Origin: Streptomyces albofaciens JCM 4342
GTDB taxonomy: Bacteria; Actinomycetota; Actinomycetes; Streptomycetales; Streptomycetaceae
Assembly: GCF_008634025.1 (NCBI RefSeq)
Contig: NZ_PDCM01000002.1
Location: 1,984,001 to 2,048,000 of the forward strand
Length of the DNA stretch: 64,000 bases
Direction of reading: 5' to 3'
Part shown: piece by piece, positions 1-64,000 of the stretch
How the letters are laid out: each line of letters begins with the position of its first letter
Numbering within the stretch: position 1 is the first letter of the stretch
Translations under genes and position numbers: made by a program
The notes under the pieces: model-generated
Databases searched by the model: none
What the model was told of the DNA's origin: nothing
Seen by the model: the letters and a program-made list of their open reading frames with translations, nothing else

Positions 1-2
1 CG

Positions 3-365
3 ACCAGGGAGGCGTGGTGCCGGGCCCGTGTGGCGGCCACCGAGGCCCGGCTCGCCGAGATCCCCGAGGACCTGCCCACCGTCCTGGTCAACCACTGGCC
101 CATCGTCCGCGAGCCCACCGAGCCGCTGTGGCACCCGGAGTTCGCCCTGTGGTGCGGCACCGAAGCCACCGCCGACTGGCCCCGCCGCTTCCGCGCCGCC
201 TCCGTCGTCTACGGCCACCTGCACATCCCGCGCACCATCGAGGTGGACGGCATCCCGCACATCGAGGTCTCCCTCGGCTACCCGCGCGAATGGCGCCGCC
301 GCAAGGCGGCCCCGGGCCAGCAGGTGCAGATCCTGCCGGCGGTGGCGCGGGCGCCGCAGTTCTGA
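3..365 (+). CDS. Metallophosphoesterase, C-terminal part (cut by window edge)
   Basis: The reading frame is open from the first complete codon at base 3, so the gene begins before the window; only about 120 C-terminal residues are visible. They contain NHWP and, about 50 residues later, GHLH. These fit the late metal-binding histidine motifs of calcineurin-like phosphoesterases (PF00149), which use a dinuclear metal centre to hydrolyse phosphate esters. Substrate and localisation cannot be told from this fragment. The GTG at 30 is an internal Val codon, not a convincing start. It converges with msrB, with a hairpin between them. Confidence 0.75.
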   Translation, partial: TREAWCRARVAATEARLAEIPEDLPTVLVNHWPIVREPTEPLWHPEFALWCGTEATADWPRRFRAASVVYGHLHIPRTIEVDGIPHIEVSLGYPREWRRRKAAPGQQVQILPAVARAPQF

Positions 366-435
366 GGGGGCCGCGGGGCGTATCGAGCTGCACGGCCGCC
401 GGACCGGCTCCGCGCCGGGCCCGGCGGCCCCGGGA

Positions 436-458
436 CCGGCCCGCGGTGGGCGGGCCGG
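436..458. terminator. Hairpin between convergent phosphoesterase and msrB genes
   Basis: A 9-bp inverted repeat (CCGGCCCGC at 436-444 and its complement at 450-458) with a 5-nt loop lies in the 99-bp gap between two convergent genes. It could stop transcription from either side. There is no T-run, as is usual in this genome. Confidence 0.45.
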
Positions 459-464
459 GCGGCC

Positions 465-872
465 TCAGTCCGCGTCCGGCGTCAGCCGCACCGAGATCGA
501 GTTGATGCAGTACCGCTGGTCGGTCGGGGTCGGGTAGCCCTCGCCCTCGAAGACGTGGCCGAGGTGGGAGCCGCAGCGGGCGCAGCGGACCTCCGTGCGG
601 ACCATGCCGTGGGAGCGGTCCTCAAGGAGTTCCACGGCGTCGGTGTCCTTCGGGTCGTAGAAGGACGGCCAGCCGCAGTGGCTCTCGAACTTGGTCTCCG
701 AGCGGAACAGTTCGGCGCCGCAGGCGCGGCAGGAGTAGACGCCCGCGGTCTTGGTGTCGGTGTACTCCCCGACGAACGCGGGCTCCGTGCCGCCCTGGCG
801 CAGGACCTGGTACTCCTGCGGGGTCAGCTCGGCGCGCCACTGCTCGTCCGGCTTGTCGATCTCGTACGGCAT
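465..872 (-). CDS. msrB: Peptide-methionine (R)-S-oxide reductase MsrB
   Basis: A 135-residue cytoplasmic enzyme that reduces methionine-R-sulfoxide in proteins. The two CxxC pairs of the zinc-containing form are present (CRAC near residue 48 and CARC near residue 97), followed by GSHLGHVF and the catalytic cysteine C122 in RYCINSIS. Length and motifs match full-length single-domain MsrB. It lies 19 bp downstream of murC on the same strand, so it may be read from the same transcript, although the two functions are unrelated. Confidence is high. Confidence 0.95.
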   Translation of the reverse strand: MPYEIDKPDEQWRAELTPQEYQVLRQGGTEPAFVGEYTDTKTAGVYSCRACGAELFRSETKFESHCGWPSFYDPKDTDAVELLEDRSHGMVRTEVRCARCGSHLGHVFEGEGYPTPTDQRYCINSISVRLTPDAD

Positions 873-891
873 ACCGTCCCTTTTCCTCAGG

Positions 892-2295
892 TCAGTTCTG
901 CAGGCGCGCGAGGATCTGCGGGCCCAGTTCGGTCACGTCGCCCGCGCCCATGGTGAGAACAAGGTCGCCCGGCCGGACCATTCCTGCGACGACCTCGGGG
1001 ACGGCGGTCTTGTCCGGCTCGGCGGTCACCCGGGCGCCCGCGGCCTGGGCCGCGTCGATGATCAGGGCGCTCGTGATGCCGGGGATCGGGTCCTCACGGG
1101 CCGGGTAGATGTCGAGGACCACGGAGGCGTCGGCGAGGGCGAGCGCCTCGCCCATCTCCTTGCCCAGCTCCTGGGTGCGGGAGAAGAGGTGCGGCTGGAA
1201 GACGACCAGGACGCGGGAGCCGGCCGCGGCGCCGCGGATGGCCTCCAGGTCGGCGGTCATCTCGGTGGGGTGGTGGGCGTAGGAGTCGATGACCTGGACG
1301 CCGGCGGCCTCGCCCTGGAGCTGGAGGCGGCGCTTGACGCCGGTGTAGGTGCCGAGCGCGGAGGCCAGGTTGTGCGGCGGGAGGCCGAGCGCGGTGCCGG
1401 CGGCGAGGGCGGCGACGGCGTTCAGGGCGTAGTGCCGGCCGGGCACCGAGACGGTGAAGGTGAGGATCTTGCCGTTGGCGAGGGCGACGGTGACCTCGCT
1501 GGTCAGCCCGCGCTGGTTGATCTTGAGCACTCGTACGTCGGCGTCCTCGGCCTCGCCGTAGGTGACGGTCTCGATGTCGAGGCGGCCGGCGAGGCGGGAG
1601 GTCAGCTCGCGGGCGCCGGGGTGGTCGGCGGAGACGACGAGGGTGCCGCCGGGGCGGATGCGGGCGGCGAACGTCTCGAAGGACTCGTAGATCTCGTCCA
1701 TGGACGCGTAGTTGGCGTGGTGGTCCAGCTCCACGTTGAGGACGATGGCGACCTCGGGCGCGTACTTGTGGAAGCTGCGGTCGCTCTCGTCCGCCTCGGC
1801 GACGAAGATCTCGCCGCTGCCGTGCTCGGCGTTGGAGCCGGGGGCGTCCAGGTCGCCGCCGATCGCGTACGACGGGGACAGGCCGAGCGAGGCGAGGGAG
1901 ACGGCCAGCATGGAGGTGGTGGTCGTCTTGCCGTGGGTGCCGGCCACGGCGATCGGGCGCAGGCCGTCCATGAGGGAGGCGAGCGCGTCCGAGCGGTGCA
2001 CGACGGGGATGCCGCGCTCGCGGGCCGCGGCCAGCTCGGGGTTGTCGTCGCGGATGGCGGAGGAGACGACGACGCTGGTGGCGTCCTCGGCGAGGTGGGC
2101 GGCGGCGTGGCCGATGTGCACCGTGGCGCCGAGGGCGCGCAGGGCCTGGGCGGTCGCCGACTCCTTGGCGTCACTGCCCGCGACGCGGGCGCCGCGCTGG
2201 GTGAGGATCTTCGCAATGCCGGACATCCCGGCGCCGCCGATGCCGATGAAGTGCGGTCGGTCCATCGCGTCGGGGATGCCCGGGGCCGGTGCCAT
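892..2295 (-). CDS. murC: UDP-N-acetylmuramate--L-alanine ligase MurC
   Basis: A 467-residue ATP-dependent ligase that adds L-alanine to UDP-MurNAc, the first amino-acid step of peptidoglycan precursor synthesis in the cytoplasm. The N-terminal domain starts with the UDP-binding GIGGAGMSGIA loop. The Mur ligase P-loop GTHGKTTTT lies near residue 120, followed by the central Mur domain and the C-terminal domain. An internal ATG ten codons downstream is an alternative start. Unlike most mur genes it is away from the dcw cluster, which is normal for Streptomyces. msrB follows it closely. Confidence 0.95.
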   Translation of the reverse strand: MAPAPGIPDAMDRPHFIGIGGAGMSGIAKILTQRGARVAGSDAKESATAQALRALGATVHIGHAAAHLAEDATSVVVSSAIRDDNPELAAARERGIPVVHRSDALASLMDGLRPIAVAGTHGKTTTTSMLAVSLASLGLSPSYAIGGDLDAPGSNAEHGSGEIFVAEADESDRSFHKYAPEVAIVLNVELDHHANYASMDEIYESFETFAARIRPGGTLVVSADHPGARELTSRLAGRLDIETVTYGEAEDADVRVLKINQRGLTSEVTVALANGKILTFTVSVPGRHYALNAVAALAAGTALGLPPHNLASALGTYTGVKRRLQLQGEAAGVQVIDSYAHHPTEMTADLEAIRGAAAGSRVLVVFQPHLFSRTQELGKEMGEALALADASVVLDIYPAREDPIPGITSALIIDAAQAAGARVTAEPDKTAVPEVVAGMVRPGDLVLTMGAGDVTELGPQILARLQN

Positions 2296-2348
2296 GCGTC
2301 AGTCTCCTGCTCGTCGATCACTTCGTCCGTACGCGCACGATTCTCGCA

Positions 2349-2373
2349 CCCGGCACCGACAGCCGGTGCCGGG
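2349..2373 (-). terminator. Terminator of the two-component operon
   Basis: A perfect 9-bp inverted repeat (CCCGGCACC at 2349-2357, complement at 2365-2373, 7-nt loop) lies just past the stop of the response-regulator gene and before the start of murC, placed to end the histidine kinase/regulator transcript. Confidence 0.55.
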
Positions 2374-2390
2374 CGGGCCGGAGCGCCGGG

Positions 2391-3047
2391 TCAGCGGCGG
2401 ATCAGCCCGCGCGCGGTGGCCGCCGCGACCGCCGCCGTACGGGAGTCGACGCCCAGCTTGGCGTAGATGTGCACCAGGTGGGACTTGACCGTGGCCTGGC
2501 TGAGGAAGAGCTGTTTGCTGATCGCGGCGTTGGACAGGCCGTCGGCGACGAGCCGGAGCACCTCGGTCTCCCGGCGGGACAGGGCCGTGGCGGGCGTCCG
2601 CATCCGGTCCATCAGGCGCAGCGCGATGGTCGGGGCGAGGGCGGACTTGCCGGCCGCCGCGGCGCGGACGGCGGCGGCCAGTTCCTCGGGCGGCGCGTCC
2701 TTGAGGAGGTAGCCGGTGGCGCCGGCCTCGATGGCGGCGAGGATGTCCGCGTCGGTGTCGTAGGTGGTCAGGACCAGGACGTGCGGGGCGCCGGCGCGGG
2801 CGGTGATGGCGGCGGTGGCCTGCGAGCCCAGCATCCGGCCGCCGAACTGGAGGTCCATCAGGACCACGTCGACGCCGGGGCGGGCCGCCCGCTCCACGGC
2901 CTCCTCGGCGGTGGGCACGTCCGCCACGACCTCGAAGTCCGGTTCGGTCTCCAGGACGGCGCGCAGCCCGGCCCGTACGACGGGGTGGTCGTCGGCGAGG
3001 AGGAGACGGACGGGGGCGGGGCGGGCGGGGTCGGATCGCTGGGTCAC
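2391..3047 (-). CDS. NarL/LuxR-family response regulator
   Basis: A 218-residue cytoplasmic transcription factor. The receiver domain has an intact phosphorylation pocket: the acidic pair in LLADDHPVV, the acceptor Asp in VLMDLQF and the lysine of GYLLKD. A GerE-type helix-turn-helix (ETEVLRLVADGLSNAAIS, then TVKSHL) occupies the last 65 residues. The GTG start overlaps the stop of the upstream histidine kinase gene (GTGA), so the two are translationally coupled partners. The pair is divergent from an ABC permease/ATPase unit, a common arrangement when the regulator controls the transporter; that link is inference. Confidence 0.93.
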   Translation of the reverse strand: MTQRSDPARPAPVRLLLADDHPVVRAGLRAVLETEPDFEVVADVPTAEEAVERAARPGVDVVLMDLQFGGRMLGSQATAAITARAGAPHVLVLTTYDTDADILAAIEAGATGYLLKDAPPEELAAAVRAAAAGKSALAPTIALRLMDRMRTPATALSRRETEVLRLVADGLSNAAISKQLFLSQATVKSHLVHIYAKLGVDSRTAAVAAATARGLIRR

Positions 3048-4339
3048 GCGGTGGCCTGTTCGGGAGGGGAATCGGGGGTGGGGTCATGGTCGCGGGTCAC
3101 GGGGTCCTCGGCGGTCGCGTCCGCCGCCCCCGCGACGGCCCCCTGCGGATACGGCAGCGTGACGGCGACCGCCGTCCCCTCGCCCGGCGCGGACTCGACG
3201 GCCAGCGTGCCGCGCAGCGCGCGGGCGCGGGCGCGCATCGCGGCGAGCCCGAAGCCGGTGCCCGCGGCGGTGCCGGAGCCCGGCCCCGGCACCTGGCCGG
3301 GTGCGAAGCCCGTACCGTCGTCCACCACGTCGAGGGCGACCTCGGTGTCCATGTAGGAGAGCGTCAGCTCGGCACGGGCGGCGTCCGCGTGCTGGACGGC
3401 GTTGGCCAGCGCGGACTGCGCGATGCGCAGCAGCGCGACCTCGTGCGGGGCGGGCAGTTCGACGGGGGCTCCGGAAACCTGGCAGTGCACGGACAGGCCG
3501 GAGGAGCGGGCGGTGGTGGCGCACAGCCGCTCCAGGGCGGCGGGCAGCGATCCGGCCTCCAGGTCGGGCGGGCTCAGGGCCCGTACGAAGCGGCGGGCCT
3601 CGGCGAGGTTGTCGACGGCGGCCTGCCGGGCCTGCCGGATGTGGCCGAGCGCGGCGGCGGTGTCCGGTCCGGACGGTACGCCCCGTTCCGCGGCGCGCAG
3701 CAGCAGCTGGATGCTGGACAGGCCCTGCGCGAGGGTGTCGTGGATCTCGCGGGCCAGCCGCTCGCGCTCGGCGAGCACCCCGGCGGCGTGCTCGGCGGCC
3801 GCCAGGTCGCTGCGGGCGGCGGTCAGCTCCTCGATGAGGCGGCGGCGCTGCTCGCTCTCCCGGTAGAGGGCCTGGTAGCCGAGGACGACGGCGACGGCGA
3901 CCGCCGCGCCCAGTACGGGGCCGACGACCGTGCCGACAGTCAGGGCGTGGGTGTGCCGGCCGAAACCGGCGACCGCCACGAGAGTGGTGACCAGGACCGC
4001 CGGGAGCGCCCAGCGCAGCGGGAGCAGGTGGAGCTGGACGAAGAAGAGCGGGAAGGCCGGCCAGACGCCGAGCGGGGTGAGGGCGAGCAGGACGGCCCAC
4101 ACCGCCATGACGGCGGTGAGCCAGAGCGCCGCGGCGGCCGTGGAGGTGCGGACCGGGGGCAGCGTGGGGCCGACGGCGTACACGGCGAGCAGCAGGACGG
4201 CCGCGCCGACGACGGCCGGGGCGTTCGCGCTGTGGTCGGCCACGGCCCGTACGGCGGCGAGGGCCAGCAGTGCGGCCACCATCAGGTGCAGGCAGCTGCG
4301 CAGCACCCGTAGGGCTGGGGTCAGGGAGTGCGGAGTCAC
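3044..4339 (-). CDS. Sensor histidine kinase (HisKA_3 / NarX type)
   Basis: A 431-residue membrane kinase. The N-terminal 150 residues contain about five hydrophobic segments with no large extracellular loop, so the signal is probably sensed in or near the membrane. A dimerisation/phosphoacceptor domain follows with the motif REIHDTLAQGL, whose His is the phosphorylation site. A C-terminal HATPase_c domain carries DDGTGFAPG and GFGLAAMRARA. The start is a GTG. It is coupled by a 4-bp overlap to its response regulator. The Pro/Glu-rich tail after residue 410 has no recognised function. Confidence 0.92.
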   Translation of the reverse strand: MTPHSLTPALRVLRSCLHLMVAALLALAAVRAVADHSANAPAVVGAAVLLLAVYAVGPTLPPVRTSTAAAALWLTAVMAVWAVLLALTPLGVWPAFPLFFVQLHLLPLRWALPAVLVTTLVAVAGFGRHTHALTVGTVVGPVLGAAVAVAVVLGYQALYRESEQRRRLIEELTAARSDLAAAEHAAGVLAERERLAREIHDTLAQGLSSIQLLLRAAERGVPSGPDTAAALGHIRQARQAAVDNLAEARRFVRALSPPDLEAGSLPAALERLCATTARSSGLSVHCQVSGAPVELPAPHEVALLRIAQSALANAVQHADAARAELTLSYMDTEVALDVVDDGTGFAPGQVPGPGSGTAAGTGFGLAAMRARARALRGTLAVESAPGEGTAVAVTLPYPQGAVAGAADATAEDPVTRDHDPTPDSPPEQATA

Positions 4340-4523
4340 GGCCCCTCCAGGCTAGGCGCCGGAACCGGTACCGGCATCAATCAAAAGGTGGAGTGCGGAC
4401 CTCGCCTTTCGATGACGGGGAACCACTCCGCGGCGCGATGCCCGGCGGCCCCGGCAGCGGCGACGGTGGGGACGAGCCGCCGGGCACCGGGCCCGGCGCC
4501 GGACGGAAGGATGGCCGGGCCCC

Positions 4524-5645
4524 GTGTTCGTCGCCTGGAGAGACCTGAGATTCGCCAAGGGCCGGTTCGCCCTGATGGGCACCGTCATCGTGCTCATCAC
4601 GGTGCTGGTGGGGCTGCTGTCCGGCCTGACGGCGGGCCTGGGCCGGGAGAACACCTCGGCGATCACCGCGCTGCCCGCCGACCGCCTCGCCTTCGCCGCC
4701 CCGGCGGACGGCCGCGAGGTGTCGTTCGCGGACTCGCGCGTCGGGCGGCGGGCCTGGGAGGCGTGGGCCCGGGTGCCGGGCGTCGCGTCGGCGGAGCCGC
4801 TGGGGATCGGTACGGTCAAGGCCGCGGCGGGCGGCGGTGCCGGGCAGCGGACCGCGGCCCTGTCGGCCTTCGGGGTACGGCCCGGCTCGCACCTGGCGCC
4901 CGGCGGCGGGAAGGTCGCGGACGGCGCGGCCGTACTGTCCGCGAAGGCCGCGGACGAGCTGGGCGTACGGGCCGGGGACCGGCTCACGCTGAGCGGTCGC
5001 GCGCTGACGGTCGCGGCGGTGGCGGGCGAGGCGATGTTCAGCCACACGCCGGTGGTCTGGACGTCGCTGGACGACTGGGCGGGGGTGACCGGGGGCTCCG
5101 GACACGGCGGGTCCTCCGGGTCCTCCGGTGACGGTGCCGCCTCGGCCACCGTGGTCGCCCTCACCACCACCTCGGACGCCGGTCTGGACGCCGCCGACCG
5201 GCGGCTGGGCACCCGTACCGTCACCACCGGCGAAGCCCTTCGCGCCATCGGCTCGTACACCGCCGAGAACGGCTCCCTCCAGTTGATGCGCGGGTTCCTC
5301 TTCGCCATCTCGGCGCTGGTGATCGGCGCGTTCTTCACGGTCTGGACGATCCAGCGCAGCGGCGACGTGGCCGTGCTCAAGGCGCTCGGCGCCTCCACCC
5401 GTTACCTGCTGCGCGACGCGCTGGGACAGGCGGTGGTACTGCTGGTCGCCGGCACGGGCGTGGGCACCGCGGTCGCGGCGGCGGTCGGCGCGGCGGTCGG
5501 CGGCGCCGTGCCGTTCGTCCTGGACCCGGCCACCGTGCTGGTCCCGGCCCTGGTCATGATTGCGCTGGGAGCCGTCGGCGCCGCGCTGTCGATCCGCCGC
5601 ATCACCGCCGTCGACCCGCTGACCGCACTGGGCAGCGCGCGATGA
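4524..5645 (+). CDS. FtsX-like ABC transporter permease
   Basis: A 373-residue membrane protein of the MacB/FtsX permease class. One transmembrane helix lies near the N-terminus (about residues 14-35), followed by a roughly 220-residue extracytoplasmic domain and three C-terminal helices after residue 255. The conserved cytoplasmic stretch KALGASTRYLLRDALGQ precedes the third helix. The GTG start has a GGAAGG-like ribosome site 13 bases upstream. Its likely partner is the ATPase gene starting at 6139, although the two are separated by about 490 bp of repeat-rich DNA, which is unusual for an ABC operon. Substrate unknown. Confidence 0.85.
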   Translation: MFVAWRDLRFAKGRFALMGTVIVLITVLVGLLSGLTAGLGRENTSAITALPADRLAFAAPADGREVSFADSRVGRRAWEAWARVPGVASAEPLGIGTVKAAAGGGAGQRTAALSAFGVRPGSHLAPGGGKVADGAAVLSAKAADELGVRAGDRLTLSGRALTVAAVAGEAMFSHTPVVWTSLDDWAGVTGGSGHGGSSGSSGDGAASATVVALTTTSDAGLDAADRRLGTRTVTTGEALRAIGSYTAENGSLQLMRGFLFAISALVIGAFFTVWTIQRSGDVAVLKALGASTRYLLRDALGQAVVLLVAGTGVGTAVAAAVGAAVGGAVPFVLDPATVLVPALVMIALGAVGAALSIRRITAVDPLTALGSAR

Positions 5646-5810
5646 TCCCGACGCCGCCCATCCGGTCCGCACGCCCGACGCCACCTGCCCGGTCCGCATG
5701 CCCGACGCCGCCCATCCGGTCCGCACGCCCGACACCTCCTGCCCGGTCCGCATGCCCGACGCCACCTGTCCGATCCCCGCGCCCGATGCCGCCTTTCCGG
5801 TCCGCGCCCC
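5646..5810. repeat. 27-bp minisatellite after the ABC permease stop codon
   Basis: Directly after the permease TGA the DNA repeats with a 27-bp period (about five to six imperfect units). Core segments such as CCGGTCCGCACGCCCGACGCC recur alternately, so pairs of units also form a 54-bp higher-order repeat. Translated in one frame it gives a degenerate nine-residue Arg/Pro repeat, but nothing suggests it is coding. From 5811 to 6138 the DNA is low-complexity with no recognisable gene or clear promoter. Confidence 0.8.
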
Positions 5811-6138
5811 CGGGGCTTTCCCGGACGGTGTGCCCGGGCATTTCCCGGGCGGACCCGGCGATTTCCGGTACGGCCGATATCGGCGGGACCGGCCTCGGCG
5901 GGACCGGCTTCGATACGACCGCCTTCGGCCGGACCGCCTTGCGCAAACCCGCCTTCACCTTTCGGCACGACCCCGCGGTCTATTCCGAAAGCAATTCCCC
6001 AGCCGCCGGAACACCCCTCCGCATTCCGGAATCCACCCCCGGAATCTCCCTTTCCCCTCCGCTCGGCGAAGCGGAACATCCCCCGCCGAACCATCGGACG
6101 CACTTCTGCCCGCCCCCGACACCCCAGCGACGGACACC

Positions 6139-6870
6139 ATGAACGCAGCTGCCCTCCGGACCGGAAACCGGCCGCCCGCCGGCCTCGACCTGACCGGCGT
6201 CACCCTCACCTATCCGGACGGCGCCGCCCGTCTCACCGCCCTCGACGACGTGAGCCTGACCGTGCCCGCCGGGAGCGTGACCGCCGTGGTCGGCCCCTCC
6301 GGGTCCGGCAAGTCCAGCCTGCTCGCGGTGGCCGCGACCCTGATCGCCCCGGACCGCGGCCGGGTCGTGATCGACGGTACGGACACCGCGGGGATGAGCC
6401 GGGCCGAGCTGACCGCGCTGCGCCGTACCCGGGTCGGCATGGTCTTCCAGCAGCCCAACCTGCTGCCGTCGCTCACGGCCGTGGAGCAGGTGCAGGTCAT
6501 GGCGCACCTGGACGGCAGGCCCGTACGGGAGGCCCGGCGGCGGGCGCTGGAGCTGCTCGGCGCGGTGGGGCTGGCCGACCAGGCGGCGCGCCGCCCGCAC
6601 CAGCTCTCCGGCGGCCAGCGGCAGCGGGTCAACATCGCCCGCGCGCTGATGAACGAGCCGGCCGTCCTGCTGGTGGACGAGCCGACCAGCGCCCTGGACC
6701 ACGACCGCGGCGCCGCGGTCCTGGACCTGATCGTCACGCTCACGCACCGGCGCGGCACCGCGACGGTGCTGGTCACGCACGACCGCGCCCATCTGGAGGC
6801 GGTGGACGCGGTGGCGGAGGTGCGGGACGGGCGGCTCAGCTCCCGGCGGAGCTCCCTCCCCGGCCGGTAG
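6139..6870 (+). CDS. ABC transporter ATP-binding protein (LolD/MacB type)
   Basis: A 243-residue cytoplasmic nucleotide-binding subunit. The Walker A motif is GPSGSGKSS (near residue 55), the signature is LSGGQRQRV (near 156), and Walker B is LLVDEPTSALD. The family fits an FtsX-type permease such as the one ending at 5645. The frame is open upstream to 5698, but that part is Pro/Arg-rich repeat DNA without protein-like composition, so the ATG at 6139 just before MNAAALRTG is preferred. The last 35 bp overlap the 3' end of the convergent gene at 6836-7381. Confidence 0.9.
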   Translation: MNAAALRTGNRPPAGLDLTGVTLTYPDGAARLTALDDVSLTVPAGSVTAVVGPSGSGKSSLLAVAATLIAPDRGRVVIDGTDTAGMSRAELTALRRTRVGMVFQQPNLLPSLTAVEQVQVMAHLDGRPVREARRRALELLGAVGLADQAARRPHQLSGGQRQRVNIARALMNEPAVLLVDEPTSALDHDRGAAVLDLIVTLTHRRGTATVLVTHDRAHLEAVDAVAEVRDGRLSSRRSSLPGR

Positions 6871-7381
6871 CCGGGCCCTGCGACGGGTTCTGCGCCACAT
6901 CCTGGGCGGGGTCGTCGGCCGCGTGCGAGAACAGTTTGAGCACGGGCACGCCGACCTTGTGGCGGGCGCGCGAGGCCCAGTCGCGGTGGAAGAACTCCTC
7001 GACGTAGTGCGGGGCGGTCAGCACGATCACCTCGTCGGCGCCGGTCTCGTCGACGACCGACCGCAGCAGGTCCAGGGGGTGGTCCTCGACGATCTGCCCG
7101 ACGGCCTCGGCGCCCGCCGCCCGCAGGGCGCCCAGGGTGTGGGACAGGGCGCGCTCCGCGGGCGGCTCCGCCTGGGCGCCCTCCGGCTCGTCGCCTTCTC
7201 GCACGGCGTCCTCGAATTCCCCCAGCGCCACATCGTCGATGGCCCTGAGCAGGCGGTCCTGCTTGCCGCGCGGCTGCATGAGGACGACGAAGGAGACCTG
7301 GTCGTCGCCGTGCAGCGTGGTGACGAACTCCACGTCGGCGGGCGTCAGGGACTTCTCGATCATCAATACGCTCGTGAACAC
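6836..7381 (-). CDS. Conserved actinobacterial protein of unknown function
   Basis: About 181 residues starting MFTSVLMIEKSLT. A GTG at 7381 with an AAGAAGGG ribosome site about 10 bases upstream is preferred over longer versions. The protein looks cytoplasmic, with alternating alpha/beta character (VSFVVLMQP, DEVIVLTAPHYVEEF) that faintly recalls universal-stress or Rossmann-like folds; I cannot assign a family. Homologues are sometimes labelled indole-3-glycerol phosphate synthase, but no TIM-barrel or IGPS motif is visible. It ends inside the convergent ABC ATPase gene (35-bp overlap) and lies downstream of a RibD-like reductase gene on the same strand. Confidence 0.75.
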   Translation of the reverse strand: MFTSVLMIEKSLTPADVEFVTTLHGDDQVSFVVLMQPRGKQDRLLRAIDDVALGEFEDAVREGDEPEGAQAEPPAERALSHTLGALRAAGAEAVGQIVEDHPLDLLRSVVDETGADEVIVLTAPHYVEEFFHRDWASRARHKVGVPVLKLFSHAADDPAQDVAQNPSQGPATGRGGSSAGS

Positions 7382-7524
7382 GGCGGGCGCCCTTCTTCTC
7401 TTCTCTCGCGGTCCGCCCCCGGGAGCGAAACCGACAGAAACCATCCTGCCCCGTCGCCACACGGGGCCTTGGCCTTTAGTGTGCCCAGCGGAAGCTAAGC
7501 GGAACGAGTAATTCCGCTCTTTGT

Positions 7525-8508
7525 TCAGGACCGACGGTAACGGGTGAACAGGAAACCGGCCTCCTCCAGTACGGACGCGAGTACGAACGTTTCCGGAACA
7601 GTGGTCACCGGCGCGTTCATGATGCGCGACGCGTCACCGGCGACCACCAGCGGTGCCAGGGAGAGGCACAACTCGTCGAGTGCCCCGCTTCCGGCGAACT
7701 GACCCAACAGACGCGGCCCGCCCTCCGTCAGCAGCCGGGTCAGCCCCCGCGCGGCGAGCGCGCCGACCACCCGCGACGGATCCACGGCAGCGCCCTCACC
7801 GGCGAAGACCACCTCGGCCCCGGCGTCCCGCGCGGCCCGCACCCGGGTCTCGTCGGCCCCCGAGCCGGTCACGATCACGGTCGGCACCAGCGGCTCGGTG
7901 AACAGCGGCTGGGAGAAGTCCAGGTCCAGGCCGGCCGTGACCACGGCGATGGCCGGGGCGGGGGTCTGCCCGGCCGCGGCCCGGCGCGCGGCGAACGCCT
8001 CGCGGGCGCGCGCCGGCCGGTACCCCTCCTTGCGCACCGTCTCGGCGCCGACGACCACCGCGTCCGCCAGCCCGCGCAGCACCCCGAAGATCCGCATGTC
8101 CGCGTCGCTGGAGAGCGGCTGCGAGCGGCCTTCGTGGTGGGCCGCGCCGTCCAGCGAGGAGACCATGTTCGCGCGCAGCCAGCCCGCGCCCTCGTCGGTC
8201 CGGGGGTACGCGTAGAGGTCGGCCAGTTCGTCCAGGCTCCACCGGCGGTCGGTGAAATCGGCGACGATGTCCGCACGGGGAACGTCCTGCCCGTGCCCAC
8301 CGGAATCGGCGGCGCCGGCCCCCGCGGTGCGGGAATCGGCCGTAGCGGAACCGGCGGCCCCGGAAAAGGCTCCGGTCCCCGGTACGGTTCCGCCATTGCT
8401 TTCCGGTGACGTTCCCGGGGCGGGCGCGGCGGAATTCGCGGTGCCGGCGGTGTCCGGGAAATCGGCGGACCGTACGTACGGGGCGGGAAGGGGAAACAGG
8501 CGTCGCAT
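7525..8508 (-). CDS. Pyrimidine reductase family protein (RibD C-terminal domain)
   Basis: A 327-residue protein. The first 95 residues are an Ala/Gly/Pro-rich low-complexity extension; a RibD_C/dihydrofolate-reductase-like fold follows. Family segments are RANMVSSLDGAAHHEGRS, VVVGAETVRKEGYRP and LLTEGGPRLLGQF. RibD_C proteins reduce a pyrimidine or related substrate with NAD(P)H, as in riboflavin synthesis, but this stand-alone actinobacterial branch has no proven substrate and no riboflavin genes lie nearby. It is divergent from the zapE-like gene, with only 68 bp between the starts. Confidence 0.85.
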   Translation of the reverse strand: MRRLFPLPAPYVRSADFPDTAGTANSAAPAPGTSPESNGGTVPGTGAFSGAAGSATADSRTAGAGAADSGGHGQDVPRADIVADFTDRRWSLDELADLYAYPRTDEGAGWLRANMVSSLDGAAHHEGRSQPLSSDADMRIFGVLRGLADAVVVGAETVRKEGYRPARAREAFAARRAAAGQTPAPAIAVVTAGLDLDFSQPLFTEPLVPTVIVTGSGADETRVRAARDAGAEVVFAGEGAAVDPSRVVGALAARGLTRLLTEGGPRLLGQFAGSGALDELCLSLAPLVVAGDASRIMNAPVTTVPETFVLASVLEEAGFLFTRYRRS

Positions 8509-8562
8509 AGGCGGCAGTGTGACATGCCTCGCTCATCCGGCCGAGTCCTCCCGCACAGCGGC

Positions 8563-8576
8563 TAGGCTGGACGGCT
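8563..8576 (+). promoter_or_regulatory. Leaderless-type -10 box for the zapE-like gene
   Basis: TAGGCT at 8563-8568 fits the TANNNT -10 box and ends 8 nt before the GTG start. No Shine-Dalgarno sequence lies between, so the transcript probably begins at or next to the start codon. Confidence 0.5.
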
Positions 8577-9701
8577 GTGTCGTCTTCGCAGCCCTCGTCG
8601 CCCCAGTCCTCCCCCATAGCCGGGCCGCCGGCCGAGGGGGCCGGAACCGCCCCTGTCGCGCTCACCGAGCGCGCGCCGCAGGTCCCGGCCGACCGCCTGG
8701 TGGCGGAGATGGTGCCGCCGCCGCGGTTCCAGAGCGCGCGCTTCGAGACGTACATACCGGACCCGAACCAGCCCAGCCAGGCCGCGGCCGTACAGACCCT
8801 GAGCGACTTCGCGGCGGGCATCGGCGGCGGTGCGGAAGCGACCGGCGGCAAGCGGCGCTGGTTCGGCCGGAGCCCCAAGAAGGCCGCCGCCCCCGCGGGC
8901 CCGCGCGGCGTCTACCTGGACGGCGGCTACGGCGTCGGCAAGACGCACCTGCTGGCCTCCCTCTGGCACGCCACCCCGGCCGCCCCCGAGCGCAAGGCGT
9001 TCGGCACCTTCGTCGAGCTGACGAACCTGGTCGGGGCACTCGGTTTCCAGCAGACCGTGCAGACGCTCAGCGGCCACCGCCTGCTGTGCATCGACGAGTT
9101 CGAGCTGGACGACCCGGGCGACACCGTTCTCGTCTCCAGCCTGCTGAGCAAGCTGGTCGAGGCGGGCGTGGCGCTCGCCGCCACCTCCAACACGCTGCCC
9201 GGCAAGCTCGGTGAGGGCCGGTTCGCCGCGGCGGACTTCCTGCGCGAGATCCAGGGCCTGAGCGCCCACTTCCGTACCCTGCGCATCGACGGCGAGGACT
9301 ACCGGCACCGCGGCCTGCCCGAGGCCCCGCCGCCGTTCGACGACGCGACCGTCACCCGCGTCGCCCACCGGACGCCCGGCGCCTCGCTGGACGACTTCCC
9401 CGCCCTGCTGGAGCACCTGTCGAAGGTGCATCCGAGCCGGTACGGGGCGATGTGCGACGACATCACGGCCGTCTGCCTGACCGACGTACAGGCGGTGCCG
9501 GACCAGTCCACCGCGCTGCGGCTGGTCGTGCTCGCGGACCGGCTCTACGACCGCGAGGTGCCCGTGGTGGCCGCCGGCAAACCGTTCGACGCGCTGTTCG
9601 GCGACGACATGCTCAAGGGCGGCTACCGGAAGAAGTACTTCCGCGCCATCTCCCGGCTCACGGCGCTGGCCCGGGACGCCAAGCCGCTGACCGAGGCGTA
9701 G
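8577..9701 (+). CDS. zapE: AFG1-like ATPase, cell division protein ZapE family
   Basis: A 374-residue P-loop ATPase of the AFG1/ZapE family. Walker A is GGYGVGKTH (residues 116-123) and Walker B is LLCIDEFELDD (D173, E174). The arginine-rich C-terminal lid and the KGGYRKKYFRAISRL ending are typical. In proteobacteria ZapE acts at the division ring and the mitochondrial homologue works in protein quality control; the actinobacterial role is not established. A low-complexity basic insert (residues 82-108) precedes Walker A. The GTG start appears leaderless. Confidence 0.88.
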   Translation: MSSSQPSSPQSSPIAGPPAEGAGTAPVALTERAPQVPADRLVAEMVPPPRFQSARFETYIPDPNQPSQAAAVQTLSDFAAGIGGGAEATGGKRRWFGRSPKKAAAPAGPRGVYLDGGYGVGKTHLLASLWHATPAAPERKAFGTFVELTNLVGALGFQQTVQTLSGHRLLCIDEFELDDPGDTVLVSSLLSKLVEAGVALAATSNTLPGKLGEGRFAAADFLREIQGLSAHFRTLRIDGEDYRHRGLPEAPPPFDDATVTRVAHRTPGASLDDFPALLEHLSKVHPSRYGAMCDDITAVCLTDVQAVPDQSTALRLVVLADRLYDREVPVVAAGKPFDALFGDDMLKGGYRKKYFRAISRLTALARDAKPLTEA

Positions 9702-9734
9702 CGCGCTCCCCGGGGGCGGCACCGCGGCGGCGCG

Positions 9735-9800
9735 GCGGCCGTTCCCGGGCGGCGGGGCGGCCGTTCCCGGGCGGCGGGGCGGCCGTTCCCGGGCGGCGGG
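9735..9800. repeat. Three perfect 22-bp tandem repeats after zapE
   Basis: Three identical 22-bp units (9735-9756, 9757-9778, 9779-9800) begin 33 bp after the zapE-like stop codon. Each contains the CGGCCGTTCCCGGGCGGCGG core, which includes the palindrome CCCGGG. The next gene's ribosome site is about 85 bp further on. Confidence 0.9.
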
Positions 9801-9898
9801 GCGGGTTCCGGACCCGCGCGCGGCCGGTTCCCGGCGGCCGACGTGCGTGGTACACACATGCGGGTCGACACCACCTGTCCGCCAGCAGGGAGTTGCCC

Positions 9899-11266
9899 AT
9901 GTCCGCGACACGTCGTCAAGTCCTGGCAAGAACCGGTGCGGTGGGCGTCTCCATCGCCTTCGCCGGCAGCGTCCAGGAACTCCTCGCCGGCACCGCCGCC
10001 GCACACGGCGCGGGCCGCCACGGCTACGGCCCCCTGGTCCCGGACCCGGCCGGGCTGCTCGACCTGCCCCAGGGGTTCCGGTACCGGGTCCTGTCCCGTG
10101 AAGGCGCCCAGCTGCCCTCGGGCGAGGGCCGAATACCCGGCAATCACGACGGCATGGCGGCCTTCCCCGGCCGGCACGGCCGCGTCCACCTCGTTCGCAA
10201 CCACGAGAACCGGCGCAAGTCGCGGGTCCCCGTCCCCACCGTCGACGGCCTGACCTACGACCCGGCGGGCGAAGGCGGCTGTACGGCGCTGGAACTGGAC
10301 CGGCACCAGCGCGTGCTCTCCGAGCGCGTCGCCATCGCGGGCACCTCCACCAACTGCGCGGGCGGGCCCACCCCGTGGCACACCTGGCTGACCTGCGAGG
10401 AGACCGAACTGCGGGCGGGCCAGGACGGGTACACCAAGGACCACGGCTTCGTCTTCGAGGTCGACCCGTACGATCCGCGCCGCACCGGCGCCGTACCGCT
10501 GACCGCCCTGGGCCGCTTCCAGCACGAGGCCGTCGCGATCGATCCCCGCGACGGCACGGTCTACGAGACCGAGGACGCCTTCGACAAGCCGTTCGGCCTC
10601 TTCTACCGCTTCCGGCCCGCCCGGCCGCTCGGCGGACGGGGGTCCCTGCGGGCCGGCGGACGGCTCCAGGCGCTGCGCGTGCCGGACGTCGAGGACCTGT
10701 CCGCCGTCCGGGAGACGGGCACCCGCTTCGACCACGTGGAGTGGGTGGACGTCCCCGACCCGCTCGCCCGCCACACGCCCGTCCGCTTCCAGGACTTCGG
10801 GCCGCGCGGCATCACCCACGCGCAGAAGCTGGAGGGCTGCTACTGGGGCGGCTCCCGCGTCTACTTCGTGTCCAGCTTCGCGCGGAGCGCGGACGGTTCG
10901 GCCGCCGATCACCACGGGCAGGTGTGGCGGTACGACCCGGCCGCCCGCCGCCTGACCCTCGTGGTCGTCTTCGGCCCGGGCACCGACGTCCAACTGCCCG
11001 GCGACTCCCCCGACAACATCTGTCTGGCTCCCGGCGGCGGCCTGATGGTGTGCGAGGACGGCGACGGCGCCCAGTACGTCTTCGGCCTCACCCGGCGCGG
11101 CACGGTGTACCCGGTGGCGCGCGGGCGGCAGAACATCGGTACCCCGGAGAAGCCCGAGTGGGGGGAGTTCGCGGGCGTCACGTTCTCCCCGGATCAGCGG
11201 ACGATGTACCTCAACTGCTATACGCCGGGGACGACGTTCGCGGTGAGCGGGCCCTGGGAGGGCTGA
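9899..11266 (+). CDS. Tat-exported PhoX/DUF839-family phosphatase-like protein
   Basis: 455 residues from the ATG at 9899, which has a GCAGGGAG ribosome site. The N-terminus (MSATRRQVLARTG, then a hydrophobic stretch and an Ala-rich cleavage region) is a twin-arginine signal, so the folded protein is exported. The rest matches the PhoX/DUF839 beta-propeller family: NHDGMAAFPG, VRNHENR, GGCTALELD, CAGGPTPWHTWLTCEET and NICLAPGGGLMVCEDG. Well-studied PhoX enzymes are calcium/iron phosphatases made under phosphate limitation. No PHO box was identified upstream, and some DUF839 members may lack phosphatase activity. Confidence 0.88.
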   Translation: MSATRRQVLARTGAVGVSIAFAGSVQELLAGTAAAHGAGRHGYGPLVPDPAGLLDLPQGFRYRVLSREGAQLPSGEGRIPGNHDGMAAFPGRHGRVHLVRNHENRRKSRVPVPTVDGLTYDPAGEGGCTALELDRHQRVLSERVAIAGTSTNCAGGPTPWHTWLTCEETELRAGQDGYTKDHGFVFEVDPYDPRRTGAVPLTALGRFQHEAVAIDPRDGTVYETEDAFDKPFGLFYRFRPARPLGGRGSLRAGGRLQALRVPDVEDLSAVRETGTRFDHVEWVDVPDPLARHTPVRFQDFGPRGITHAQKLEGCYWGGSRVYFVSSFARSADGSAADHHGQVWRYDPAARRLTLVVVFGPGTDVQLPGDSPDNICLAPGGGLMVCEDGDGAQYVFGLTRRGTVYPVARGRQNIGTPEKPEWGEFAGVTFSPDQRTMYLNCYTPGTTFAVSGPWEG

Positions 11267-11278
11267 GGCACGGGGGCG

Positions 11279-11947
11279 TCAGCTCCGGCGGGAGCTGAGG
11301 CGGCAGGCCACGGCCGTGGCCGCGGCGGCGATCACCGCGGTGGAGATCAGCGGCAGCCAGGGCAGGGTGACCGTGCCGTGGACGGAGCCGGTGATCAGCC
11401 CGGAGACGGCGGCGTTGGCGGGCGAGGCGCCCCCGACCAGCAGCAGGACCGCGGCCATCAGGGCGGACAGGATCGACCACCCCGTGCTGCGCAGCACCGG
11501 CCAGTTGCACAGCGCCCCGACGGCGGTGCCGAGCAGCACGCAGACCAGCGCGGCCAGCAGTCCGGCGCAGAAGGCGGGCACCTCGGGGACGGCGGTGCGG
11601 TGGTCGGAGGCGTGCGGGTCGGCCACGAGCGCGACATACGCCGTACCGGCCAGGGCGAGCACCCCGGCCGACAGCGCGCCCGTCGCGACCCGGGCGAGGT
11701 GCGCCCGGCCGGGCCCGGTGGCCGCCGCCGCGCACGCGCGGGCGGCCGGCGGCTCGCCGGTGACGCAGATCCGGCACAGCCACGCGGCGAGCGGCAGCAG
11801 GGCGAACGAGGCGAGGCCGTACGAGTCGAGGACCGGCCCGCCGCTCTGCACGCCCACGGCGAGGAAGGCGGCGTACAGCAGGACCGGCGGCAGCCAGCGG
11901 TGCGAGCGCAGGAGCAGGGCCGAGTGGTAGCGCAGGAGCGGGATCAC
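11279..11947 (-). CDS. ABC exporter membrane subunit
   Basis: A 222-residue integral membrane protein with about six hydrophobic segments (for example WLPPVLLYAAFLAVG, LASFALLPLAAWLC, FCAGLLAALVCVLLG and LMAAVLLLVGGA). Its GTG start overlaps the stop of the upstream ATPase gene (GTGA), so the two form one transporter. No family motif beyond the membrane topology is clear, and the cargo is unknown. It converges with the PhoX-like gene with only 12 bp between stop codons. Confidence 0.78.
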   Translation of the reverse strand: MIPLLRYHSALLLRSHRWLPPVLLYAAFLAVGVQSGGPVLDSYGLASFALLPLAAWLCRICVTGEPPAARACAAAATGPGRAHLARVATGALSAGVLALAGTAYVALVADPHASDHRTAVPEVPAFCAGLLAALVCVLLGTAVGALCNWPVLRSTGWSILSALMAAVLLLVGGASPANAAVSGLITGSVHGTVTLPWLPLISTAVIAAAATAVACRLSSRRS

Positions 11948-12867
11948 GGATACCGGTTTTCGTCGGGGGCCGGGGCCGGGGTGACGGTGCGGATGTGCCA
12001 GGGCGGGCGGGCCGCGAGCAGGGCGCGCAGCAGCGCGTCGGAGTGGGCGGCGGAAACGGTCAGCAGGGCCGTCGTACCGTCCGGGCCGACGGCGACGGAG
12101 GGACGGCCCGGGAGGTCCGCAACGCCGTGGCCTGCGAGGGTGTCCGCGAGAGCGGAGGTGCCGGCGGGCGCTTGCGCCTCGATGGTCACCCGGGGGCCGG
12201 ACGGCGCCGCCTCGTGCCCCGCCGGGCCCGGCTCCCCCGCGCCCGCCCCGTCCGGCAGCCGCGCCAGCCGGTTGCCGGTGACCCGGTAGCGCGCGTCGGC
12301 CGCGCCTTCCAGGCGGCGCGGGTCGTGGTCGACGAAGACGACCGTGCCGCCCGCCGCGACGCGCTCCGCCACAGCCCGGTCGAGGGTCTCGCGCGCCGCC
12401 GGGTCCAGGCCCGTCCACGCCTCGTCCAGGACGAGCAGGTCCGGCTCGGCGAGCAGGGCCTGGGTCACCGCGACCTTCTGGCTGGTGCCCTTGGACAGCT
12501 CGGCGAGCGGCGTACGGGCGTGGCCGGCCGCGCCGAAGCGGTCGAGCCATTCGGTGGCGCGGCGCGCCGCCGTACGGCCGCGCAGGCCGTGCACCCGGCC
12601 GAGGTGGGTGAGGTAGCCGACGGCGGTGAACGGCAGCGCGGCCGGGAAGCGCTCGGGTACGTACGCGGTGCGGGGGCGGCCGGTGATCCGGCCCGTGCTC
12701 GGCGCGTCGATACCGGCCAGCAGCCGCAGCAGCGTGGACTTGCCGCTGCCGTTGTGCCCCTCGACGCGCACCAGGGAACGCCGCGGCAGGTCGAGATCGA
12801 CGTCCCGCAGCACCCACGGGCCGCGCACTCCGTAGCGCCGCCCGACCCCGTCCAGCCTCATCGGCAC
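11944..12867 (-). CDS. ABC transporter ATP-binding protein
   Basis: A 307-residue cytoplasmic ATPase. The N-terminal ABC domain has Walker A GHNGSGKST, a degenerate signature LSKGTSQKVAV, Walker B LLVLDEAWTGLD and a switch His in VDHDPRR. The signature lacks the usual LSGGQ, which is common in drug/bacteriocin-type exporters. An approximately 90-residue C-terminal extension (Pro/Ala linker, then VTIEAQAPAGTS) is additional. The start is either GTG 12867 or ATG 12861. It is coupled to the membrane subunit at 11279. Confidence 0.85.
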   Translation of the reverse strand: MPMRLDGVGRRYGVRGPWVLRDVDLDLPRRSLVRVEGHNGSGKSTLLRLLAGIDAPSTGRITGRPRTAYVPERFPAALPFTAVGYLTHLGRVHGLRGRTAARRATEWLDRFGAAGHARTPLAELSKGTSQKVAVTQALLAEPDLLVLDEAWTGLDPAARETLDRAVAERVAAGGTVVFVDHDPRRLEGAADARYRVTGNRLARLPDGAGAGEPGPAGHEAAPSGPRVTIEAQAPAGTSALADTLAGHGVADLPGRPSVAVGPDGTTALLTVSAAHSDALLRALLAARPPWHIRTVTPAPAPDENRYP

Positions 12868-12921
12868 CCCGCCGTCCCCTGCTCGTCCCCGCCGCGGGCG
12901 TCCCTGCCCCTGGCCATCGCG

Positions 12922-12996
12922 GTCCCGGCCACCGCCGTCCCGGCTGTCACCGTTCCGGCCGTCACCGTCCCGGCCGTCGCCGTCCCGGCCGTCACC
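12922..12996. repeat. Five 15-bp tandem repeats abutting the AIM24 stop codon
   Basis: Five units of the form GTCCCGGCCGTCACC with one to three changes run from 12922 to 12996. The array ends one base before the stop codon (12998-13000) of the leftward AIM24 gene. The intervening DNA to the ABC ATPase start at 12867 holds nothing else recognisable. Confidence 0.88.
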
Positions 12997-12997
12997 G

Positions 12998-13675
12998 TCA
13001 GTTCCCGGTCGCGCGCTCGGGACGCAGCTCGCTGGGCCGTACGATCACGAAACCCTCGCCGTCCATCCGCAGTTGGACGGCCTCGCCGGAGCCGCCGCGC
13101 AGCATCGAGCCGAGGCTCTGCGAGCGGTGCAGCGAGGTCTTCAGCGACGCGCTCCACCCGACCACCGCGTCCGTGTCGACGAACACCGGGGCCTGCGGCG
13201 AGACGGGGATGACGATGGGGTTGCCCTCGCACACCACGCCGAGCTTGCCCTGACCGGTGAAGACGGAGTTGAACAGGCCGCCGCCGGTCATCCCCGCGCC
13301 CTTGACCGTGGAGATCTCGTACGACAGGGACGGGTCGAAGCACAGCACGTTGCGGCCGTTGATCGTGATGCCGTCGCCGGGCGCGAGCTCGACGATGAAG
13401 CAGTTGGCGGCCTCGTGGGCGAACCAGACCTCGCCCCGGCCGCGCACCGCCATCAGGGCCAGGCCCTCGCCGGTCACGGCCCGCTTGATGAACTTGCCGA
13501 CGCCCTGCCCCTTCTTCTCGAACTGCAGATCGCCGCGGTAGGCGACCATCGAGCCCTGGCGGGCGAGGCACTCGCCGTCCACGGTGTACTTGATCGACTT
13601 GGCGTTCTGCAGGGTCATGCCGGGCGCGGAGGCCTGCGTGACCACGTTTTCGGAGGCGAAGAGGTCGCTGTGCAT
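12998..13675 (-). CDS. AIM24 family protein
   Basis: A 225-residue protein of the AIM24/TIGR00266 family, a beta-rich fold named after a mitochondrial protein; bacterial function is unknown. Family-like segments are GECLARQGSMVAYRGD, KRAVTGEGLALMAVRG, GEVWFAHEAANCFI and GVVCEGNPIVIPVSPQAPVFVDTD (shown in part). The ATG at 13675 (MHSDLFASEN) is chosen because the upstream frame is not protein-like. No signal peptide or membrane helix is visible. It is divergent from the Pth2 gene. Confidence 0.85.
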   Translation of the reverse strand: MHSDLFASENVVTQASAPGMTLQNAKSIKYTVDGECLARQGSMVAYRGDLQFEKKGQGVGKFIKRAVTGEGLALMAVRGRGEVWFAHEAANCFIVELAPGDGITINGRNVLCFDPSLSYEISTVKGAGMTGGGLFNSVFTGQGKLGVVCEGNPIVIPVSPQAPVFVDTDAVVGWSASLKTSLHRSQSLGSMLRGGSGEAVQLRMDGEGFVIVRPSELRPERATGN

Positions 13676-13761
13676 AGGGAGGATAATCACCCGGAACGAT
13701 CCGCTCCGCCAAGGCGGTGCCCACGGCGGCCCCTTTCCGGGCGGCTGGCACACTGGTCCGT

Positions 13762-14541
13762 GTGACCAGCACCGACCTCGCCGGCCCCGGCGATCCGACC
13801 GGCACCCCGGCCGGCGCCCCGGCCGACGCGCCCCGCTCCGCGCAGCCCGACCGGGACGCCGCCCCGCAGTACGTCCTCCCGCTCGTCGTACGGATCGAGC
13901 GGGACGCGCCCCCCGCCCGTACGGACGCGTTGGAGACCGCGGCGCGGGCCGTCCTGGTGCTGCTCGCGGACGAGCGCGCGACCGGCGACGGCGAGTGGGC
14001 GGCAGCCGTGCGCGACTGGCAGGACGCCCGCATCCGCAAGGTCGTGCGCCGGGCGCGCGGCGCGGAGTGGCGCCGGGCCGAGGCGCTCCCGGGGATCACG
14101 GTGCGCGGCACGGACGCGGAGGTACGGGTCTTCCCGCCGGTCCCGCTGGACGGCTGGCCCAAGGACCTGGCCCGGCTCCAGGTCTCCGGGACCCACCTGG
14201 ACGCCCCGCGGGCACCCGAAGCGCCCGGCCCCGGCGGCGTGGTGCTGTGGCTCAACCCCGAACTGGACATGTCGGCGGGCAAGGCGATGGCCCAGGCGGG
14301 CCACGGCGCGCAACTCGCCTGGTGGGAGCTGACGCCCGCACAGCGCGCGGCCTGGCGCGAGGCCGGCTTCCCGCTGTCCGTACGGTCCGCCGCACCGCAC
14401 CGGTGGGAGCGGCTGGCCCACAGCGGCCTGCCGACGGTCCGCGACGCGGGGTTCACGGAGATCGCGCCCGGTTCGTGCACGGTCGTCGCCGACCATCCGG
14501 CCCTGCGGGAGCGGCTCGGAGCGTCTGCCGGCGGGTTCTGA
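13762..14541 (+). CDS. Peptidyl-tRNA hydrolase II-like protein
   Basis: About 259 residues. The C-terminal half carries the Pth2 signature around SAGKAMAQAGHGAQLAWW, followed by VADHPALRERL. Pth2 enzymes release peptides from prematurely dropped peptidyl-tRNA; a canonical Pth1 is probably encoded elsewhere, so this may be an accessory or repurposed version. The N-terminal 120 residues are an actinobacterial extension. The GTG at 13762 is preferred; a longer frame opens at 13717. It faces darcynin tail to tail with strong hairpins between. Confidence 0.75.
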   Translation: MTSTDLAGPGDPTGTPAGAPADAPRSAQPDRDAAPQYVLPLVVRIERDAPPARTDALETAARAVLVLLADERATGDGEWAAAVRDWQDARIRKVVRRARGAEWRRAEALPGITVRGTDAEVRVFPPVPLDGWPKDLARLQVSGTHLDAPRAPEAPGPGGVVLWLNPELDMSAGKAMAQAGHGAQLAWWELTPAQRAAWREAGFPLSVRSAAPHRWERLAHSGLPTVRDAGFTEIAPGSCTVVADHPALRERLGASAGGF

Positions 14542-14585
14542 CACGGCCGATGCCCTCCGGCCGTGTGGGGCGGGAGGGCATCGGC
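14541..14585. terminator. Two mutually exclusive hairpins between pth2 and darcynin
   Basis: The segment can fold as a 9-bp stem (ACACGGCCG at 14541-14549 with 14558-14566) or as a stronger 13-bp stem (GCCGATGCCCTCC at 14546-14558 with 14573-14585). The two share bases and cannot coexist. Their place between convergent genes suggests termination. Confidence 0.6.
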
Positions 14586-14614
14586 GGCCGTCCGGTCCGG
14601 GCGGTCGCCCGGGC

Positions 14615-14720
14615 CGGACGGTGTACCAGGCGCTGATGGATCGGACGGTGTATCAGATGCTGACGGGTTGAACGGTGTCAGGTGCTGACGGGTCGGGCGG
14701 TGTGTCAGGTGCTGACGGTG
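14615..14720. repeat. Degenerate tandem repeat running into the darcynin stop codon
   Basis: Four units of 24-28 bp (14615-14641, 14642-14669, 14670-14693, 14694-14720) share the core GGTGTNNCAGGTGCTGACGG. The last unit contains the stop codon and final codons of the leftward darcynin gene, so the first three look like decayed copies of that gene's 3' end. Confidence 0.75.
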
Positions 14721-15076
14721 GCGACGGGGTCGACGTTGTAGGTACGGGCGTAGCCGTTCTCGGTGCCGACGAGGAGGTCGACAATCTCGAAGTAGCGGTC
14801 CCAGAACGGGGTTTCGCGCAGCGCGTCGATGAGGAGCTGGTAGGCCTCGTGGTCGTCGGCCTCCCAGACCCAGACGTCGGTGACGCGGGTGGAGTAGAAC
14901 TCCGTGTCGTAGAAGCGGGACCGTACGCCGGTCGTCTTCGCCTTGACCACGGACATGACCTCGGTGTCGAGCGCGTGCACGCGCTCCTCGGGAGTCATGG
15001 CGAGCCACTCGGGCATGGTCTTGATCAGCATGAAGGCGGTGACCGGCGGCGCGGTTTCCGCCACGGATGCGGACAT
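14705..15076 (-). CDS. Darcynin family protein
   Basis: A 123-residue cytoplasmic protein resembling the darcynin family, with [37 protein letters not shown] and [14 protein letters not shown]. It probably forms a small dimeric alpha/beta-barrel sheet; the biochemical role is unknown. It is divergent from a LysR regulator gene, which often marks the regulator's target. A perfect palindrome lies between the two starts. The last codons are part of a tandem repeat that continues past the stop. Confidence 0.82.
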
Positions 15077-15126
15077 GGTGAATGCCTCCGAAAAGGGCAG
15101 GTGGAAGCGGTCCTGAAGACCGCGTG

Positions 15127-15147
15127 GACGTACCGGACCGGTACGTC
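15127..15147. promoter_or_regulatory. Perfect inverted repeat between darcynin and lysR
   Basis: GACGTACCG-GAC-CGGTACGTC is a perfect dyad with 9-bp arms, 50 bp upstream of the darcynin start and 79 bp upstream of the LysR start. It is a good candidate operator for the divergent LysR regulator, although it is not the classical T-N11-A box. Confidence 0.5.
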
Positions 15148-15225
15148 TTCATCCTGCGGAGCGGCACCGTGTTGCCACAATGGGAATCTCAGCAAGGGAT
15201 CATTGCCTGAAGTGGAACGACACTG

Positions 15226-16224
15226 GTGAACAGTCCGAACAGCGGGAACGGTCCGAACAGCGGGAACGGTCCGAACCATGCGGACCGGCCCGAGCCGGTC
15301 ATCGATGCCAACCTCGTCGTGGCGCTGGACGCACTGCTGGCCGAGCAGAGCGTCACCCGCGCCGCCGCGCGCCTGCACACCTCCCCCGCCGCCATGAGCC
15401 GCACGCTCGCCCGCCTGCGGCGCGTCCTCCAGGACCCGCTCCTGGTCCGGGCCGGACAGACCATGGTCCCCACCCCGCGCGCGCAGGCCCTGCGCGACGA
15501 AGCCGCCACCGTGGTGCGCCGCCTGGGAGAACTGCTCTCCCCCGGCACCGGCGTCGACCCGGCCGCGCTGCGCAGCACCTTCACGATCCAGGCCGCCGAC
15601 ATCGTCGGCGCGGCGCTGGTCCCCGGGCTGCTGGAGCTGGCCCGGCGGGAGGCGCCGGGGGTCTCGCTGCGGTTCCGGGCCGAGGAGTTGGAGGCCCAGC
15701 CGGCCCTGCGGGACGGCCGGATCGACCTGGAGATCGGCGCCATCGACCATGTGGACCCCGAGACCCGGGTCGAGGAACTGGTCACCCTCCGGATGGTGGC
15801 GGGCGTCCGGCCCGGCCACCCCCTCGCCGCGGAGCCCCTGACACCGGAACGGCTGGCCGCCGCCGAGCACGTCGCGGTCAGCCGCCGCGGCCGGTTCACC
15901 GGTCCGCTGGACAGCGCGCTGGATGAGCGCGGTCTCCGACGGCGGGTCACCGCCGTGCTCCCCAGCCATCTGGCCGCGATAGCCCTCGCCGCCCGCAGCG
16001 ATGTCGTCTGCCTCCTCCCCATCGCCCTCCCCGGCGCCGCGCCCTCACCGTTCACCGACGCCGCCACCGCCCTCGGCCTGCGCCTTCTCGACATTCCGCT
16101 GCCGCTGCCACCGGTGATCATCGCAATGGCCTGGCACCCCCGTCACGCGGCCGACGGCGCGCACGACTGGCTGCGCGGCGCGGTGCGCCGGACTCTTGGG
16201 GAGCCTGGGGACTCCGGGGCGTGA
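15226..16224 (+). CDS. LysR-family transcriptional regulator
   Basis: A 332-residue DNA-binding protein. After a 24-residue Asn/Gly/Pro-rich leader containing two NSGNGP repeats (encoded by two 18-bp DNA repeats), a winged helix follows with ALDALLAEQSVTRAAARL and AAMSRTLARLRRVLQDPLLVR. The rest is a periplasmic-binding-like effector domain. The GTG start at 15226 is assumed; an internal start after the repeat leader cannot be excluded. It is divergent from darcynin, its likely target. Confidence 0.88.
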   Translation: MNSPNSGNGPNSGNGPNHADRPEPVIDANLVVALDALLAEQSVTRAAARLHTSPAAMSRTLARLRRVLQDPLLVRAGQTMVPTPRAQALRDEAATVVRRLGELLSPGTGVDPAALRSTFTIQAADIVGAALVPGLLELARREAPGVSLRFRAEELEAQPALRDGRIDLEIGAIDHVDPETRVEELVTLRMVAGVRPGHPLAAEPLTPERLAAAEHVAVSRRGRFTGPLDSALDERGLRRRVTAVLPSHLAAIALAARSDVVCLLPIALPGAAPSPFTDAATALGLRLLDIPLPLPPVIIAMAWHPRHAADGAHDWLRGAVRRTLGEPGDSGA

Positions 16225-16285
16225 TGGGGTGAGGTGGGGGCGTGGGGGATGAGGGGGGGGCGTGGTGGGGATGAGGTGGGGAGTG
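16225..16285 (+). other. G-run-rich spacer between convergent genes
   Basis: About 60 bp after the lysR stop carry at least six runs of four to eight guanines separated by short spacers, the composition needed for a G-quadruplex in the top strand. No classical terminator hairpin is visible between these two convergent genes, so this tract may serve that role. Confidence 0.4.
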
Positions 16286-16299
16286 AAGGGCCGGGCCGG

Positions 16300-17070
16300 T
16301 CACGCCGCCAGCCATGTACGGCGGTTTCTGGCGACCGTGTAGACGCGCTCCACGCGGCCCGGCGCCAGTACCCCGCCGAGCTGCCCGAGCGCGGGCACCT
16401 CGCGTTCGTCCCGCAGGACCCGCACGCCGCGCAGGGCCGGGTCCACGGTCACCTCCGCCGCGCCGACGAACGCCAGCACCGGCCGGGTCTCGACGCGGAA
16501 GCGGCAGCTCCGGGTCAGCACGTAGGAGGCGCGCCGGGCCTCCTGCCGGATGTCCCGGACGTACGGGAGCGCCTGGTGGCCACGGCTGATCCGTACGGCG
16601 TCCTCGGCGACCCGCACCCGGGCCCCGCGCACGTGATGGGTGGCGACGCACAGCACGCCGCCGGGGCCGATGAGCAGATGGCCGATGACCGTGGCGGGGG
16701 GCATCGGCACGGAGTGGATCACGTACCAGCCGCCCGCCGTCAGCCGGTCGAGCGCCGTGCCGACGGCCTGTTCGCCCAGGAGCCGGCGGTGCCACTCGTC
16801 CTGGGGCGGGCGCCGGCCGAGCAGACGGGCCCACCACAGCGCGGCCCTCGCGCGCGGCTCCTCGGCGAGGCGGACCCGCAGCGCCTCCCCCGGGCGGTTC
16901 GGCGCGAGGTCGTCGTCCGGCGGCAGGAACAGCCGGTCCGGGTCGCTCGCGTACCGCGCTTCGCGCTTTCCCTCCCCGCTCCCCTCGGTGTTGAGGTCCG
17001 CGACGGCGTCGGCGGGCCGCTGGTCCCCGGACCCGTCCTCCGCGCCGGGCTGATGACGGATGTCGCTCAT
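16300..17070 (-). CDS. NERD-domain protein
   Basis: A 256-residue protein. The first 100 residues are acidic/low-complexity plus a basic segment. A nuclease-related (NERD, PF08378) domain follows from about residue 97, with GEQAVGTALDRL, the VIHSVPM strand and HLLIGPGGVLCVATHH. The NERD fold is predicted to be a restriction-endonuclease-like metal site, but activity is unproven for most members. No transmembrane helix is evident. A GGTGAGGGG ribosome site precedes the ATG. It is divergent from a LysE-family exporter. Confidence 0.78.
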   Translation of the reverse strand: MSDIRHQPGAEDGSGDQRPADAVADLNTEGSGEGKREARYASDPDRLFLPPDDDLAPNRPGEALRVRLAEEPRARAALWWARLLGRRPPQDEWHRRLLGEQAVGTALDRLTAGGWYVIHSVPMPPATVIGHLLIGPGGVLCVATHHVRGARVRVAEDAVRISRGHQALPYVRDIRQEARRASYVLTRSCRFRVETRPVLAFVGAAEVTVDPALRGVRVLRDEREVPALGQLGGVLAPGRVERVYTVARNRRTWLAA

Positions 17071-17161
17071 GTCCCCTCACCCCCCGATGGCCATAGGAGC
17101 AGGCACCCGGCTCCCGGGCAAGGGGTACGACCGCCAGGCCCCGGGAAAGCCGAGGTCAGCG

Positions 17162-17178
17162 GACAACGTACGGTTGTC
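17162..17178. promoter_or_regulatory. Inverted repeat overlapping the lysE-like promoter
   Basis: GACAAC-GTACG-GTTGTC is a perfect dyad with 6-bp arms. It contains TACGGT (17169-17174), a fair -10 box 8 bp before the GTG start of the exporter, so the gene is probably leaderless and a repressor bound here would block it. Confidence 0.45.
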
Positions 17179-17182
17179 TCCC

Positions 17183-17839
17183 GTGTTCTCCTCTCTCATA
17201 GGTTTCACCGCGGTGGCCGTCCTGCTGACCGTCTCGCCGGGTCCGGACTTCGCCGTGGTGCTGCGGACCGCCCTCGGCTCGGGCCGGCGGGCCGCGCTGT
17301 GTTCGGCGCTGGGCATCGCCGCGGGCTGTGTTGTCTGGGGACTGGCCGGCGCGATCGGCCTGACCGCCATGCTGTCCGCGTCGCGGACGGCGTACGACGC
17401 GCTGCGGATCGCCGGGGCGCTGTATCTGATGTGGCTGGGCTTCCAGGCACTGCGCAGCGCGCGCCGCCGCTCGCCGGAGGCCGCACGGGCGGAGAGCACC
17501 GGCCCGGCATCCGGCGTCCCCGACGCCGGCCGGCAGTCGCCGCTGCGGTCGTTCCGCACCGGCCTGCTGACGAATGTCCTGAACCCGAAGGTCGGGGTCG
17601 TGTACATGTCGCTGCTGCCGCAGTTCATCCCGCACGGCGCGCCGGTCGTGGCCACGACGCTGCTGCTGGTCGCCGTCCACGTCACGCTGGGCTTCCTCTG
17701 GCTCGGCGGCATCGCCCTGGCGGTGCACCGGGCCCGCGCCCTCTTCCAGCGCCCCCGCGTCCGCCGCCGCCTGGACCAGGCCACCGGCGGGGTCCTGCTC
17801 GCGCTGGGTGCGGCGGTCGGGGTCGAGACGGCCCGCTGA
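17183..17839 (+). CDS. LysE/RhtB-family exporter
   Basis: A 218-residue membrane protein with about six helices. The signature TVSPGPDFAVVLRTALGSGRR follows the first helix, and NVLNPKVGVVYMSLLPQFI precedes the C-terminal helices. The family exports amino acids or their analogues; the substrate here is unknown. The frame is open upstream, but GTG 17183 (MFSSLIGFTAVAVLL) is preferred because the family starts there and a -10 box lies just upstream. It is divergent from the NERD gene. Confidence 0.88.
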   Translation: MFSSLIGFTAVAVLLTVSPGPDFAVVLRTALGSGRRAALCSALGIAAGCVVWGLAGAIGLTAMLSASRTAYDALRIAGALYLMWLGFQALRSARRRSPEAARAESTGPASGVPDAGRQSPLRSFRTGLLTNVLNPKVGVVYMSLLPQFIPHGAPVVATTLLLVAVHVTLGFLWLGGIALAVHRARALFQRPRVRRRLDQATGGVLLALGAAVGVETAR

Positions 17840-17862
17840 GCGGTACGGGAAACGGGGCCGGG

Positions 17863-17984
17863 CGCCCGCGTGCGGGGGCGGGTGTCCGTGTGCGGGGGCG
17901 GGTGTCCGCGTGCGGAGCGGGTGTCCGCGTGCGGGTCCGGGCGTCCGTGTGCGGGGGCGGGTGTCCGCGCTGTACGGGGCCGGG
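17863..17984. repeat. 20-bp minisatellite after the LysE-family gene
   Basis: Five clear units (17863, 17883, 17903, 17922, 17942) and one decayed unit (17962) of TGTCCGYGTGCGGGGGCGGG begin 23 bp after the exporter stop. One unit is a base short, so the array cannot stay in a single reading frame. The remaining spacer to the DUF692 gene holds a GGAGGGGG ribosome site and no clear promoter. Confidence 0.85.
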
Positions 17985-18137
17985 CGTTCGCGTATGGAGA
18001 TCGGCGTCCGCACTCGGTGGCACGCGCCGTCGCAAGCTCAAATCATCCTCTGAACCCGTCTGCTCCGGGGTTGGTTCCGGACCGGCGGGGCGATGACTAC
18101 CCAACACCACGGGGGTGCACGAATGGGAGGGGGAACC

Positions 18138-19580
18138 ATGGAACATCTCGGTACGGGCATCGGCTGGCGGCCCGAGATCGCCGACGGGGTGGCGGAGCTG
18201 CCCGGCGTGGACTGGGTGGAGGTCGTCGCCGAGAACATCTGTCCCGGTCATCTCCCGCCCGCCTTGCGGGCGCTGCGCGAGCGGGGCACGACGGTCGTGC
18301 CGCACGGCGTCTCGCTCGGGCTCGGCGGCGCCGAACGCCCGGACCCGGCCCGGCTGGCCGCGCTCGCGGAACGCGCCGAGGCGCTGGGCGCGCCGCTGGT
18401 CACCGAGCACATCGCGTTCGTACGGGCCGGGGGCCCGCTGACCGCCTCCCCCGCGATGGAGGCGGGGCACCTGCTGCCCGTGCCCCGGACCCGCGACGCG
18501 CTGGACGTGCTCTGCGAGAACATCCGCATCGCGCAGGACGCGCTGCCCGTGCCGCTCGCCGTGGAGAACATCGCGGCGCTGATCGCCTGGCCCGACGAGG
18601 AGATGACCGAGGGCCGGTTCCTCGCCGAACTGGTCGAGCGCACCGGTGTACGGCTGCTCATCGATGTCGCCAACCTCCACACCAATCAGGTGAACCGGAA
18701 CGAGGACCCGGCCACGGCACTGGACGAGCTGCCGGTCGAGGCCATCGCGTATGTGCACGTGGCGGGCGGCATCGAACGGGACGGCGTCTGGCACGACACC
18801 CACGCCCACCCGGTGACCCGCCCCGTCCTGGACGTACTGGCCGAACTCTGCGCCCGCACCACCCCTCCCGGCGTCCTCCTGGAGCGCGACGAGAACTTCC
18901 CGGCGACCGGCGAACTCGCCGCGGAGCTGGACATGATCCGCGCGGTGGTGCGGGAGGCCCCGGCGGTTCCGGTACGCCGGGGGTCCGGGCCCGCACCGGA
19001 GCCCGTGAGGGAAGGCGACCCGGCCACCGCCCCGGCCACGGCCACCGGCCAGGCCTCAGCCGCTGCCCCGGCCACGGCCACGGCCATCGGCCAGAACACA
19101 GCCGCCGCCCCGCCCCTGGCCACAGCCGACGCCCTGGCCACGGCCACCGCCCCGGCCACGGCCACCGCGCCCGCCCGGCAGCGCCTGGCCGTCGCGCAGG
19201 CCGCGCTGCTCTCCGCGCTGGTGGCCGGGACACCGGCGCCGGAGGGCTTCGACCGGCGGCGGCTGCTCGTGCAGAGCCGGGCCCTGGCCGACAAGCGGGC
19301 CTCCGTGGTCGCCAAGGTCGCGCCCGAGCTGCCGGGCATCCTCGGCGCGGACTACCGGCCCGGCTTCCTCGGTTACGCGCGCCACCGGCCCATGAAGGGC
19401 GGCTACCGCCAGGACGCCATGGACTTCGCCGTCCACCTGCTGGCAGACAACCGGCCCACCGACCCGGACGCGCGCCAACAGCTGACGCAGTGGTGGCGGG
19501 ACCGCTCCGGGCCGAAACCACCGGGCAGGCCCGCGAACCGGCTCGTCCGCGCCGCACGGCTCGCCCTGGGCCGGAGGTGA
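18138..19580 (+). CDS. DUF692 (MNIO) oxidase with fused C-terminal domain
   Basis: A 480-residue protein. Residues 1-275 form a DUF692 TIM barrel, the multinuclear non-heme iron oxidase family that includes MbnB, TglH and BufB. The conserved metal-ligand segments are all there: PHGVSLGLG (H56), TEHIAF (E90, H91), VENIAAL (E143, N144), IDVANLHTN (D176, N179), YVHVAGG (H207), DTHAH (D220, H222) and LLERDEN (E249). An Ala/Thr/Pro-rich linker (about 285-350) joins a helical C-terminal domain (350-470) seen in SCO6045-like proteins. The ATG at 18138 has AGGGGG upstream. Its last codons contain the ribosome site of the next gene, so the two are translationally linked. Confidence 0.9.
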
Positions 19581-19585
19581 TCAAC

Positions 19586-20635
19586 ATGCTCGCGCTCCTC
19601 GTGACCCTGGTGATCGCCGCCTCCTCGCTGCTGCTCGTCGTCCGTACCGTCCGCGTCGTCCGTGCGACCCCCCGGCCCAAGCGCCGCAAGACCACACACG
19701 AACTCTGGGAGATCGCCTTCCTCGCCGGCGGCCCCGCCCGGGTCGCGGACGCCGCGATAGCCGGTATGCACCAGGACGGCCGGCTCGCCGTGGGCGGGCC
19801 CGGTGTGGTGTCCGTGCGGCAGGCGGTGGCGTACGACCCGGTCGAGACGGCCGTGCTGGACTCGCTGGCGCGGACTCCGGACGGCGCGCTGGCCACCCTG
19901 CGCCGCCACGTCATGCGGGCCCCCGCCGTCCAGGCCATCGGCGACCGGCTGGCGAAGCGCGGTCTGATGCGGCACCCGCGCACCGGGCGCCCCTGGCGGC
20001 TGTACGCCGCCTGGCAGACCGGGATCTGCATCGCGGGCTTCCTGCTCGTCCTCCTCTTCACCTTGACGGGCGCCCTCATCGGCGCGAACGGAGAGACCCC
20101 CTTCGTCATCCGGGTCCTGCCCGCGGCTCTCCTCGGCACCGTGGCCGGCGCGGTGTGCCGGAAGGTCCTGGGGCGGCGGGTGACGCAGGCCGGTGTCTCG
20201 GCGGTACGCACGTTCCGTACGGCGCACAAGGCGGAGCTGGTGAGCGACGCGACCCAGTCCGCCGCGCTGCTCGTGGCGCTCGGCGGCACCGCGCTGCTCG
20301 TGGACGAGGTGCTGCGCGACCATCTCACCGAGGCGCAGCACTCGATGGCGGGTGCGTCGGCGGCGCCGTACTCCGGGTCCTCGTCCACCACGTCGACCGG
20401 CTCTTCGACCGGCTCGTCGACCGCGAGCTGCGGCTGGAACGTGCCGGACGACAGCTCGGACACGGCCTGGTGCGGGTCGTCGTGCGGCGGCGGGTCGGGG
20501 TCGGGGTGCGGCAGTTCGTCGTGCGGCGGTGGCGGGTCGTCGTGCGGTGGCGGGTCGTCGTGCGGCAGCTCCGGGTCCAGCTGCGGCAGCAGTTCCTCTT
20601 CCTGCGGCGGCGGTGGCGGCTGCGGGGGCAGCTGA
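19586..20635 (+). CDS. TIGR04222-type membrane protein with Ser/Gly/Cys tail
   Basis: 349 residues. One N-terminal transmembrane helix (2-19) is followed by a basic stretch and a soluble winged-helix-like TIGR04222 domain (about 35-130). A hairpin of two membrane helices follows (about 148-165 and 172-190), then a helical segment to 250. The last 100 residues are nearly all Ser, Gly and Cys. The final 70 carry ten cysteines (282, 296, 300, 308, 313, 320, 326, 333, 340, 346), every one followed by Gly. GGAGGTGATC sits before the ATG, 5 bp after the DUF692 stop. I infer that the tail is the substrate of the adjacent DUF692 enzyme. Confidence 0.85.
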   Translation: MLALLVTLVIAASSLLLVVRTVRVVRATPRPKRRKTTHELWEIAFLAGGPARVADAAIAGMHQDGRLAVGGPGVVSVRQAVAYDPVETAVLDSLARTPDGALATLRRHVMRAPAVQAIGDRLAKRGLMRHPRTGRPWRLYAAWQTGICIAGFLLVLLFTLTGALIGANGETPFVIRVLPAALLGTVAGAVCRKVLGRRVTQAGVSAVRTFRTAHKAELVSDATQSAALLVALGGTALLVDEVLRDHLTEAQHSMAGASAAPYSGSSSTTSTGSSTGSSTASCGWNVPDDSSDTAWCGSSCGGGSGSGCGSSSCGGGGSSCGGGSSCGSSGSSCGSSSSSCGGGGGCGGS

Positions 20636-20636
20636 T

Positions 20637-20726
20637 CCCCCACGGCGCCTGCGGCCCCCACAGCGCCCCAGGCCCCAACAGCGCCCCAGGTCCCCACGGC
20701 GCCCCAGGCCCCCACGACACCCGCGG
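20637..20726. repeat. Five 18-bp tandem repeats directly after the stop codon
   Basis: Five consecutive 18-bp units of the type CCCCCACAGCGCCCCAGG start one base after the TGA of the Cys-tail gene. They resemble none of the other arrays in the window. Confidence 0.85.
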
Positions 20727-20812
20727 CCCCCGAGCAACCGGTCAACGTACCAACGGCGGGCGGCCGTTGGCGGGGCTTCCCCGAACGGGCGACGAGGCCG
20801 ACACAGGGCGCA

Positions 20813-20837
20813 CTAGCGTGCGGTGCCGCATCAGGAG
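20813..20837 (+). promoter_or_regulatory. Candidate -10 box and ribosome site for the DUF4142 gene
   Basis: TAGCGT at about 20814-20819 fits a Streptomyces -10 box, and an AGGAGG ribosome site stands just before the ATG at 20843. This suggests the DUF4142 gene has its own promoter as well as possible read-through from the DUF692 pair. Confidence 0.4.
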
Positions 20838-20842
20838 GCACC

Positions 20843-21796
20843 ATGCGATCCGTAACCGGCACCGGCCTCGTCGTCACCGCGCTCGCCGCGACCCTGGCCG
20901 CGCTGCTCTTCCCGATCTGGTCGTTCGCCGGCAGACCGGGTCCGGACGGGGGCGTCGACACCCAGACCGTCGCGACCTCGTTCGGCCCGCTGTCCGCGCT
21001 CGACCGTGACTTCGTCAACCGCGTACGCCTGGCGGGCCTGTGGGAGCTGCCCGCGGGCCAGCAGGCCCAGGAGCGCGGGACCGTGCAGTCCGTACGGGAG
21101 GCGGGCACCCATCTCGTCGAGGGGCACGCCTCGCTCGACCGGCACGTACGCGAGGTGGCGGCGCAGCTCGGTCTCGCGCTGCCCGACCGGCCCAACGCCC
21201 AGCAGCAGCAGTGGCTGGCCGAGCTGAGCGCCGCGCGCGGGGCGGCGTACGACCGGAAGTTCGCGAACATCCTGCGGCTCGCGCACGGCAAGGTCTTCAC
21301 CCTCGTCGCGCAGGTGCGCGCCACCACCCGCAACGCGCTCGTGCGCGGTCTGGCCGACGACGCCAACCGCACCGTCCTGGACCACATTTCCGTCCTGGAG
21401 CGGACCGGGTTCGTCGACTTCGACGCGATCGCCGAGGACGCGGCCACCTCCTCCCCGCCGCCCAGCCCCTCGGCCCCGCCGCCGTCCCTGGACGCGCCGG
21501 CCGCGTCACCGTCGCCCGTCACCCCGTCAGCGACGTATCCCCTGCCTCCGCCCGCGACGCCACCCGCCACCGCCACCGGGAGCCCGGAATCCGGCCGCTC
21601 CCCGGCGGCCGGTGTCAACACCCCCGAGAAGACGGGAAGAAGTGACCGCCCATGTCCGACCCACGGCACTCCGCGAGCCCACAACCTCCGCCAAGCCCCC
21701 GCCCCTCGCCACCTCCCCGGCCCTCGCCACCCGTCCCGAAACCCCCGCAGTCCCCTCGCCACCGGCGCCGGCTCGGCGCCCGGCACCTCGTGCTGA
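20843..21796 (+). CDS. DUF4142 exported protein
   Basis: A 317-residue protein with an N-terminal hydrophobic signal or anchor (residues 7-28). A DUF4142 helical bundle (about 45-190) resembles a ferritin-like fold: LSALDRDFVNRVRLAGLWE, GHASLDRHVREVAAQLG and YDRKFANILRLAHGK. A Pro/Ser/Thr-rich region follows. The reading frame runs 145 bp into the next gene. Its last 50 residues (after GVNTPEKTGR) have an out-of-frame look and rare AGA/AGT codons. A shift of frame in the low-complexity region would instead reach a TGA at 21643-21645, 7 bp before the next ATG. This is either a true overlap or a frameshift or sequencing error. Confidence 0.8.
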   Translation: MRSVTGTGLVVTALAATLAALLFPIWSFAGRPGPDGGVDTQTVATSFGPLSALDRDFVNRVRLAGLWELPAGQQAQERGTVQSVREAGTHLVEGHASLDRHVREVAAQLGLALPDRPNAQQQQWLAELSAARGAAYDRKFANILRLAHGKVFTLVAQVRATTRNALVRGLADDANRTVLDHISVLERTGFVDFDAIAEDAATSSPPPSPSAPPPSLDAPAASPSPVTPSATYPLPPPATPPATATGSPESGRSPAAGVNTPEKTGRSDRPCPTHGTPRAHNLRQAPAPRHLPGPRHPSRNPRSPLATGAGSAPGTSC

Positions 21797-22959
21797 TCGC
21801 GGTGCTCGCCGTGCTCGGCTCGGCCGGCACCTTCGTCTCCGTCACCGGAATCGCCTCGGCCCACAACGCCACTCCCCCGTCCGGCTCCCCGCCCGTCGGT
21901 CCGTCACCTTCACCAACGTCACCCAGCGTGACACAGCCCACTGACAACGCCCCCGCGAACTCCTCCGCCGGGGCCTCCACCGATGCCTCGGACACCCCCG
22001 CCGACGCTCCCGACGGCCCCGCGGGCCCGACCGGCTCCGGCACCCCCGGCAGCTCCGCCGGACCGGGCCAAAGCGCCCCGGCCGCAGGGGACTTCGCCGA
22101 CATCCGTTCCGCAGGCCCCGGCCCCCGCCCCCCGCGCAACGGCCCCGGCGCGTCCACCGGAACCTTCACCAGCGACTGCGGCCGCAACGAGGAACGGCAC
22201 AACAACCCCGACAACTTCATCGTCACTCCCGGTGTCGCCAACGGCGCCCACCACCTGCACGACTACGTCGGCAACCGCTCCACGGACGCCTTCTCCACCG
22301 ACGACTCGCTGCGCGCGGCCGGCACCACCTGCGCCCGCGGCGACAAGTCGGCGTACTTCTGGCCCGTACTGCGCCGGCTCAGCGGCCGGGACGGGCCGAG
22401 CGGCGGCAACGGGCAGGACCCGGCGGACGGGAACACGGGACAGGTGCTGACGCCGGTCTCGGTGTCGCTGGCCTTCCGCGGCAGCCCGGCGGGCAAGGTC
22501 GCCGCCATGCCCGAGGGCCTGCGCGCCATCACCGGCGACGCCAAGGCGTTCACCAACGGCACCGCCAACGCGCGGGCGCAGTGGACCTGCACGGGCTTCG
22601 AGGACCGGCGGCTCACGGACAAGTACCCGCTGTGCCCCGGCGGCAGCCGGGCCGTACGGGTCCTGCACTTCCCCAGCTGCTGGGACGGCACGAACAAGGA
22701 CAGCGCCAACCACCGCACCCACCTGCTCTTCCCCGACCGCGCCACCGGCCGCTGCCCCGCCGGCACGAAGGCCGTGCCCCAGCTCCGGATGCGGCTGACC
22801 TACGCCGTCACGCCCCGGCCGCGCGCCTTCGCCCTCGACAGCTTCCCCGAGCAGCTGCGCAAGCCGGTGACCGACCACGCCGACTTCGCCAACTTCATGC
22901 CGCGCGACCTGATGGCGCGCGCGGTGGCGTGCATCAACTCCGGCCGCCGCTGCCGGTGA
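21652..22959 (+). CDS. DUF1996 secreted/anchored protein
   Basis: A 435-residue protein. A basic, Pro-rich cytoplasmic head (1-44) is followed by a transmembrane or signal segment (about 45-68, LVLIAVLAVLGSAG) and a Ser/Pro/Gly-rich linker. The DUF1996 domain starts near residue 180, with NPDNFIVTPGVANGAHHLHDYVGN and HFPSCWDGTNKDSANHRTHL (each shown in part). Fungal and bacterial members are extracellular; biochemical function is unknown. The ATG has a GGAAGAAG ribosome site but lies 145 bp inside the upstream DUF4142 frame. A strong terminator follows. Confidence 0.86.
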   Translation: MSDPRHSASPQPPPSPRPSPPPRPSPPVPKPPQSPRHRRRLGARHLVLIAVLAVLGSAGTFVSVTGIASAHNATPPSGSPPVGPSPSPTSPSVTQPTDNAPANSSAGASTDASDTPADAPDGPAGPTGSGTPGSSAGPGQSAPAAGDFADIRSAGPGPRPPRNGPGASTGTFTSDCGRNEERHNNPDNFIVTPGVANGAHHLHDYVGNRSTDAFSTDDSLRAAGTTCARGDKSAYFWPVLRRLSGRDGPSGGNGQDPADGNTGQVLTPVSVSLAFRGSPAGKVAAMPEGLRAITGDAKAFTNGTANARAQWTCTGFEDRRLTDKYPLCPGGSRAVRVLHFPSCWDGTNKDSANHRTHLLFPDRATGRCPAGTKAVPQLRMRLTYAVTPRPRAFALDSFPEQLRKPVTDHADFANFMPRDLMARAVACINSGRRCR

Positions 22960-23029
22960 GGAACACGCCGGTGAGGAACACGGGACCGTACGCACGCAAG
23001 GCTGTACGAGCCGAACGGCCGTGACCCCC

Positions 23030-23084
23030 GCACCGCGCTCCACTCGTTGGGGGCATAGCTCCCGACACCGGAGCGCGGTGCTTT
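23030..23084 (+). terminator. Terminator after the DUF1996 gene
   Basis: A perfect 12-bp stem (GCACCGCGCTCC at 23030-23041 with 23070-23081) with a 28-nt loop is followed by TTT, 70 bp after the DUF1996 stop. Confidence 0.6.
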
Positions 23085-23166
23085 ACAACCTCAACCCTCG
23101 CCCCAACTATCCCTTTTGTATGCGCACCGGGCGTCTTCGTGGCGCCTTCATACGAAGGGACGGCTT

Positions 23167-24816
23167 GTGAAAGCAGTAGCGCTCTACGGCACCCTCGGGT
23201 CGCTGGTCCTGTCCGCCCTTGTCGCCGTCCCGGCCGGCGGGACCACCCGGTCCGCGGCGGCCCCGGCCGGGACCCCGGCCCCCGCGCCGCCCCGGATCGC
23301 CTTCGGCCGTTGCGCACCCGAGGAGCACCTGCCGGCGGGTGTGGAGTGCGGCCGGCTCGCCGTCCCGCTGGACTACGCCCGCCCCAAGGGCGAGAAGATC
23401 ACCCTCACCGTGAGCCGGGTCCGCGCCACCGGCTCCCCCAAGGAGCGCCAGGGCGCGCTCGTCTTCAACCCGGGCGGCCCCGGGGCGTCCAGCATGAACT
23501 TCCCGCTGTACGGGCAGCTGGACCGGTGGCGCAGGACGGCGCGGGCCTACGACCTCGTCGGGTACGCGCCGCGCGGTGTCGGGCGCTCGGCGCCGCTGTC
23601 CTGCCAGGACCCGGCGGAGTTCGCCAAGATCCCGAGCCGGAGCCCGAAGCTGCCTCCGGAGGCGTTCAAGCGGAAGAAGTCCGCCGAGGCCAAGGCGTAC
23701 GCGCAGGGCTGCGCGCGCAAGGCGGGCCCGGCGCTGCGCCACTTCACGTCCGCCAACAACGCCCGTGACCTGGACATGCTGCGCGCCGGTCTCGGCGAGC
23801 GGAAACTCACCTTCATGGGCGCCTCCTACGGCACCTACTTCGGGGCCGTGTACGCGACGCTCTTCCCCGGCCACGTCCGCCGGATGGTCTTCGACAGCGT
23901 CGTCAACCCCGACCCCCGGCAGGTCTGGTACCGCAACAACCTCGAACAGAATATCGGCTTCGAGCGCCGCTGGCAGGACTGGGCCCGCTGGGTGGCCAAG
24001 CACCACAAGGTCTACCACCTGGGTACGACACCGCGGGCGGTGCTGCGGACGTACGACACCGTGCGGACGCGGCTGGACCGCAAGCCCCTGGGCGGAAAGG
24101 TCGGTTCGGCCCAGCTCCAGGCGGCGTTCCTCAAGACGGGCTACAACGACGCGTACTGGCCGGTGCGCGCGGCGGCGCTCGCCGCGTACGTCAAGGGCGA
24201 CCCCAAACCGCTGCTCAAGCAGGCCACACCGCTGCCGGACGGCGCGAAGGCGGACGAGAACAGCAACGCGGTCTACACGGCCGTGGAGTGCAACGACGGA
24301 CTGTGGCCGCGTGACCTGCGGGTCTGGGACCGGGACAACACCGCGAGCGCACGGGTGGCACCCTTCGAGACCTGGGACAACGCCTGGATGAACCTGCCGT
24401 GCGCCTTCTGGCCCCGCTTCTCCCCCAGGGGCGCCGCCGCCGTACAGGACCCGATGGGCTACGCGGCGGACGTGGGCGAAGCGGCCCGGCCGCCGGTCGG
24501 AGCGCCGCACCGCCCGGTGGACGTGCGGACGGCGCCGGGCGCGCTGCCGCCGGTGCTGCTGCTGTCGGCCGAGCGGGACGCCGCGACACCGCACACCGGC
24601 GCGGTCGAGCTGCGGCGCCGGCTGCCCGGCTCGGCGCTGGTGACGGAGCGCGGCGCGGGTACGCACGGCGTCTCGTTCGGCACGAACACCTGCGCCAACC
24701 AGTATGTGGACCGGTATCTGCTGACCGGGCAAGTCCCTGCGCGGGACACGTACTGCGGGCCGCGCGCGGAGCCCAAGCCGGTGCTGCCGACGGCCGGGAA
24801 GCGCGGGAGCAAGTAG
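23167..24816 (+). CDS. Secreted tripeptidyl-aminopeptidase-like serine hydrolase (S33)
   Basis: 549 residues from a GTG with an AAGGGA ribosome site. A Sec signal peptide (about 1-30) indicates export. The alpha/beta-hydrolase fold has the oxyanion segment NPGGPGASS, the nucleophile S220 in GASYGTY, an acid in SAERDAATP and the catalytic His in AGTHGVS. The C-terminal TAP-like domain and overall length match the Streptomyces Tap/SlpD/SlpE proteases (MEROPS S33), which clip tripeptides from secreted proteins and peptides. It converges on hemQ with a shared terminator. Confidence 0.88.
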   Translation: MKAVALYGTLGSLVLSALVAVPAGGTTRSAAAPAGTPAPAPPRIAFGRCAPEEHLPAGVECGRLAVPLDYARPKGEKITLTVSRVRATGSPKERQGALVFNPGGPGASSMNFPLYGQLDRWRRTARAYDLVGYAPRGVGRSAPLSCQDPAEFAKIPSRSPKLPPEAFKRKKSAEAKAYAQGCARKAGPALRHFTSANNARDLDMLRAGLGERKLTFMGASYGTYFGAVYATLFPGHVRRMVFDSVVNPDPRQVWYRNNLEQNIGFERRWQDWARWVAKHHKVYHLGTTPRAVLRTYDTVRTRLDRKPLGGKVGSAQLQAAFLKTGYNDAYWPVRAAALAAYVKGDPKPLLKQATPLPDGAKADENSNAVYTAVECNDGLWPRDLRVWDRDNTASARVAPFETWDNAWMNLPCAFWPRFSPRGAAAVQDPMGYAADVGEAARPPVGAPHRPVDVRTAPGALPPVLLLSAERDAATPHTGAVELRRRLPGSALVTERGAGTHGVSFGTNTCANQYVDRYLLTGQVPARDTYCGPRAEPKPVLPTAGKRGSK

Positions 24817-24838
24817 GGCGGCGAACCGCTCGGTGACC

Positions 24839-24867
24839 GACAGGCCGGGTGGTACACCCGGCCTGTC
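24839..24867. terminator. Bidirectional terminator between the peptidase and hemQ
   Basis: A near-perfect hairpin (GACAGGCCGGGT at 24839-24850 paired with 24856-24867) with a 5-nt loop stands between convergent genes. Confidence 0.7.
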
Positions 24868-24912
24868 ACGCTGTCCGGGTCCGGGCCGGACGGCCGGCCC
24901 GGACCCGTCGGC

Positions 24913-25641
24913 TCAGGCCAGCCCGGCGACCAGCTCGGCGACCGGCTTGCGGCGGCCGGTGTAGAACGGCACCTCCTCGCGGACGTGCATCCGCGCCTCG
25001 GAGCCGCGCAGGTGGCGCATGAGGTCGACGATGCGGTACAGCTCGTCGGCCTCGAAGGCGAGGATCCACTCGTAGTCGCCCAGCGAGAAGGAGGGCACCG
25101 TGTTGGCGCGCACGTCCGGGAAGCCGCGGGCCATCTTGCCGTGGTCGGCGAGCATCCGGCGGCGGTCCTCGTCGGGGAGCAGGTACCAGTCGTAGGACCG
25201 CACGAAGGGGTAGACGCTCACGTACTCGCGGGCGACCTCGTCGGCCAGGAAGGCCGGGATGTGCGACTTGTTGAACTCGGCCGGGCGGTGCAGCGCCATG
25301 TTCGACCACACCGGCTCCAGCGCGCGGCCGAGCTTCGTGCGGCGGAAGAGGTTGTACGCCTCCTGGAGCGCGTCGGAGCTCTCCGAGTGCCACCAGATCA
25401 TCACGTCGGCGTCGGCGCGCAGACCGGAGACGTCGTAGGTGCCGCGCACCACGACGTCCTTGGCGGCGAGCTGCGCGAACAGCGTCTCGACCTCGTCGGC
25501 GTAGCCGGTGCGGTCCTCGGGCAGCACGTCGCGCAGCTTGAACACCGACCAGAGTGTGTAGCGGATGACCTCGTTCAGGTCCTTCGCCTTCTTGCCGGCG
25601 TTCGGGGTCTTCTCGGGAGCGGGGGCGGAAGCGTCAGTCAT
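24913..25641 (-). CDS. hemQ: Coproheme decarboxylase HemQ (ChdC)
   Basis: A 242-residue cytoplasmic enzyme of the chlorite-dismutase superfamily. It converts Fe-coproporphyrin III to haem b using hydrogen peroxide, the last step of the coproporphyrin-dependent route of Gram-positive bacteria. The proximal haem ligand is H167 in ADHGKMAR, and the [10 protein letters not shown] segment supplies the substrate-side tyrosines. The family's usual N-terminal half ([20 protein letters not shown]) is intact. It sits 10 bp downstream of hemY on the same strand and is surely co-transcribed. Confidence 0.95.
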
Positions 25642-25651
25642 GGGTCCATTC

Positions 25652-27118
25652 TCACTCGGCCGGTGCGGCGGCTCGCGGCAGGGTGTCCAAGATGTCGTCC
25701 GCGGCCGCGCGCGCGGAGGCGATGCAGGCCGGGATGCCCACGCCGTCGTAGATCGCGCCGCACAGCCGCAGGCCGGGCAGCTTGCCGGCCTCGGCCCGGA
25801 TGCGGGCCACCCGCTCCAGGTGGCCGACCGGGTACTGCGGCAGCCCGCCGTTCCAGCGCGTGACCTGCTGCGCGACGGGCCGGGCGGCCAGCCCGACCGC
25901 CTCGCCCAGGTCGCGCAGCGACAGCTCCACCAGGTCGGCGTCGTCGCGCGCGAGGTCGCTCTCGTCGCCGTACCGCCCGACAGAGGTGCGCAGCACGAAC
26001 AGGTCCCGGCCGGCGTCCGCGAGCCAGCCCCACTTGTTGCTCGCGAAAGTGGACGCCTTGATCTTGCGGCCGTCGACCGGCGGCACGAGGAAGCCGCTGC
26101 CGGACAGCGCCGCCGCCACGTCCGCGCGGCGGAAGGCCATGGTCACCAGGGCCATGGAGGCGTACTCGACGGCGGACAGCTCGGTGGCGGCGGCCGGCGC
26201 CTCGGCGGCCAGCAGCCGGGCGGCCGCGGGCGCCGGTGTCGCCAGGACCACGGCGTCCGCGTCCAGCGCCGCCGGGCCGTCGCCGCCGTCCAGGACGACG
26301 CGCCAGGCGTCGGCGGTGCGGCGCAGTTCCCGTACGGGTGTCCCGGTGCGGAGGGTGCCGCCGGCGGCCCGTACCGCGTCGGCGACGGCGCCCGGCAGCG
26401 TGCCCACGCCGCCGTCGATGCCCGTGAAGACCGGTGTCGGCGCCCGGCCGGAGCCGTCGGCGCGCGCCGCCGTGCGCGCCTGGATGCCCCGTACGCCTTC
26501 GATCAGCGAGCGCTCGGCGCGCGCGGCCTCGAAGAGCTGCGGTACGGCGGCGCGCATCGAGATCCGATAGGCGTCGCCCGCGTAGACGCCGCCGAGCAGC
26601 GGTTCGACCAGCCGGTCCACGACCTCGCGGCCGAGCCGTTCGGCGACGTACGCGCCGACCGCCACGTCCTCGCCGACCTCCGTACGCGCCAGCGTCCGGT
26701 CCTCGGAGATCCGCGCCATGCCCTCGGCGGAGATCACTCCGGAGGCGGCCAGCAGGTCCGGATCGCCGGGCACGCCCATCACATGGCCCTTGGGCATCGG
26801 CCGCAGCGCGCCGCGCGTCCACAGGGCGGCGGTCGCGGTGGTGGGCGGCTGCAGCCGGTCGCCGAGGCCCACGGCACGCGCCAGGTCCACCGCCTCCGGC
26901 CGCCTGGCCAGCATCGATTCGGCACCGAGATCGACCGGTACGCCCGCGATCTCCCCGGCGCGCAGCTTGCCGCCCAGCCGTCCGGACGCCTCCAGTACGG
27001 TCACCCGCGCCCCGCCACCGAGCAATCGGTGGGCCGCCGCCAGGCCCGAGATGCCCCCACCGATGACGACGACGTGGCTTCCGGGCGCGCGGCCCGTACT
27101 GGTGTGCGCTGTGCTCAT
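25652..27118 (-). CDS. hemY: Coproporphyrinogen III oxidase HemY (CgoX)
   Basis: A 488-residue FAD-dependent oxidase that converts coproporphyrinogen III to coproporphyrin III. The FAD-binding [16 protein letters not shown] motif is near residue 16, and [20 protein letters not shown] (shown in part) follows. The C-terminal FAD-contact segment is [18 protein letters not shown]. It was formerly annotated as protoporphyrinogen oxidase; its pairing with hemQ supports the coproporphyrin-dependent role. It is first in a two-gene unit with hemQ and divergent from the DUF4349 lipoprotein gene. Confidence 0.94.
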
Positions 27119-27262
27119 GCCCCCACTCTCTCAGAAGCCGCCTCCCGCGGAGTCCGCACGGAGTCCGGACCGTGACCGCATCGCGACCCACAAACGGCAA
27201 CCCACGGCTCCCCCGCCCCGTCGAAGCGGCAACGACGGCACACCACTTCGGGGGTACGGATC

Positions 27263-28267
27263 ATGGGCACAGCGGGCCGGGCGTATCGGGCGCGGCGGGC
27301 GGCCGCGGGAGCGCTGCTCGCGGCCTCCCTCGCGGTCGCGGGGTGCGGGGCCGCCGGGCAGGGCGACTCCGGGGCGGCGAGCGCGCCGCGGGCGGACAAG
27401 GGCTCGGCGCGGGGCGAGCAGGGCATGGTCGGCCCGAAGGCGCCGGCCGACGGCAAGGCCGGGTCCGGGGCGGGCAGCGGGACCGGAAAGCCCACGCCGG
27501 TCTCGACGGCGCAGATCATCCGTACGGCGTCGGTCACCGTCGAGGCCGCGGACGTACCGGGAGCGCTGGCCAAGGCCCGTACGGCGGTGAAGGGCGCCGG
27601 CGGCTACGTCGAGGACGAGTCCACCGACCGGGACGGCGAGGGCCGGGAGCGCTCCCGGGCCGTCCTGCGGGTACCGCCCGGGGCGTACGACGGGCTGCTG
27701 GACCGGCTCTCCCGCCTGGGCACGCTCAAGCAGCGGCAGGTCTCGGCGAAGGACGTGACCGACCAGGTGGTCGACACCGACAGCCGCATCAAGTCGCAGC
27801 AGGCGAGTGTGGCGCGGGTGCGGGCGCTGATGGACAAGGCCACGTCGATCGGCGACATCGTCACCCTGGAGTCCGAACTCAGCCGCCGCCAGTCGGAACT
27901 GGAGTCCCTTCAGGCGCGGTTGAAGTCCCTGAAGGAGCAGACCGGCATGGCCACGGTCACGCTGGTGCTGCGCGAGCCGGACGCGGCGGACGACGACCGG
28001 GAGACCACCTTCGGGGACGCGCTCAGCGGCGGCTGGGACGCCTTCACCGCGGGGGTGCGGTGGCTGCTGGTGGCGGTCGGCGCGGCGCTGCCGTTCCTGG
28101 CGGCCGGTGCACTGGTGTACGCGCTGTGGCGGGTGCTGCGCGGCCGGCTGCCGAGGCGTACGCGGTCGCTCGACGTCCCCCCGGCGCCGCCGCGGCAGTT
28201 CCCCACGGAAGCCGCGCCGGAGGGCACGGACGCCGCACGGGAGGGTGACGGCCCAGGGGGCCGTTGA
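27263..28267 (+). CDS. DUF4349 lipoprotein
   Basis: A 334-residue protein with a lipoprotein signal (LAVAGCG, lipid-modified Cys near residue 28), so it is probably anchored to the outer face of the membrane. After a low-complexity linker, the DUF4349 domain (about 85-265) has IIRTASVTVEAADV and a coiled-coil of roughly 60 residues rich in Gln/Ser/Glu (DSRIKSQQASVARVRALM onward). A transmembrane helix lies near residue 275-295 and a basic tail follows. Function is unknown. It is divergent from hemY and upstream of a thiolase on the same strand. Confidence 0.85.
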   Translation: MGTAGRAYRARRAAAGALLAASLAVAGCGAAGQGDSGAASAPRADKGSARGEQGMVGPKAPADGKAGSGAGSGTGKPTPVSTAQIIRTASVTVEAADVPGALAKARTAVKGAGGYVEDESTDRDGEGRERSRAVLRVPPGAYDGLLDRLSRLGTLKQRQVSAKDVTDQVVDTDSRIKSQQASVARVRALMDKATSIGDIVTLESELSRRQSELESLQARLKSLKEQTGMATVTLVLREPDAADDDRETTFGDALSGGWDAFTAGVRWLLVAVGAALPFLAAGALVYALWRVLRGRLPRRTRSLDVPPAPPRQFPTEAAPEGTDAAREGDGPGGR

Positions 28268-28337
28268 CAGCCACGCACGGCGGGCAAAGACTCGGGGCGA
28301 CAGCGCCGATCTTCGAGCGGACAGGGCGGGCGGGCTG

Positions 28338-29558
28338 ATGACCGAGCAGGGTGCACGGGGCGCTTGGGGCGCCCGGGATGTGTATGTCGTGGATGCGGTG
28401 CGGACGCCGTTCGGGAAGTACGGCGGTGCGCTCGCGGGGACCCGTCCTGATGATCTGGCGGCGCATGTGGTGCGGGCGCTGGTGGAGCGGACCCCGCGGC
28501 TGGATCCGGGGCGGATCGATGATGTCGTGTTCGGGGATGCGAACGGGGCGGGGGAGGACAACCGGAATGTGGCGCGGATGGCGGTGCTGCTGGCCGGGCT
28601 GCCGGTGACGGTGCCGGGGGTGACGGTCAACCGGCTGTGCGGCTCCGGCCTGGAGGCCGTCCTCCAGGCCGCCCGCGCCATCGCCCTCGGGGACGCGCAC
28701 ATCGTGCTGGCGGGCGGGGTGGAGTCGATGAGCCGCGCCCCCTACGTCCTGCCCAAGGCCGAGCGGGCCTTTCCGGCCGGGCATCAGGAGCTGTTCTCCT
28801 CCACGCTGGGCTGGCGGATGACCAACCCCCGTATGGCGCCTGAGTGGACGGTGGCGCTGGGTGAGGGTGCCGAGCTGATCGCGGAGAAGTTCGGCATCGG
28901 GCGCGCGCAGCAGGACGCGTTCGCGCTGGCCAGCCACCGCAAGGCCGCCGGGGCGTGGGAGGCGGGGGCGTATGACGGTGAGGTGGTGCCGCTGGCGGAC
29001 ACCGACCTGGCCCGTGACGAGGCGATCCGCCCCACCACCACCCCGCAGGCGCTGGCCAGGCTCCGTCCGGCCTTCCGCAGCGAGGGCGGCACGGTGACGG
29101 CGGGCAATGCCTCGCCGCTGAGCGACGGGGCCGCCGCCCTGCTGCTGGCCGATGAGGAGGGGTTGCGGGCGACCGGGCGGGAGCCGCTGGCCCGGATCGG
29201 GGCGGGTGCGGTGAGCGGGATCGAGCCGCAGTTGTTCGGTCTGGGGCCGGTCGAGGCCGTCCGCCGGGCTCTGGAGCGGGCCGGGCGGACTCTGGCGGAG
29301 CTGGCGGTGGTGGAGTTGAACGAGGCGTTCGCGGCGCAGGCGCTGGGCTGTCTGGCGCAGTGGCCGCAGCTGGATCCGCAGGTGGTCAACCCGCGGGGCG
29401 GGGCGATCGCGCTGGGGCATCCGCTGGGTGCCTCCGGGGCCCGGCTGGCCGGGGCGGTCGCCCACCAGCTGGCCGCCCGCGGCACCTCCGGCACGGGCCT
29501 GGCGGCCCTGTGCATCGGCGTCGGCCAAGGCCTCGCCCTCACCCTCGAACGCGACTAG
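28338..29558 (+). CDS. Thiolase family acyl-CoA acetyltransferase
   Basis: 406 residues with the full thiolase set: catalytic C101 in NRLCGSGLEA, NEAFAAQ, GHPLGASG (active-site His) and the second cysteine in LCIGVGQG. The enzyme joins or cleaves acetyl-CoA and acyl-CoA. The residues resemble beta-ketoadipyl-CoA or acetoacetyl-CoA thiolases, but no aromatic catabolic operon is present here. The ATG at 28338 is chosen because the thiolase fold begins with RDVYVVDAVRTPFG directly after it. Its TAG stop shares the tetranucleotide CTAG with the stop of the convergent gene. Confidence 0.9.
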   Translation: MTEQGARGAWGARDVYVVDAVRTPFGKYGGALAGTRPDDLAAHVVRALVERTPRLDPGRIDDVVFGDANGAGEDNRNVARMAVLLAGLPVTVPGVTVNRLCGSGLEAVLQAARAIALGDAHIVLAGGVESMSRAPYVLPKAERAFPAGHQELFSSTLGWRMTNPRMAPEWTVALGEGAELIAEKFGIGRAQQDAFALASHRKAAGAWEAGAYDGEVVPLADTDLARDEAIRPTTTPQALARLRPAFRSEGGTVTAGNASPLSDGAAALLLADEEGLRATGREPLARIGAGAVSGIEPQLFGLGPVEAVRRALERAGRTLAELAVVELNEAFAAQALGCLAQWPQLDPQVVNPRGGAIALGHPLGASGARLAGAVAHQLAARGTSGTGLAALCIGVGQGLALTLERD

Positions 29559-30082
29559 GGGCCGTCTTCCGGCCCGCCACCGGCCCGGTACCCGTTCAGG
29601 ATCTCCAAGTACGCCCTGCCCGCCTCCGTGACGGCGAAGTGTTCCCGGACGTCCCCCGCCTCGCCCATCTGTGCGAACGTACGGCCCGGCCGGCGTTCGA
29701 TCAGCCCCACGCCGGTGAGGCGGCGCAGTTCGGCGTCGAGGAGCGGGCGGGTGTAGCCGTTGTCGTACGGCAGCGGTGACCCGTCGGCGAGGGCCTGGAG
29801 GTGCCGCAGCTCCTCGCGCGGCACCAGGTGGTCGAAGAGGAACTTCATCCGGTCCATCTCCTGTTGCTGACCGGCCTGGGTCTTCTTGATCTCGCGCAGC
29901 ACCACGCCGCCCGCGACCGTGTCGATGCGCTGGAGGATCGACGACATCCAGGGGACCAGCGCGAGGACGAGCAGCGCCACGGCCGTCGCGTCCACCCGCT
30001 CCGGGACGAGGAGTTTGAGGGTGAGGCCGAGCAGCGCCGCCATGGTCACCGCCGTACGCGTCCACAGGTCCTCCTTGGGCAC
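29555..30082 (-). CDS. Hypothetical membrane protein with possible winged-helix tail
   Basis: 175 residues. Two hydrophobic segments at the N-terminus (about 10-27 and 32-50) are followed by an amphipathic helix (IKKTQAGQQQEMDRMKFLF). The C-terminal 80 residues (PLLDAELRRLTGVGLIERRPG then FAVTEAGRAYLEI, first part abbreviated) look like a winged-helix DNA-binding or protein-interaction domain. I do not recognise the family. The GTG start has a GGGAGGGGG ribosome site. Its stop codon overlaps that of the thiolase gene on the other strand. Confidence 0.65.
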   Translation of the reverse strand: MPKEDLWTRTAVTMAALLGLTLKLLVPERVDATAVALLVLALVPWMSSILQRIDTVAGGVVLREIKKTQAGQQQEMDRMKFLFDHLVPREELRHLQALADGSPLPYDNGYTRPLLDAELRRLTGVGLIERRPGRTFAQMGEAGDVREHFAVTEAGRAYLEILNGYRAGGGPEDGP

Positions 30083-30189
30083 GGTCCGCCCCCTCCCGGC
30101 CGCCCGCCGTCCTCAGTGACGCTGCTCCCGTGGGGCGGCGTCCGCAAGGCCCGCACCCCGCCGTTCCCGTTGATCACCGGTGCGAGAGG

Positions 30190-30208
30190 ATGAACCGAAC
30201 TGGTTCAT
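30190..30208. promoter_or_regulatory. Perfect inverted repeat upstream of the aldehyde dehydrogenase
   Basis: ATGAACC-GAACT-GGTTCAT has perfect 7-bp arms and is unusually A+T-rich for this genome. It ends 36 bp before the dehydrogenase start codon. This is the typical place and shape of a TetR or MarR operator. Confidence 0.55.
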
Positions 30209-30244
30209 TCCTCAACCGTTCCCCTTCGTCCGGAGGCCACGCCG

Positions 30245-31675
30245 ATGCCCCTGCTCGACCTGGACCACCTGCCCCCGCTGCACGGCGGCGAGACCACCGC
30301 GGTCGAACCGGCGACCGGCGAGACCCTGGCCTCGTTCACCCTGGCCGCCCCCGCCGACGTGGAGCGCGCCGCCGCCGGGGCCGCGGCCGCCCAGCGCTCC
30401 TGGGCGCGCACGCCGTACACGGAGCGCGCCGCGGTGCTGCGCCGGGCCGGGGACCTGATCACCGAGCACGCCGCCGAGCTGTCCGAGTGGATCATCCGGG
30501 AGGCCGGGAGCGTGCCCGGCAAGGCCGGGTTCGAGATCCGGACCGCCGCCGAGGAGTGCTACGAGGCCGCCGCCCTCGCCCACCACCCGCTGGGCCAGGT
30601 GCTGCCCTCCGCCGCACCCCGCCTCTCCTACGCGACCCGGGTGCCGGCCGGCGTGGTCGGTGTCATCGCGCCGTTCAACGTCCCGCTCGTCCTCGCCATG
30701 CGCTCCGTCGCCCCGGCCCTGGCGCTCGGCAACGCGGTCGTCCTCAAGCCCGACCCGCGTACCGCGGTGTGCGGCGGCCACGCCGTCGCGGCGGTCCTCG
30801 CGGCGGCCGGGCTGCCCGAGGGGCTGCTGCACGTACTGCCGGGCGGCGCGGAGGCCGGGCAGGCCCTGGTCGGCGACCGGCACGTGCGGGTGATCTCCTT
30901 CACCGGCTCCACGAACGCGGGCCGCGACGTCGGCGCGCTCGCCGCGCGCCACCTGAAGCGGGCCCATCTGGAACTGGGCGGCAACAGCGCCTTCCTCGTC
31001 CTGGAGGACGCGGACCTGGACGCCGCCATGTCCGCCGCGGCCTGGGCCTCCTTCTTCCACCAGGGCCAGATCTGCATGTCCTCGGGCCGCCATCTCGTAC
31101 ACGCCTCCCTGTACGACGAGTACGTGGAGCGGCTGGCGGCCAAGGCGGACTCGCTCGCCGTGGGCGATCCGTACCGCGAGGACGTACAGCTGGGGCCGGT
31201 CATCGACCGCGGCCAGCGGGACCGGATCCACGGCCTGGTGGAGGCGAGCACGGCGGCGGGCGCCCGGCTCGCGGCCGGCGGCAGCCACCGCGAGCTGTTC
31301 TACCGGCCCACCGTCCTGGCCGACGTGGACGACCGCTCCCCCGCCTACGCCGAGGAGGTCTTCGGGCCGGTCGCCCCGGTCCGCAGGTTCCACACCGCCG
31401 ACGAGGCCGTGGCGCTGGCGAACGACACCGCGTACGGGCTGGCGCTCGGCGTCGTCACCCGGGACACCGCCCGCGCTCTGGAGCTGGCCGAGCGCATACC
31501 GACCGGGCTGCTGCACATCAACGACCAGACGGTCAACGACGAGCCGGTCGCGCCGATGGGCGGCCTCGCCGCCTCCGGCACCGGCGCGCACTTCGGCGGC
31601 ACGGCCAACCTGGACGCGTTCACCGAGACCCGCTGGACCACGGTCCGTGCCACCCCGGCCGGATATCCGCTCTGA
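30245..31675 (+). CDS. Aldehyde dehydrogenase, benzaldehyde dehydrogenase type
   Basis: A 476-residue NAD(P)-dependent dehydrogenase. It has the general base E243 in LELGGNSAF, catalytic C277 in GQICMSSGR, the nucleotide-binding SFTGSTNAGRDVG and the VIAPFNVP segment. The whole sequence resembles XylC-like benzaldehyde dehydrogenases, which oxidise aromatic aldehydes to acids. An operator-like palindrome lies just upstream. The downstream flavoprotein gene starts 94 bp later on the same strand but has a repeat-rich upstream region of its own, so co-transcription is uncertain. Confidence 0.88.
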   Translation: MPLLDLDHLPPLHGGETTAVEPATGETLASFTLAAPADVERAAAGAAAAQRSWARTPYTERAAVLRRAGDLITEHAAELSEWIIREAGSVPGKAGFEIRTAAEECYEAAALAHHPLGQVLPSAAPRLSYATRVPAGVVGVIAPFNVPLVLAMRSVAPALALGNAVVLKPDPRTAVCGGHAVAAVLAAAGLPEGLLHVLPGGAEAGQALVGDRHVRVISFTGSTNAGRDVGALAARHLKRAHLELGGNSAFLVLEDADLDAAMSAAAWASFFHQGQICMSSGRHLVHASLYDEYVERLAAKADSLAVGDPYREDVQLGPVIDRGQRDRIHGLVEASTAAGARLAAGGSHRELFYRPTVLADVDDRSPAYAEEVFGPVAPVRRFHTADEAVALANDTAYGLALGVVTRDTARALELAERIPTGLLHINDQTVNDEPVAPMGGLAASGTGAHFGGTANLDAFTETRWTTVRATPAGYPL

Positions 31676-31687
31676 CCCGTAATCTGC

Positions 31688-31744
31688 GCCGTACGGGACA
31701 GACGGCCGTACGGAGGGCTGTACGGGACAACGGCCGTACTGAGA
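31688..31744. repeat. Two 28-29-bp direct repeats upstream of the flavoprotein gene
   Basis: Two imperfect units (31688-31716 and 31717-31744), each containing CCGTACGG or GTACGGGACA and ending CGGCCGTACNGAG, are followed by a partial third. Each unit contains palindromic CCGTAC/GTACGG elements, so the array could be a multi-site regulator target just before the ribosome site (GAAGGGAG). Confidence 0.6.
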
Positions 31745-31769
31745 GCCGTACACGAGAAGGGAGCCCGCG

Positions 31770-33152
31770 ATGGCGGAGCGACTGGTGGTCATCGGCGGCG
31801 ACGCGACGGGCATGTCCGCCGCGTCCCAGGCCCGGCGGCTGCGCAAGCCGGCGGACCTGGAGATCGTCGCGTTCGAGCGCGGCCACTTCACCTCCTACTC
31901 CGCCTGCGGCATCCCGTACTGGGTCGGCGGCTCGGTGGACGGCCCGGACGACCTGATCGCCCGGTCGCCGGAGAAGCACCGCGAGCGCGACATCGACGTA
32001 CGGATGCGCACCGAGGTCACCGAGCTGGACCTGGACCGCGGCCGGGTCCGCACCCGCGACCTGGCCGGCGGCGGCACCGAGTCCTGGACCGGCTACGACA
32101 AGCTGGTGATCGCCACCGGCGCGCGGCCGCTGCGCCCGCCGCTGCCGGGCATCGACGCGCCCGGCGTGCACGGCGTGCAGACGCTGGACGACGGGCAGGC
32201 GCTGCTGGACACCCTCCGGGCCACCGAGGGCACCAGGGCGGTCGTGGTGGGCGCCGGTTACATCGGCGTCGAGATGGCCGAGGCGCTGGTCACCCGTGGT
32301 TACGACGTGACGGTCCTGGACCGCGGCGAGCAGCCGATGTCCACCCTCGACCCCGACATGGGGTCGCTCGTCCACGAGGCGATGTGCGGGATGGGCATCG
32401 AGACGGTGCGCGGCGCGGTCGTCACCGACGTCCGCACCGACGACTCCGGGCGGGCCTGCGCGGTGACCACCGAGGACGGCGGCGAGTATCCGGCCGACGT
32501 GGTCGTGCTGGGCCTGGGCGTACGGCCCGAGACCTCCCTCGCCGAGCGGGCCGGCCTGCCGCTCGGCGACACGGGCGGGCTGCTCACCGACCTGTCGATG
32601 CGGGTGCGCGGCCACGAGAACGTATGGGCCGGCGGGGACTGTGTGGAGGTGCTCGACCTGGTCCTGGGCCGGACCCGGCACATCGCGCTGGGCACCCACG
32701 CCAACAAGCACGGCCAGATCATCGGCTCGAACGTGGCCGGCGACTACGCGACCTTCCCCGGCGTCGTCGGCACCGCCGTCTCCAAGGTCTGCGACCTGGA
32801 GATCGCCCGCACCGGCCTCCTGGAGGAGCAGGCGACATCGGTCGGCCTGAAGTACGTGACCGTCACGATCGAGTCGACCAGCCGCGCCGGCTACTACCCG
32901 GGCGCCCGCCCGATGCGCGTGAAGATGATGGCCGAGCGGCGCACCGGGCGCCTCCTCGGCGTCCAGATCGTCGGCCGGGAAGGCGCCGGCAAGCGCGTGG
33001 ACGTGGCGGCGGTGGCGCTCACGGCGCGGATGACGGTCGAGCAGCTGACCGCCCTCGACCTGGGTTACGCGCCGCCGTTCTCGCCCGTGTGGGACCCGGT
33101 CCTGGTCGCGGCCCGCAAGGCGGCGGCCGCGGTGCGGGCGGCGGGCGGCTGA
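31770..33152 (+). CDS. FAD-dependent disulfide reductase, CoA-disulfide reductase type
   Basis: A 460-residue flavoprotein. It has the FAD motif VVIGGDATGMSAAS, a single redox cysteine C46 in SYSACGIPYW (the mark of CoA-disulfide reductase and NADH oxidase/peroxidase), the NAD(P) motif VVVGAGYIGVEMAEAL, and VWAGGDCVEV. The C-terminal dimerisation domain is complete. The likely reaction is NAD(P)H-dependent reduction of CoA disulfide or a related low-molecular-weight disulfide, possibly a CoA persulfide; substrate unproven. It converges on hemE. Confidence 0.86.
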   Translation: MAERLVVIGGDATGMSAASQARRLRKPADLEIVAFERGHFTSYSACGIPYWVGGSVDGPDDLIARSPEKHRERDIDVRMRTEVTELDLDRGRVRTRDLAGGGTESWTGYDKLVIATGARPLRPPLPGIDAPGVHGVQTLDDGQALLDTLRATEGTRAVVVGAGYIGVEMAEALVTRGYDVTVLDRGEQPMSTLDPDMGSLVHEAMCGMGIETVRGAVVTDVRTDDSGRACAVTTEDGGEYPADVVVLGLGVRPETSLAERAGLPLGDTGGLLTDLSMRVRGHENVWAGGDCVEVLDLVLGRTRHIALGTHANKHGQIIGSNVAGDYATFPGVVGTAVSKVCDLEIARTGLLEEQATSVGLKYVTVTIESTSRAGYYPGARPMRVKMMAERRTGRLLGVQIVGREGAGKRVDVAAVALTARMTVEQLTALDLGYAPPFSPVWDPVLVAARKAAAAVRAAGG

Positions 33153-33177
33153 CGGGCGGGCCGCGGTGGCCCGCCCG
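33153..33177. terminator. Bidirectional terminator between the flavoprotein gene and hemE
   Basis: A perfect 10-bp stem (CGGGCGGGCC at 33153-33162 with 33168-33177) and a 5-nt loop fill the 30-bp gap between two convergent stop codons. Confidence 0.65.
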
Positions 33178-33182
33178 CGCGG

Positions 33183-34247
33183 TCAGCGGGCCGAGCGCTC
33201 GTGGACGTACTCGACGAGGCGGGTCAGCGCGGCCGGGTCGGTGTTCGGCAGCACGCCGTGGCCCAGGTTGAAGATGTGGCCCTCCAGGCCGGCGGCGGCG
33301 TCCAGCACCTCGCGGGCCTTGTCCTCGACCGCCTCGCGCGGCGCGAACAGCACGGCCGGGTCGAGGTTGCCCTGGAGCGCCTTGCCGGGGCCGACGCGGC
33401 GGGCCGCCTCGTCCAGCGGAACGCGCCAGTCGACACCCACGACGTCCGCGCCCGCCTCGCCCATCAGGCCCAGCAGCTCACCGGTGCCGACGCCGAAGTG
33501 GATACGCGGGACGCCGTACCCGGCGACCGACTCGAAGACCTTGGCGGAGGCGGGCAGCACGGAGCGGCGGTAGTCGGCCGGGGCCAGCGCGCCGGTCCAG
33601 GAGTCGAAGAGCTGCACGGCGCTCGCGCCCGCCTCGATCTGCACCTTCAGGAACACCGAGGTGATCACGGCCAGGCGGTCCAGCAGGTCGGCCCACAGCT
33701 GCGGGTCGCCGTACATCATGGCCTTGGTGTGCTCGTGGTTGCGGGACGGGCCGCCCTCGACCAGGTAGCTGGCGAGCGTGAACGGCGCGCCCGCGAAGCC
33801 GATCAGCGGCGTGCTGCCCAGCTCGCCGACGAGCATCCGCACGGCCTCGGTCACATACGGCACGTCGCCGGGCTCCAGCGGGCGCAGCCGCTCCAGGTCG
33901 GCGCGGGTGCGGACCGGCCGCTCGACGACCGGGCCGACGCCCGGCCTGATGTCCAGGTCGATGCCGATGGCCTTCAGGGGGACGACGATGTCGCTGAAGT
34001 AGATCGCCGCGTCGACGCCGTGCCGGCGCACCGGCTGGAGGGTGATCTCGGTGATCAGCTCGGGCATCATGCAGGAGTCGAGCATCGCGATGCCCTCGCG
34101 GACCTTGCGGTACTCCGGCAGCGACCGCCCGGCCTGGCGCATGAACCACACGGGCGTGTGCGGCACCGGTTCCCGGCGGCAGGCCTTGAGGAAGGCCGAG
34201 TCGTACGTACCGGTCTGCTGCTGGCCCGTCGGGCGGTTGGCACTCAC
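33183..34247 (-). CDS. hemE: Uroporphyrinogen decarboxylase HemE
   Basis: A 354-residue cytoplasmic enzyme that decarboxylates uroporphyrinogen III to coproporphyrinogen III, the entry to the coproporphyrin-dependent route completed here by hemY and hemQ. Substrate-binding segments are [16 protein letters not shown] at the N-terminus, [25 protein letters not shown] and [14 protein letters not shown] 34247 ([11 protein letters not shown]) gives the family's normal length; the frame stays open upstream but runs through the divergent promoter region. Confidence 0.95.
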
Positions 34248-34336
34248 ACACCGAATCTTCGCACGCGCGCGAGGGCGCCTCCGAATGGGCGACGCGCGCA
34301 CCGGGTGTCGTCCCTCACCCAGGGGCTCCTTCCGCC

Positions 34337-34349
34337 TAATCTTCCGGGC
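34337..34349 (+). promoter_or_regulatory. Leaderless-type -10 box for the DUF3000 gene
   Basis: TAATCT at 34337-34342 ends 7 nt before the ATG with no Shine-Dalgarno sequence, as expected for a leaderless actinobacterial transcript. Confidence 0.55.
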
Positions 34350-35006
34350 ATGGCTGCGGCTCACGAACACCTCGCGGACAGCGCGGACAACGTACCGATC
34401 CCCTTCCGTCAGGCGATCGAGGCGCTCCGCACGGCACGGCTGCGCCCCGAGATCGAGATCGAGCCGACGCCCGCGCCCAAGCGCCTCGCGCCCTTCGCGT
34501 ACGCGCTGGAGGCGGCGGTCGTCGAACCGGGCGCCGGGCCGGAGGGCGAGGACGTGGACCTGGCCGACGGGAGACTGGTGCTGCTGCACGACCCGGCCGG
34601 GCACGACGCGTGGCAGGGCACCTTCCGCGTGGTGACGCTGGCGCGCGCCGAACTGGAGCCGGAGATGGGCGCCGACCCGCTGCTGCCGGAGGTGTCCTGG
34701 TCGTGGCTGACGGGGGCGCTGGACGCGCGCGGCGTGCGGTACGGGGAGATCGGCGGCACGGTGACGCGGGCCAGCTCGCACTCCTTCGGCAGCCTCGCGG
34801 AGCGGGAGCCGGCCACCCAGCTGGAGATGCGCGCCTCGTGGACCCCGGAGGAGGGGCAGGGCGGGGTGCCCGACACCGCGGCCCACCTGTCGGCGTGGTG
34901 CGACCTGCTGTGCCAGGTGGCGGGCCTGCCGCCGGCCGCGCCCGAGCCGTCGCCGCGCGGCGGCGTGGTGCCCCTGCCGCAGCGCCGGGGGCCCCAGGCC
35001 CGCTGA
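34350..35006 (+). CDS. DUF3000 protein
   Basis: A 218-residue cytoplasmic actinobacterial protein. The N-terminal segment [20 protein letters not shown] and the central [24 protein letters not shown] region (shown in part) are DUF3000 hallmarks. Function is unknown; it is conserved beside hemE in streptomycetes. No signal peptide or membrane helix is seen. The start is fixed by the leaderless promoter box immediately upstream. Confidence 0.85.
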
Positions 35007-35013
35007 ACGCGCT

Positions 35014-35043
35014 CCGCGCGCGGGGGCACCGGGGGGCGCGCGG
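35014..35043 (+). terminator. Probable terminator after the DUF3000 gene
   Basis: An 8-bp G+C-only stem (CCGCGCGC at 35014-35021 with 35036-35043) starts 8 bp after the stop. Between here and 35284 lies G+C-rich DNA in which I see no gene; the base composition becomes clearly A+T-richer from about 35220 towards the whiI promoter. Confidence 0.4.
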
Positions 35044-35284
35044 CTCCGTACGCCCTCCGGCGCGGCGACGCACCCGCCGGCGTACGGCGGTGCGGCGCAG
35101 CGTACGGACGCACCGCCCGGCGCGACCGCGCGCCCACCGGCTCACCTCCTGACAGGCAGGCCGGCACCGGCCTCCTCCACCCCCCTCGAACGCTCACCCG
35201 GCAACCTCCCGGCACCGGATCACCCTTCAGTCGATCAAGCGACCGATTTGCCCGAAATGAACCTAACTAGTTGAGATCAAACTC

Positions 35285-35312
35285 TAAAGTCGAGCCCGTT
35301 TGATGCCGAAGA
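35285..35312 (+). promoter_or_regulatory. Sigma-WhiG-type promoter of whiI
   Basis: TAAA at 35285-35288, a 16-bp spacer and GCCGAAGA at 35305-35312 match the WhiG/FliA consensus (TAAA, 15-16 bp, GCCGATAA) at all four -35 positions and six of eight -10 positions. It lies about 80 bp upstream of the whiI start. In S. coelicolor whiI is a known direct WhiG target, which makes the assignment convincing. Confidence 0.75.
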
Positions 35313-35393
35313 GGTCAGTGACCCTTCAAAGACGGAGCATTCCGACTCGCCCCAAATGCCGGATCCCGTCCCGCCACTCCCCCAGGAGGCCCG

Positions 35394-36056
35394 GTGTCAG
35401 TTCTCCTCGAGCAACCTTCGAGCCTGGTCGCCTACCGCCCGAACAAGCCGACGGCCATGGTCGTCGTGGCCGACCCTCGCGTCCGCTCCACCGTCACCCG
35501 CCACCTGTGGGCGCTCGGCGTGCGGGACGTGATCGAGGCGTCGTCCATCGCGGAGGCCCGTCCCCGCGTCGGCAGCCCGCGCGACATCTGCGTGGCCGAC
35601 GTCCACCTGCCCGACGGCTCCGGCCTGACCCTGCTGTCCGAGACCCGGGCGGCCGGGTGGCCCAACGGCCTCGCCCTGTCCGCCGCCGACGACATCGGCG
35701 CCGTACGCAACGCCCTGGCCGGCGGCGTCAAGGGCTACGTCGTCACCGGCACCCGTACCAACCTCGGACTCCCGGGCCGCCCCGGTGCCGCGCCCATCGG
35801 CGCCAACGCGGCCCGAATGCACCGCCGTCCCCCGGGTGCCCCCGGCCACCCGGGCGGCTACCGCGAACTGTCCGGACGCGAGGTCGAGGTGCTGCGGCTG
35901 GTTGCGGAGGGCCAGTCCAACAAGGCCATCGGCGTCTCGATGGGCCTGTCGGCGCTCACCGTCAAGAGCCACCTGGCCCGCATCGCCCGCAAGCTCGGCA
36001 CCGGCGACCGGGCCGGCATGGTCGCCGTGGCCCTGCGCACCGGCATCATCCACTGA
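35394..36056 (+). CDS. whiI: Sporulation regulator WhiI (atypical response regulator)
   Basis: A 220-residue NarL-family regulator needed for sporulation-septum maturation in aerial hyphae. The receiver is degenerate: only one acidic residue of the usual pair remains (A26, D27). The acceptor-position Asp is present (D69 in CVADVHLPDGSG), but the conserved lysine is replaced (GYVVTGT instead of GYLLKD). The C-terminal GerE helix-turn-helix is intact (REVEVLRLVAEGQSNKAIG, TVKSHLARIARKLG). GTG 35394 has AGGAGG 5 bp upstream. No histidine kinase is adjacent. Position between DUF3000 and rnd and the WhiG-type promoter support the name. Confidence 0.85.
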   Translation: MSVLLEQPSSLVAYRPNKPTAMVVVADPRVRSTVTRHLWALGVRDVIEASSIAEARPRVGSPRDICVADVHLPDGSGLTLLSETRAAGWPNGLALSAADDIGAVRNALAGGVKGYVVTGTRTNLGLPGRPGAAPIGANAARMHRRPPGAPGHPGGYRELSGREVEVLRLVAEGQSNKAIGVSMGLSALTVKSHLARIARKLGTGDRAGMVAVALRTGIIH

Positions 36057-36082
36057 CCTCCACCCCCCGAACACCACCGTCC

Positions 36083-36114
36083 CGCCCGTCGAGGGAACGT
36101 TCCCTCGACGGGCG
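36083..36114. terminator. 32-bp perfect palindrome after whiI
   Basis: A 32-bp perfect palindrome, centred on AACGTT with outer arms CGCCCGTCGAGGG, lies 27 bp after the whiI stop. It makes a very stable hairpin or cruciform and probably ends whiI transcription. It stops 28 bp before the rnd start codon. Confidence 0.7.
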
Positions 36115-36141
36115 CAGTGCATACACAGATACCCTTGACTG

Positions 36142-37416
36142 GTGACCGACGCCCAAAAGACCGCAGAAGACTCGACACTGCGAACCCCCGGAGACTCGCC
36201 TCCGGACACCCGCCCGGCGCCGGTCCCCCTGCTGGAACCGCGCGAGGGCACCCCGCCCGTGACGGCCACGGCCGGGGAACTTGCCGAAGTCGTGGCGGCC
36301 TTCGCGGCCGGTACGGGACCGGTGGCGGTGGACGCCGAACGGGCCTCCGGCTACCGCTACGGCCAGCGCGCCTACCTGGTGCAGCTGCGCCGCGAAGGCG
36401 CCGGCAGCGTCCTGATCGACCCGGTCGGCTGCCCCGACCTCTCGGTACTGGGCGAGGCGATCTCCGACGCCGAGTGGGTGCTGCACGCCGCCACCCAGGA
36501 CCTGCCCTGCCTGCGCGACATAGGCATGGTCCCGACCCGGCTCTTCGACACCGAGCTGGCCGGCCGCCTCGCCGGCTTCGCCCGCGTCGGCCTCGGCGCC
36601 ATGGTGGAGAACGTCCTCGGCTACGCCCTGGAGAAGGGCCACTCCGCGGTGGACTGGTCCACCCGCCCCCTGCCGGAGCCCTGGCTGCGCTACGCCGCAC
36701 TCGACGTCGAGCTGCTGGTGGACCTGCGCGACGCCCTGGAGGAGGAGCTGGCGCGGCAGGGCAAGCTCGAATGGGCGCACCAGGAGTTCGCGGCCATCGC
36801 CGCCGCTCCCCCGCCGCCGCCCCGCAAGGACCCCTGGCGCCGCACGTCCGGCATGCACAAGGTCCGCCGCCGCCGGCAGATGGCCGTCGTACGGGAACTG
36901 TGGACCACCCGCGACCAGATCGCCCAGCGCCGCGACATCTCACCGGGCAAGGTCCTCGGCGACGCCGCCATCATCGAGGCGGCCCTGAACCTGCCCCCCA
37001 ACGCCCACGCGCTCGCCGCGCTGGCCGGCTTCGGCCACCGCATGGGCCGCCGCCAGCTCGAACAGTGGCAGGCCGCCGTGGACCGCGCCCGCGCCCTGCC
37101 GGACAGCGAGCTGCCGCAGCCCGGCCAGCCGCTGAACGGCCCGCCGCCGCCCCGCTCCTGGGCCGACAAGGACCCGGCGGCAGCGGCCCGGCTGGCCGCC
37201 GCCCGTACGGCGGTGACCGCCCTGGCCGAGGACCTGAACCTCCCCCAGGAGAACCTGATCACCCCCGACACGGTGCGCCGCCTGTGCTGGGAGCCCCCCG
37301 CCGAGCCGACCAAGGAGGCGGTCGCGGCCGTCCTGGCCGGCCACGGCGCCCGTCCCTGGCAGATCGAACAGGTCACCCCGGTCCTCACCGAGGCCCTGGC
37401 CGCGACCGGCGCCTGA
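36142..37416 (+). CDS. rnd: Ribonuclease D
   Basis: A 424-residue 3'-to-5' exoribonuclease involved in tRNA 3' maturation and RNA turnover. The DEDD nuclease domain starts near residue 45. The first metal ligands are D64 and E66 in VAVDAER, D120 lies in ATQDLPCL, and the third motif is YAALDVELL. An HRDC domain follows (about 235-310, VVRELWTTRDQIAQRRDISP, shown in part). The C-terminal 100 residues form a second HRDC-like helical region. The GTG at 36142 seems leaderless, with TACCCT at 36130-36135. Confidence 0.9.
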   Translation: MTDAQKTAEDSTLRTPGDSPPDTRPAPVPLLEPREGTPPVTATAGELAEVVAAFAAGTGPVAVDAERASGYRYGQRAYLVQLRREGAGSVLIDPVGCPDLSVLGEAISDAEWVLHAATQDLPCLRDIGMVPTRLFDTELAGRLAGFARVGLGAMVENVLGYALEKGHSAVDWSTRPLPEPWLRYAALDVELLVDLRDALEEELARQGKLEWAHQEFAAIAAAPPPPPRKDPWRRTSGMHKVRRRRQMAVVRELWTTRDQIAQRRDISPGKVLGDAAIIEAALNLPPNAHALAALAGFGHRMGRRQLEQWQAAVDRARALPDSELPQPGQPLNGPPPPRSWADKDPAAAARLAAARTAVTALAEDLNLPQENLITPDTVRRLCWEPPAEPTKEAVAAVLAGHGARPWQIEQVTPVLTEALAATGA

Positions 37417-37420
37417 TTCC

Positions 37421-37456
37421 CCGGGGGCGGGCCCGGCGATCCCGGCCCGCCCCCGG
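37421..37456. terminator. Bidirectional terminator between rnd and the PepSY gene
   Basis: A perfect 13-bp stem (CCGGGGGCGGGCC at 37421-37433 with 37444-37456) and 10-nt loop lie between convergent genes. Confidence 0.75.
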
Positions 37457-37460
37457 AGGC

Positions 37461-38126
37461 TCAGTCCCGGTCGACGTGCTCGCGCAGGATCTTCCGACTG
37501 GCCGCGTCCACGTCGAACGTGGTCTTGTTCCAGTCGTTCTTGGTCACCACATCCACCGACCAGATCTCCTTCTTCTGGTCATTGGTGTCCAGCTCCACGG
37601 CGGTGACCGTCCCGCTCTTGCGCCCCGTCGCCGTGGCGGCGGCCTGCTGCGGCGTCACCGTGGCCCGCTTGAGCCGGTCCGCCAGCTCCTTCATGTCGTC
37701 GTCATCGTCCTTCTTCGCCTCCGGCTGCCCCGCCTTGCCGGAGACCGCGTCGACCCGCACGGTGCTGGCCTTCCCGTCCTCGGTGGCCACCTCCGTGACC
37801 CATTCGGGCTTCCCGCCGCTCCCGCGCTTGAGCTCCACCGACACCCCCTTGGAGCCCGACACCGCCCCCGTGGCGGCCTTCAGCGCCTGGTCGTACGAGG
37901 TCTTCGCCTCCGGGACCAGCGCCTTGCGCGAGCGCTGGTCCTCGGTCATGCCGCCCGGGGAGGCCCCGGACGACTGCCCGCCCCCGGCGGACTGCGAGGG
38001 GGCCGAGGCCGAAGGCGAGGCGGAGTTAGAGCCCCCGTCCCCGTCATCGTCGCCGCACGCGGCCAACAGCCCCCCGGCCAGTACGACGGCGCACACAGCC
38101 CCGACAGCCCGGACACGTTTGGTCAT
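37461..38126 (-). CDS. PepSY-domain lipoprotein
   Basis: A 221-residue predicted lipoprotein. The signal ends in LLAACG, with the lipid-modified Cys near residue 24. An Asp/Gly/Ser-rich linker is followed by two PepSY-like units (about 70-130 and 150-221; the second has TPQQAAATATGRKSGTVTAVEL, shown in part). PepSY domains are thought to inhibit or modulate extracytoplasmic proteases. The ATG at 38126 has GAGGAG upstream and gives a proper lipoprotein signal. It is divergent from fadA. Confidence 0.85.
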   Translation of the reverse strand: MTKRVRAVGAVCAVVLAGGLLAACGDDDGDGGSNSASPSASAPSQSAGGGQSSGASPGGMTEDQRSRKALVPEAKTSYDQALKAATGAVSGSKGVSVELKRGSGGKPEWVTEVATEDGKASTVRVDAVSGKAGQPEAKKDDDDDMKELADRLKRATVTPQQAAATATGRKSGTVTAVELDTNDQKKEIWSVDVVTKNDWNKTTFDVDAASRKILREHVDRD

Positions 38127-38453
38127 GTCTTCGCTCCTCTCCGCTTTCCTAGCCGCACCATACGGCCGCAATCCGCCACATTCCCCCTGACACCGCGCAT
38201 CCGGCCGACATCACCACCCCGTGTGCCCAGGGTCCGCCTCCCCACGCGAACGACCTCGGCCAACCCCCGCCCGCCGGACCCGTGGGCCGGAAACCCCCAC
38301 CCCCACCAGGCCGGACGAAGACCACCCCTGTGACCTTCGCCGCAGACCCCAAGAGGGCTGGGCAGTCTGGTTACCCGCAAGTAGCATGAGGAACGTGACG
38401 CGCCCCCGGGCGCGCCCGCAGCAGTGCCATCCCGCACCTGGAGGAGAGCCAAC
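38127..38453. other. Divergent promoter region between the PepSY lipoprotein and fadA
   Basis: 327 bp without a gene. On the right, TTACCCGCAAGTAG at 38371-38384 is an imperfect dyad (TTAC...GTAG) overlapping TAGCAT (38382-38387), a fair -10 box for fadA. A regulator of fatty-acid catabolism could bind here. A GAGGAG ribosome site stands at 38441. The remainder is Pro/Gly-codon-like G+C-rich DNA with no structure I can interpret. Confidence 0.45.
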
Positions 38454-39674
38454 GTGCCTCGTACCGCTAGGGACGTCGTCTTCGTCGACGGCGTCCGCAC
38501 CCCGTTCGGCAAGGCGGGCCCCAAGGGCATCTACCACGAGACCCGCGCCGACGACCTGGTCGTCAAGTGCATCCGGGAGCTGCTGCGCCGCAACCCGGAC
38601 CTCGACCCGGCCCGTATCGACGAGGTCGCCCTCGCCGCCACGACCCAGATCGGCGACCAGGGCCTGACCCTGGGCCGTACCGCCGGCATCCTCGCGGGCC
38701 TCCCGCAGTCCGTGCCCGGATTCTCCATCGACCGGATGTGCGCCGGCGCCATGACCGCCGTGACGAGCATCGCGGGCGGCGTCGCCTTCGGCGCGTACGA
38801 CATCGCCGTCGCGGGCGGTGTGGAGCACATGGGGCGCCACCCCATGGGCGAGGGCGTCGACCCCAACCCCCGGTTCGTCAGCGAGAAGCTCGTCGACCAG
38901 TCGGCCCTCTTCATGGGCATGACGGCGGAGAACCTCCACGACCGCCTCCCCCACCTCACCAAGCAGCGCGCCGACGAGTACGCGGTCCGCAGCCAGGAGA
39001 AGGCCGCCAAGGCGTACGCCGACGGCAAGATCCAGGCCGACCTGGTGCCGATCTCGGTACGCCGCACCAACCCGGAGGGCGGCGAGACCGGCTGGGGCCT
39101 GGCCACCGCCGACGAGCCGATGCGGCCGGGCACCACCCTGGAGAACCTGGCGAACCTCAAGACGCCGTTCCGCCCGCACGGCCGCGTCACCGCCGGCAAC
39201 GCGGCGGGCCTGAACGACGGCGCCACCGCCTCCCTGATCGCCGCCGAGGACGTGGCCCGCGAGCTGGGCCTGCCGGTCAAGATGCGCCTGGTGGACTACG
39301 CCTTCGCGGGCGTCGAGCCCGAGGTCATGGGCATCGGCCCGGTCCCGGCGACCGAGAAGGCCCTGGCCAAGGCGGGGCTGACGATCGACGACATCGGCCT
39401 CTTCGAGATCAACGAGGCGTTCGCCGTCCAGGTGCTGTCGCTGCTCGACCACTACGGCATCGCGGACGACGACCCGCGCGTCAACCAGTACGGCGGCGCG
39501 ATCGCCTTCGGCCACCCCCTCGCCTCCTCCGGCGTGCGCCTGATGACGCAGCTGGCCCGGCAGTTCGAGGAGCAGCCGCAGGTGCGTTACGGCATCACGA
39601 CCATGTGCGTCGGCTTCGGCATGGGCGGCACGGTCATCTGGGAGAACCCGCACTTCGAGGGAGCAGGCAAGTGA
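38454..39674 (+). CDS. fadA: Acetyl-CoA acyltransferase FadA (beta-oxidation thiolase)
   Basis: A 406-residue thiolase that performs the last, cleaving step of fatty-acid beta-oxidation. Catalytic C96 is in DRMCAGAMTA, the His is in GHPLASSG, and the second cysteine is in MCVGFGMGG; NEAFAVQ is present. Start GTG 38454 with GAGGAG upstream. The stop overlaps the GTG of the next gene (GTGA), the standard fadA-fadB coupling by which the two subunits of the multienzyme complex are made together. A candidate operator overlaps its promoter. Confidence 0.92.
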   Translation: MPRTARDVVFVDGVRTPFGKAGPKGIYHETRADDLVVKCIRELLRRNPDLDPARIDEVALAATTQIGDQGLTLGRTAGILAGLPQSVPGFSIDRMCAGAMTAVTSIAGGVAFGAYDIAVAGGVEHMGRHPMGEGVDPNPRFVSEKLVDQSALFMGMTAENLHDRLPHLTKQRADEYAVRSQEKAAKAYADGKIQADLVPISVRRTNPEGGETGWGLATADEPMRPGTTLENLANLKTPFRPHGRVTAGNAAGLNDGATASLIAAEDVARELGLPVKMRLVDYAFAGVEPEVMGIGPVPATEKALAKAGLTIDDIGLFEINEAFAVQVLSLLDHYGIADDDPRVNQYGGAIAFGHPLASSGVRLMTQLARQFEEQPQVRYGITTMCVGFGMGGTVIWENPHFEGAGK

Positions 39675-41797
39675 GCACCACGACGGAACTGCTGAAGGGC
39701 GCGGCCGAGCTGTTTCCCGACGAGGTCGTCACCCAGGCGCACGTACGGCACCTGGAGCTGCCCGGCGCCGGCGCCTTCGCGCTGATCACGCTGGACAACG
39801 GCCTGGACCACACCAAGCCGACCACCTTCGGCCCGCAGTCGCTGGCGAACCTCAACGCCGCGATCGACCAGGTCGAGGCGGAGGCCAAGGACGGGAAGAT
39901 CACCGGCGTCGGCATCACCGGCAAGCCGTTCATCTTCGCCGTCGGCGCCGACCTCAAGGGCGTCGAGCTGCTCAAGCGGCACGAGGACGCGCTGGCCATC
40001 GGCAAGGGCGGCCACGACGTCTTCAAGCGCCTGTCCGGCCTGGCCGTGCCGACGTTCGCGTACTACAACGGCGCCGCGATGGGCGGCGGCGTCGAGGTCG
40101 GCCTGCACTGCACCTACCGCACCGTCTCCAAGGCGGTGCCCGCCTTCTCGCTGCCCGAGGTCTTCCTCGGCCTGGTGCCCGGCTGGGGCGGCTGCGTCCT
40201 GCTGCCGAACCTGATCGGCGCCGACCGCGCGGTCTCGGTGATCATCGAGAACTCGCTCAACCAGAACAAGCAGCTCAAGGGCCAGCAGGTCTACGACCTC
40301 GGCATCGCCGACGCGATCTTCGAGGGCGCCGACTTCCTGGAGCAGTCGCTGCTGTGGACCGCCTCGGTCCTCAAGGGCGACACCGAGGTCGTACGGACCG
40401 AGGTGGACCGCGGCGAGGCCTGGGACCAGGCCGTACAGCGCGGCAAGGCCATCGCGGACGGCAAGGTGCACGGCGCCGCCCCGGCCGCCTACCGCGCGCT
40501 GGACATCATCGCCGCCGCCAAGAACGGCGACCTGCGCCAGGGCTTCGACGCCGAGGACCAGGCCCTCGCAGACCTGATCATGGGCGGCGAGCTGCGCAGC
40601 GGCATCTACTCCTTCAACCTGGTGCAGAAGCGCGCGAAGCGCCCGGCCGGTGCCCCGGACAAGTCCCTGGCCCGCCCGGTGACCAAGGTGGGCGTGGTCG
40701 GTGCGGGCCTGATGGCCTCGCAGCTGGCGCTGCTGTTCGCGCGCCGCCTGGAGGTGCCGGTGGTGCTCACCGACATCGACCAGGAGCGCATCGACAAGGG
40801 CGTGAAGTACGTCCACGACGAGATCGACAAGCTGCTGCTGAAGGGCCGCGTCAACCAGGACCAGGCCAACCGCCTCAAGGGCCTGGTCAGCGGCCACCTG
40901 GACAAGGCCGCCGCGTTCGGTGACGCGGACTTCGTCATCGAGGCCGTCTTCGAGGAGATGGGCGTCAAGCAGCAGGTGTTCGCCGAGGTCGAGGCGGTCG
41001 TGCCGGAGCACGCCATCCTCGCCACGAACACCTCGTCCCTCTCGGTCACCGAGATGGCGTCCAAGCTCAAGCACCCCGAGCGGGTCGTGGGCTTCCACTT
41101 CTTCAACCCGGTCGCGATCCTGCCGCTGCTGGAGATCGTGCGCGCCGAGAAGACCGACGACGCGTCGCTGGCCACCGCCTTCTCCGTCGCCAAGTCGCTG
41201 AAGAAGACGGCCGTGCTGGTCAAGGACGCCCCGGCGTTCGTGGTCAACCGCATCCTGACCCGCTTCATGGGTGAGATCCAGAACGTCATCGACGAGGGCA
41301 CCCCCGTCGAGGTGGCCGAGAAGGCCGTCGAGCCGCTCGGTCTGCCGATGTCGCCGCTGGTGCTGCTGGAGCTGGTCGGCCCGGCCATCGGCCTGCACGT
41401 CTCCGAGACGCTGCACGGCGCCTTCCCGGACCGCTTCACCGTCTCGCCGAACCTGGCCGCCGTGGTCAAGGCCGGCAAGCGCGGCTTCTACGTGTACGAC
41501 TCCGGCAAGCCGGAGCTGGACCCGGAGGTCAAGGCGCTCCTCAAGCAGGGCGACTCGGTGCTGACCGAGGAGCAGGTCCGCGACCGCGTCCTGGACGCGG
41601 TGGCGCAGGAGATCGGCCTGATGCTGGACGAGGGTGTCGTCGCCGAGGCGCAGGACATCGACCTGTGCCTGATCACCGGCGCCGGCTGGCCCTTCCACCT
41701 GGGCGGCATCACGCCGTACCTGGACCGCGAGGGCGTCTCCGAGCGCGTCAACGGCAAGAAGTTCCTGGCGCCGGGCGTGGCGAGCGTGCCCGCGTAA
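39671..41797 (+). CDS. fadB: Fatty-acid oxidation complex alpha subunit FadB
   Basis: A 708-residue bifunctional enzyme. The N-terminal third is an enoyl-CoA hydratase/isomerase with the oxyanion-hole segments ITGKPFIFAVGADLKG and GAAMGGGVEVGLHC. The central NAD-binding domain of L-3-hydroxyacyl-CoA dehydrogenase follows, with GVVGAGLMASQLALLFARR and the catalytic His in GFHFFNPV. Two C-terminal dehydrogenase domains complete it. The start is the GTG overlapping the fadA stop. A very strong terminator follows. Confidence 0.94.
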   Translation: MSTTTELLKGAAELFPDEVVTQAHVRHLELPGAGAFALITLDNGLDHTKPTTFGPQSLANLNAAIDQVEAEAKDGKITGVGITGKPFIFAVGADLKGVELLKRHEDALAIGKGGHDVFKRLSGLAVPTFAYYNGAAMGGGVEVGLHCTYRTVSKAVPAFSLPEVFLGLVPGWGGCVLLPNLIGADRAVSVIIENSLNQNKQLKGQQVYDLGIADAIFEGADFLEQSLLWTASVLKGDTEVVRTEVDRGEAWDQAVQRGKAIADGKVHGAAPAAYRALDIIAAAKNGDLRQGFDAEDQALADLIMGGELRSGIYSFNLVQKRAKRPAGAPDKSLARPVTKVGVVGAGLMASQLALLFARRLEVPVVLTDIDQERIDKGVKYVHDEIDKLLLKGRVNQDQANRLKGLVSGHLDKAAAFGDADFVIEAVFEEMGVKQQVFAEVEAVVPEHAILATNTSSLSVTEMASKLKHPERVVGFHFFNPVAILPLLEIVRAEKTDDASLATAFSVAKSLKKTAVLVKDAPAFVVNRILTRFMGEIQNVIDEGTPVEVAEKAVEPLGLPMSPLVLLELVGPAIGLHVSETLHGAFPDRFTVSPNLAAVVKAGKRGFYVYDSGKPELDPEVKALLKQGDSVLTEEQVRDRVLDAVAQEIGLMLDEGVVAEAQDIDLCLITGAGWPFHLGGITPYLDREGVSERVNGKKFLAPGVASVPA

Positions 41798-41816
41798 CAC
41801 GGGACGCGATCCGCGC

Positions 41817-41859
41817 CGCCCGCCCCGGCACCGCTGCTCCAGTGGTGCCGGGGCGGGCG
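41817..41859 (+). terminator. Terminator of the fadAB operon
   Basis: A perfect 16-bp stem (CGCCCGCCCCGGCACC at 41817-41832 with 41844-41859) with an 11-nt loop stands 20 bp after the fadB stop, before the convergent Nudix gene. Confidence 0.85.
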
Positions 41860-41890
41860 CGTTCTCCGGGGTGGCGGCCCGCCCGTGCCC

Positions 41891-42406
41891 TCAGTGGTGC
41901 CAGGGCAGGCGCACGGGTTCGGCCGGCGTCCGGCCGCCGCGTATGTCCGCGAGCAGCGGCGGCAGCCCGTACGGGAAGACCGTCTCCGCCGTCGTCGCCA
42001 GCTCGTCCACCGGCCACCAGCGGTGCCCGGTGACGGAGGCGCGCTCGTGCTCCCGGAAGCCGCCGGTGTCGATCTCGTACGGGGCGACCCGGAGCAGGAA
42101 GAACACGTCCTCGAACTCGCCGCTCGCCCAGGGCAGTTCGGCGTACCCGGAGGTACGGGCGACCAGCGGCCCGAGCGCGTCGGGCGCCACCCGCAGCCCG
42201 GTCTCCTCCGCCAGCTCCCGCGCCGCCGCCTCGGGCAGCGTCTCACCTTCCTGGACGCTGCCGCCGGGCGTGAACCAGCAGTGCCCGGCTTCGGGTCGGG
42301 CGGGGTCCAGGTGGCCGCGGAAGAGCAGCAGACGGCCGTCCGTGCCGAGCAGCAGGACGCGGGCGGAACGGCGTACCGGATCGGACCGGTTCTCGGTGGT
42401 GGGCAT
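41891..42406 (-). CDS. Nudix hydrolase
   Basis: A 171-residue pyrophosphohydrolase. The Nudix box begins at G49 (GSVQEGETLPEAAARELAEE, then TGL), with all catalytic Glu/Arg residues present. The preceding CWFTPGG is typical. Such enzymes hydrolyse nucleoside-diphosphate-linked molecules; the substrate is not predictable. The ATG at 42406 gives a normal size. It is divergent from the NYN-domain gene with 64 bp between the starts. Confidence 0.88.
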   Translation of the reverse strand: MPTTENRSDPVRRSARVLLLGTDGRLLLFRGHLDPARPEAGHCWFTPGGSVQEGETLPEAAARELAEETGLRVAPDALGPLVARTSGYAELPWASGEFEDVFFLLRVAPYEIDTGGFREHERASVTGHRWWPVDELATTAETVFPYGLPPLLADIRGGRTPAEPVRLPWHH

Positions 42407-42470
42407 CCCGGCAGCGTACGGCCGCGCCCGCGGTGTACGACAGGAGTTTTCCGCGTGCCACGCTGGGATC

Positions 42471-42854
42471 ATGAGCACTCTGGTGGTCGTGGACGCGGCG
42501 AACGTGATCGGCTCGGTGCCCGACGGCTGGTGGCGGGACCGCCGCGCGGCGGCCGAACGCCTGCGGGACGCGCTGGCGGGGCAGGCGGCCGACGGGCTCC
42601 CCGGGCTCGCGCTCGCCGGGCCGCCCGTGCGGCTGGTCCTCGTCGTGGAGGGCGCGGCGCGCGGCGTGGCGCCGGTGACCGGGGTGGAGATCGCCGAGGC
42701 GCCGGGGAGCGGGGACGACCGGATCGTGGAGCTGGTGCGGGACGCGGACCGGGGGCCGGACACCGTGGTCGTCACCGCCGACCGCGGGCTGCGGGCGCGC
42801 GTGACGGCGCTGGGGGCCCGGGTGGCCGGGCCGCGGGCCGTACGCCGCGCGTGA
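42471..42854 (+). CDS. YacP-like NYN-domain protein
   Basis: A 127-residue PIN/NYN-fold protein. It begins LVVVDAANVIGS (first catalytic Asp), contains DDRIVELVRDAD, and ends with VVVTADRGLRARVTALGA, which carries the C-terminal Asp of the metal site. NYN proteins related to YacP/Rae1 are predicted or proven RNases; some relatives are labelled NTP pyrophosphohydrolase. It converges with the amino acid permease gene with 18 bp between stops. Confidence 0.75.
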   Translation: MSTLVVVDAANVIGSVPDGWWRDRRAAAERLRDALAGQAADGLPGLALAGPPVRLVLVVEGAARGVAPVTGVEIAEAPGSGDDRIVELVRDADRGPDTVVVTADRGLRARVTALGARVAGPRAVRRA

Positions 42855-42872
42855 CCGCCACACCCGTACGGA

Positions 42873-44465
42873 TCAGCTGCCCTGCCCCGGGCCACCGCCC
42901 ACGGGTCCGGTGGCCGCGTTCCTGTTCCCCGGACTGTTCATCCGGCTCCGCGACCGCCCGTACAGGAAGTAGATGACGAAGCCGACGAGCATCCAGATGC
43001 CGAACCGCAGCCAGGTCTCCGCCGGCAGGTTGAGCATCAGCCACAGGGAGGCCAGCACCGACAACGCGGGCACCAGCGGGACCAGCGGGGTGCGGAAGGC
43101 GCGGGGCAGGTCGGGGCGGGTGCGGCGCAGGATGACCACGCCGATCGCGACCACGACGAACGCGAACAGCGTTCCGATGTTGACCAGTTCGGCGAGCTCG
43201 TCGATCGAGGTGAACCCGGCCACGACGGCGACCACGACGCCGAGCACGACGGTGGAGCGGTACGGGGTGCCGAAGCGCGGGTGGACCTGCGAGAAGACCT
43301 TCGGCAGCAGGCCGTCGCGGCTCATCGCGAAGAAGACCCGGCTCTGGCCGAGCAGCAGGATCATGCAGACCGAGGTCAGGCCGACGGCCGCGCCGAAACT
43401 GATCAGCCCGGCCCAGAACGGGTGCCCGACGGACTTGAACGCGTCGGCCAGCGGGGCGTCCGTGGACAGGTCGCTGTACTTCTGCATGCCGGTGACCACG
43501 ATCGAGACGGCGACGTAGAGCACCGTGCAGATGGCGAGGGAGCCGAGGATGCCGCGCGGCACGTCCCGCTGCGGCAGGCGGGTCTCCTCGGCCGCGGTGG
43601 CGACGATGTCGAAGCCGATGAAGGCGAAGAAAACGACCGCGGCGGCCGCGAAGATGCCCATGACGCCGAAGTTGGCCGGGGTGAAGCCGAAGATCAGCTG
43701 GGACAGCGGTGCCGCCAGGCCGTCACTGCCCTCGGTGGCCTTGCTCGGCGGGATGAACGGCTGGTAGTTGGCGCCGCTGATGAAGAACGCGCCCGCGACG
43801 ATCACGAGCAGTACGACGGTGACCTTGACGGCGACGATCACCGAGGTGACGCGGGACGACAGCTTCACGCCGACGACGAGGATGGCCGTCAGCACCAGGA
43901 CCAGCACACACGCGAGCAGGTCGAACCCGAACGTGCCCTCATGGGTGCCGGACAGCCCCTGCGGCAGATGGACACCGGCCGTGTCCAGCAGCGAGCGGAC
44001 ATAGCCGGACCAGCCGACGGCCACCACCGCGCAGCCCAGCGCGAGCTCCAGGATGAGGTCCCAGCCGATGATCCAGGCGGGCAGCTCGCCCAGCGAGGCG
44101 TACGAGAAGGTGTACGCCGAGCCGGCCACCGGAACGGTCGAGGCGAACTCCGCGTAGCACAGCGCGGCCAGCGCGCAGACCAGGCCGGCGGTGACGAAGG
44201 AGAGCGCCACGGCCGGGCCCGCGGTCTCCTTGGCGATCTTGCCGGTGAGGACGAAGATGCCGGTGCCGATGACGACACCGACGCCGAAGACGGTCAGATC
44301 GAGGGCGGAGAGGGATTTCCGGAGCGCGTGTTCCGGCTCCTCGGTGTCCCTGATCGACTCCTCGACCGTTTTGGTCCGGAACAGACCGGTGCGGCGTACC
44401 CGGGTGTGCTCCGCGCCGCCGCCGCGTTCCGGTCCGTGTGCCGTGCCCCGCTGTGTGCTGCTCAT
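42873..44465 (-). CDS. APC-family amino acid permease (cationic amino acid transporter type)
   Basis: A 530-residue membrane protein with twelve or more helices after a hydrophilic N-terminus. The signature near helix 1 is LTVFGVGVVIGTGIFVLTG. Segments such as SLGELPAWIIGWDLILEL and FFAFIGFDIVATAAEETR place it in the CAT/YfnA branch of the APC superfamily, proton-linked importers of basic or branched amino acids. The ATG at 44465 has GGAGG upstream. A short basic/Gly-rich tail ends the protein. Confidence 0.9.
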   Translation of the reverse strand: MSSTQRGTAHGPERGGGAEHTRVRRTGLFRTKTVEESIRDTEEPEHALRKSLSALDLTVFGVGVVIGTGIFVLTGKIAKETAGPAVALSFVTAGLVCALAALCYAEFASTVPVAGSAYTFSYASLGELPAWIIGWDLILELALGCAVVAVGWSGYVRSLLDTAGVHLPQGLSGTHEGTFGFDLLACVLVLVLTAILVVGVKLSSRVTSVIVAVKVTVVLLVIVAGAFFISGANYQPFIPPSKATEGSDGLAAPLSQLIFGFTPANFGVMGIFAAAAVVFFAFIGFDIVATAAEETRLPQRDVPRGILGSLAICTVLYVAVSIVVTGMQKYSDLSTDAPLADAFKSVGHPFWAGLISFGAAVGLTSVCMILLLGQSRVFFAMSRDGLLPKVFSQVHPRFGTPYRSTVVLGVVVAVVAGFTSIDELAELVNIGTLFAFVVVAIGVVILRRTRPDLPRAFRTPLVPLVPALSVLASLWLMLNLPAETWLRFGIWMLVGFVIYFLYGRSRSRMNSPGNRNAATGPVGGGPGQGS

Positions 44466-44743
44466 GGGCCAACCTCCGCCTGGACGACCGTCGCGACTCG
44501 TGAACTGACCGAGTCTGCGCAATGGTCGGGACGAGTACGGTGCGGCGGGCCTGTGTGCGGCGGGGATTCACCCGATGGTACGGACGGGTGGATATGCCGA
44601 AGGGCCGGTGAAAGCACCCGTTCGGGTGGCCCACCAGCCCATCGTATGACCGCTCAGCGATGTTTGTGCAGTGTTGCGCGTCGGATTTGTGCGGCCTTGA
44701 GCGGCGCCGGGGCGGCCGGTGAACGGCCGGTGAAGCCGTTGAC
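44466..44743. other. Upstream region of the amino acid permease
   Basis: About 280 bp without a gene between the permease start and the dxs terminator. It includes a small hairpin CACCCG-TT-CGGGTG near 44618-44631 and, reading leftward, a possible -10 box TACGAT (44641-44646), suggesting a leader of about 175 nt. I see no riboswitch family that I recognise. Confidence 0.35.
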
Positions 44744-44781
44744 CGGCTGGTGTACGTACGGCCGCGTACGTACACCAGCCG
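44744..44781. terminator. Terminator of dxs
   Basis: A perfect 17-bp stem (CGGCTGGTGTACGTACG at 44744-44760 with 44765-44781) with a 4-nt loop lies 9 bp after the dxs stop codon. Confidence 0.85.
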
Positions 44782-44790
44782 CTTCCTCCG

Positions 44791-46761
44791 TCAGTCGCGG
44801 GCGGCCTCGGCGCGCTCGGCGTCGTCCGCGGAACCCACCGACTCCGCCGCGTCCACCGACCGGTCCGTGCCCTCGTACCGACCGTCGATCTTCGAGACCA
44901 GACCGGTGACCTGCCGGGCGATGTCCGGCGCGGTCAGCCCGATCTCGGCCAGGATCTCCTTGCGGGATGCGTGGTCGAGGAAGCGCTCCGGAATGCCGAA
45001 GTCACGCAGCGGCACGTCCACGCCCGCGTCGCGCAGCGCCTGGGCGACGGCGGAGCCGACACCGCCCGAGCGGCTGTTGTCCTCGACCGTGACCACGACG
45101 CGGTGCCCGTCGGCCAGGCCCGGCAGCGCCGCGTCGACCGGCTTGACCCAGCGCGGGTCCACCACCGTCGTGGAGATGCCCTGCTTGTCGAGCAGATCGG
45201 CGACCTCCAGGCACATCGGCGCCAGCGCGCCCACCGACACCAGCAGCACGTCGGGGCGCTCCACACCCTCCCCGGGCTTTCGCAGCACGTCCATGCCGCC
45301 GACCCGGCCCACGGCCTCCACCGCCGGACCGACCTTGCCCTTCGAGTAGCGCACCACGGTCGGCGCGTCGTCCACCTCGACGGCCTCGCGCAGCTGCGCC
45401 CGCACCTGCTCGGCGTCGCGCGGGGCGGCGATCCGCAGCCCCGGCACCACCTGGAGCAGCGACATGTCCCACATGCCGTTGTGCGAGGCGCCGTCGTCAC
45501 CGGTGACGCCGGCGCGGTCCAGCACGAAGGTGACGCCGCACTTGTGCAGCGCCACGTCCATCAGGACCTGGTCGAAGGCGCGGTTGAGGAAGGTCGCGTA
45601 CACCGCGAAGACGGGGTGCAGACCGCCGGTCGCCAGACCCGCCGCGGAGACCGCCGCGTGCTGCTCGGCGATGCCCACGTCGTAGACCCGGTCCGGGAAC
45701 GCCTTCGCGAACTTCTGCAGGCCCACCGGCTGGAGCATCGCGGCCGTGATCGCCACGATGTCCTCGCGCTCCTGGCCCAGCTTGACCATCTCGTCCCCGA
45801 AGACGGAGGTCCAGCTCGCGCCGCCGGCGGCCACCGGCAGGCCGGTGTCCGGGTGGATGACGCCGATACCGTGGAAGCGGTCGGCCTCGTCCTGCTCGGC
45901 GGGCTTGTAGCCGCGGCCCTTCTCGGTCAGGCAGTGCACGATGACCGGGCCGCCGAAGCGCTTGGCGCGCTGGAGCGCGGACTCCAGGGCCTCGATGTCG
46001 TGCCCGTCGATCGGCCCGACGTACTTCAGCCCCAGGTCCTCGAACATGCCCTGCGGCGCGATGAAGTCCTTCAGGCCCTTCTTGGCGCCGTGCAGCGTCT
46101 CGTACAGCGGCTTGCCGACGACCGGGGTGCGCTCCAGGAGGTCCTTGCCGCGCGCCAGGAAGCGCTCGTAGCCGTCCGTCGTGCGCAAGGTGGCCAGGTG
46201 GTTCGCCAGGCCGCCGATGGTGGGCGCGTACGAGCGCTCGTTGTCGTTGACGACGATCACCAGCGGGCGGTCCTGGGCGTCGGCGATGTTGTTCAGCGCC
46301 TCCCAGGCCATGCCGCCGGTCAGCGCGCCGTCCCCGATCACCGCCACAACATGATCGTTTTTGCGCAGCACCTGGTTGGCCTTGGCCAGACCGTCCGCCC
46401 AGCCGAGCACCGTGGAGGCGTGGCTGTTCTCGATCACGTCGTGCGGCGACTCGGCGCGCGAGGGGTAGCCGGACAGGCCGCCCTTGCTGCGCAGCCTGGA
46501 GAAGTCCTGGCGGCCGGTGAGCAGCTTGTGGACGTAGGACTGGTGGCCGGTGTCGAAGAGGACCTTGTCCCGCGGCGAGTCGAAGACCCGGTGCAGGGCG
46601 ATGGTCAGCTCGACCACACCGAGGTTGGGGCCGAGGTGACCGCCGGTCTTGGAGACGGCGTCGACGAGGAACGTACGGATCTCCCCCGCCAGCTGCTCCA
46701 GCTGCTCCGGCCCCAGCCGGTCCAGATCGCGCGGTCCCTTGATACGGGTCAGCAGCGCCAC
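44791..46761 (-). CDS. dxs: 1-deoxy-D-xylulose-5-phosphate synthase
   Basis: A 656-residue thiamine-diphosphate enzyme that joins pyruvate and glyceraldehyde 3-phosphate, the first step of the non-mevalonate isoprenoid pathway. The N-terminal domain has [16 protein letters not shown] and the ThDP/Mg motif [16 protein letters not shown]. The central transketolase pyrimidine domain has [15 protein letters not shown]. The transketolase C-domain starts near residue 500. Length is normal with a short Glu/Ala-rich tail. Upstream lies a long non-coding gap containing an inverted-repeat element. Confidence 0.95.
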
Positions 46762-47068
46762 CCGTGCCTCCTTGCTGTCGAGCTGGTTCGGGCGATTCGT
46801 GCAGATTCGCCTGGTTGTAGCTGGCTCTGGCTGGTCGACCTTGTCGATCCGCCGAGTCTAATGTTCCGCCTGCGGCGGCGGATAACGGGCCGTGCGATGT
46901 ATGTCACGCGGATGGCCTGTTTGCGGACGCGGCCTTCGGCCGCGGAAGCGGCGTGGGGTGACGGGTGGGGATATCTGTGCTGCGTGGTGGGGGTACGGGT
47001 GCTGCGCGGGCTGTCCGGTGGGTGGGGGTGCGCGTCTCGCGCCTAGAGTTCGGTGGGTGGGGGCTCGG
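46762..47068. other. dxs upstream region
   Basis: Just over 300 bp upstream of dxs with no gene that I can support. It contains short repeats of TTCGCCTGG / CTGGCTCTGGCTGG type near 46805-46835 and a G-rich stretch before 47068. A clear -35/-10 pair for dxs was not found by eye. Confidence 0.4.
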
Positions 47069-47465
47069 GGCCCCGCAGGGGTCACTCCTCGGCGCCGGGA
47101 GTCATCCTTGTGTTCGTTCTTAACCGGGGTCTCGGTCGTCCTGCGGGGAGACCCCTACGTGTCCCCGAGCCCGCGCCGTTCGCGGCTTTCCCGCCGCCGT
47201 GGCTGGGGTCTTTACAGACCCCGGCACGGCTTACGCATCACGTCGAGGTGCCCGGGGGCCCTGCGCCTATGCCCCGCGAGCCTCACCACAGGGTGGGCGC
47301 GCACCTGGGTCATCGAAAAAACTCCCCCCACCGGCCCGCACCCGCCAAACCGGCGGGAGGGGGTGTGCAGGGGGACACTCCCCGCAGGACGACCGTAGCC
47401 CCGGTCACCAACGAACACTGGTTCACTCCAGGCGCCGAGGAGATGGCCCCCTGCGCACCCCCGCC
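47069..47465. repeat. Inverted-repeat element of about 400 bp (MITE-like)
   Basis: Two arms of roughly 80 bp are inverted copies: 47085-47150 and 47378-47442 match at about 55 of 66 positions with one gap. They include 12 identical bases (CTCCTCGGCGCC at 47085-47096 with 47431-47442) and 18 identical bases (CGGTCGTCCTGCGGGGAG at 47133-47150 with 47378-47395). Similarity fades outward near 47069 and 47460. The roughly 225-bp centre holds a perfect hairpin GGGGTCT-TTAC-AGACCCC (47205-47222). No transposase or other credible gene lies inside. The rest of the gap to 47598 holds only a small hairpin (CCGCGC-GAA-GCGCGG). Confidence 0.7.
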
Positions 47466-47598
47466 CCCAAACAAACGCAACGCGCATCCGCGCGAAGCGC
47501 GGGCCCGGTACCCCCCACCCGCCGCGACAGCGGCATGTCAAGGCCGAAGACCAGGGCCCCCAGTATGTACCGGTGAACCACGTGCGCAGCACGCCCCG

Positions 47599-48909
47599 CT
47601 ACGCCCGCCCCGCCGTCTTCTGCGTACGCCGCGACACCGAGTCGATGACGACCGCCGCCAGCAGCACCGCCCCCGTGATCATGTACTGCACGGCCGACGC
47701 GATGCCCAGCAGTGCCATGCCCGAGGCGATGGACTGGATGACCAGGACGCCCAGCAGCGCGGACCACGTCTTGCCGCGTCCGCCGAACAGGCTCGTACCG
47801 CCGATGACCGCGGCGGCGATCGCGTTCATGAGGAGACTGCCCGCCCCGGAGGACTGGTTCGCGGCGTTGATCTGGGAGGCCAGGAACATGCCGCCGACGG
47901 CGGCCATCGTGCCGGCGAGGGAGAAGACGGAGATGCGGATGAACGCGACGTTGATGCCCGCACGGCGTGCCGCTTCGACGCTGCCGCCCAGGGCGAAGAC
48001 CTGCCGTCCGTACGTGGTGCGCCGCAGCACGAAGTCGAGGGCCACCACGACGCCCAGGAAGATGACCACGGCCAGCGGCAGGCCCTTGTACTGGTTGAGG
48101 AGCCAGGCGGCCAGATAGGCGGGGACGGCGAGGATCACCGTGCGCAGGACGATCTCGCTCAGCGGCCTGCTCGGGACGCCCGCTGTCTCCCGGCGGCGCG
48201 CGTCGAGCAGCGAGAGGCCGAGGAAGGCCAGGACGGCGACCGTCGCCAGGCCGTACGCGGCGGCCACGTCGGTGAAGTAGTAGTTGGTGAGCTGGGCCAC
48301 GAGGCCGCTGTCGTCGAGGTTGATGGTGCCGTTCGACCCGAGGATCTGGAGCATCAGGCCGTTCCAGCCGAGCAGTCCGGCCAGTGTGACGACGAAGGCG
48401 GGGACGCCGATGCGGGCGAAGAAGAAGCCGTGCAGGGCGCCGGCCACGGTGCCGGTGAGGAGGGCGAGGATCAGGGCCGGCCACTCCGGCATGCCGTTGT
48501 TGATGGTGAGGACGGCGAAGACCGCGGCGGCCAGGCCGCTGACCGAGCCGACGGACAGGTCGATCTCGCCGAGGATCAGGACGAAGACGATGCCGACGGC
48601 GATCAGTCCGGTGCCGGCGGCCGTCACGAACAGGTTCGAGAGGTTCTCGGCGCCGAGGAACGCGGAGTCCTGGAGCTGGAAGACCAGGCCGATGACGATG
48701 AGGCCGACGATGACCGGGAGGGAGCCCAGCTCACCGCTGCGCGTCTTGCGGCGGAACTCGTCGAGGTACCCCTTGAAGCCCTGCTGCCGCACGAGCAGCC
48801 GCGGGTCCACGGCGACAACGGCGCCCTCAGCGGCGCCATCGGCGGCGCCATCGGCGGCGGCATCGGCGCCCACCGGCTCGTCGCCGGCTTTCGAGAGGTT
48901 GGTGGTCAT
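47599..48909 (-). CDS. xylH: Xylose-type ABC transporter permease XylH
   Basis: A 436-residue permease of the ribose/xylose (BPD_transp_2) class with about ten helices and a 60-residue hydrophilic head. Family segments are GEIDLSVGSVSGLAAAVFAV, IGVPAFVVTLAG, and the C-terminal AAVIGGTSLFGGRG. Its ATG overlaps the stop of the ATPase gene (ATGA). With XylF and XylG it forms one importer; the adjacent rok7B7-type regulator gene supports the xylose assignment known from S. coelicolor. Confidence 0.88.
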   Translation of the reverse strand: MTTNLSKAGDEPVGADAAADGAADGAAEGAVVAVDPRLLVRQQGFKGYLDEFRRKTRSGELGSLPVIVGLIVIGLVFQLQDSAFLGAENLSNLFVTAAGTGLIAVGIVFVLILGEIDLSVGSVSGLAAAVFAVLTINNGMPEWPALILALLTGTVAGALHGFFFARIGVPAFVVTLAGLLGWNGLMLQILGSNGTINLDDSGLVAQLTNYYFTDVAAAYGLATVAVLAFLGLSLLDARRRETAGVPSRPLSEIVLRTVILAVPAYLAAWLLNQYKGLPLAVVIFLGVVVALDFVLRRTTYGRQVFALGGSVEAARRAGINVAFIRISVFSLAGTMAAVGGMFLASQINAANQSSGAGSLLMNAIAAAVIGGTSLFGGRGKTWSALLGVLVIQSIASGMALLGIASAVQYMITGAVLLAAVVIDSVSRRTQKTAGRA

Positions 48910-49700
48910 GTCCGGCCCTCCGCGGTAGCCGTCCGCGCCTTGCGCCGGGTCACGGCGTTGTCCGTGGCACCGGTGATCGCGGAGATGATTTCTTCCTGGG
49001 TGGTGCCGCGCACCTCGAAGGTGCCGTTGTTGCGGCCCAGCCGCAGCACCGCCACCCGGTCGGCGACGGCTTTGACGTCGGCCATGTTGTGGCTGATGAG
49101 GATGACGCCGAGGCCGCGTTCCCGTAGCCGTTCGACCAGGTCGAGGACCTGGGCGGTCTGCTCGACGCCGAGCGCGGCGGTGGGCTCGTCGAGGATGACG
49201 ACCTTGGGCTCGCCGAGCAGTGAGCGGGCGATGGCGACGGTCTGCCGCTGGCCGCCGGAGAGCGAGGCGATGGGGATGCGCACGCTCGGGATGCGGATGG
49301 CGAGGGTGGCGAGCAGTTCGCGGGAGCGGCGTTCCATCTCGACCTCGTCGAGCACCCCGGCCCGTACGATCTCGCGGCCGAGGAAGAGGTTGCCGACGAC
49401 GTCGAGGTTGTCGCACAGCGCGAGGTCCTGGTAGACGGTCGCGATGCCCAGTTCCTGGGCGGTGTGCGGCCGGTCGACGGTGACCGGCCGGCCTTCCCAT
49501 TCGATGACGCCGTCGTCGGCGGGGCCCACGCCGGCGATCGCCTTGACGAGGGTGGACTTGCCGGCGCCGTTGTCGCCGACCAGGGCGACGACCTCGCCGG
49601 GGTGGATCTCCAGTTCGACATCGGTGAGCGCCTGTACGGCGCCGAACCGCTTGGAGATCCCGCGCAACGCCAGCACGGGCGCAGCGGACACGTGAATCAT
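48906..49700 (-). CDS. xylG: Xylose-type ABC transporter ATPase XylG
   Basis: A 264-residue ATPase with a single nucleotide-binding domain: Walker A GDNGAGKSTL, signature LSGGQRQTVAIAR, Walker B VILDEPTAALG and switch His ISHNMAD. Enterobacterial XylG/MglA proteins have two fused domains (about 500 residues); this short form must act as a homodimer and is usual in streptomycetes. Overlaps xylH by 4 bp. Confidence 0.9.
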   Translation of the reverse strand: MIHVSAAPVLALRGISKRFGAVQALTDVELEIHPGEVVALVGDNGAGKSTLVKAIAGVGPADDGVIEWEGRPVTVDRPHTAQELGIATVYQDLALCDNLDVVGNLFLGREIVRAGVLDEVEMERRSRELLATLAIRIPSVRIPIASLSGGQRQTVAIARSLLGEPKVVILDEPTAALGVEQTAQVLDLVERLRERGLGVILISHNMADVKAVADRVAVLRLGRNNGTFEVRGTTQEEIISAITGATDNAVTRRKARTATAEGRT

Positions 49701-49773
49701 CTCCTTCGCCGCCTGACCGGCGGTGACGCGCCGTCCGGCCCCCGGGTCGGCGGGGCCGGGCGGACGGCCGGGC

Positions 49774-50883
49774 CTACTTCAGGCCGGCCTCGGCGCAGGC
49801 GGACTGGAACTTGGCGGTGCAGATCTCGGCCTTGGTGAAGAAGCCCTCCTGCCCGACATACTTCGCAATATCGGCCTTGGTCAGCGCGAAGGGCGTCACG
49901 ATGACGGACGGCACCTTCTTCTCGGTAGCACTGTCGACGGTCGACTTGGCGATCCCGTCGAGCTTCTTGCCCTGGGCGAGCGCGACGGCCATGGACGCGG
50001 CGGCGTCGGCCTCCGGCTTGTACGGCTTGTAGACGCTCATGAACTGCTCGCCGTCGAGGATGCGCTGGACGGCGGAGAGTTCCGCGTCCTGGCCGGTGAC
50101 CGGCGGCAGCTTGGTGAATCCGGCGCTCTTGAGGGCGGTGATGATGCCGCCCGCCATGCCGTCGTTGGCGGAGTAGACGCCGATGATCCTGTCCTTGCCG
50201 AGCGAGGAGATGGCGCCCTTCATGTTCTCGTTGGCGTTCTCCGGCTTCCACTCCTTGGTGTCGTACTCCTTGCCGATCTTGACCTTGCCGTCGAGTACGG
50301 AGTGCGCGCCGTCCTTGTACATCTTGGCGTTCGGGTCGGTGACGGACCCGTTCATCATGACGATCTCGCCCTTGTCGGCGTTGTCGCCGAGCGCCTTCAG
50401 GAGCGATTCGCCCTGGATCCGGCCGACGCGCTCGTTGTCGACGGAGGTGTACGCCTTGATCGGGCCCTCGGCCAGCCGGTCGTAGGCCACCACGGGTATG
50501 CCCTTGTCGTTCGCCTTCTTGACGGAGGCGGCGATGGACTTGGCGTCCACCGCGTCCAGGATCAGCGCGTCGACCTTCTTGGTGATCATCGTGTCGACCT
50601 GCTGCTGCTGGACGGAGGGGTCCTGCTTGGCGTTGTCGTAGAGGATCTCGGTGTCCTTGCCCGCCAGCTCGCGGATCTTCTTCTCGATCAGCGGCTTGTC
50701 GAACCGCTCGTAGCGCGCCGTCTGGTTCTCGGGCAGCAGGAGGCCGATCGTCAGCGGCCCCTTCTTGTCCTTCTTGGCGTCCGAGTCGCCGCCGGCCTCC
50801 TTGGCGGAGCCGCAGGCGGCGAGTCCGAGGGCCATCGAGACGGCGGCCGCGGCCACGGCAGCACGACGCAGATGCGTGTTCAC
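49774..50883 (-). CDS. xylF: Xylose-type sugar-binding lipoprotein XylF
   Basis: A 369-residue periplasmic-binding-protein-type lipoprotein. The signal ends LGLAACG (lipid Cys at about 24). A two-lobed sugar-binding domain follows from residue 43 (LTIGLLLPENQTARYE, DALILDAVDAKSIA, IPVVAYDRLAEGP, GVYSANDGMAGGI), matching XylF. It captures sugar outside the cell and delivers it to XylGH. It is the first gene of the xylFGH unit, 73 bp upstream of xylG. Confidence 0.9.
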   Translation of the reverse strand: MNTHLRRAAVAAAAVSMALGLAACGSAKEAGGDSDAKKDKKGPLTIGLLLPENQTARYERFDKPLIEKKIRELAGKDTEILYDNAKQDPSVQQQQVDTMITKKVDALILDAVDAKSIAASVKKANDKGIPVVAYDRLAEGPIKAYTSVDNERVGRIQGESLLKALGDNADKGEIVMMNGSVTDPNAKMYKDGAHSVLDGKVKIGKEYDTKEWKPENANENMKGAISSLGKDRIIGVYSANDGMAGGIITALKSAGFTKLPPVTGQDAELSAVQRILDGEQFMSVYKPYKPEADAAASMAVALAQGKKLDGIAKSTVDSATEKKVPSVIVTPFALTKADIAKYVGQEGFFTKAEICTAKFQSACAEAGLK

Positions 50884-50963
50884 GGTGAAACCTCCCTGAC
50901 GAGGCCGCGTCGTTGCGGCCGAGGTGGCTGGAAGTCAACTCGGCCGCTCGCAGACCGTCAAGG

Positions 50964-50978
50964 AGTAAATACTTAACG
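50964..50978. promoter_or_regulatory. A+T-rich dyad upstream of xylF
   Basis: AGTAAATACTTAAC, about 80 bp upstream of the xylF start, contains AGTA-AA-TACT and is strikingly A+T-rich in this context. ROK regulators favour such sites, so it is a plausible Rok7B7 operator. Confidence 0.4.
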
Positions 50979-51032
50979 AGATGACAACGGTGCCATGCGT
51001 TAGCTGTGTGAACTCAGCGTGCGCCGTGTACG

Positions 51033-52322
51033 TCAGGCAATGGCCGTGGTGCCGGTGCCATCGGCCTGCCGGGCACCGGCGGCCACCGGCACACCCGGGG
51101 CCGTACGCCCGCCCGGCGGAACCGCTCCGTCGGTGGGCAGCGTGCCGTCCAGCAGCGTCGAGTCACCCATCTCGCTCAGTACGAGCGCGAGCGCGCCCAG
51201 CACCTCCGCGCGCCCGCCGAGTGTCCCGGGCACGATGCTCAACTGCCGCGCGGCGCTGGGGATCGCGTACCGCGACACCGACTCCCTGATCGGCCCCAGC
51301 ACCAGCTCCCCCGCTTCCGCGAGATCGCCGCCGAGCACCACCCGGCTCGGGTTGAGCAGGTTGCACAGATTGGCCACACCGCTGCCGATGTGCCGTCCCA
51401 CGTCCCCGATCACCCGGCGGCACCCCGGGTCGCCCTCCCGGGCCAGCCGGACCATCTCCGCCATGGTCAGGCCGGGCCCGTGGCTGGGCTGGAGCAGCGG
51501 GAGGACGTACCGGGCGGCGGTGAAGGTCTCCAGGCAGCCGCGGTTGCCGCAGCGGCACACCGGCCCGGACTCGTCCAGCGTGATGTGCCCGATCTCGCCG
51601 GCCGTGCCGCCCGGTCCCCGGTAGATCTGGCCGCTGATGACCAGGCCGGCGCCGACGCCGCTGGCGACCTTGATGTACGCGAGGTCGGCGGCGCCGCGCC
51701 CGCTGCCCCACACCAGCTCGCCGAGCGCGCCCAGGTTGGCGTCGTTGTCGACGTACACCCCGACGCCGAGCCGCCCGGACAGCTCCTCGCTCGGGTTCGT
51801 ACCGCTCCAGCCGGGCAGGATCGCGGTCGAGCCGAGCGTGCCGGACTCGACGTCGATGGGGCCGGGGACGCCGAGGCCGACCCCGATGACCTTGCCCGCG
51901 CCCACGCCGGTCGCCTCGATCAGCCGGTTGACCAGGCGCTCGGCCCGGTCGAAGCCCTCCGCGGCGGAGGCGTCCACGTCGATCGGCTCGGTCTCCTCGG
52001 CCAGCACCTGGTGGGCGAGGTTGCCGACCGCGACGCGCAGGTGGGAGTGGCCGAAGTCGACGCCGACGACGATCCCGGCGTCGCCGGAGAGCGAGACGCT
52101 GCGGGCCCGGCGGCCGCCCGCCGAGGTCGGCGTGACCTCGACGGTCCCGGCGTCCTTCAGTTCCCGCACGATGTTGGAGACCGTGGCCGCCGACAGACCC
52201 GTGGTCCGGGCGATCTCCGCCTGGGTGAGCGAACCCGCCATGCGCACCGCGCGTACGACCCGCTCCAGATTGGCCCGGTGCAGCGAGGACTGCGAACCCG
52301 GAGTCTCCATCGACTCATCCAC
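51033..52322 (-). CDS. rok7B7: ROK-family regulator Rok7B7
   Basis: A 429-residue regulator. An N-terminal winged helix (ANLERVVRAVRMAG, QAEIARTTGLSAATVSNIV) is followed by a ROK sugar-kinase-like domain with the phosphate loop VGVDFGHSHLRVAVG and the zinc motif CRCGNRGCLE, whose three Cys and nearby His bind zinc. In S. coelicolor the gene in this position next to xylFGH is rok7B7, a pleiotropic regulator of carbon control, development and antibiotics. A possible -10 box TAGATT lies leftward-reading at 52402-52407. Confidence 0.85.
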   Translation of the reverse strand: MDESMETPGSQSSLHRANLERVVRAVRMAGSLTQAEIARTTGLSAATVSNIVRELKDAGTVEVTPTSAGGRRARSVSLSGDAGIVVGVDFGHSHLRVAVGNLAHQVLAEETEPIDVDASAAEGFDRAERLVNRLIEATGVGAGKVIGVGLGVPGPIDVESGTLGSTAILPGWSGTNPSEELSGRLGVGVYVDNDANLGALGELVWGSGRGAADLAYIKVASGVGAGLVISGQIYRGPGGTAGEIGHITLDESGPVCRCGNRGCLETFTAARYVLPLLQPSHGPGLTMAEMVRLAREGDPGCRRVIGDVGRHIGSGVANLCNLLNPSRVVLGGDLAEAGELVLGPIRESVSRYAIPSAARQLSIVPGTLGGRAEVLGALALVLSEMGDSTLLDGTLPTDGAVPPGGRTAPGVPVAAGARQADGTGTTAIA

Positions 52323-52493
52323 TCCCGCCTGTAGCGCCCGGCACGACGACCGGCCGCCGGCCGGGCCACACCCACGGGACCCGGCTTGTCTCCAACATGT
52401 GAATCTAAGCTGACGTGCCAGGGTCCGGTTACGTCAAGTCCTCGACCGGGTGCACCGGCCCTGTGGCCGAATCCGGCCGCCCGGCGCGCAGCA

Positions 52494-52524
52494 CCGCGGC
52501 CCCCGCGGGTGGCGGGGGCCGCGG
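52494..52524. terminator. Terminator of the ngcEFG operon
   Basis: A perfect 13-bp stem (CCGCGGCCCCCGC at 52494-52506 with 52512-52524) with a 5-nt loop lies 42 bp past the ngcG stop. Confidence 0.75.
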
Positions 52525-52566
52525 CGGCGTACGGCGGCGTACGACCGGCCGGCACGGCGCGCGGGG

Positions 52567-53478
52567 CTACTTCAGCGCCCCCGCCGTCAGACCCGCCACC
52601 ACCTGCCGCTGGAAGATGATGTACGCGCCGAGCACCGGCAGCATCGCGATGGTCAGGCCCGCGAACAGGCCGGACCAGTCGCCCTTGTACCCCTGGCTGA
52701 CCGCCAGCGCGACCAGGCCCTGGGTCAGCACCTTCTTGTCCGGGTCGCCGACGTTCAGCACCGTCGGCAGCAGGTACTGGTTCCACTGCCCCAGGAAGTT
52801 GAAGATGCCGACGCTGATCAGCCCCGGCTTGGCCATCGGCAGCATGACCTGGAAGAAGGTGCGCGTGTGGGAGGCGCCGTCGATGAGCGCGGCCTCCGCC
52901 ACCGACGTCGGCAGCGTTCTGAAGAACCCGCTGAGGAAGAAGACGGTGAACGGCAGGGAGTAGCCGATGTAGACCAGGATCAGCCCGTGGTAGGTGTCCA
53001 GCAGGGCCATGTTCTTCATGACGAAGAACAGCGGGACCAGCGCCAGGATGATCGGGAAGCCCATCCCGCCCACGAACAGGAAGTAGATGAAGCGGTTGCC
53101 CGGGAAGTCGAACCGGGCCAGTACGTACGCCGCCATCGAGCCCAGCAGCATCGTGCCGATCAGCGAACCGCCCACCACGACCAGCGAGTTGAAGAAGTAC
53201 TGGCCCATGTTGGCCTTGTCCCAGGCGCGCGCCCAGTTGTCGAAGTGCAGCGCCGACGGCAGGCCCCAGGGCGAGCCGAAGATCTCCCCGTCGTCCTTGA
53301 AGGAGCTGATCACCGCCCACAGCAGCGGCATGGTGACCAGCAGGCCCCAGATGACCAGGACGCCGTGCGAGAAGACGTTCAGGACGCGGCCCTCACCGCT
53401 CTCGCCGCCCTTGCGGCCCCGGCCGCCCGCGCCGTCCCGGCCCGTCGCGGCCGGGGGCTTGGTGGTCTGCACGCTCAT
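52567..53478 (-). CDS. ngcG: Carbohydrate ABC transporter permease (NgcG-like)
   Basis: A 303-residue MalG-class permease with six helices. The cytoplasmic coupling motif EAALIDGASHTRTFFQVMLP is present. Its ATG shares the A of the upstream stop codon (TGATG), so the two permeases are co-translated. By gene order and the DasR-like site upstream of the operon, it is probably the second membrane subunit of the N,N'-diacetylchitobiose/N-acetylglucosamine importer. Confidence 0.85.
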   Translation of the reverse strand: MSVQTTKPPAATGRDGAGGRGRKGGESGEGRVLNVFSHGVLVIWGLLVTMPLLWAVISSFKDDGEIFGSPWGLPSALHFDNWARAWDKANMGQYFFNSLVVVGGSLIGTMLLGSMAAYVLARFDFPGNRFIYFLFVGGMGFPIILALVPLFFVMKNMALLDTYHGLILVYIGYSLPFTVFFLSGFFRTLPTSVAEAALIDGASHTRTFFQVMLPMAKPGLISVGIFNFLGQWNQYLLPTVLNVGDPDKKVLTQGLVALAVSQGYKGDWSGLFAGLTIAMLPVLGAYIIFQRQVVAGLTAGALK

Positions 53479-54401
53479 CAGAACTCCAGTCGCTCGCGCC
53501 GGCCCAGCCGCATGACGATGGCCGAGAAGATCAGGGTCACGATCAGCAGGGAGACGCCGATCGAGGTGGCGTAACCGGCCTGACCGTCGCGGAAGGTCTT
53601 CTGATAGACGTACAGCGGCAGGACCTCGGTGGAGTAGTCGGGGCCGCCCGGCCCGACGCTCATGATCTGCACGAACGCGAAGGCCGACACGTCCAGCGCC
53701 AGGATCCCCATGTAGATCCAGCCGGTCTGCACGGTGTCCCAGAGCAGCGGCAGGGTGATTCTGAAGAACGTGTTGAACCGGTTGGCGCCGTCCAGCAGCG
53801 CGGCCTCGTAGAAGTCCTTCGGTATGGAACTCATGCCGGCCGAGAAAAGCACGACGTAGAAGCCGACATTGGCCCAGAACATCGCGCCCATGATGCACCA
53901 GAGCGCGAGCTGCGGATCGCCCAGCCAGTCGGGCTGCACGTTGTCCAGTCCGATCGCCTTGAAGAACGCGTTCAGCGCGCCGCTCTCCGGGTTGTACGCG
54001 AACTGGAAGAGCAGGGCGACGATCGGGATCGACAGCACCTGCGGGAAGAAATAGAGAATCTTGTACGTGCCCGAGCCGCGCACACCGCCGATGACCGCCT
54101 TCTTCCTGCGGCGGCCACCGACGTTGAGCATGAAGGCGAAGAAGAGCCCGAGCGAGAGCGTCACCACCGGCAGCAGCAGCAACAGCGTCACACTGTTTCC
54201 CACCGCGGCCCAGAAAACGCTGTCCTTGAAGAGGCGCGTGTAGTTGTCGAACCCGACCATTTTCATGTCCGAGCTCAGGCCGGTCCAGTCCGTGAAGGAG
54301 TAGTAGATCGCCTGCACGAACGGCGATATCACGAAGATCGCGTATATCGCCAGCGGGATGACCAGGAACCCCACTATGAAGCGGTATTTACCGTGCTGCA
54401 T
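53478..54401 (-). CDS. ngcF: Carbohydrate ABC transporter permease (NgcF-like)
   Basis: A 307-residue MalF-class permease with about six helices and the EAALLDGANRFNTFFRITLP coupling loop. The ATG at 54401 (MQHGKYRFIVGF) is preferred over a longer frame from 54446, because the first helix begins shortly after it. It is the central gene of a three-gene unit for oligosaccharide import. Confidence 0.85.
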   Translation of the reverse strand: MQHGKYRFIVGFLVIPLAIYAIFVISPFVQAIYYSFTDWTGLSSDMKMVGFDNYTRLFKDSVFWAAVGNSVTLLLLLPVVTLSLGLFFAFMLNVGGRRRKKAVIGGVRGSGTYKILYFFPQVLSIPIVALLFQFAYNPESGALNAFFKAIGLDNVQPDWLGDPQLALWCIMGAMFWANVGFYVVLFSAGMSSIPKDFYEAALLDGANRFNTFFRITLPLLWDTVQTGWIYMGILALDVSAFAFVQIMSVGPGGPDYSTEVLPLYVYQKTFRDGQAGYATSIGVSLLIVTLIFSAIVMRLGRRERLEF

Positions 54402-54471
54402 GACTACCGATCCCGTTCTTTCCCCGCGGTTTCGCGTGACCGCCACCGCTGGTGACGCGTCCGACGCACGG

Positions 54472-55914
54472 TCAGCGCTTGTACTTCTTGACGCTGCTGT
54501 CCTCGCGCGTCTCGTCCGCGTACTTCTGGATCTTGGTGATCGCCTCGTCGGGAGTCATGCGGCCCGCCATCATCTCGCCCAGCGCGCCGACACCAATCTT
54601 CTCCTTCTGCAGCGCCACGTACCAGTCCTGCAGCCGCGGGTTGACGATGTTCTGGCCGGCCTGCTCCAGCGCCTGCTGCGCCGAGGCCAGGCCCGGGGGC
54701 AGCTTCAGCCCCTCCGTACCGCCGTTGAGCGAGGTGAGCGAGGAGACCTGCTTGATGAAGTTCTGCGAGGACTTCTTGCTGAGCATGATGCGCAGCATTT
54801 CCATGCCGCCGGGTGCGTTCTTGGCCTCCCGGGGCACGATGTACGGCTCACCGCCGGAGGCCCAGATCGTGCCGAACGGCATCTTGTCGGAGGACGAGAG
54901 GCTGGACGGCGCGCCGACCGAGAGCTGGAAGTCCGGGTTCTTCTCGATCTGCTTGGCGGATTCGTTCTCCACCCACGAGCCGTTCGGTATGAACAGGGCC
55001 TTGCCCTCGGCCCACGCCTTCTGCGACTGGAGGTGGTCCAGGCCCGGCGAGCCCTTGAGGACGTACCCCTTCTTGTACAGCTCGTAGTACGCGTCGAAGG
55101 CGGCCTTGACGGCCGGGTCCTTCCAGGCGTTCGGCTCCAGGTTGTCGATCTTCCGGAGCACTTCCTCGCCGCCGATCTTGGCGATGAACGGGTAGAGGCT
55201 GAAGGGGAGGTAGTACGGGTACTTGCCGGGGTACGTCCATCCGGCGACGCCCTTCTTCTTCGCCTTCTCGCACACGGCGAGCATCTCGTCCCAGGTCTTC
55301 GGGTATTCCGCGTCGGCGACCTTCTGGAGGTTCGTCTTGGAGTACCAGACGCCGTAGACCGTGTACGCGTAGTACATGATCCAGGTTTCCTTGCCGCCGA
55401 ACTGGCCCATCTCGACGACACCGGGGCGCAGCGTGTCGCGCACCTTCTTGTTCGGGTCGTCGATCGACGGGGCGTCGAGCAGCGGGGTGAGGTCGGCGAG
55501 CTGGTTCTTGGCGACCAGGGTGCCGAAGTCCATCTGTTCCGCACCGGAGTTGTCCACCAGGTCCGGCGGGTTGCCGCCGTTGAACCGCGGCTGGAGGGTG
55601 GACTGGATCTTCTGGGTGGAGGCGAGCTTGACCTTGCCCTTGGTCTTGGGGAAGGCGGCGACGTATTCGGCCTGGGCGTCCTTCGCGTATTTGTCGCCGA
55701 ATCCGCCGTCGAAGATGACGACGTCGAGGGCGGCGCTGTCATTGACCGCCAGCGGATTCTTGGCGGACTTCTGCCCCTTCTCGGCCTTCTCCCCGCCGCC
55801 GCCACCGCTGCTCGCACACGCCGACAGGGCGCTCATGGCCGGCACGGTGACGATTCCGAGTGCCGCGGCCCGCTTGATCAGGTCACGGCGGCTGAAATCT
55901 GAGGTGGATCCCAT
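54472..55914 (-). CDS. ngcE: Carbohydrate-binding lipoprotein (NgcE-like)
   Basis: A 480-residue extracytoplasmic solute-binding protein. The signal combines twin arginines (SRRDLIKRAAALG) with a lipobox (ALSAC), so it is probably exported by Tat and then lipid-anchored. An Asp/Gly/Lys-rich linker precedes a large family-1 sugar-binding fold. Adjacent permeases and a dre-like DasR site about 190 bp upstream point to chitobiose or GlcNAc as ligand. The ATG at 55914 is chosen for its complete signal. Confidence 0.87.
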   Translation of the reverse strand: MGSTSDFSRRDLIKRAAALGIVTVPAMSALSACASSGGGGGEKAEKGQKSAKNPLAVNDSAALDVVIFDGGFGDKYAKDAQAEYVAAFPKTKGKVKLASTQKIQSTLQPRFNGGNPPDLVDNSGAEQMDFGTLVAKNQLADLTPLLDAPSIDDPNKKVRDTLRPGVVEMGQFGGKETWIMYYAYTVYGVWYSKTNLQKVADAEYPKTWDEMLAVCEKAKKKGVAGWTYPGKYPYYLPFSLYPFIAKIGGEEVLRKIDNLEPNAWKDPAVKAAFDAYYELYKKGYVLKGSPGLDHLQSQKAWAEGKALFIPNGSWVENESAKQIEKNPDFQLSVGAPSSLSSSDKMPFGTIWASGGEPYIVPREAKNAPGGMEMLRIMLSKKSSQNFIKQVSSLTSLNGGTEGLKLPPGLASAQQALEQAGQNIVNPRLQDWYVALQKEKIGVGALGEMMAGRMTPDEAITKIQKYADETREDSSVKKYKR

Positions 55915-56101
55915 GCGCAAGTCCTCGCCTTCTTCAGGACTCAGGCGGTGTACCGGAGCCACCCCGGCACCGCGGGTCAGATGAAGCTGAGTTGTACGGG
56001 ATGTGCACCGGGCGCGCTAGAGATGTGCGGGGCCGTTTTCCTGTGCTGCTCCGCAGGTCCCCCCGGGTCCGCGACGTCGTTCGCACAGTCGCTCGGACGC
56101 C

Positions 56102-56117
56102 GACAGGTATAGTCCAC
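56102..56117. promoter_or_regulatory. DasR-responsive element (dre-like)
   Basis: ACAGGTATAGTCCACT matches the Streptomyces dre consensus ACTGGTCTAGACCACT at 13 of 16 positions. It lies in the 419-bp region between ngcE and the GH92 gene. DasR is the GntR repressor released by glucosamine-6-phosphate that governs chitin and GlcNAc use, so either gene could be its target. The rest of the 55915-56333 gap shows nothing else I can interpret. Confidence 0.65.
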
Positions 56118-56333
56118 TTCAGGTCAACTCGGCAAGATCGTAAGCAAGTTCGGGCCGCCATCTTTCCCGAGTTGAGACCTCGGCGGTATGCGTCGCTTCC
56201 GCCGGAAACTTCTGGCCGCCGCCCGCGGGGTCACCCTTGACAACAAAGACCCCACGCACCTTACTTATCTCTGCATTATGCGGCTGACAACGATGTCACC
56301 GCTGGGGAATTGTCGCTTCGTTGAGAGGTACGC

Positions 56334-59300
56334 GTGCGGCTCAGACACCGGCACAGATCCCTGCCCGGCACGGCCCGCCCCGTCGCGCTCGCGGTGGCGG
56401 CCCTGCTCCTCCTGACGGCGCACGCCCCCGCCGTCGCGGCCCCGCCCGGAAAGCCCCCGGGCGCGCGGCAGTTCAGCTCCTCCTTCGAACCCGGCGATCC
56501 CGCGCCCACGTGGCCGGACACCGTCGAGACCGGCCCGGACGGCGCCGGGAAGACATCCGGGGTGGGCCCGGAGAACGGTCCGGGCTCCGGTATGAGCAGC
56601 CACCCCGACTCCGGCCCCACCGCCTCCCCCACCGCCAAGGCGAACGCCGGCTTCAGCGGGCTGCGGGCGCTGCGGTACGCGGGCACCCACACCGCGGCCG
56701 GCCGCGGCTACTCGTACAACAAGGTCTTCGACGTCGACCTGCCGGTCACGGCCGCCACCTCGCTGTCGTACCGGCTCTTCCCCGAGATGGCCGCCACCGA
56801 CCTGGGCTACCCCGCCACCCACGTCGCGCTCGACCTGGCCTTCACCGACGGCACGTACCTCAGCGAGCTGGGCGCCACCGACCAGAACGGCGCCCCGCTC
56901 ACCCCGCGCGGCCAGGCCGCCGCCAAGACGCTCTACGTCAACCAGTGGAACCACCGCCAGTCGCGCATCGGCGCGGTGGCGGCGGGCAAGACCGTCGACC
57001 GGATCCTGGTCGCGTACGACGCCCCCACCGCGCCGAAGGCCACACCGGTCTTCCGCGGCTGGGTCGACGACATCGCCCTGGGCCCCGCGGCCCGGGAGAA
57101 GCCGCCCGCCCACCTCTCCGACCACGTGGCGACCACCCGCGGCACCAACTCCAGCGGCAGCTTCTCGCGCGGCAACACCTTCCCGGCCACCGCCGTGCCG
57201 CACGGCTTCAACTTCTGGACGCCGGTGACCAACGCGGGCTCCACCGACTGGCTGTACGAGTACGCGCGGAAGAACAACGCCGCCAACCTCCCCACCCTTC
57301 AGGCATTCGCCGCCAGCCACGAGCCGAGCCCCTGGATGGGCGACCGCCAGACCTTCCAGGTCATGCCGTCCACCGCGACCGGCACCCCGGACGCCGGCCG
57401 GACCGCCCGCGCCCTGCCCTTCCACCACGCCGACGAGACGGCGAAGCCGCACCACTACGGTGTCACCTTCGACAACGGCCTCCGGGCGGACATCGCCCCG
57501 GCGGACCACGCGGCGCTGATGCGCTTCACCTTCCCCGGCGACGACGCGAACCTGATCTTCGACAACGTCAACAACAACGGCGGGCTCACTCTCGACACGG
57601 ACCGCGGGATCGTCACCGGCTTCTCCGATGTGCGCAGCAACCTGTCGACCGGTGCCACCCGGCTGTTCGTGTACGGCGTGCTGGACGCGCCGGTCACCGC
57701 GGGCGGCCGGCTGAGCGGTGGCGGTGGCCCGGACGTGACGGGCTACCTGAAACTGCGGCCCGGCGCGGACCGTACGGTCACGCTCCGCATCGCCACCTCG
57801 CTGATCGGCGTCGACCAGGCGCGCGTGAACCTGGAGCGCGAGATTCCGGCGGGCGACTCCTTCGAGCGGGTCCGGGACCGCGCCCGTGCCCAGTGGGACG
57901 GCATCCTCGGGCGCATCGAGGTCGAGGGTGCGAGCCGGGACCGCCTCGTCACCCTCTACTCCAACCTCTACCGGCTCTACCTGTACCCCAACTCCGGCCA
58001 TGAGCAGGTGGGTTCACGCGTCCGGTACGCGAGCCCCTTCTCGCCGCGGACCGGCCCGGACACCCCGTCCCGCACCGGCGCGAAGATCGTCGACGGTGAG
58101 GTCTACGTCAACAACGGTTTCTGGGACACCTACCGCACCACCTGGCCCGCCTATTCCCTGCTCACGCCGAAACAGGCGGGAAGAATGGTGGACGGGTTCG
58201 TCCAGCAGTACAAGGACGGCGGGTGGATCTCCCGTTGGTCCTCCCCCGGCTACGCGGACCTGATGACCGGCACGAGTTCGGACGTGGCCTTCGCCGACGC
58301 CTATGTGAAGGGCGTGAAGTTCGACGCCGTCGCGGCCTATGAGGCGGCGGTGAAGAATGCCACCGTCGCCCCGCCCAGCCCCGGCGTCGGCCGCAAGGGG
58401 ATGGCCACCTCGCCCTTCCGCGGCTATACGAGCACGGACACCAGGGAAGGCATGTCCTGGGCGCTGGAGGGATATCTCAACGACTACGGCATCGCCCGTA
58501 TGGGACAGGCGCTGTACGCGAAGACGAAGAACCCGCGCTACAAGGAAGAGGCCACGTACTTCCTCAACCGCGCCCGCGACTACGTCAAGCACTTCGACGA
58601 CAAGGTCGGCTTCTTCCAGGGCAGGGACGCGGCCGGGAACTGGCGGCTGCCCCCGGACCGCTTCGACCCGCGCGTCTGGGGCCACGACTACACCGAGACC
58701 AACGCCTGGACCTTCGCCTTCACCGCACCGCAGGACACCCGCGGCCTGGCCAACCTCTACGGCGGCCGGGCGGGCCTGGCGAAGAAGCTCGACGCCTACT
58801 TCGCCACTCCGGAAACCGGCACCAGGGAATTCGCCGGGTCGTACGGCGGCGTCATCCACGAGATGACCGAGGCCCGGGACACCCGGATGGGCATGTACGG
58901 GCACAGCAATCAGCCGTCGCACCACATCGCGTACGCCTATGACGCGGCCGGGCAGCCGTGGAAGACGCAGGAGAAGGTCCGCGAGGTGCTCTCCCGGCTC
59001 TACCTGGGCAGCGAGATCGGCCAGGGATATCCGGGCGACGAGGACAACGGCGAGATGTCCGCGTGGTACGTCTTCAGCTCGCTCGGGTTCTATCCGCTGG
59101 TGATGGGCGCGCCCGAATACGCCGTCGGCTCCCCGCTGTTCACCAAGGCCACCGTCCACCTGGAGAACGGCCGCGATCTCGTCGTCAAGGCGCCGCGCAA
59201 CAACGCGCGCAATGTGTACGTCCAAGGGCTGCGGGTCAACGGAAAGGCGTGGAATTCCACGGCGTTGCCGCACGCCCTGCTCGCCCGTGGCGGCACCCTG

Positions 59301-59759
59301 GAATTCGCGATGGGCCCACGCCCGTCCTCCTGGGGCACGGGTGAGAACGCGGCGCCCTCGTCCCTCACCCACGACGACCGGGTGCCCGTACCGGACGGCG
59401 ACCTGACGACGCCGGACGGCAGCCCGCTGCTGGACGACACGTCGGACACCTCGGCGTCCTTCGACGCCGTCCCGGTCGCCCTTCCGTCGGCGGCGCGGGT
59501 GACCTCGTACACCCTCACCTCGGCCGCGAAGGGGGACGCGCCCGGCGCCTGGGTGCTGGAGGGCCTGGACCGGCACGGGAAGTGGCGGACGCTGGACCGG
59601 CGGACGCGCGAGACCTTCAGCTGGGACCGGCAGACCCGGGTGTTCACGGTGAAGTCGCCGGGAAGTTACCAACGTTACCGGCTGATTCCGACAAAACCGG
59701 CTTCCTTGGCGGAGTTCGAGCTGATCGGCCCGAAACGGTCGGTTTCCGGGGCCGATTGA
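56334..59759 (+). CDS. Secreted GH92 family alpha-mannosidase
   Basis: A 1141-residue exported enzyme. A Sec signal peptide (about 1-37) is followed by a beta-rich N-terminal region and a GH92 catalytic barrel with TREGMSWALEGYLNDYGIAR and the acid-bearing GYPGDEDNGEMSAWYVFSS. A C-terminal beta-sandwich that may bind carbohydrate ends the protein. GH92 enzymes are calcium-dependent exo-alpha-mannosidases that trim mannans and N-glycans. GTG 56334 has GAGAGG upstream. It faces the ngc operon, suggesting joint use of glycan-derived sugars. Confidence 0.9.
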   Translation: MRLRHRHRSLPGTARPVALAVAALLLLTAHAPAVAAPPGKPPGARQFSSSFEPGDPAPTWPDTVETGPDGAGKTSGVGPENGPGSGMSSHPDSGPTASPTAKANAGFSGLRALRYAGTHTAAGRGYSYNKVFDVDLPVTAATSLSYRLFPEMAATDLGYPATHVALDLAFTDGTYLSELGATDQNGAPLTPRGQAAAKTLYVNQWNHRQSRIGAVAAGKTVDRILVAYDAPTAPKATPVFRGWVDDIALGPAAREKPPAHLSDHVATTRGTNSSGSFSRGNTFPATAVPHGFNFWTPVTNAGSTDWLYEYARKNNAANLPTLQAFAASHEPSPWMGDRQTFQVMPSTATGTPDAGRTARALPFHHADETAKPHHYGVTFDNGLRADIAPADHAALMRFTFPGDDANLIFDNVNNNGGLTLDTDRGIVTGFSDVRSNLSTGATRLFVYGVLDAPVTAGGRLSGGGGPDVTGYLKLRPGADRTVTLRIATSLIGVDQARVNLEREIPAGDSFERVRDRARAQWDGILGRIEVEGASRDRLVTLYSNLYRLYLYPNSGHEQVGSRVRYASPFSPRTGPDTPSRTGAKIVDGEVYVNNGFWDTYRTTWPAYSLLTPKQAGRMVDGFVQQYKDGGWISRWSSPGYADLMTGTSSDVAFADAYVKGVKFDAVAAYEAAVKNATVAPPSPGVGRKGMATSPFRGYTSTDTREGMSWALEGYLNDYGIARMGQALYAKTKNPRYKEEATYFLNRARDYVKHFDDKVGFFQGRDAAGNWRLPPDRFDPRVWGHDYTETNAWTFAFTAPQDTRGLANLYGGRAGLAKKLDAYFATPETGTREFAGSYGGVIHEMTEARDTRMGMYGHSNQPSHHIAYAYDAAGQPWKTQEKVREVLSRLYLGSEIGQGYPGDEDNGEMSAWYVFSSLGFYPLVMGAPEYAVGSPLFTKATVHLENGRDLVVKAPRNNARNVYVQGLRVNGKAWNSTALPHALLARGGTLEFAMGPRPSSWGTGENAAPSSLTHDDRVPVPDGDLTTPDGSPLLDDTSDTSASFDAVPVALPSAARVTSYTLTSAAKGDAPGAWVLEGLDRHGKWRTLDRRTRETFSWDRQTRVFTVKSPGSYQRYRLIPTKPASLAEFELIGPKRSVSGAD

Positions 59760-59779
59760 TCAGACCATCCGTAAACCCG

Positions 59780-59808
59780 TTGACATGTGAAAAGGCTGTG
59801 CAAAGATC
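59780..59808 (+). promoter_or_regulatory. Candidate promoter of the FG-GAP protein gene
   Basis: TTGACA at 59780-59785 is a perfect -35 box; a weak -10 (AAGATC at 59803-59808) follows after 17 bp. The leader would be about 60 nt. Confidence 0.5.
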
Positions 59809-59876
59809 CTGTCGATCACGTGACGCACTCCCATGGGGGTGCGTCGCGCCTCATCACATGGCAAATGGAGATTTAC

Positions 59877-60830
59877 GTGGCCAAACTTCCCGGCCGTAAG
59901 CGCGGGCGCGCCCTGTCGCGCGTGGCTGTCGCGGCGATCGCCGCCGCCCTGGTCGGCACGAGCGCCTCCGCCGCGGTGGCGGACGCGCCGGTTCCCGCCC
60001 CCGTGAAGAACGTCGACATCAGCAAGCTGGCGCAGGCGGCCCCCAAGGCCGGTGCCGGGGCCAAGGCCCGCGCCACGGCCCGTGCGGCGGCGACGGCCGA
60101 GGCCCCCGTGTTCGGACTCTTCGGTGTCCAGCGCTCCGACGGCTTCCTGTACCAGTACCTGCCGAACGGCACCGGCGGCCTGGACGAGCGCCTGTTCGTC
60201 ACCGGCGACTGGGACCTGCTCAAGGCCGCGGCCAACGTCGACCACAACGGCGACGGCGTGGGCGACGGCATGTGGGCCTGGGACAAGGCCGGCAACCTGT
60301 ACTTCAACTCGGAGACCGAGAGCCGTACGGTCGGCGGCGGCTGGAACATCTACGACAAGGTCCTGTCGCCGGGCAACCTCGGCGGCGGCACCGCGTACGA
60401 CATCATCGCGCGCGACAAGTCGGGCGTGCTGTGGCTCTACCTCGGTTACGACAACGGGCAGGTCACCTCGCGGATCAAGGTCGGCGGCGGCTGGGACGCC
60501 TACACCGAGATCTCCGGCAAGGGCGACCTGAACGGCGACGGCAAGGCCGACATCGTGGCCCGGGACTCCTCCGGCGTCCTGTGGTTCTACAAGGGCACCG
60601 GCGACTACAAGGCCCCCTTCGCGTCGCGCGTGAAGATCGGCGGCGGCTGGAACGCCTACAACGCCCTGGTGTCCGTCGGTGACGTGGACCTCGACGGCCG
60701 TGCGGACATGCTCGCCCGCGGCACCGACGGCAAGCTGTGGCTCTACAAGGGCAACGGCGGGGCGCAGGACCCCTTCGAGTCGCGCAAGCAGATCGGCTAC
60801 GGCTACAACATCTACAGCTGGATGTTCTAG
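59877..60830 (+). CDS. Secreted FG-GAP/VCBS-repeat (tachylectin-like) protein
   Basis: 317 residues from GTG 59877 with TGGAGA upstream. A Sec signal (to about residue 36) and an Ala/Lys-rich linker precede about four repeats of a seven-bladed-propeller type. Each has a calcium-binding loop such as DHNGDGVGDG, DLNGDGKAD or DVDLDGRAD, followed by GVLWFYKG-like strands and the recurring GGGWNAY/GGGWDAY. This fold binds sugars or proteins outside the cell; no enzyme motif is seen. It sits between the GH92 mannosidase and aconitase genes with its own promoter. Confidence 0.82.
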   Translation: MAKLPGRKRGRALSRVAVAAIAAALVGTSASAAVADAPVPAPVKNVDISKLAQAAPKAGAGAKARATARAAATAEAPVFGLFGVQRSDGFLYQYLPNGTGGLDERLFVTGDWDLLKAAANVDHNGDGVGDGMWAWDKAGNLYFNSETESRTVGGGWNIYDKVLSPGNLGGGTAYDIIARDKSGVLWLYLGYDNGQVTSRIKVGGGWDAYTEISGKGDLNGDGKADIVARDSSGVLWFYKGTGDYKAPFASRVKIGGGWNAYNALVSVGDVDLDGRADMLARGTDGKLWLYKGNGGAQDPFESRKQIGYGYNIYSWMF

Positions 60831-60886
60831 TCCCCAGGACACCGGTAGCCGGGGGACTCCGGTCGGCCGTGTGCCGGTGAGGTGAT

Positions 60887-60919
60887 GGTGCGGCGCGTCT
60901 CCACGAGGCGCGCCGCACC
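60887..60919 (+). terminator. Terminator of the FG-GAP gene
   Basis: A perfect 11-bp stem (GGTGCGGCGCG at 60887-60897 with 60909-60919) and an 11-nt loop, 57 bp after the stop. Confidence 0.65.
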
Positions 60920-60953
60920 GGTCTGTGCGCGGCCGCACAGCGCGGCGACACCA

Positions 60954-60987
60954 CGAGGGCCGCACCCCAGCCGGGGTGCGGCCCTCG
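60954..60987. terminator. Terminator of acnA
   Basis: A perfect 15-bp stem (CGAGGGCCGCACCCC at 60954-60968 with 60973-60987) and a 4-nt loop lies 34 bp beyond the acnA stop. Confidence 0.8.
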
Positions 60988-61020
60988 CGTCTCACCCGCC
61001 CCGCGGGGCGGGATCGCCGG

Positions 61021-63804
<2,784 letters not shown>

Positions 63805-63812
63805 TCAGCTAA

Positions 63813-63839
63813 GGTAAGGCTAAGTTAGGCAAGCCTTAC
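63813..63839. promoter_or_regulatory. Iron-box-like dyad upstream of acnA
   Basis: Perfect arms GTAAGGCT and AGCCTTAC flank a 10-bp spacer. The segment from TTAGGCAAGCCTTAC matches the IdeR/DmdR iron box (TTAGGTTAGSCTAACCTAA) at about 12 of 19 positions. It lies about 80 to 100 bp upstream of the acnA start, in the promoter zone. Confidence 0.45.
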
Positions 63840-63869
63840 TAGCGCGGCAGCGGTACGCCTCCCGGCAGA

Positions 63870-63887
63870 TATCTCGATGTCGAGATA
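63870..63887. promoter_or_regulatory. Perfect palindrome, MarR/TamR-type operator candidate
   Basis: TATCTCGA-TG-TCGAGATA is a perfect 18-bp dyad about 130-150 bp upstream of the acnA start. Its size, spacing and sequence fit MarR-family operators; TamR of S. coelicolor is reported to act on aconitase. To the right, 63923-63955 holds a 9-bp hairpin (CCGGCCGCC with complement), possibly the terminator of a gene outside the window. Confidence 0.6.
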
Positions 63888-64000
63888 ACTCTAGTACATC
63901 GCCGCCGCGAGGTCATGCGTGCCCGGCCGCCGGCCACTCCGATCCAGGCGGCCGGCCCTACGGACGACGCGGGCACGACGGGCCTGATGGAGTGACGGCA

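Follow-up and report, generated by a model that had tools for sequence, protein, structure and literature searches.

We identified two coupled genes in a window of 64,000 nucleotides from Streptomyces albofaciens JCM 4342, the window being the whole stretch of DNA analyzed. They encode an MNIO (DUF692) enzyme, P0001, and a TIGR04222 membrane protein with a Cys-rich tail, P0002. We tentatively propose a two-gene system in which a fusion of the MNIO with its partner would modify the cytosolic Cys tail of the membrane protein, giving rise to a metal ligand or redox buffer, and we place the likelihood of this reading a little below even. MNIO and Cys tail are not a one-to-one system, since many loci retain the MNIO in the absence of a Cys-tailed neighbor, as do ten genomes that have no TIGR04222 match. 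The features of the locus are as follows.

18034..18055, plus strand: conserved element AA[CG]CTCAAATNNNSCTCTGAA[CG], candidate operator or promoter (motif search)
18138..19580, plus strand: MNIO/DUF692 enzyme P0001 with a C-terminal partner-like domain, 480 amino acids (profile, sequence)
18153..18950, plus strand: MNIO TIM-barrel catalytic domain, residues 6-271 of P0001 (PF05114 match, 269.8 bits, cut-off 25; residue conservation; alignment to 3bww, TglH, and MbnB)
18951..19169, plus strand: Ala/Thr/Pro-rich linker, about residues 272-344 of P0001 (sequence)
19170..19577, plus strand: C-terminal helical domain of P0001, residues 345-480, probable fused MNIO partner domain
19573..19582, plus strand: Shine-Dalgarno-like GGAGGTGATC, overlapping the MNIO stop codon (sequence)
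19586..20635, plus strand: TIGR04222 (near_uncomplex) membrane protein P0002, 349 amino acids (136.2 bits, cut-off 43)
19589..19666, plus strand: TM1 of P0002, residues 2-27 (AF2 model, hydrophobicity)
19703..19975, plus strand: pair of winged-helix-like units in the TM1-TM2 interval, residues 40-130, predicted cytosolic (AF2 model, with the units read by us from the predicted secondary structure; DUF2207_C profile match; charge)
19976..20173, plus strand: TM2-loop-TM3 hairpin of P0002, residues 131-196 (AF2 model, hydrophobicity/charge analysis)
20186..20362, plus strand: helices past TM3 of P0002, residues 201-259, predicted cytosolic (AF2 model, hydrophobicity/charge analysis)
20363..20632, plus strand: disordered Ser/Gly tail of P0002, residues 260-349, with ten Cys at 282-346 (pLDDT mostly below 50; Cys context)

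The MNIO stop codon occupies positions 19578-19580 and the ATG of P0002 lies at 19586; the 5-bp gap between the two genes reported in an earlier note on this DNA was correct on recheck of coordinates and frames. A profile search of the S. albofaciens genome (9.25 Mb) retrieved one PF05114-family and one TIGR04222 match, which adjoin each other. Among the matches listed, the closest relatives of the MNIO stood at 86% (S. griseoflavus and S. rimosus) and that of the membrane protein, from S. rimosus, at 90% over 85% of the protein length. To place the pair among its relatives, we compiled 139 MNIO loci, namely, the window, 58 genome stretches, and 80 named genome records. The last were the best 80 of 288 relatives, so that the set is biased toward close Streptomyces, and a few strains are duplicated across both locus sets (e.g., L130/L240 and L148/L184). 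A Cys-tailed TIGR04222 was found in 64 of these loci, only a tail-less one in 43 (including L171, L205, and L246, which lie at or near contig edges), and none by our profile in 22, the remaining 10 being contig-edge loci without TIGR04222. The 22 include L120, L123, and L124, which are Cys-tailed by the NCBI model and were missed by our Streptomyces-trained profile. L125 to L127 hold other MNIO types, and L120 to L127 were excluded from the tree, dN/dS, and spacing analyses; removal of these distant loci leaves 131, of which 62 are tailed, 43 tail-less, 16 without TIGR04222, and 10 at contig edges. A chance or wrong reading frame was rejected as an explanation, because both the ligand residues and the Cys tails recur in related loci (64/139 tailed).

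All eleven letters that the earlier note had listed as ligand positions of the DUF692 barrel (H56, E90, H91, E143, N144, D176, N179, H207, D220, H222, and E249) were verified. A likely catalytic base, D251 (window positions 18888-18890), is absent from that list. Alignment to 3bww suggests that D251 corresponds, through the ERD motif, to FonB-D249, the match to FonB being our own reading; FonB-Asp249 is the proposed base in FonBC (PMC12668002). The ligand positions were intact in 63/63 tailed and 43/43 tail-less loci, with the exception of N144 (62/63 tailed loci), and D251 was present in all of both groups. For the 21 loci without TIGR04222 (by our profile, distant loci counted), E90 was conserved in 19, N144 in 19, E249 in 20, and D251 in 20. 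The position after D251 was mostly E or D in the MNIO loci studied, and the position next to the FonB base is a selectivity site occupied by Phe or Asp (PMC12668002). With the BufB equivalog model NF050167, P0001 scored 184.2 bits, below the cut-off of 310, and with the MbnB model it scored 28 bits against 325. P0001 may bind a multinuclear iron cluster and oxidize a peptide.

The second domain of P0001 (about residues 345-480), which the earlier note had overlooked, is assigned to PF26136 in database relatives. Across the 139 loci, the partner-like domain was fused to the MNIO in 109, was encoded by a separate adjoining gene in 25 (some of these open reading frames [ORFs] may instead reflect frameshifts or errors of assembly), and gave no match in 5, namely, 2 contig ends and 3 other MNIO types. 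As the domain is a separate gene beside the MNIO in 25/139 loci, residues 345-480 of P0001 are probably a fused MNIO partner domain of the PME/DUF2063-like kind. Comparison of DUF2063 with the C-terminal domain by hhalign yielded an E value of 0.0089 over 90 columns, the best of 24 decoys giving 0.03 over 19 columns. The window domain had no match in Pfam at all, and for DUF2063 (PF09836) the relative P0248 gave an E value of 0.055. Of the VIA rows for the C-terminal domain, MbnC came out best; the rows listed did not include TglI or NGO1945. A Foldseek search with models of both proteins gave no match at an E value of <0.001, and sequence profiles searched against the PDB returned nothing convincing for either the C-terminal domain (best E value of 0.031) or the membrane protein, whose matches were mainly of the low-complexity tail. 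A literature search on PF26136 and related names found nothing. SCO6045 of S. coelicolor, the namesake of PF26136, is listed with values of 1.59 and 3.01 in an RNA-Seq table on HbpS-SenS-SenR redox sensing (PMC4991794) and may or may not be the orthologue of the window MNIO. HvfB is known to require HvfC, and joining the two in an engineered fusion gave higher activity than coexpression of the pair (PMC13419390). Many TIGR04222-MNIO clusters have been described as appearing without partner genes, and whether or how TIGR04222 proteins get modified where no partner gene is seen was left open (PMC12452194). A fused partner, if true, would explain modification without a separate partner gene in 109/139 loci, and the P0001 fusion, as a single-protein enzyme, should be easy to test.

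P0002 is predicted to have three TMs, gave no match in Pfam, and is not of the bufferin or captophorin precursor type (small proteins with a DUF2282, Buf_6/12_Cys, or EGKCG-type sequence and a Sec signal peptide). The Cys-rich tail noticed earlier was confirmed, with ten Cys in the last 68 residues, at positions 282-346 of 349. At a background Cys frequency of 0.9%, as assumed here, ten Cys within the 89 residues from 261 on have a P value of 9e-9. All ten precede Gly. Across 60 distinct tails, which together hold 454 Cys, the residue following Cys was G in 300 cases, S in 123, A in 29, and D in 2, so that G, S, and A account for 452/454, and Cys-Cys was absent. When the Cys positions were kept fixed and the remaining residues shuffled, both Cys-Gly (300 seen versus 238 ± 9 expected) and Ser-Cys (249 versus 154 ± 8) were enriched. 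These tail statistics leave out L214 and L245, and ORFs open at contig ends were excluded from the tail lists and the Cys-context counts. For the 5-thiooxazole-forming FonBC, a preference for a small residue following Cys has been described, and 5-thiooxazole is reported to absorb near 305 nm (PMC12668002).

The location of the tail relative to the membrane was assessed from several predictions. (i) By profile comparison, TIGR04222 is related to DUF2207_C (PF20990): hhalign of the TIGR04222 core gave a probability of 92 and an E value of 6.5e-7, versus 0.032 for the best of 24 decoys. Single TIGR04222 proteins matched PF20990 weakly (9/87, best E value of 0.023). The profile sets comprised 20 proteins for DUF2207_C and 10 for GPP34, and membership of TIGR04222 in GPP34 (GOLPH3, PF05719) was rejected, the similarity being weak. 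(ii) In 87/87 proteins, K+R were concentrated on the domain side, with a mean of 12.2 in the three domain-side flanks, which are about four times longer overall, versus 0.1 in the TM2-TM3 loop and N terminus. (iii) The family mean of K+R is 5.9 past TM3 and 3.1 in the segment that links to the tail. (iv) A fourth hydrophobic segment, which would carry the tail across the membrane, has a family median dG of 4.9, versus 0.3 for TM3, and the AF2 model of P0002 shows no TM-length helix at residues 226-233. Taken together, the positive-inside charge, the predicted helices, and the kinship with DUF2207_C favor a cytosolic tail of P0002. The surface polymer envisaged in the earlier note, with the tail outside the membrane, thus finds no support in these predictions. 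A published proposal close to it holds that the tail is exported, being modified before or during export, and becomes an extracytoplasmic membrane-bound metal ligand. TIGR04222 tails have been predicted to be periplasmic from the TM topology, and bufferins go out through Sec (PMC12452194); the dG of the fourth segment is 1.0 in the window protein and 0.2-1.2 in L121, L123, and L124, values that speak for export, against which stand the family median, the charge past TM3 and in the linker, and the AF2 model. We consider an exported tail unlikely.

We then analyzed the linkage of the two families in 296 Actinomycetota genomes, of which 19 contained an MNIO, 15 a TIGR04222 above the cut-off, and 14 both; 38 genomes with sub-cut-off TIGR04222 matches alone were left out of these counts. 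In all 14 genomes with both, the domains lay within about 2.1 kb of each other (Fisher P value of 5e-19), and the one genome with TIGR04222 and no MNIO, G013, comes from an assembly of 960 contigs in which the match sits at the end of a contig. The linked neighbors were Cys-tailed in 8 cases (3-10 Cys) and tail-less in 6, which indicates that the linkage is to the TIGR04222 family and not to the tail alone. Of the genome-wide co-occurrence that the earlier note had called for, the association of MNIO with TIGR04222 (14/15 genomes) therefore held, but that with the Cys tail extended to only 8/14 neighbors. Among 121 Streptomyces genomes, 115 contained an MNIO and 106 a TIGR04222 above the cut-off. 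The same note took tail genes lacking a DUF692 homologue, if present in many genomes, to speak against the pairing: TIGR04222 without a detected MNIO was seen in 3/121 genomes, of which G338 and G388 have tail-less proteins and G385, an assembly in 1420 contigs, has one whose tail is short and holds 3 Cys. The start of the first TIGR04222 domain, measured to where the profile match would begin by extrapolation and not to the start codon, lay <60 bp from the MNIO or partner stop in 59/60 tailed versus 5/44 tail-less cases, so that the gene coupled to the MNIO is nearly always the tailed one. The median MNIO-TIGR04222 gap of the tail-less cases was 988 bp; of the five close ones, L171, L205, and L246 reach a contig end or come near it, the frame of L214 is split, and the close tail-less gene of L193 is genuine.

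These data also bear on the idea that the tail Cys bind metal or form disulfides unmodified, with the MNIO acting elsewhere and the two genes merely sharing regulation. Orphan TIGR04222 paralogues with S/G-rich tails of 2-5 Cys and no MNIO in the stretch examined were observed (L309, L310, L311, L317, L318, and L303), and 490/1372 TIGR04222 genomes were reported to have no MNIO (PMC12452194), both of which are consistent with this idea. The orphan tails are, however, short, mostly with ≤3 Cys (5 in L311), and, as described above, nearly every tailed gene that neighbors an MNIO starts no more than 60 bp away. We regard unmodified tail Cys as improbable.

A substantial part of the loci retains the MNIO without the tail. 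In 59/131 Streptomyces-type loci the MNIO has no adjoining Cys-tailed gene, and its ligands are almost always intact. The median pairwise dN/dS of the MNIO (pairs with dS of 0.1-1.5) was 0.135 for tail-less loci, 0.196 for tailed loci, and 0.189 for loci without TIGR04222; the enzyme is thus strongly constrained even where the tail is lacking. The MNIO tree contained one supported clade (99/96) of 55 rows, composed of 37 tail-less, 9 without TIGR04222, 4 tailed, and 5 ungrouped, with the bootstrap unsettled; tail loss is thus concentrated in one clade, and the loci are not independent. When all candidates were scored, TIGR04222 was absent at an E value of 0.001 from 10/11 MNIO-bearing genomes searched, namely, G023, G182, G315, G336, and G392 (1 to 110 contigs) and five genomes in 540-1300 contigs, and the eleventh, G367, had one sub-cut-off match. 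Since the MNIO is kept without tail or TIGR04222, it probably has another substrate in those species. A scan for Cys-rich ORFs near tail-less MNIOs gave, among the matches listed, mostly wrong-frame noise and no alternative substrate in the flanks. In a cleaner gene map, the one recurrent small Cys-rich gene picked out encodes a zinc-ribbon-like protein of 62 amino acids with 6 Cys; it was found in 15/61 loci, about 3 kb off and on either strand, and was taken to be part of the general neighborhood.

The main substrate of the Streptomyces MNIO could be some other protein or peptide that is widely kept, with the Cys-tailed TIGR04222 as an accessory substrate or mere neighbor that comes and goes. 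We see this as a real possibility, though one well short of even. It is consistent with the occurrence of the MNIO in 115/121 Streptomyces genomes, the 59/131 loci that have a tail-less TIGR04222 only or none (with 10 more at contig edges), the intact MNIO residues of all 43 tail-less loci, the lower dN/dS without the tail, and an upstream element kept with and without it. It is less easily reconciled with the closeness of the tailed gene to the MNIO, with the nonrandom Ser-Cys and Cys-Gly context, and with the limited look near tail-less MNIOs, in which no alternative precursor was recognized. With an MNIO in 115/121 Streptomyces genomes, many of them without Cys tail, a second substrate is a direct question to pursue.

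The upstream element just mentioned, AA[CG]CTCAAATNNNSCTCTGAA, is a near-invariant 20-bp sequence that precedes the MNIO domain by 93-216 bp in 110/137 loci, tailed or not (115/137 for a looser core), whose further copies were absent from those loci at up to 1 mismatch. The loci that are distant or most divergent lack it. In the window, the core is exact at 18037-18054 and is the sole match at up to 3 mismatches, with 0.35 expected by chance. A Zur-box pattern had no match, and the element was not recognized, a literature search on its letters giving papers unrelated by their titles.

Other genes of the neighborhood were recorded. A DUF4142 protein (20843-21796) lies directly 3' of the pair, and a DUF4142 gene occurs near the MNIO in many loci, on either side. 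A peptidyl-tRNA hydrolase gene (PTH2, PF01981; 13717-14541) is located ~3.6 kb upstream of the MNIO, and a similar-looking gene adjoins the MNIO in 31/61 mapped loci. A chlorite-dismutase/HemQ-type gene (24913-25641) is on the minus strand; by names assigned by eye, chlorite-dismutase/HemQ-like and protoporphyrinogen-oxidase-like neighbors occur in 43/61 and 39/61 mapped loci, respectively. A Darcynin-family protein (PF17074, 201 bits; 14705-15076) has a LysR regulator alongside.

The two-gene system that we tentatively prefer would operate in the following manner. (i) The first gene would give rise to an MNIO oxidase joined through a flexible linker to its partner domain (PME/DUF2063-like). 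(ii) The second gene, coupled to the first, would provide a protein with three TMs whose folded domain and Cys tail both lie on the cytosolic side. (iii) The MNIO-partner fusion would act from the cytosol on the tail Cys, one S-C-G unit after another. (iv) Some or all of these Cys would be converted into thiooxazole- or oxazolone/thioamide-type heterocycles. (v) The product would be a membrane-tethered, cytosol-facing metal ligand, most likely for copper, or a redox buffer, rather than a released peptide or surface polymer. Of this scheme, the gene pair, the family identities, the linkage, the spacing, and the Cys context are computational results, and the partner role, the cytosolic tail, the Cys modification with its chemistry, and the metal binding are inferred. 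Were the tail indeed cytosolic, the MNIO would act in place on a membrane-tethered protein, and we know of no MNIO that does so. A more specific version is conceivable, in which there is neither leader peptide nor separate recognition protein, the partner being fused and short of a full RRE: the substrate would bring its own recognition module, the cytosolic winged-helix DUF2207/GPP34-like domain of P0002, which would dock the enzyme, and the S-C-G row would be modified at the inner membrane face into a fixed array of metal-binding heterocycles. This version is speculative, and we think it unlikely.

The core idea is not new, since Antoine et al. (2025) already proposed the Cys-containing C-terminal tails of TIGR04222 proteins as MNIO substrates (PMC12452194). 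Among the papers listed by our literature search on TIGR04222 and DUF692, we saw no experimental study of the pair. What is added here is a probable fused partner, a coupled S-C-G tail predicted to be cytosolic, a conserved upstream element, and the retention of the MNIO without the tail. The pairs described in PMC12452194 belong to the same families, with TIGR04222 following the MNIO in >10% of their cases, and both data sets share a peptidyl-tRNA hydrolase-type neighbor (PF01195 there, PF01981 in the window). They differ in that the tails are predicted there to be periplasmic and a partner gene appears to be lacking in many clusters, whereas our data favor a cytosolic tail and show the partner-like domain joined to the MNIO; the passages of that article considered here mention MNIO-nitroreductase fusions and no MNIO-partner fusion. 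BufB-BufC, HvfB-HvfC, and FonB-FonC (bufferin, oxazolin, and captophorin systems) likewise combine an MNIO with a DUF2063-type partner acting on Cys, and serve copper handling. Bufferin-type precursors carry Sec signal peptides, whereas the candidate substrate here is a three-TM protein, and their partners, of PME-type 1, are stand-alone proteins that include an RRE domain, whereas the partner-like domain here is fused and, as inferred from its length, too short for a full RRE. MbnB-MbnC is also composed of an MNIO and a helical partner, and at its ERDENF motif the window MNIO agrees with MbnB. The MbnB-MbnC pair acts on a short precursor peptide and differs in this respect from the system proposed here, in which the candidate substrate is a membrane protein.
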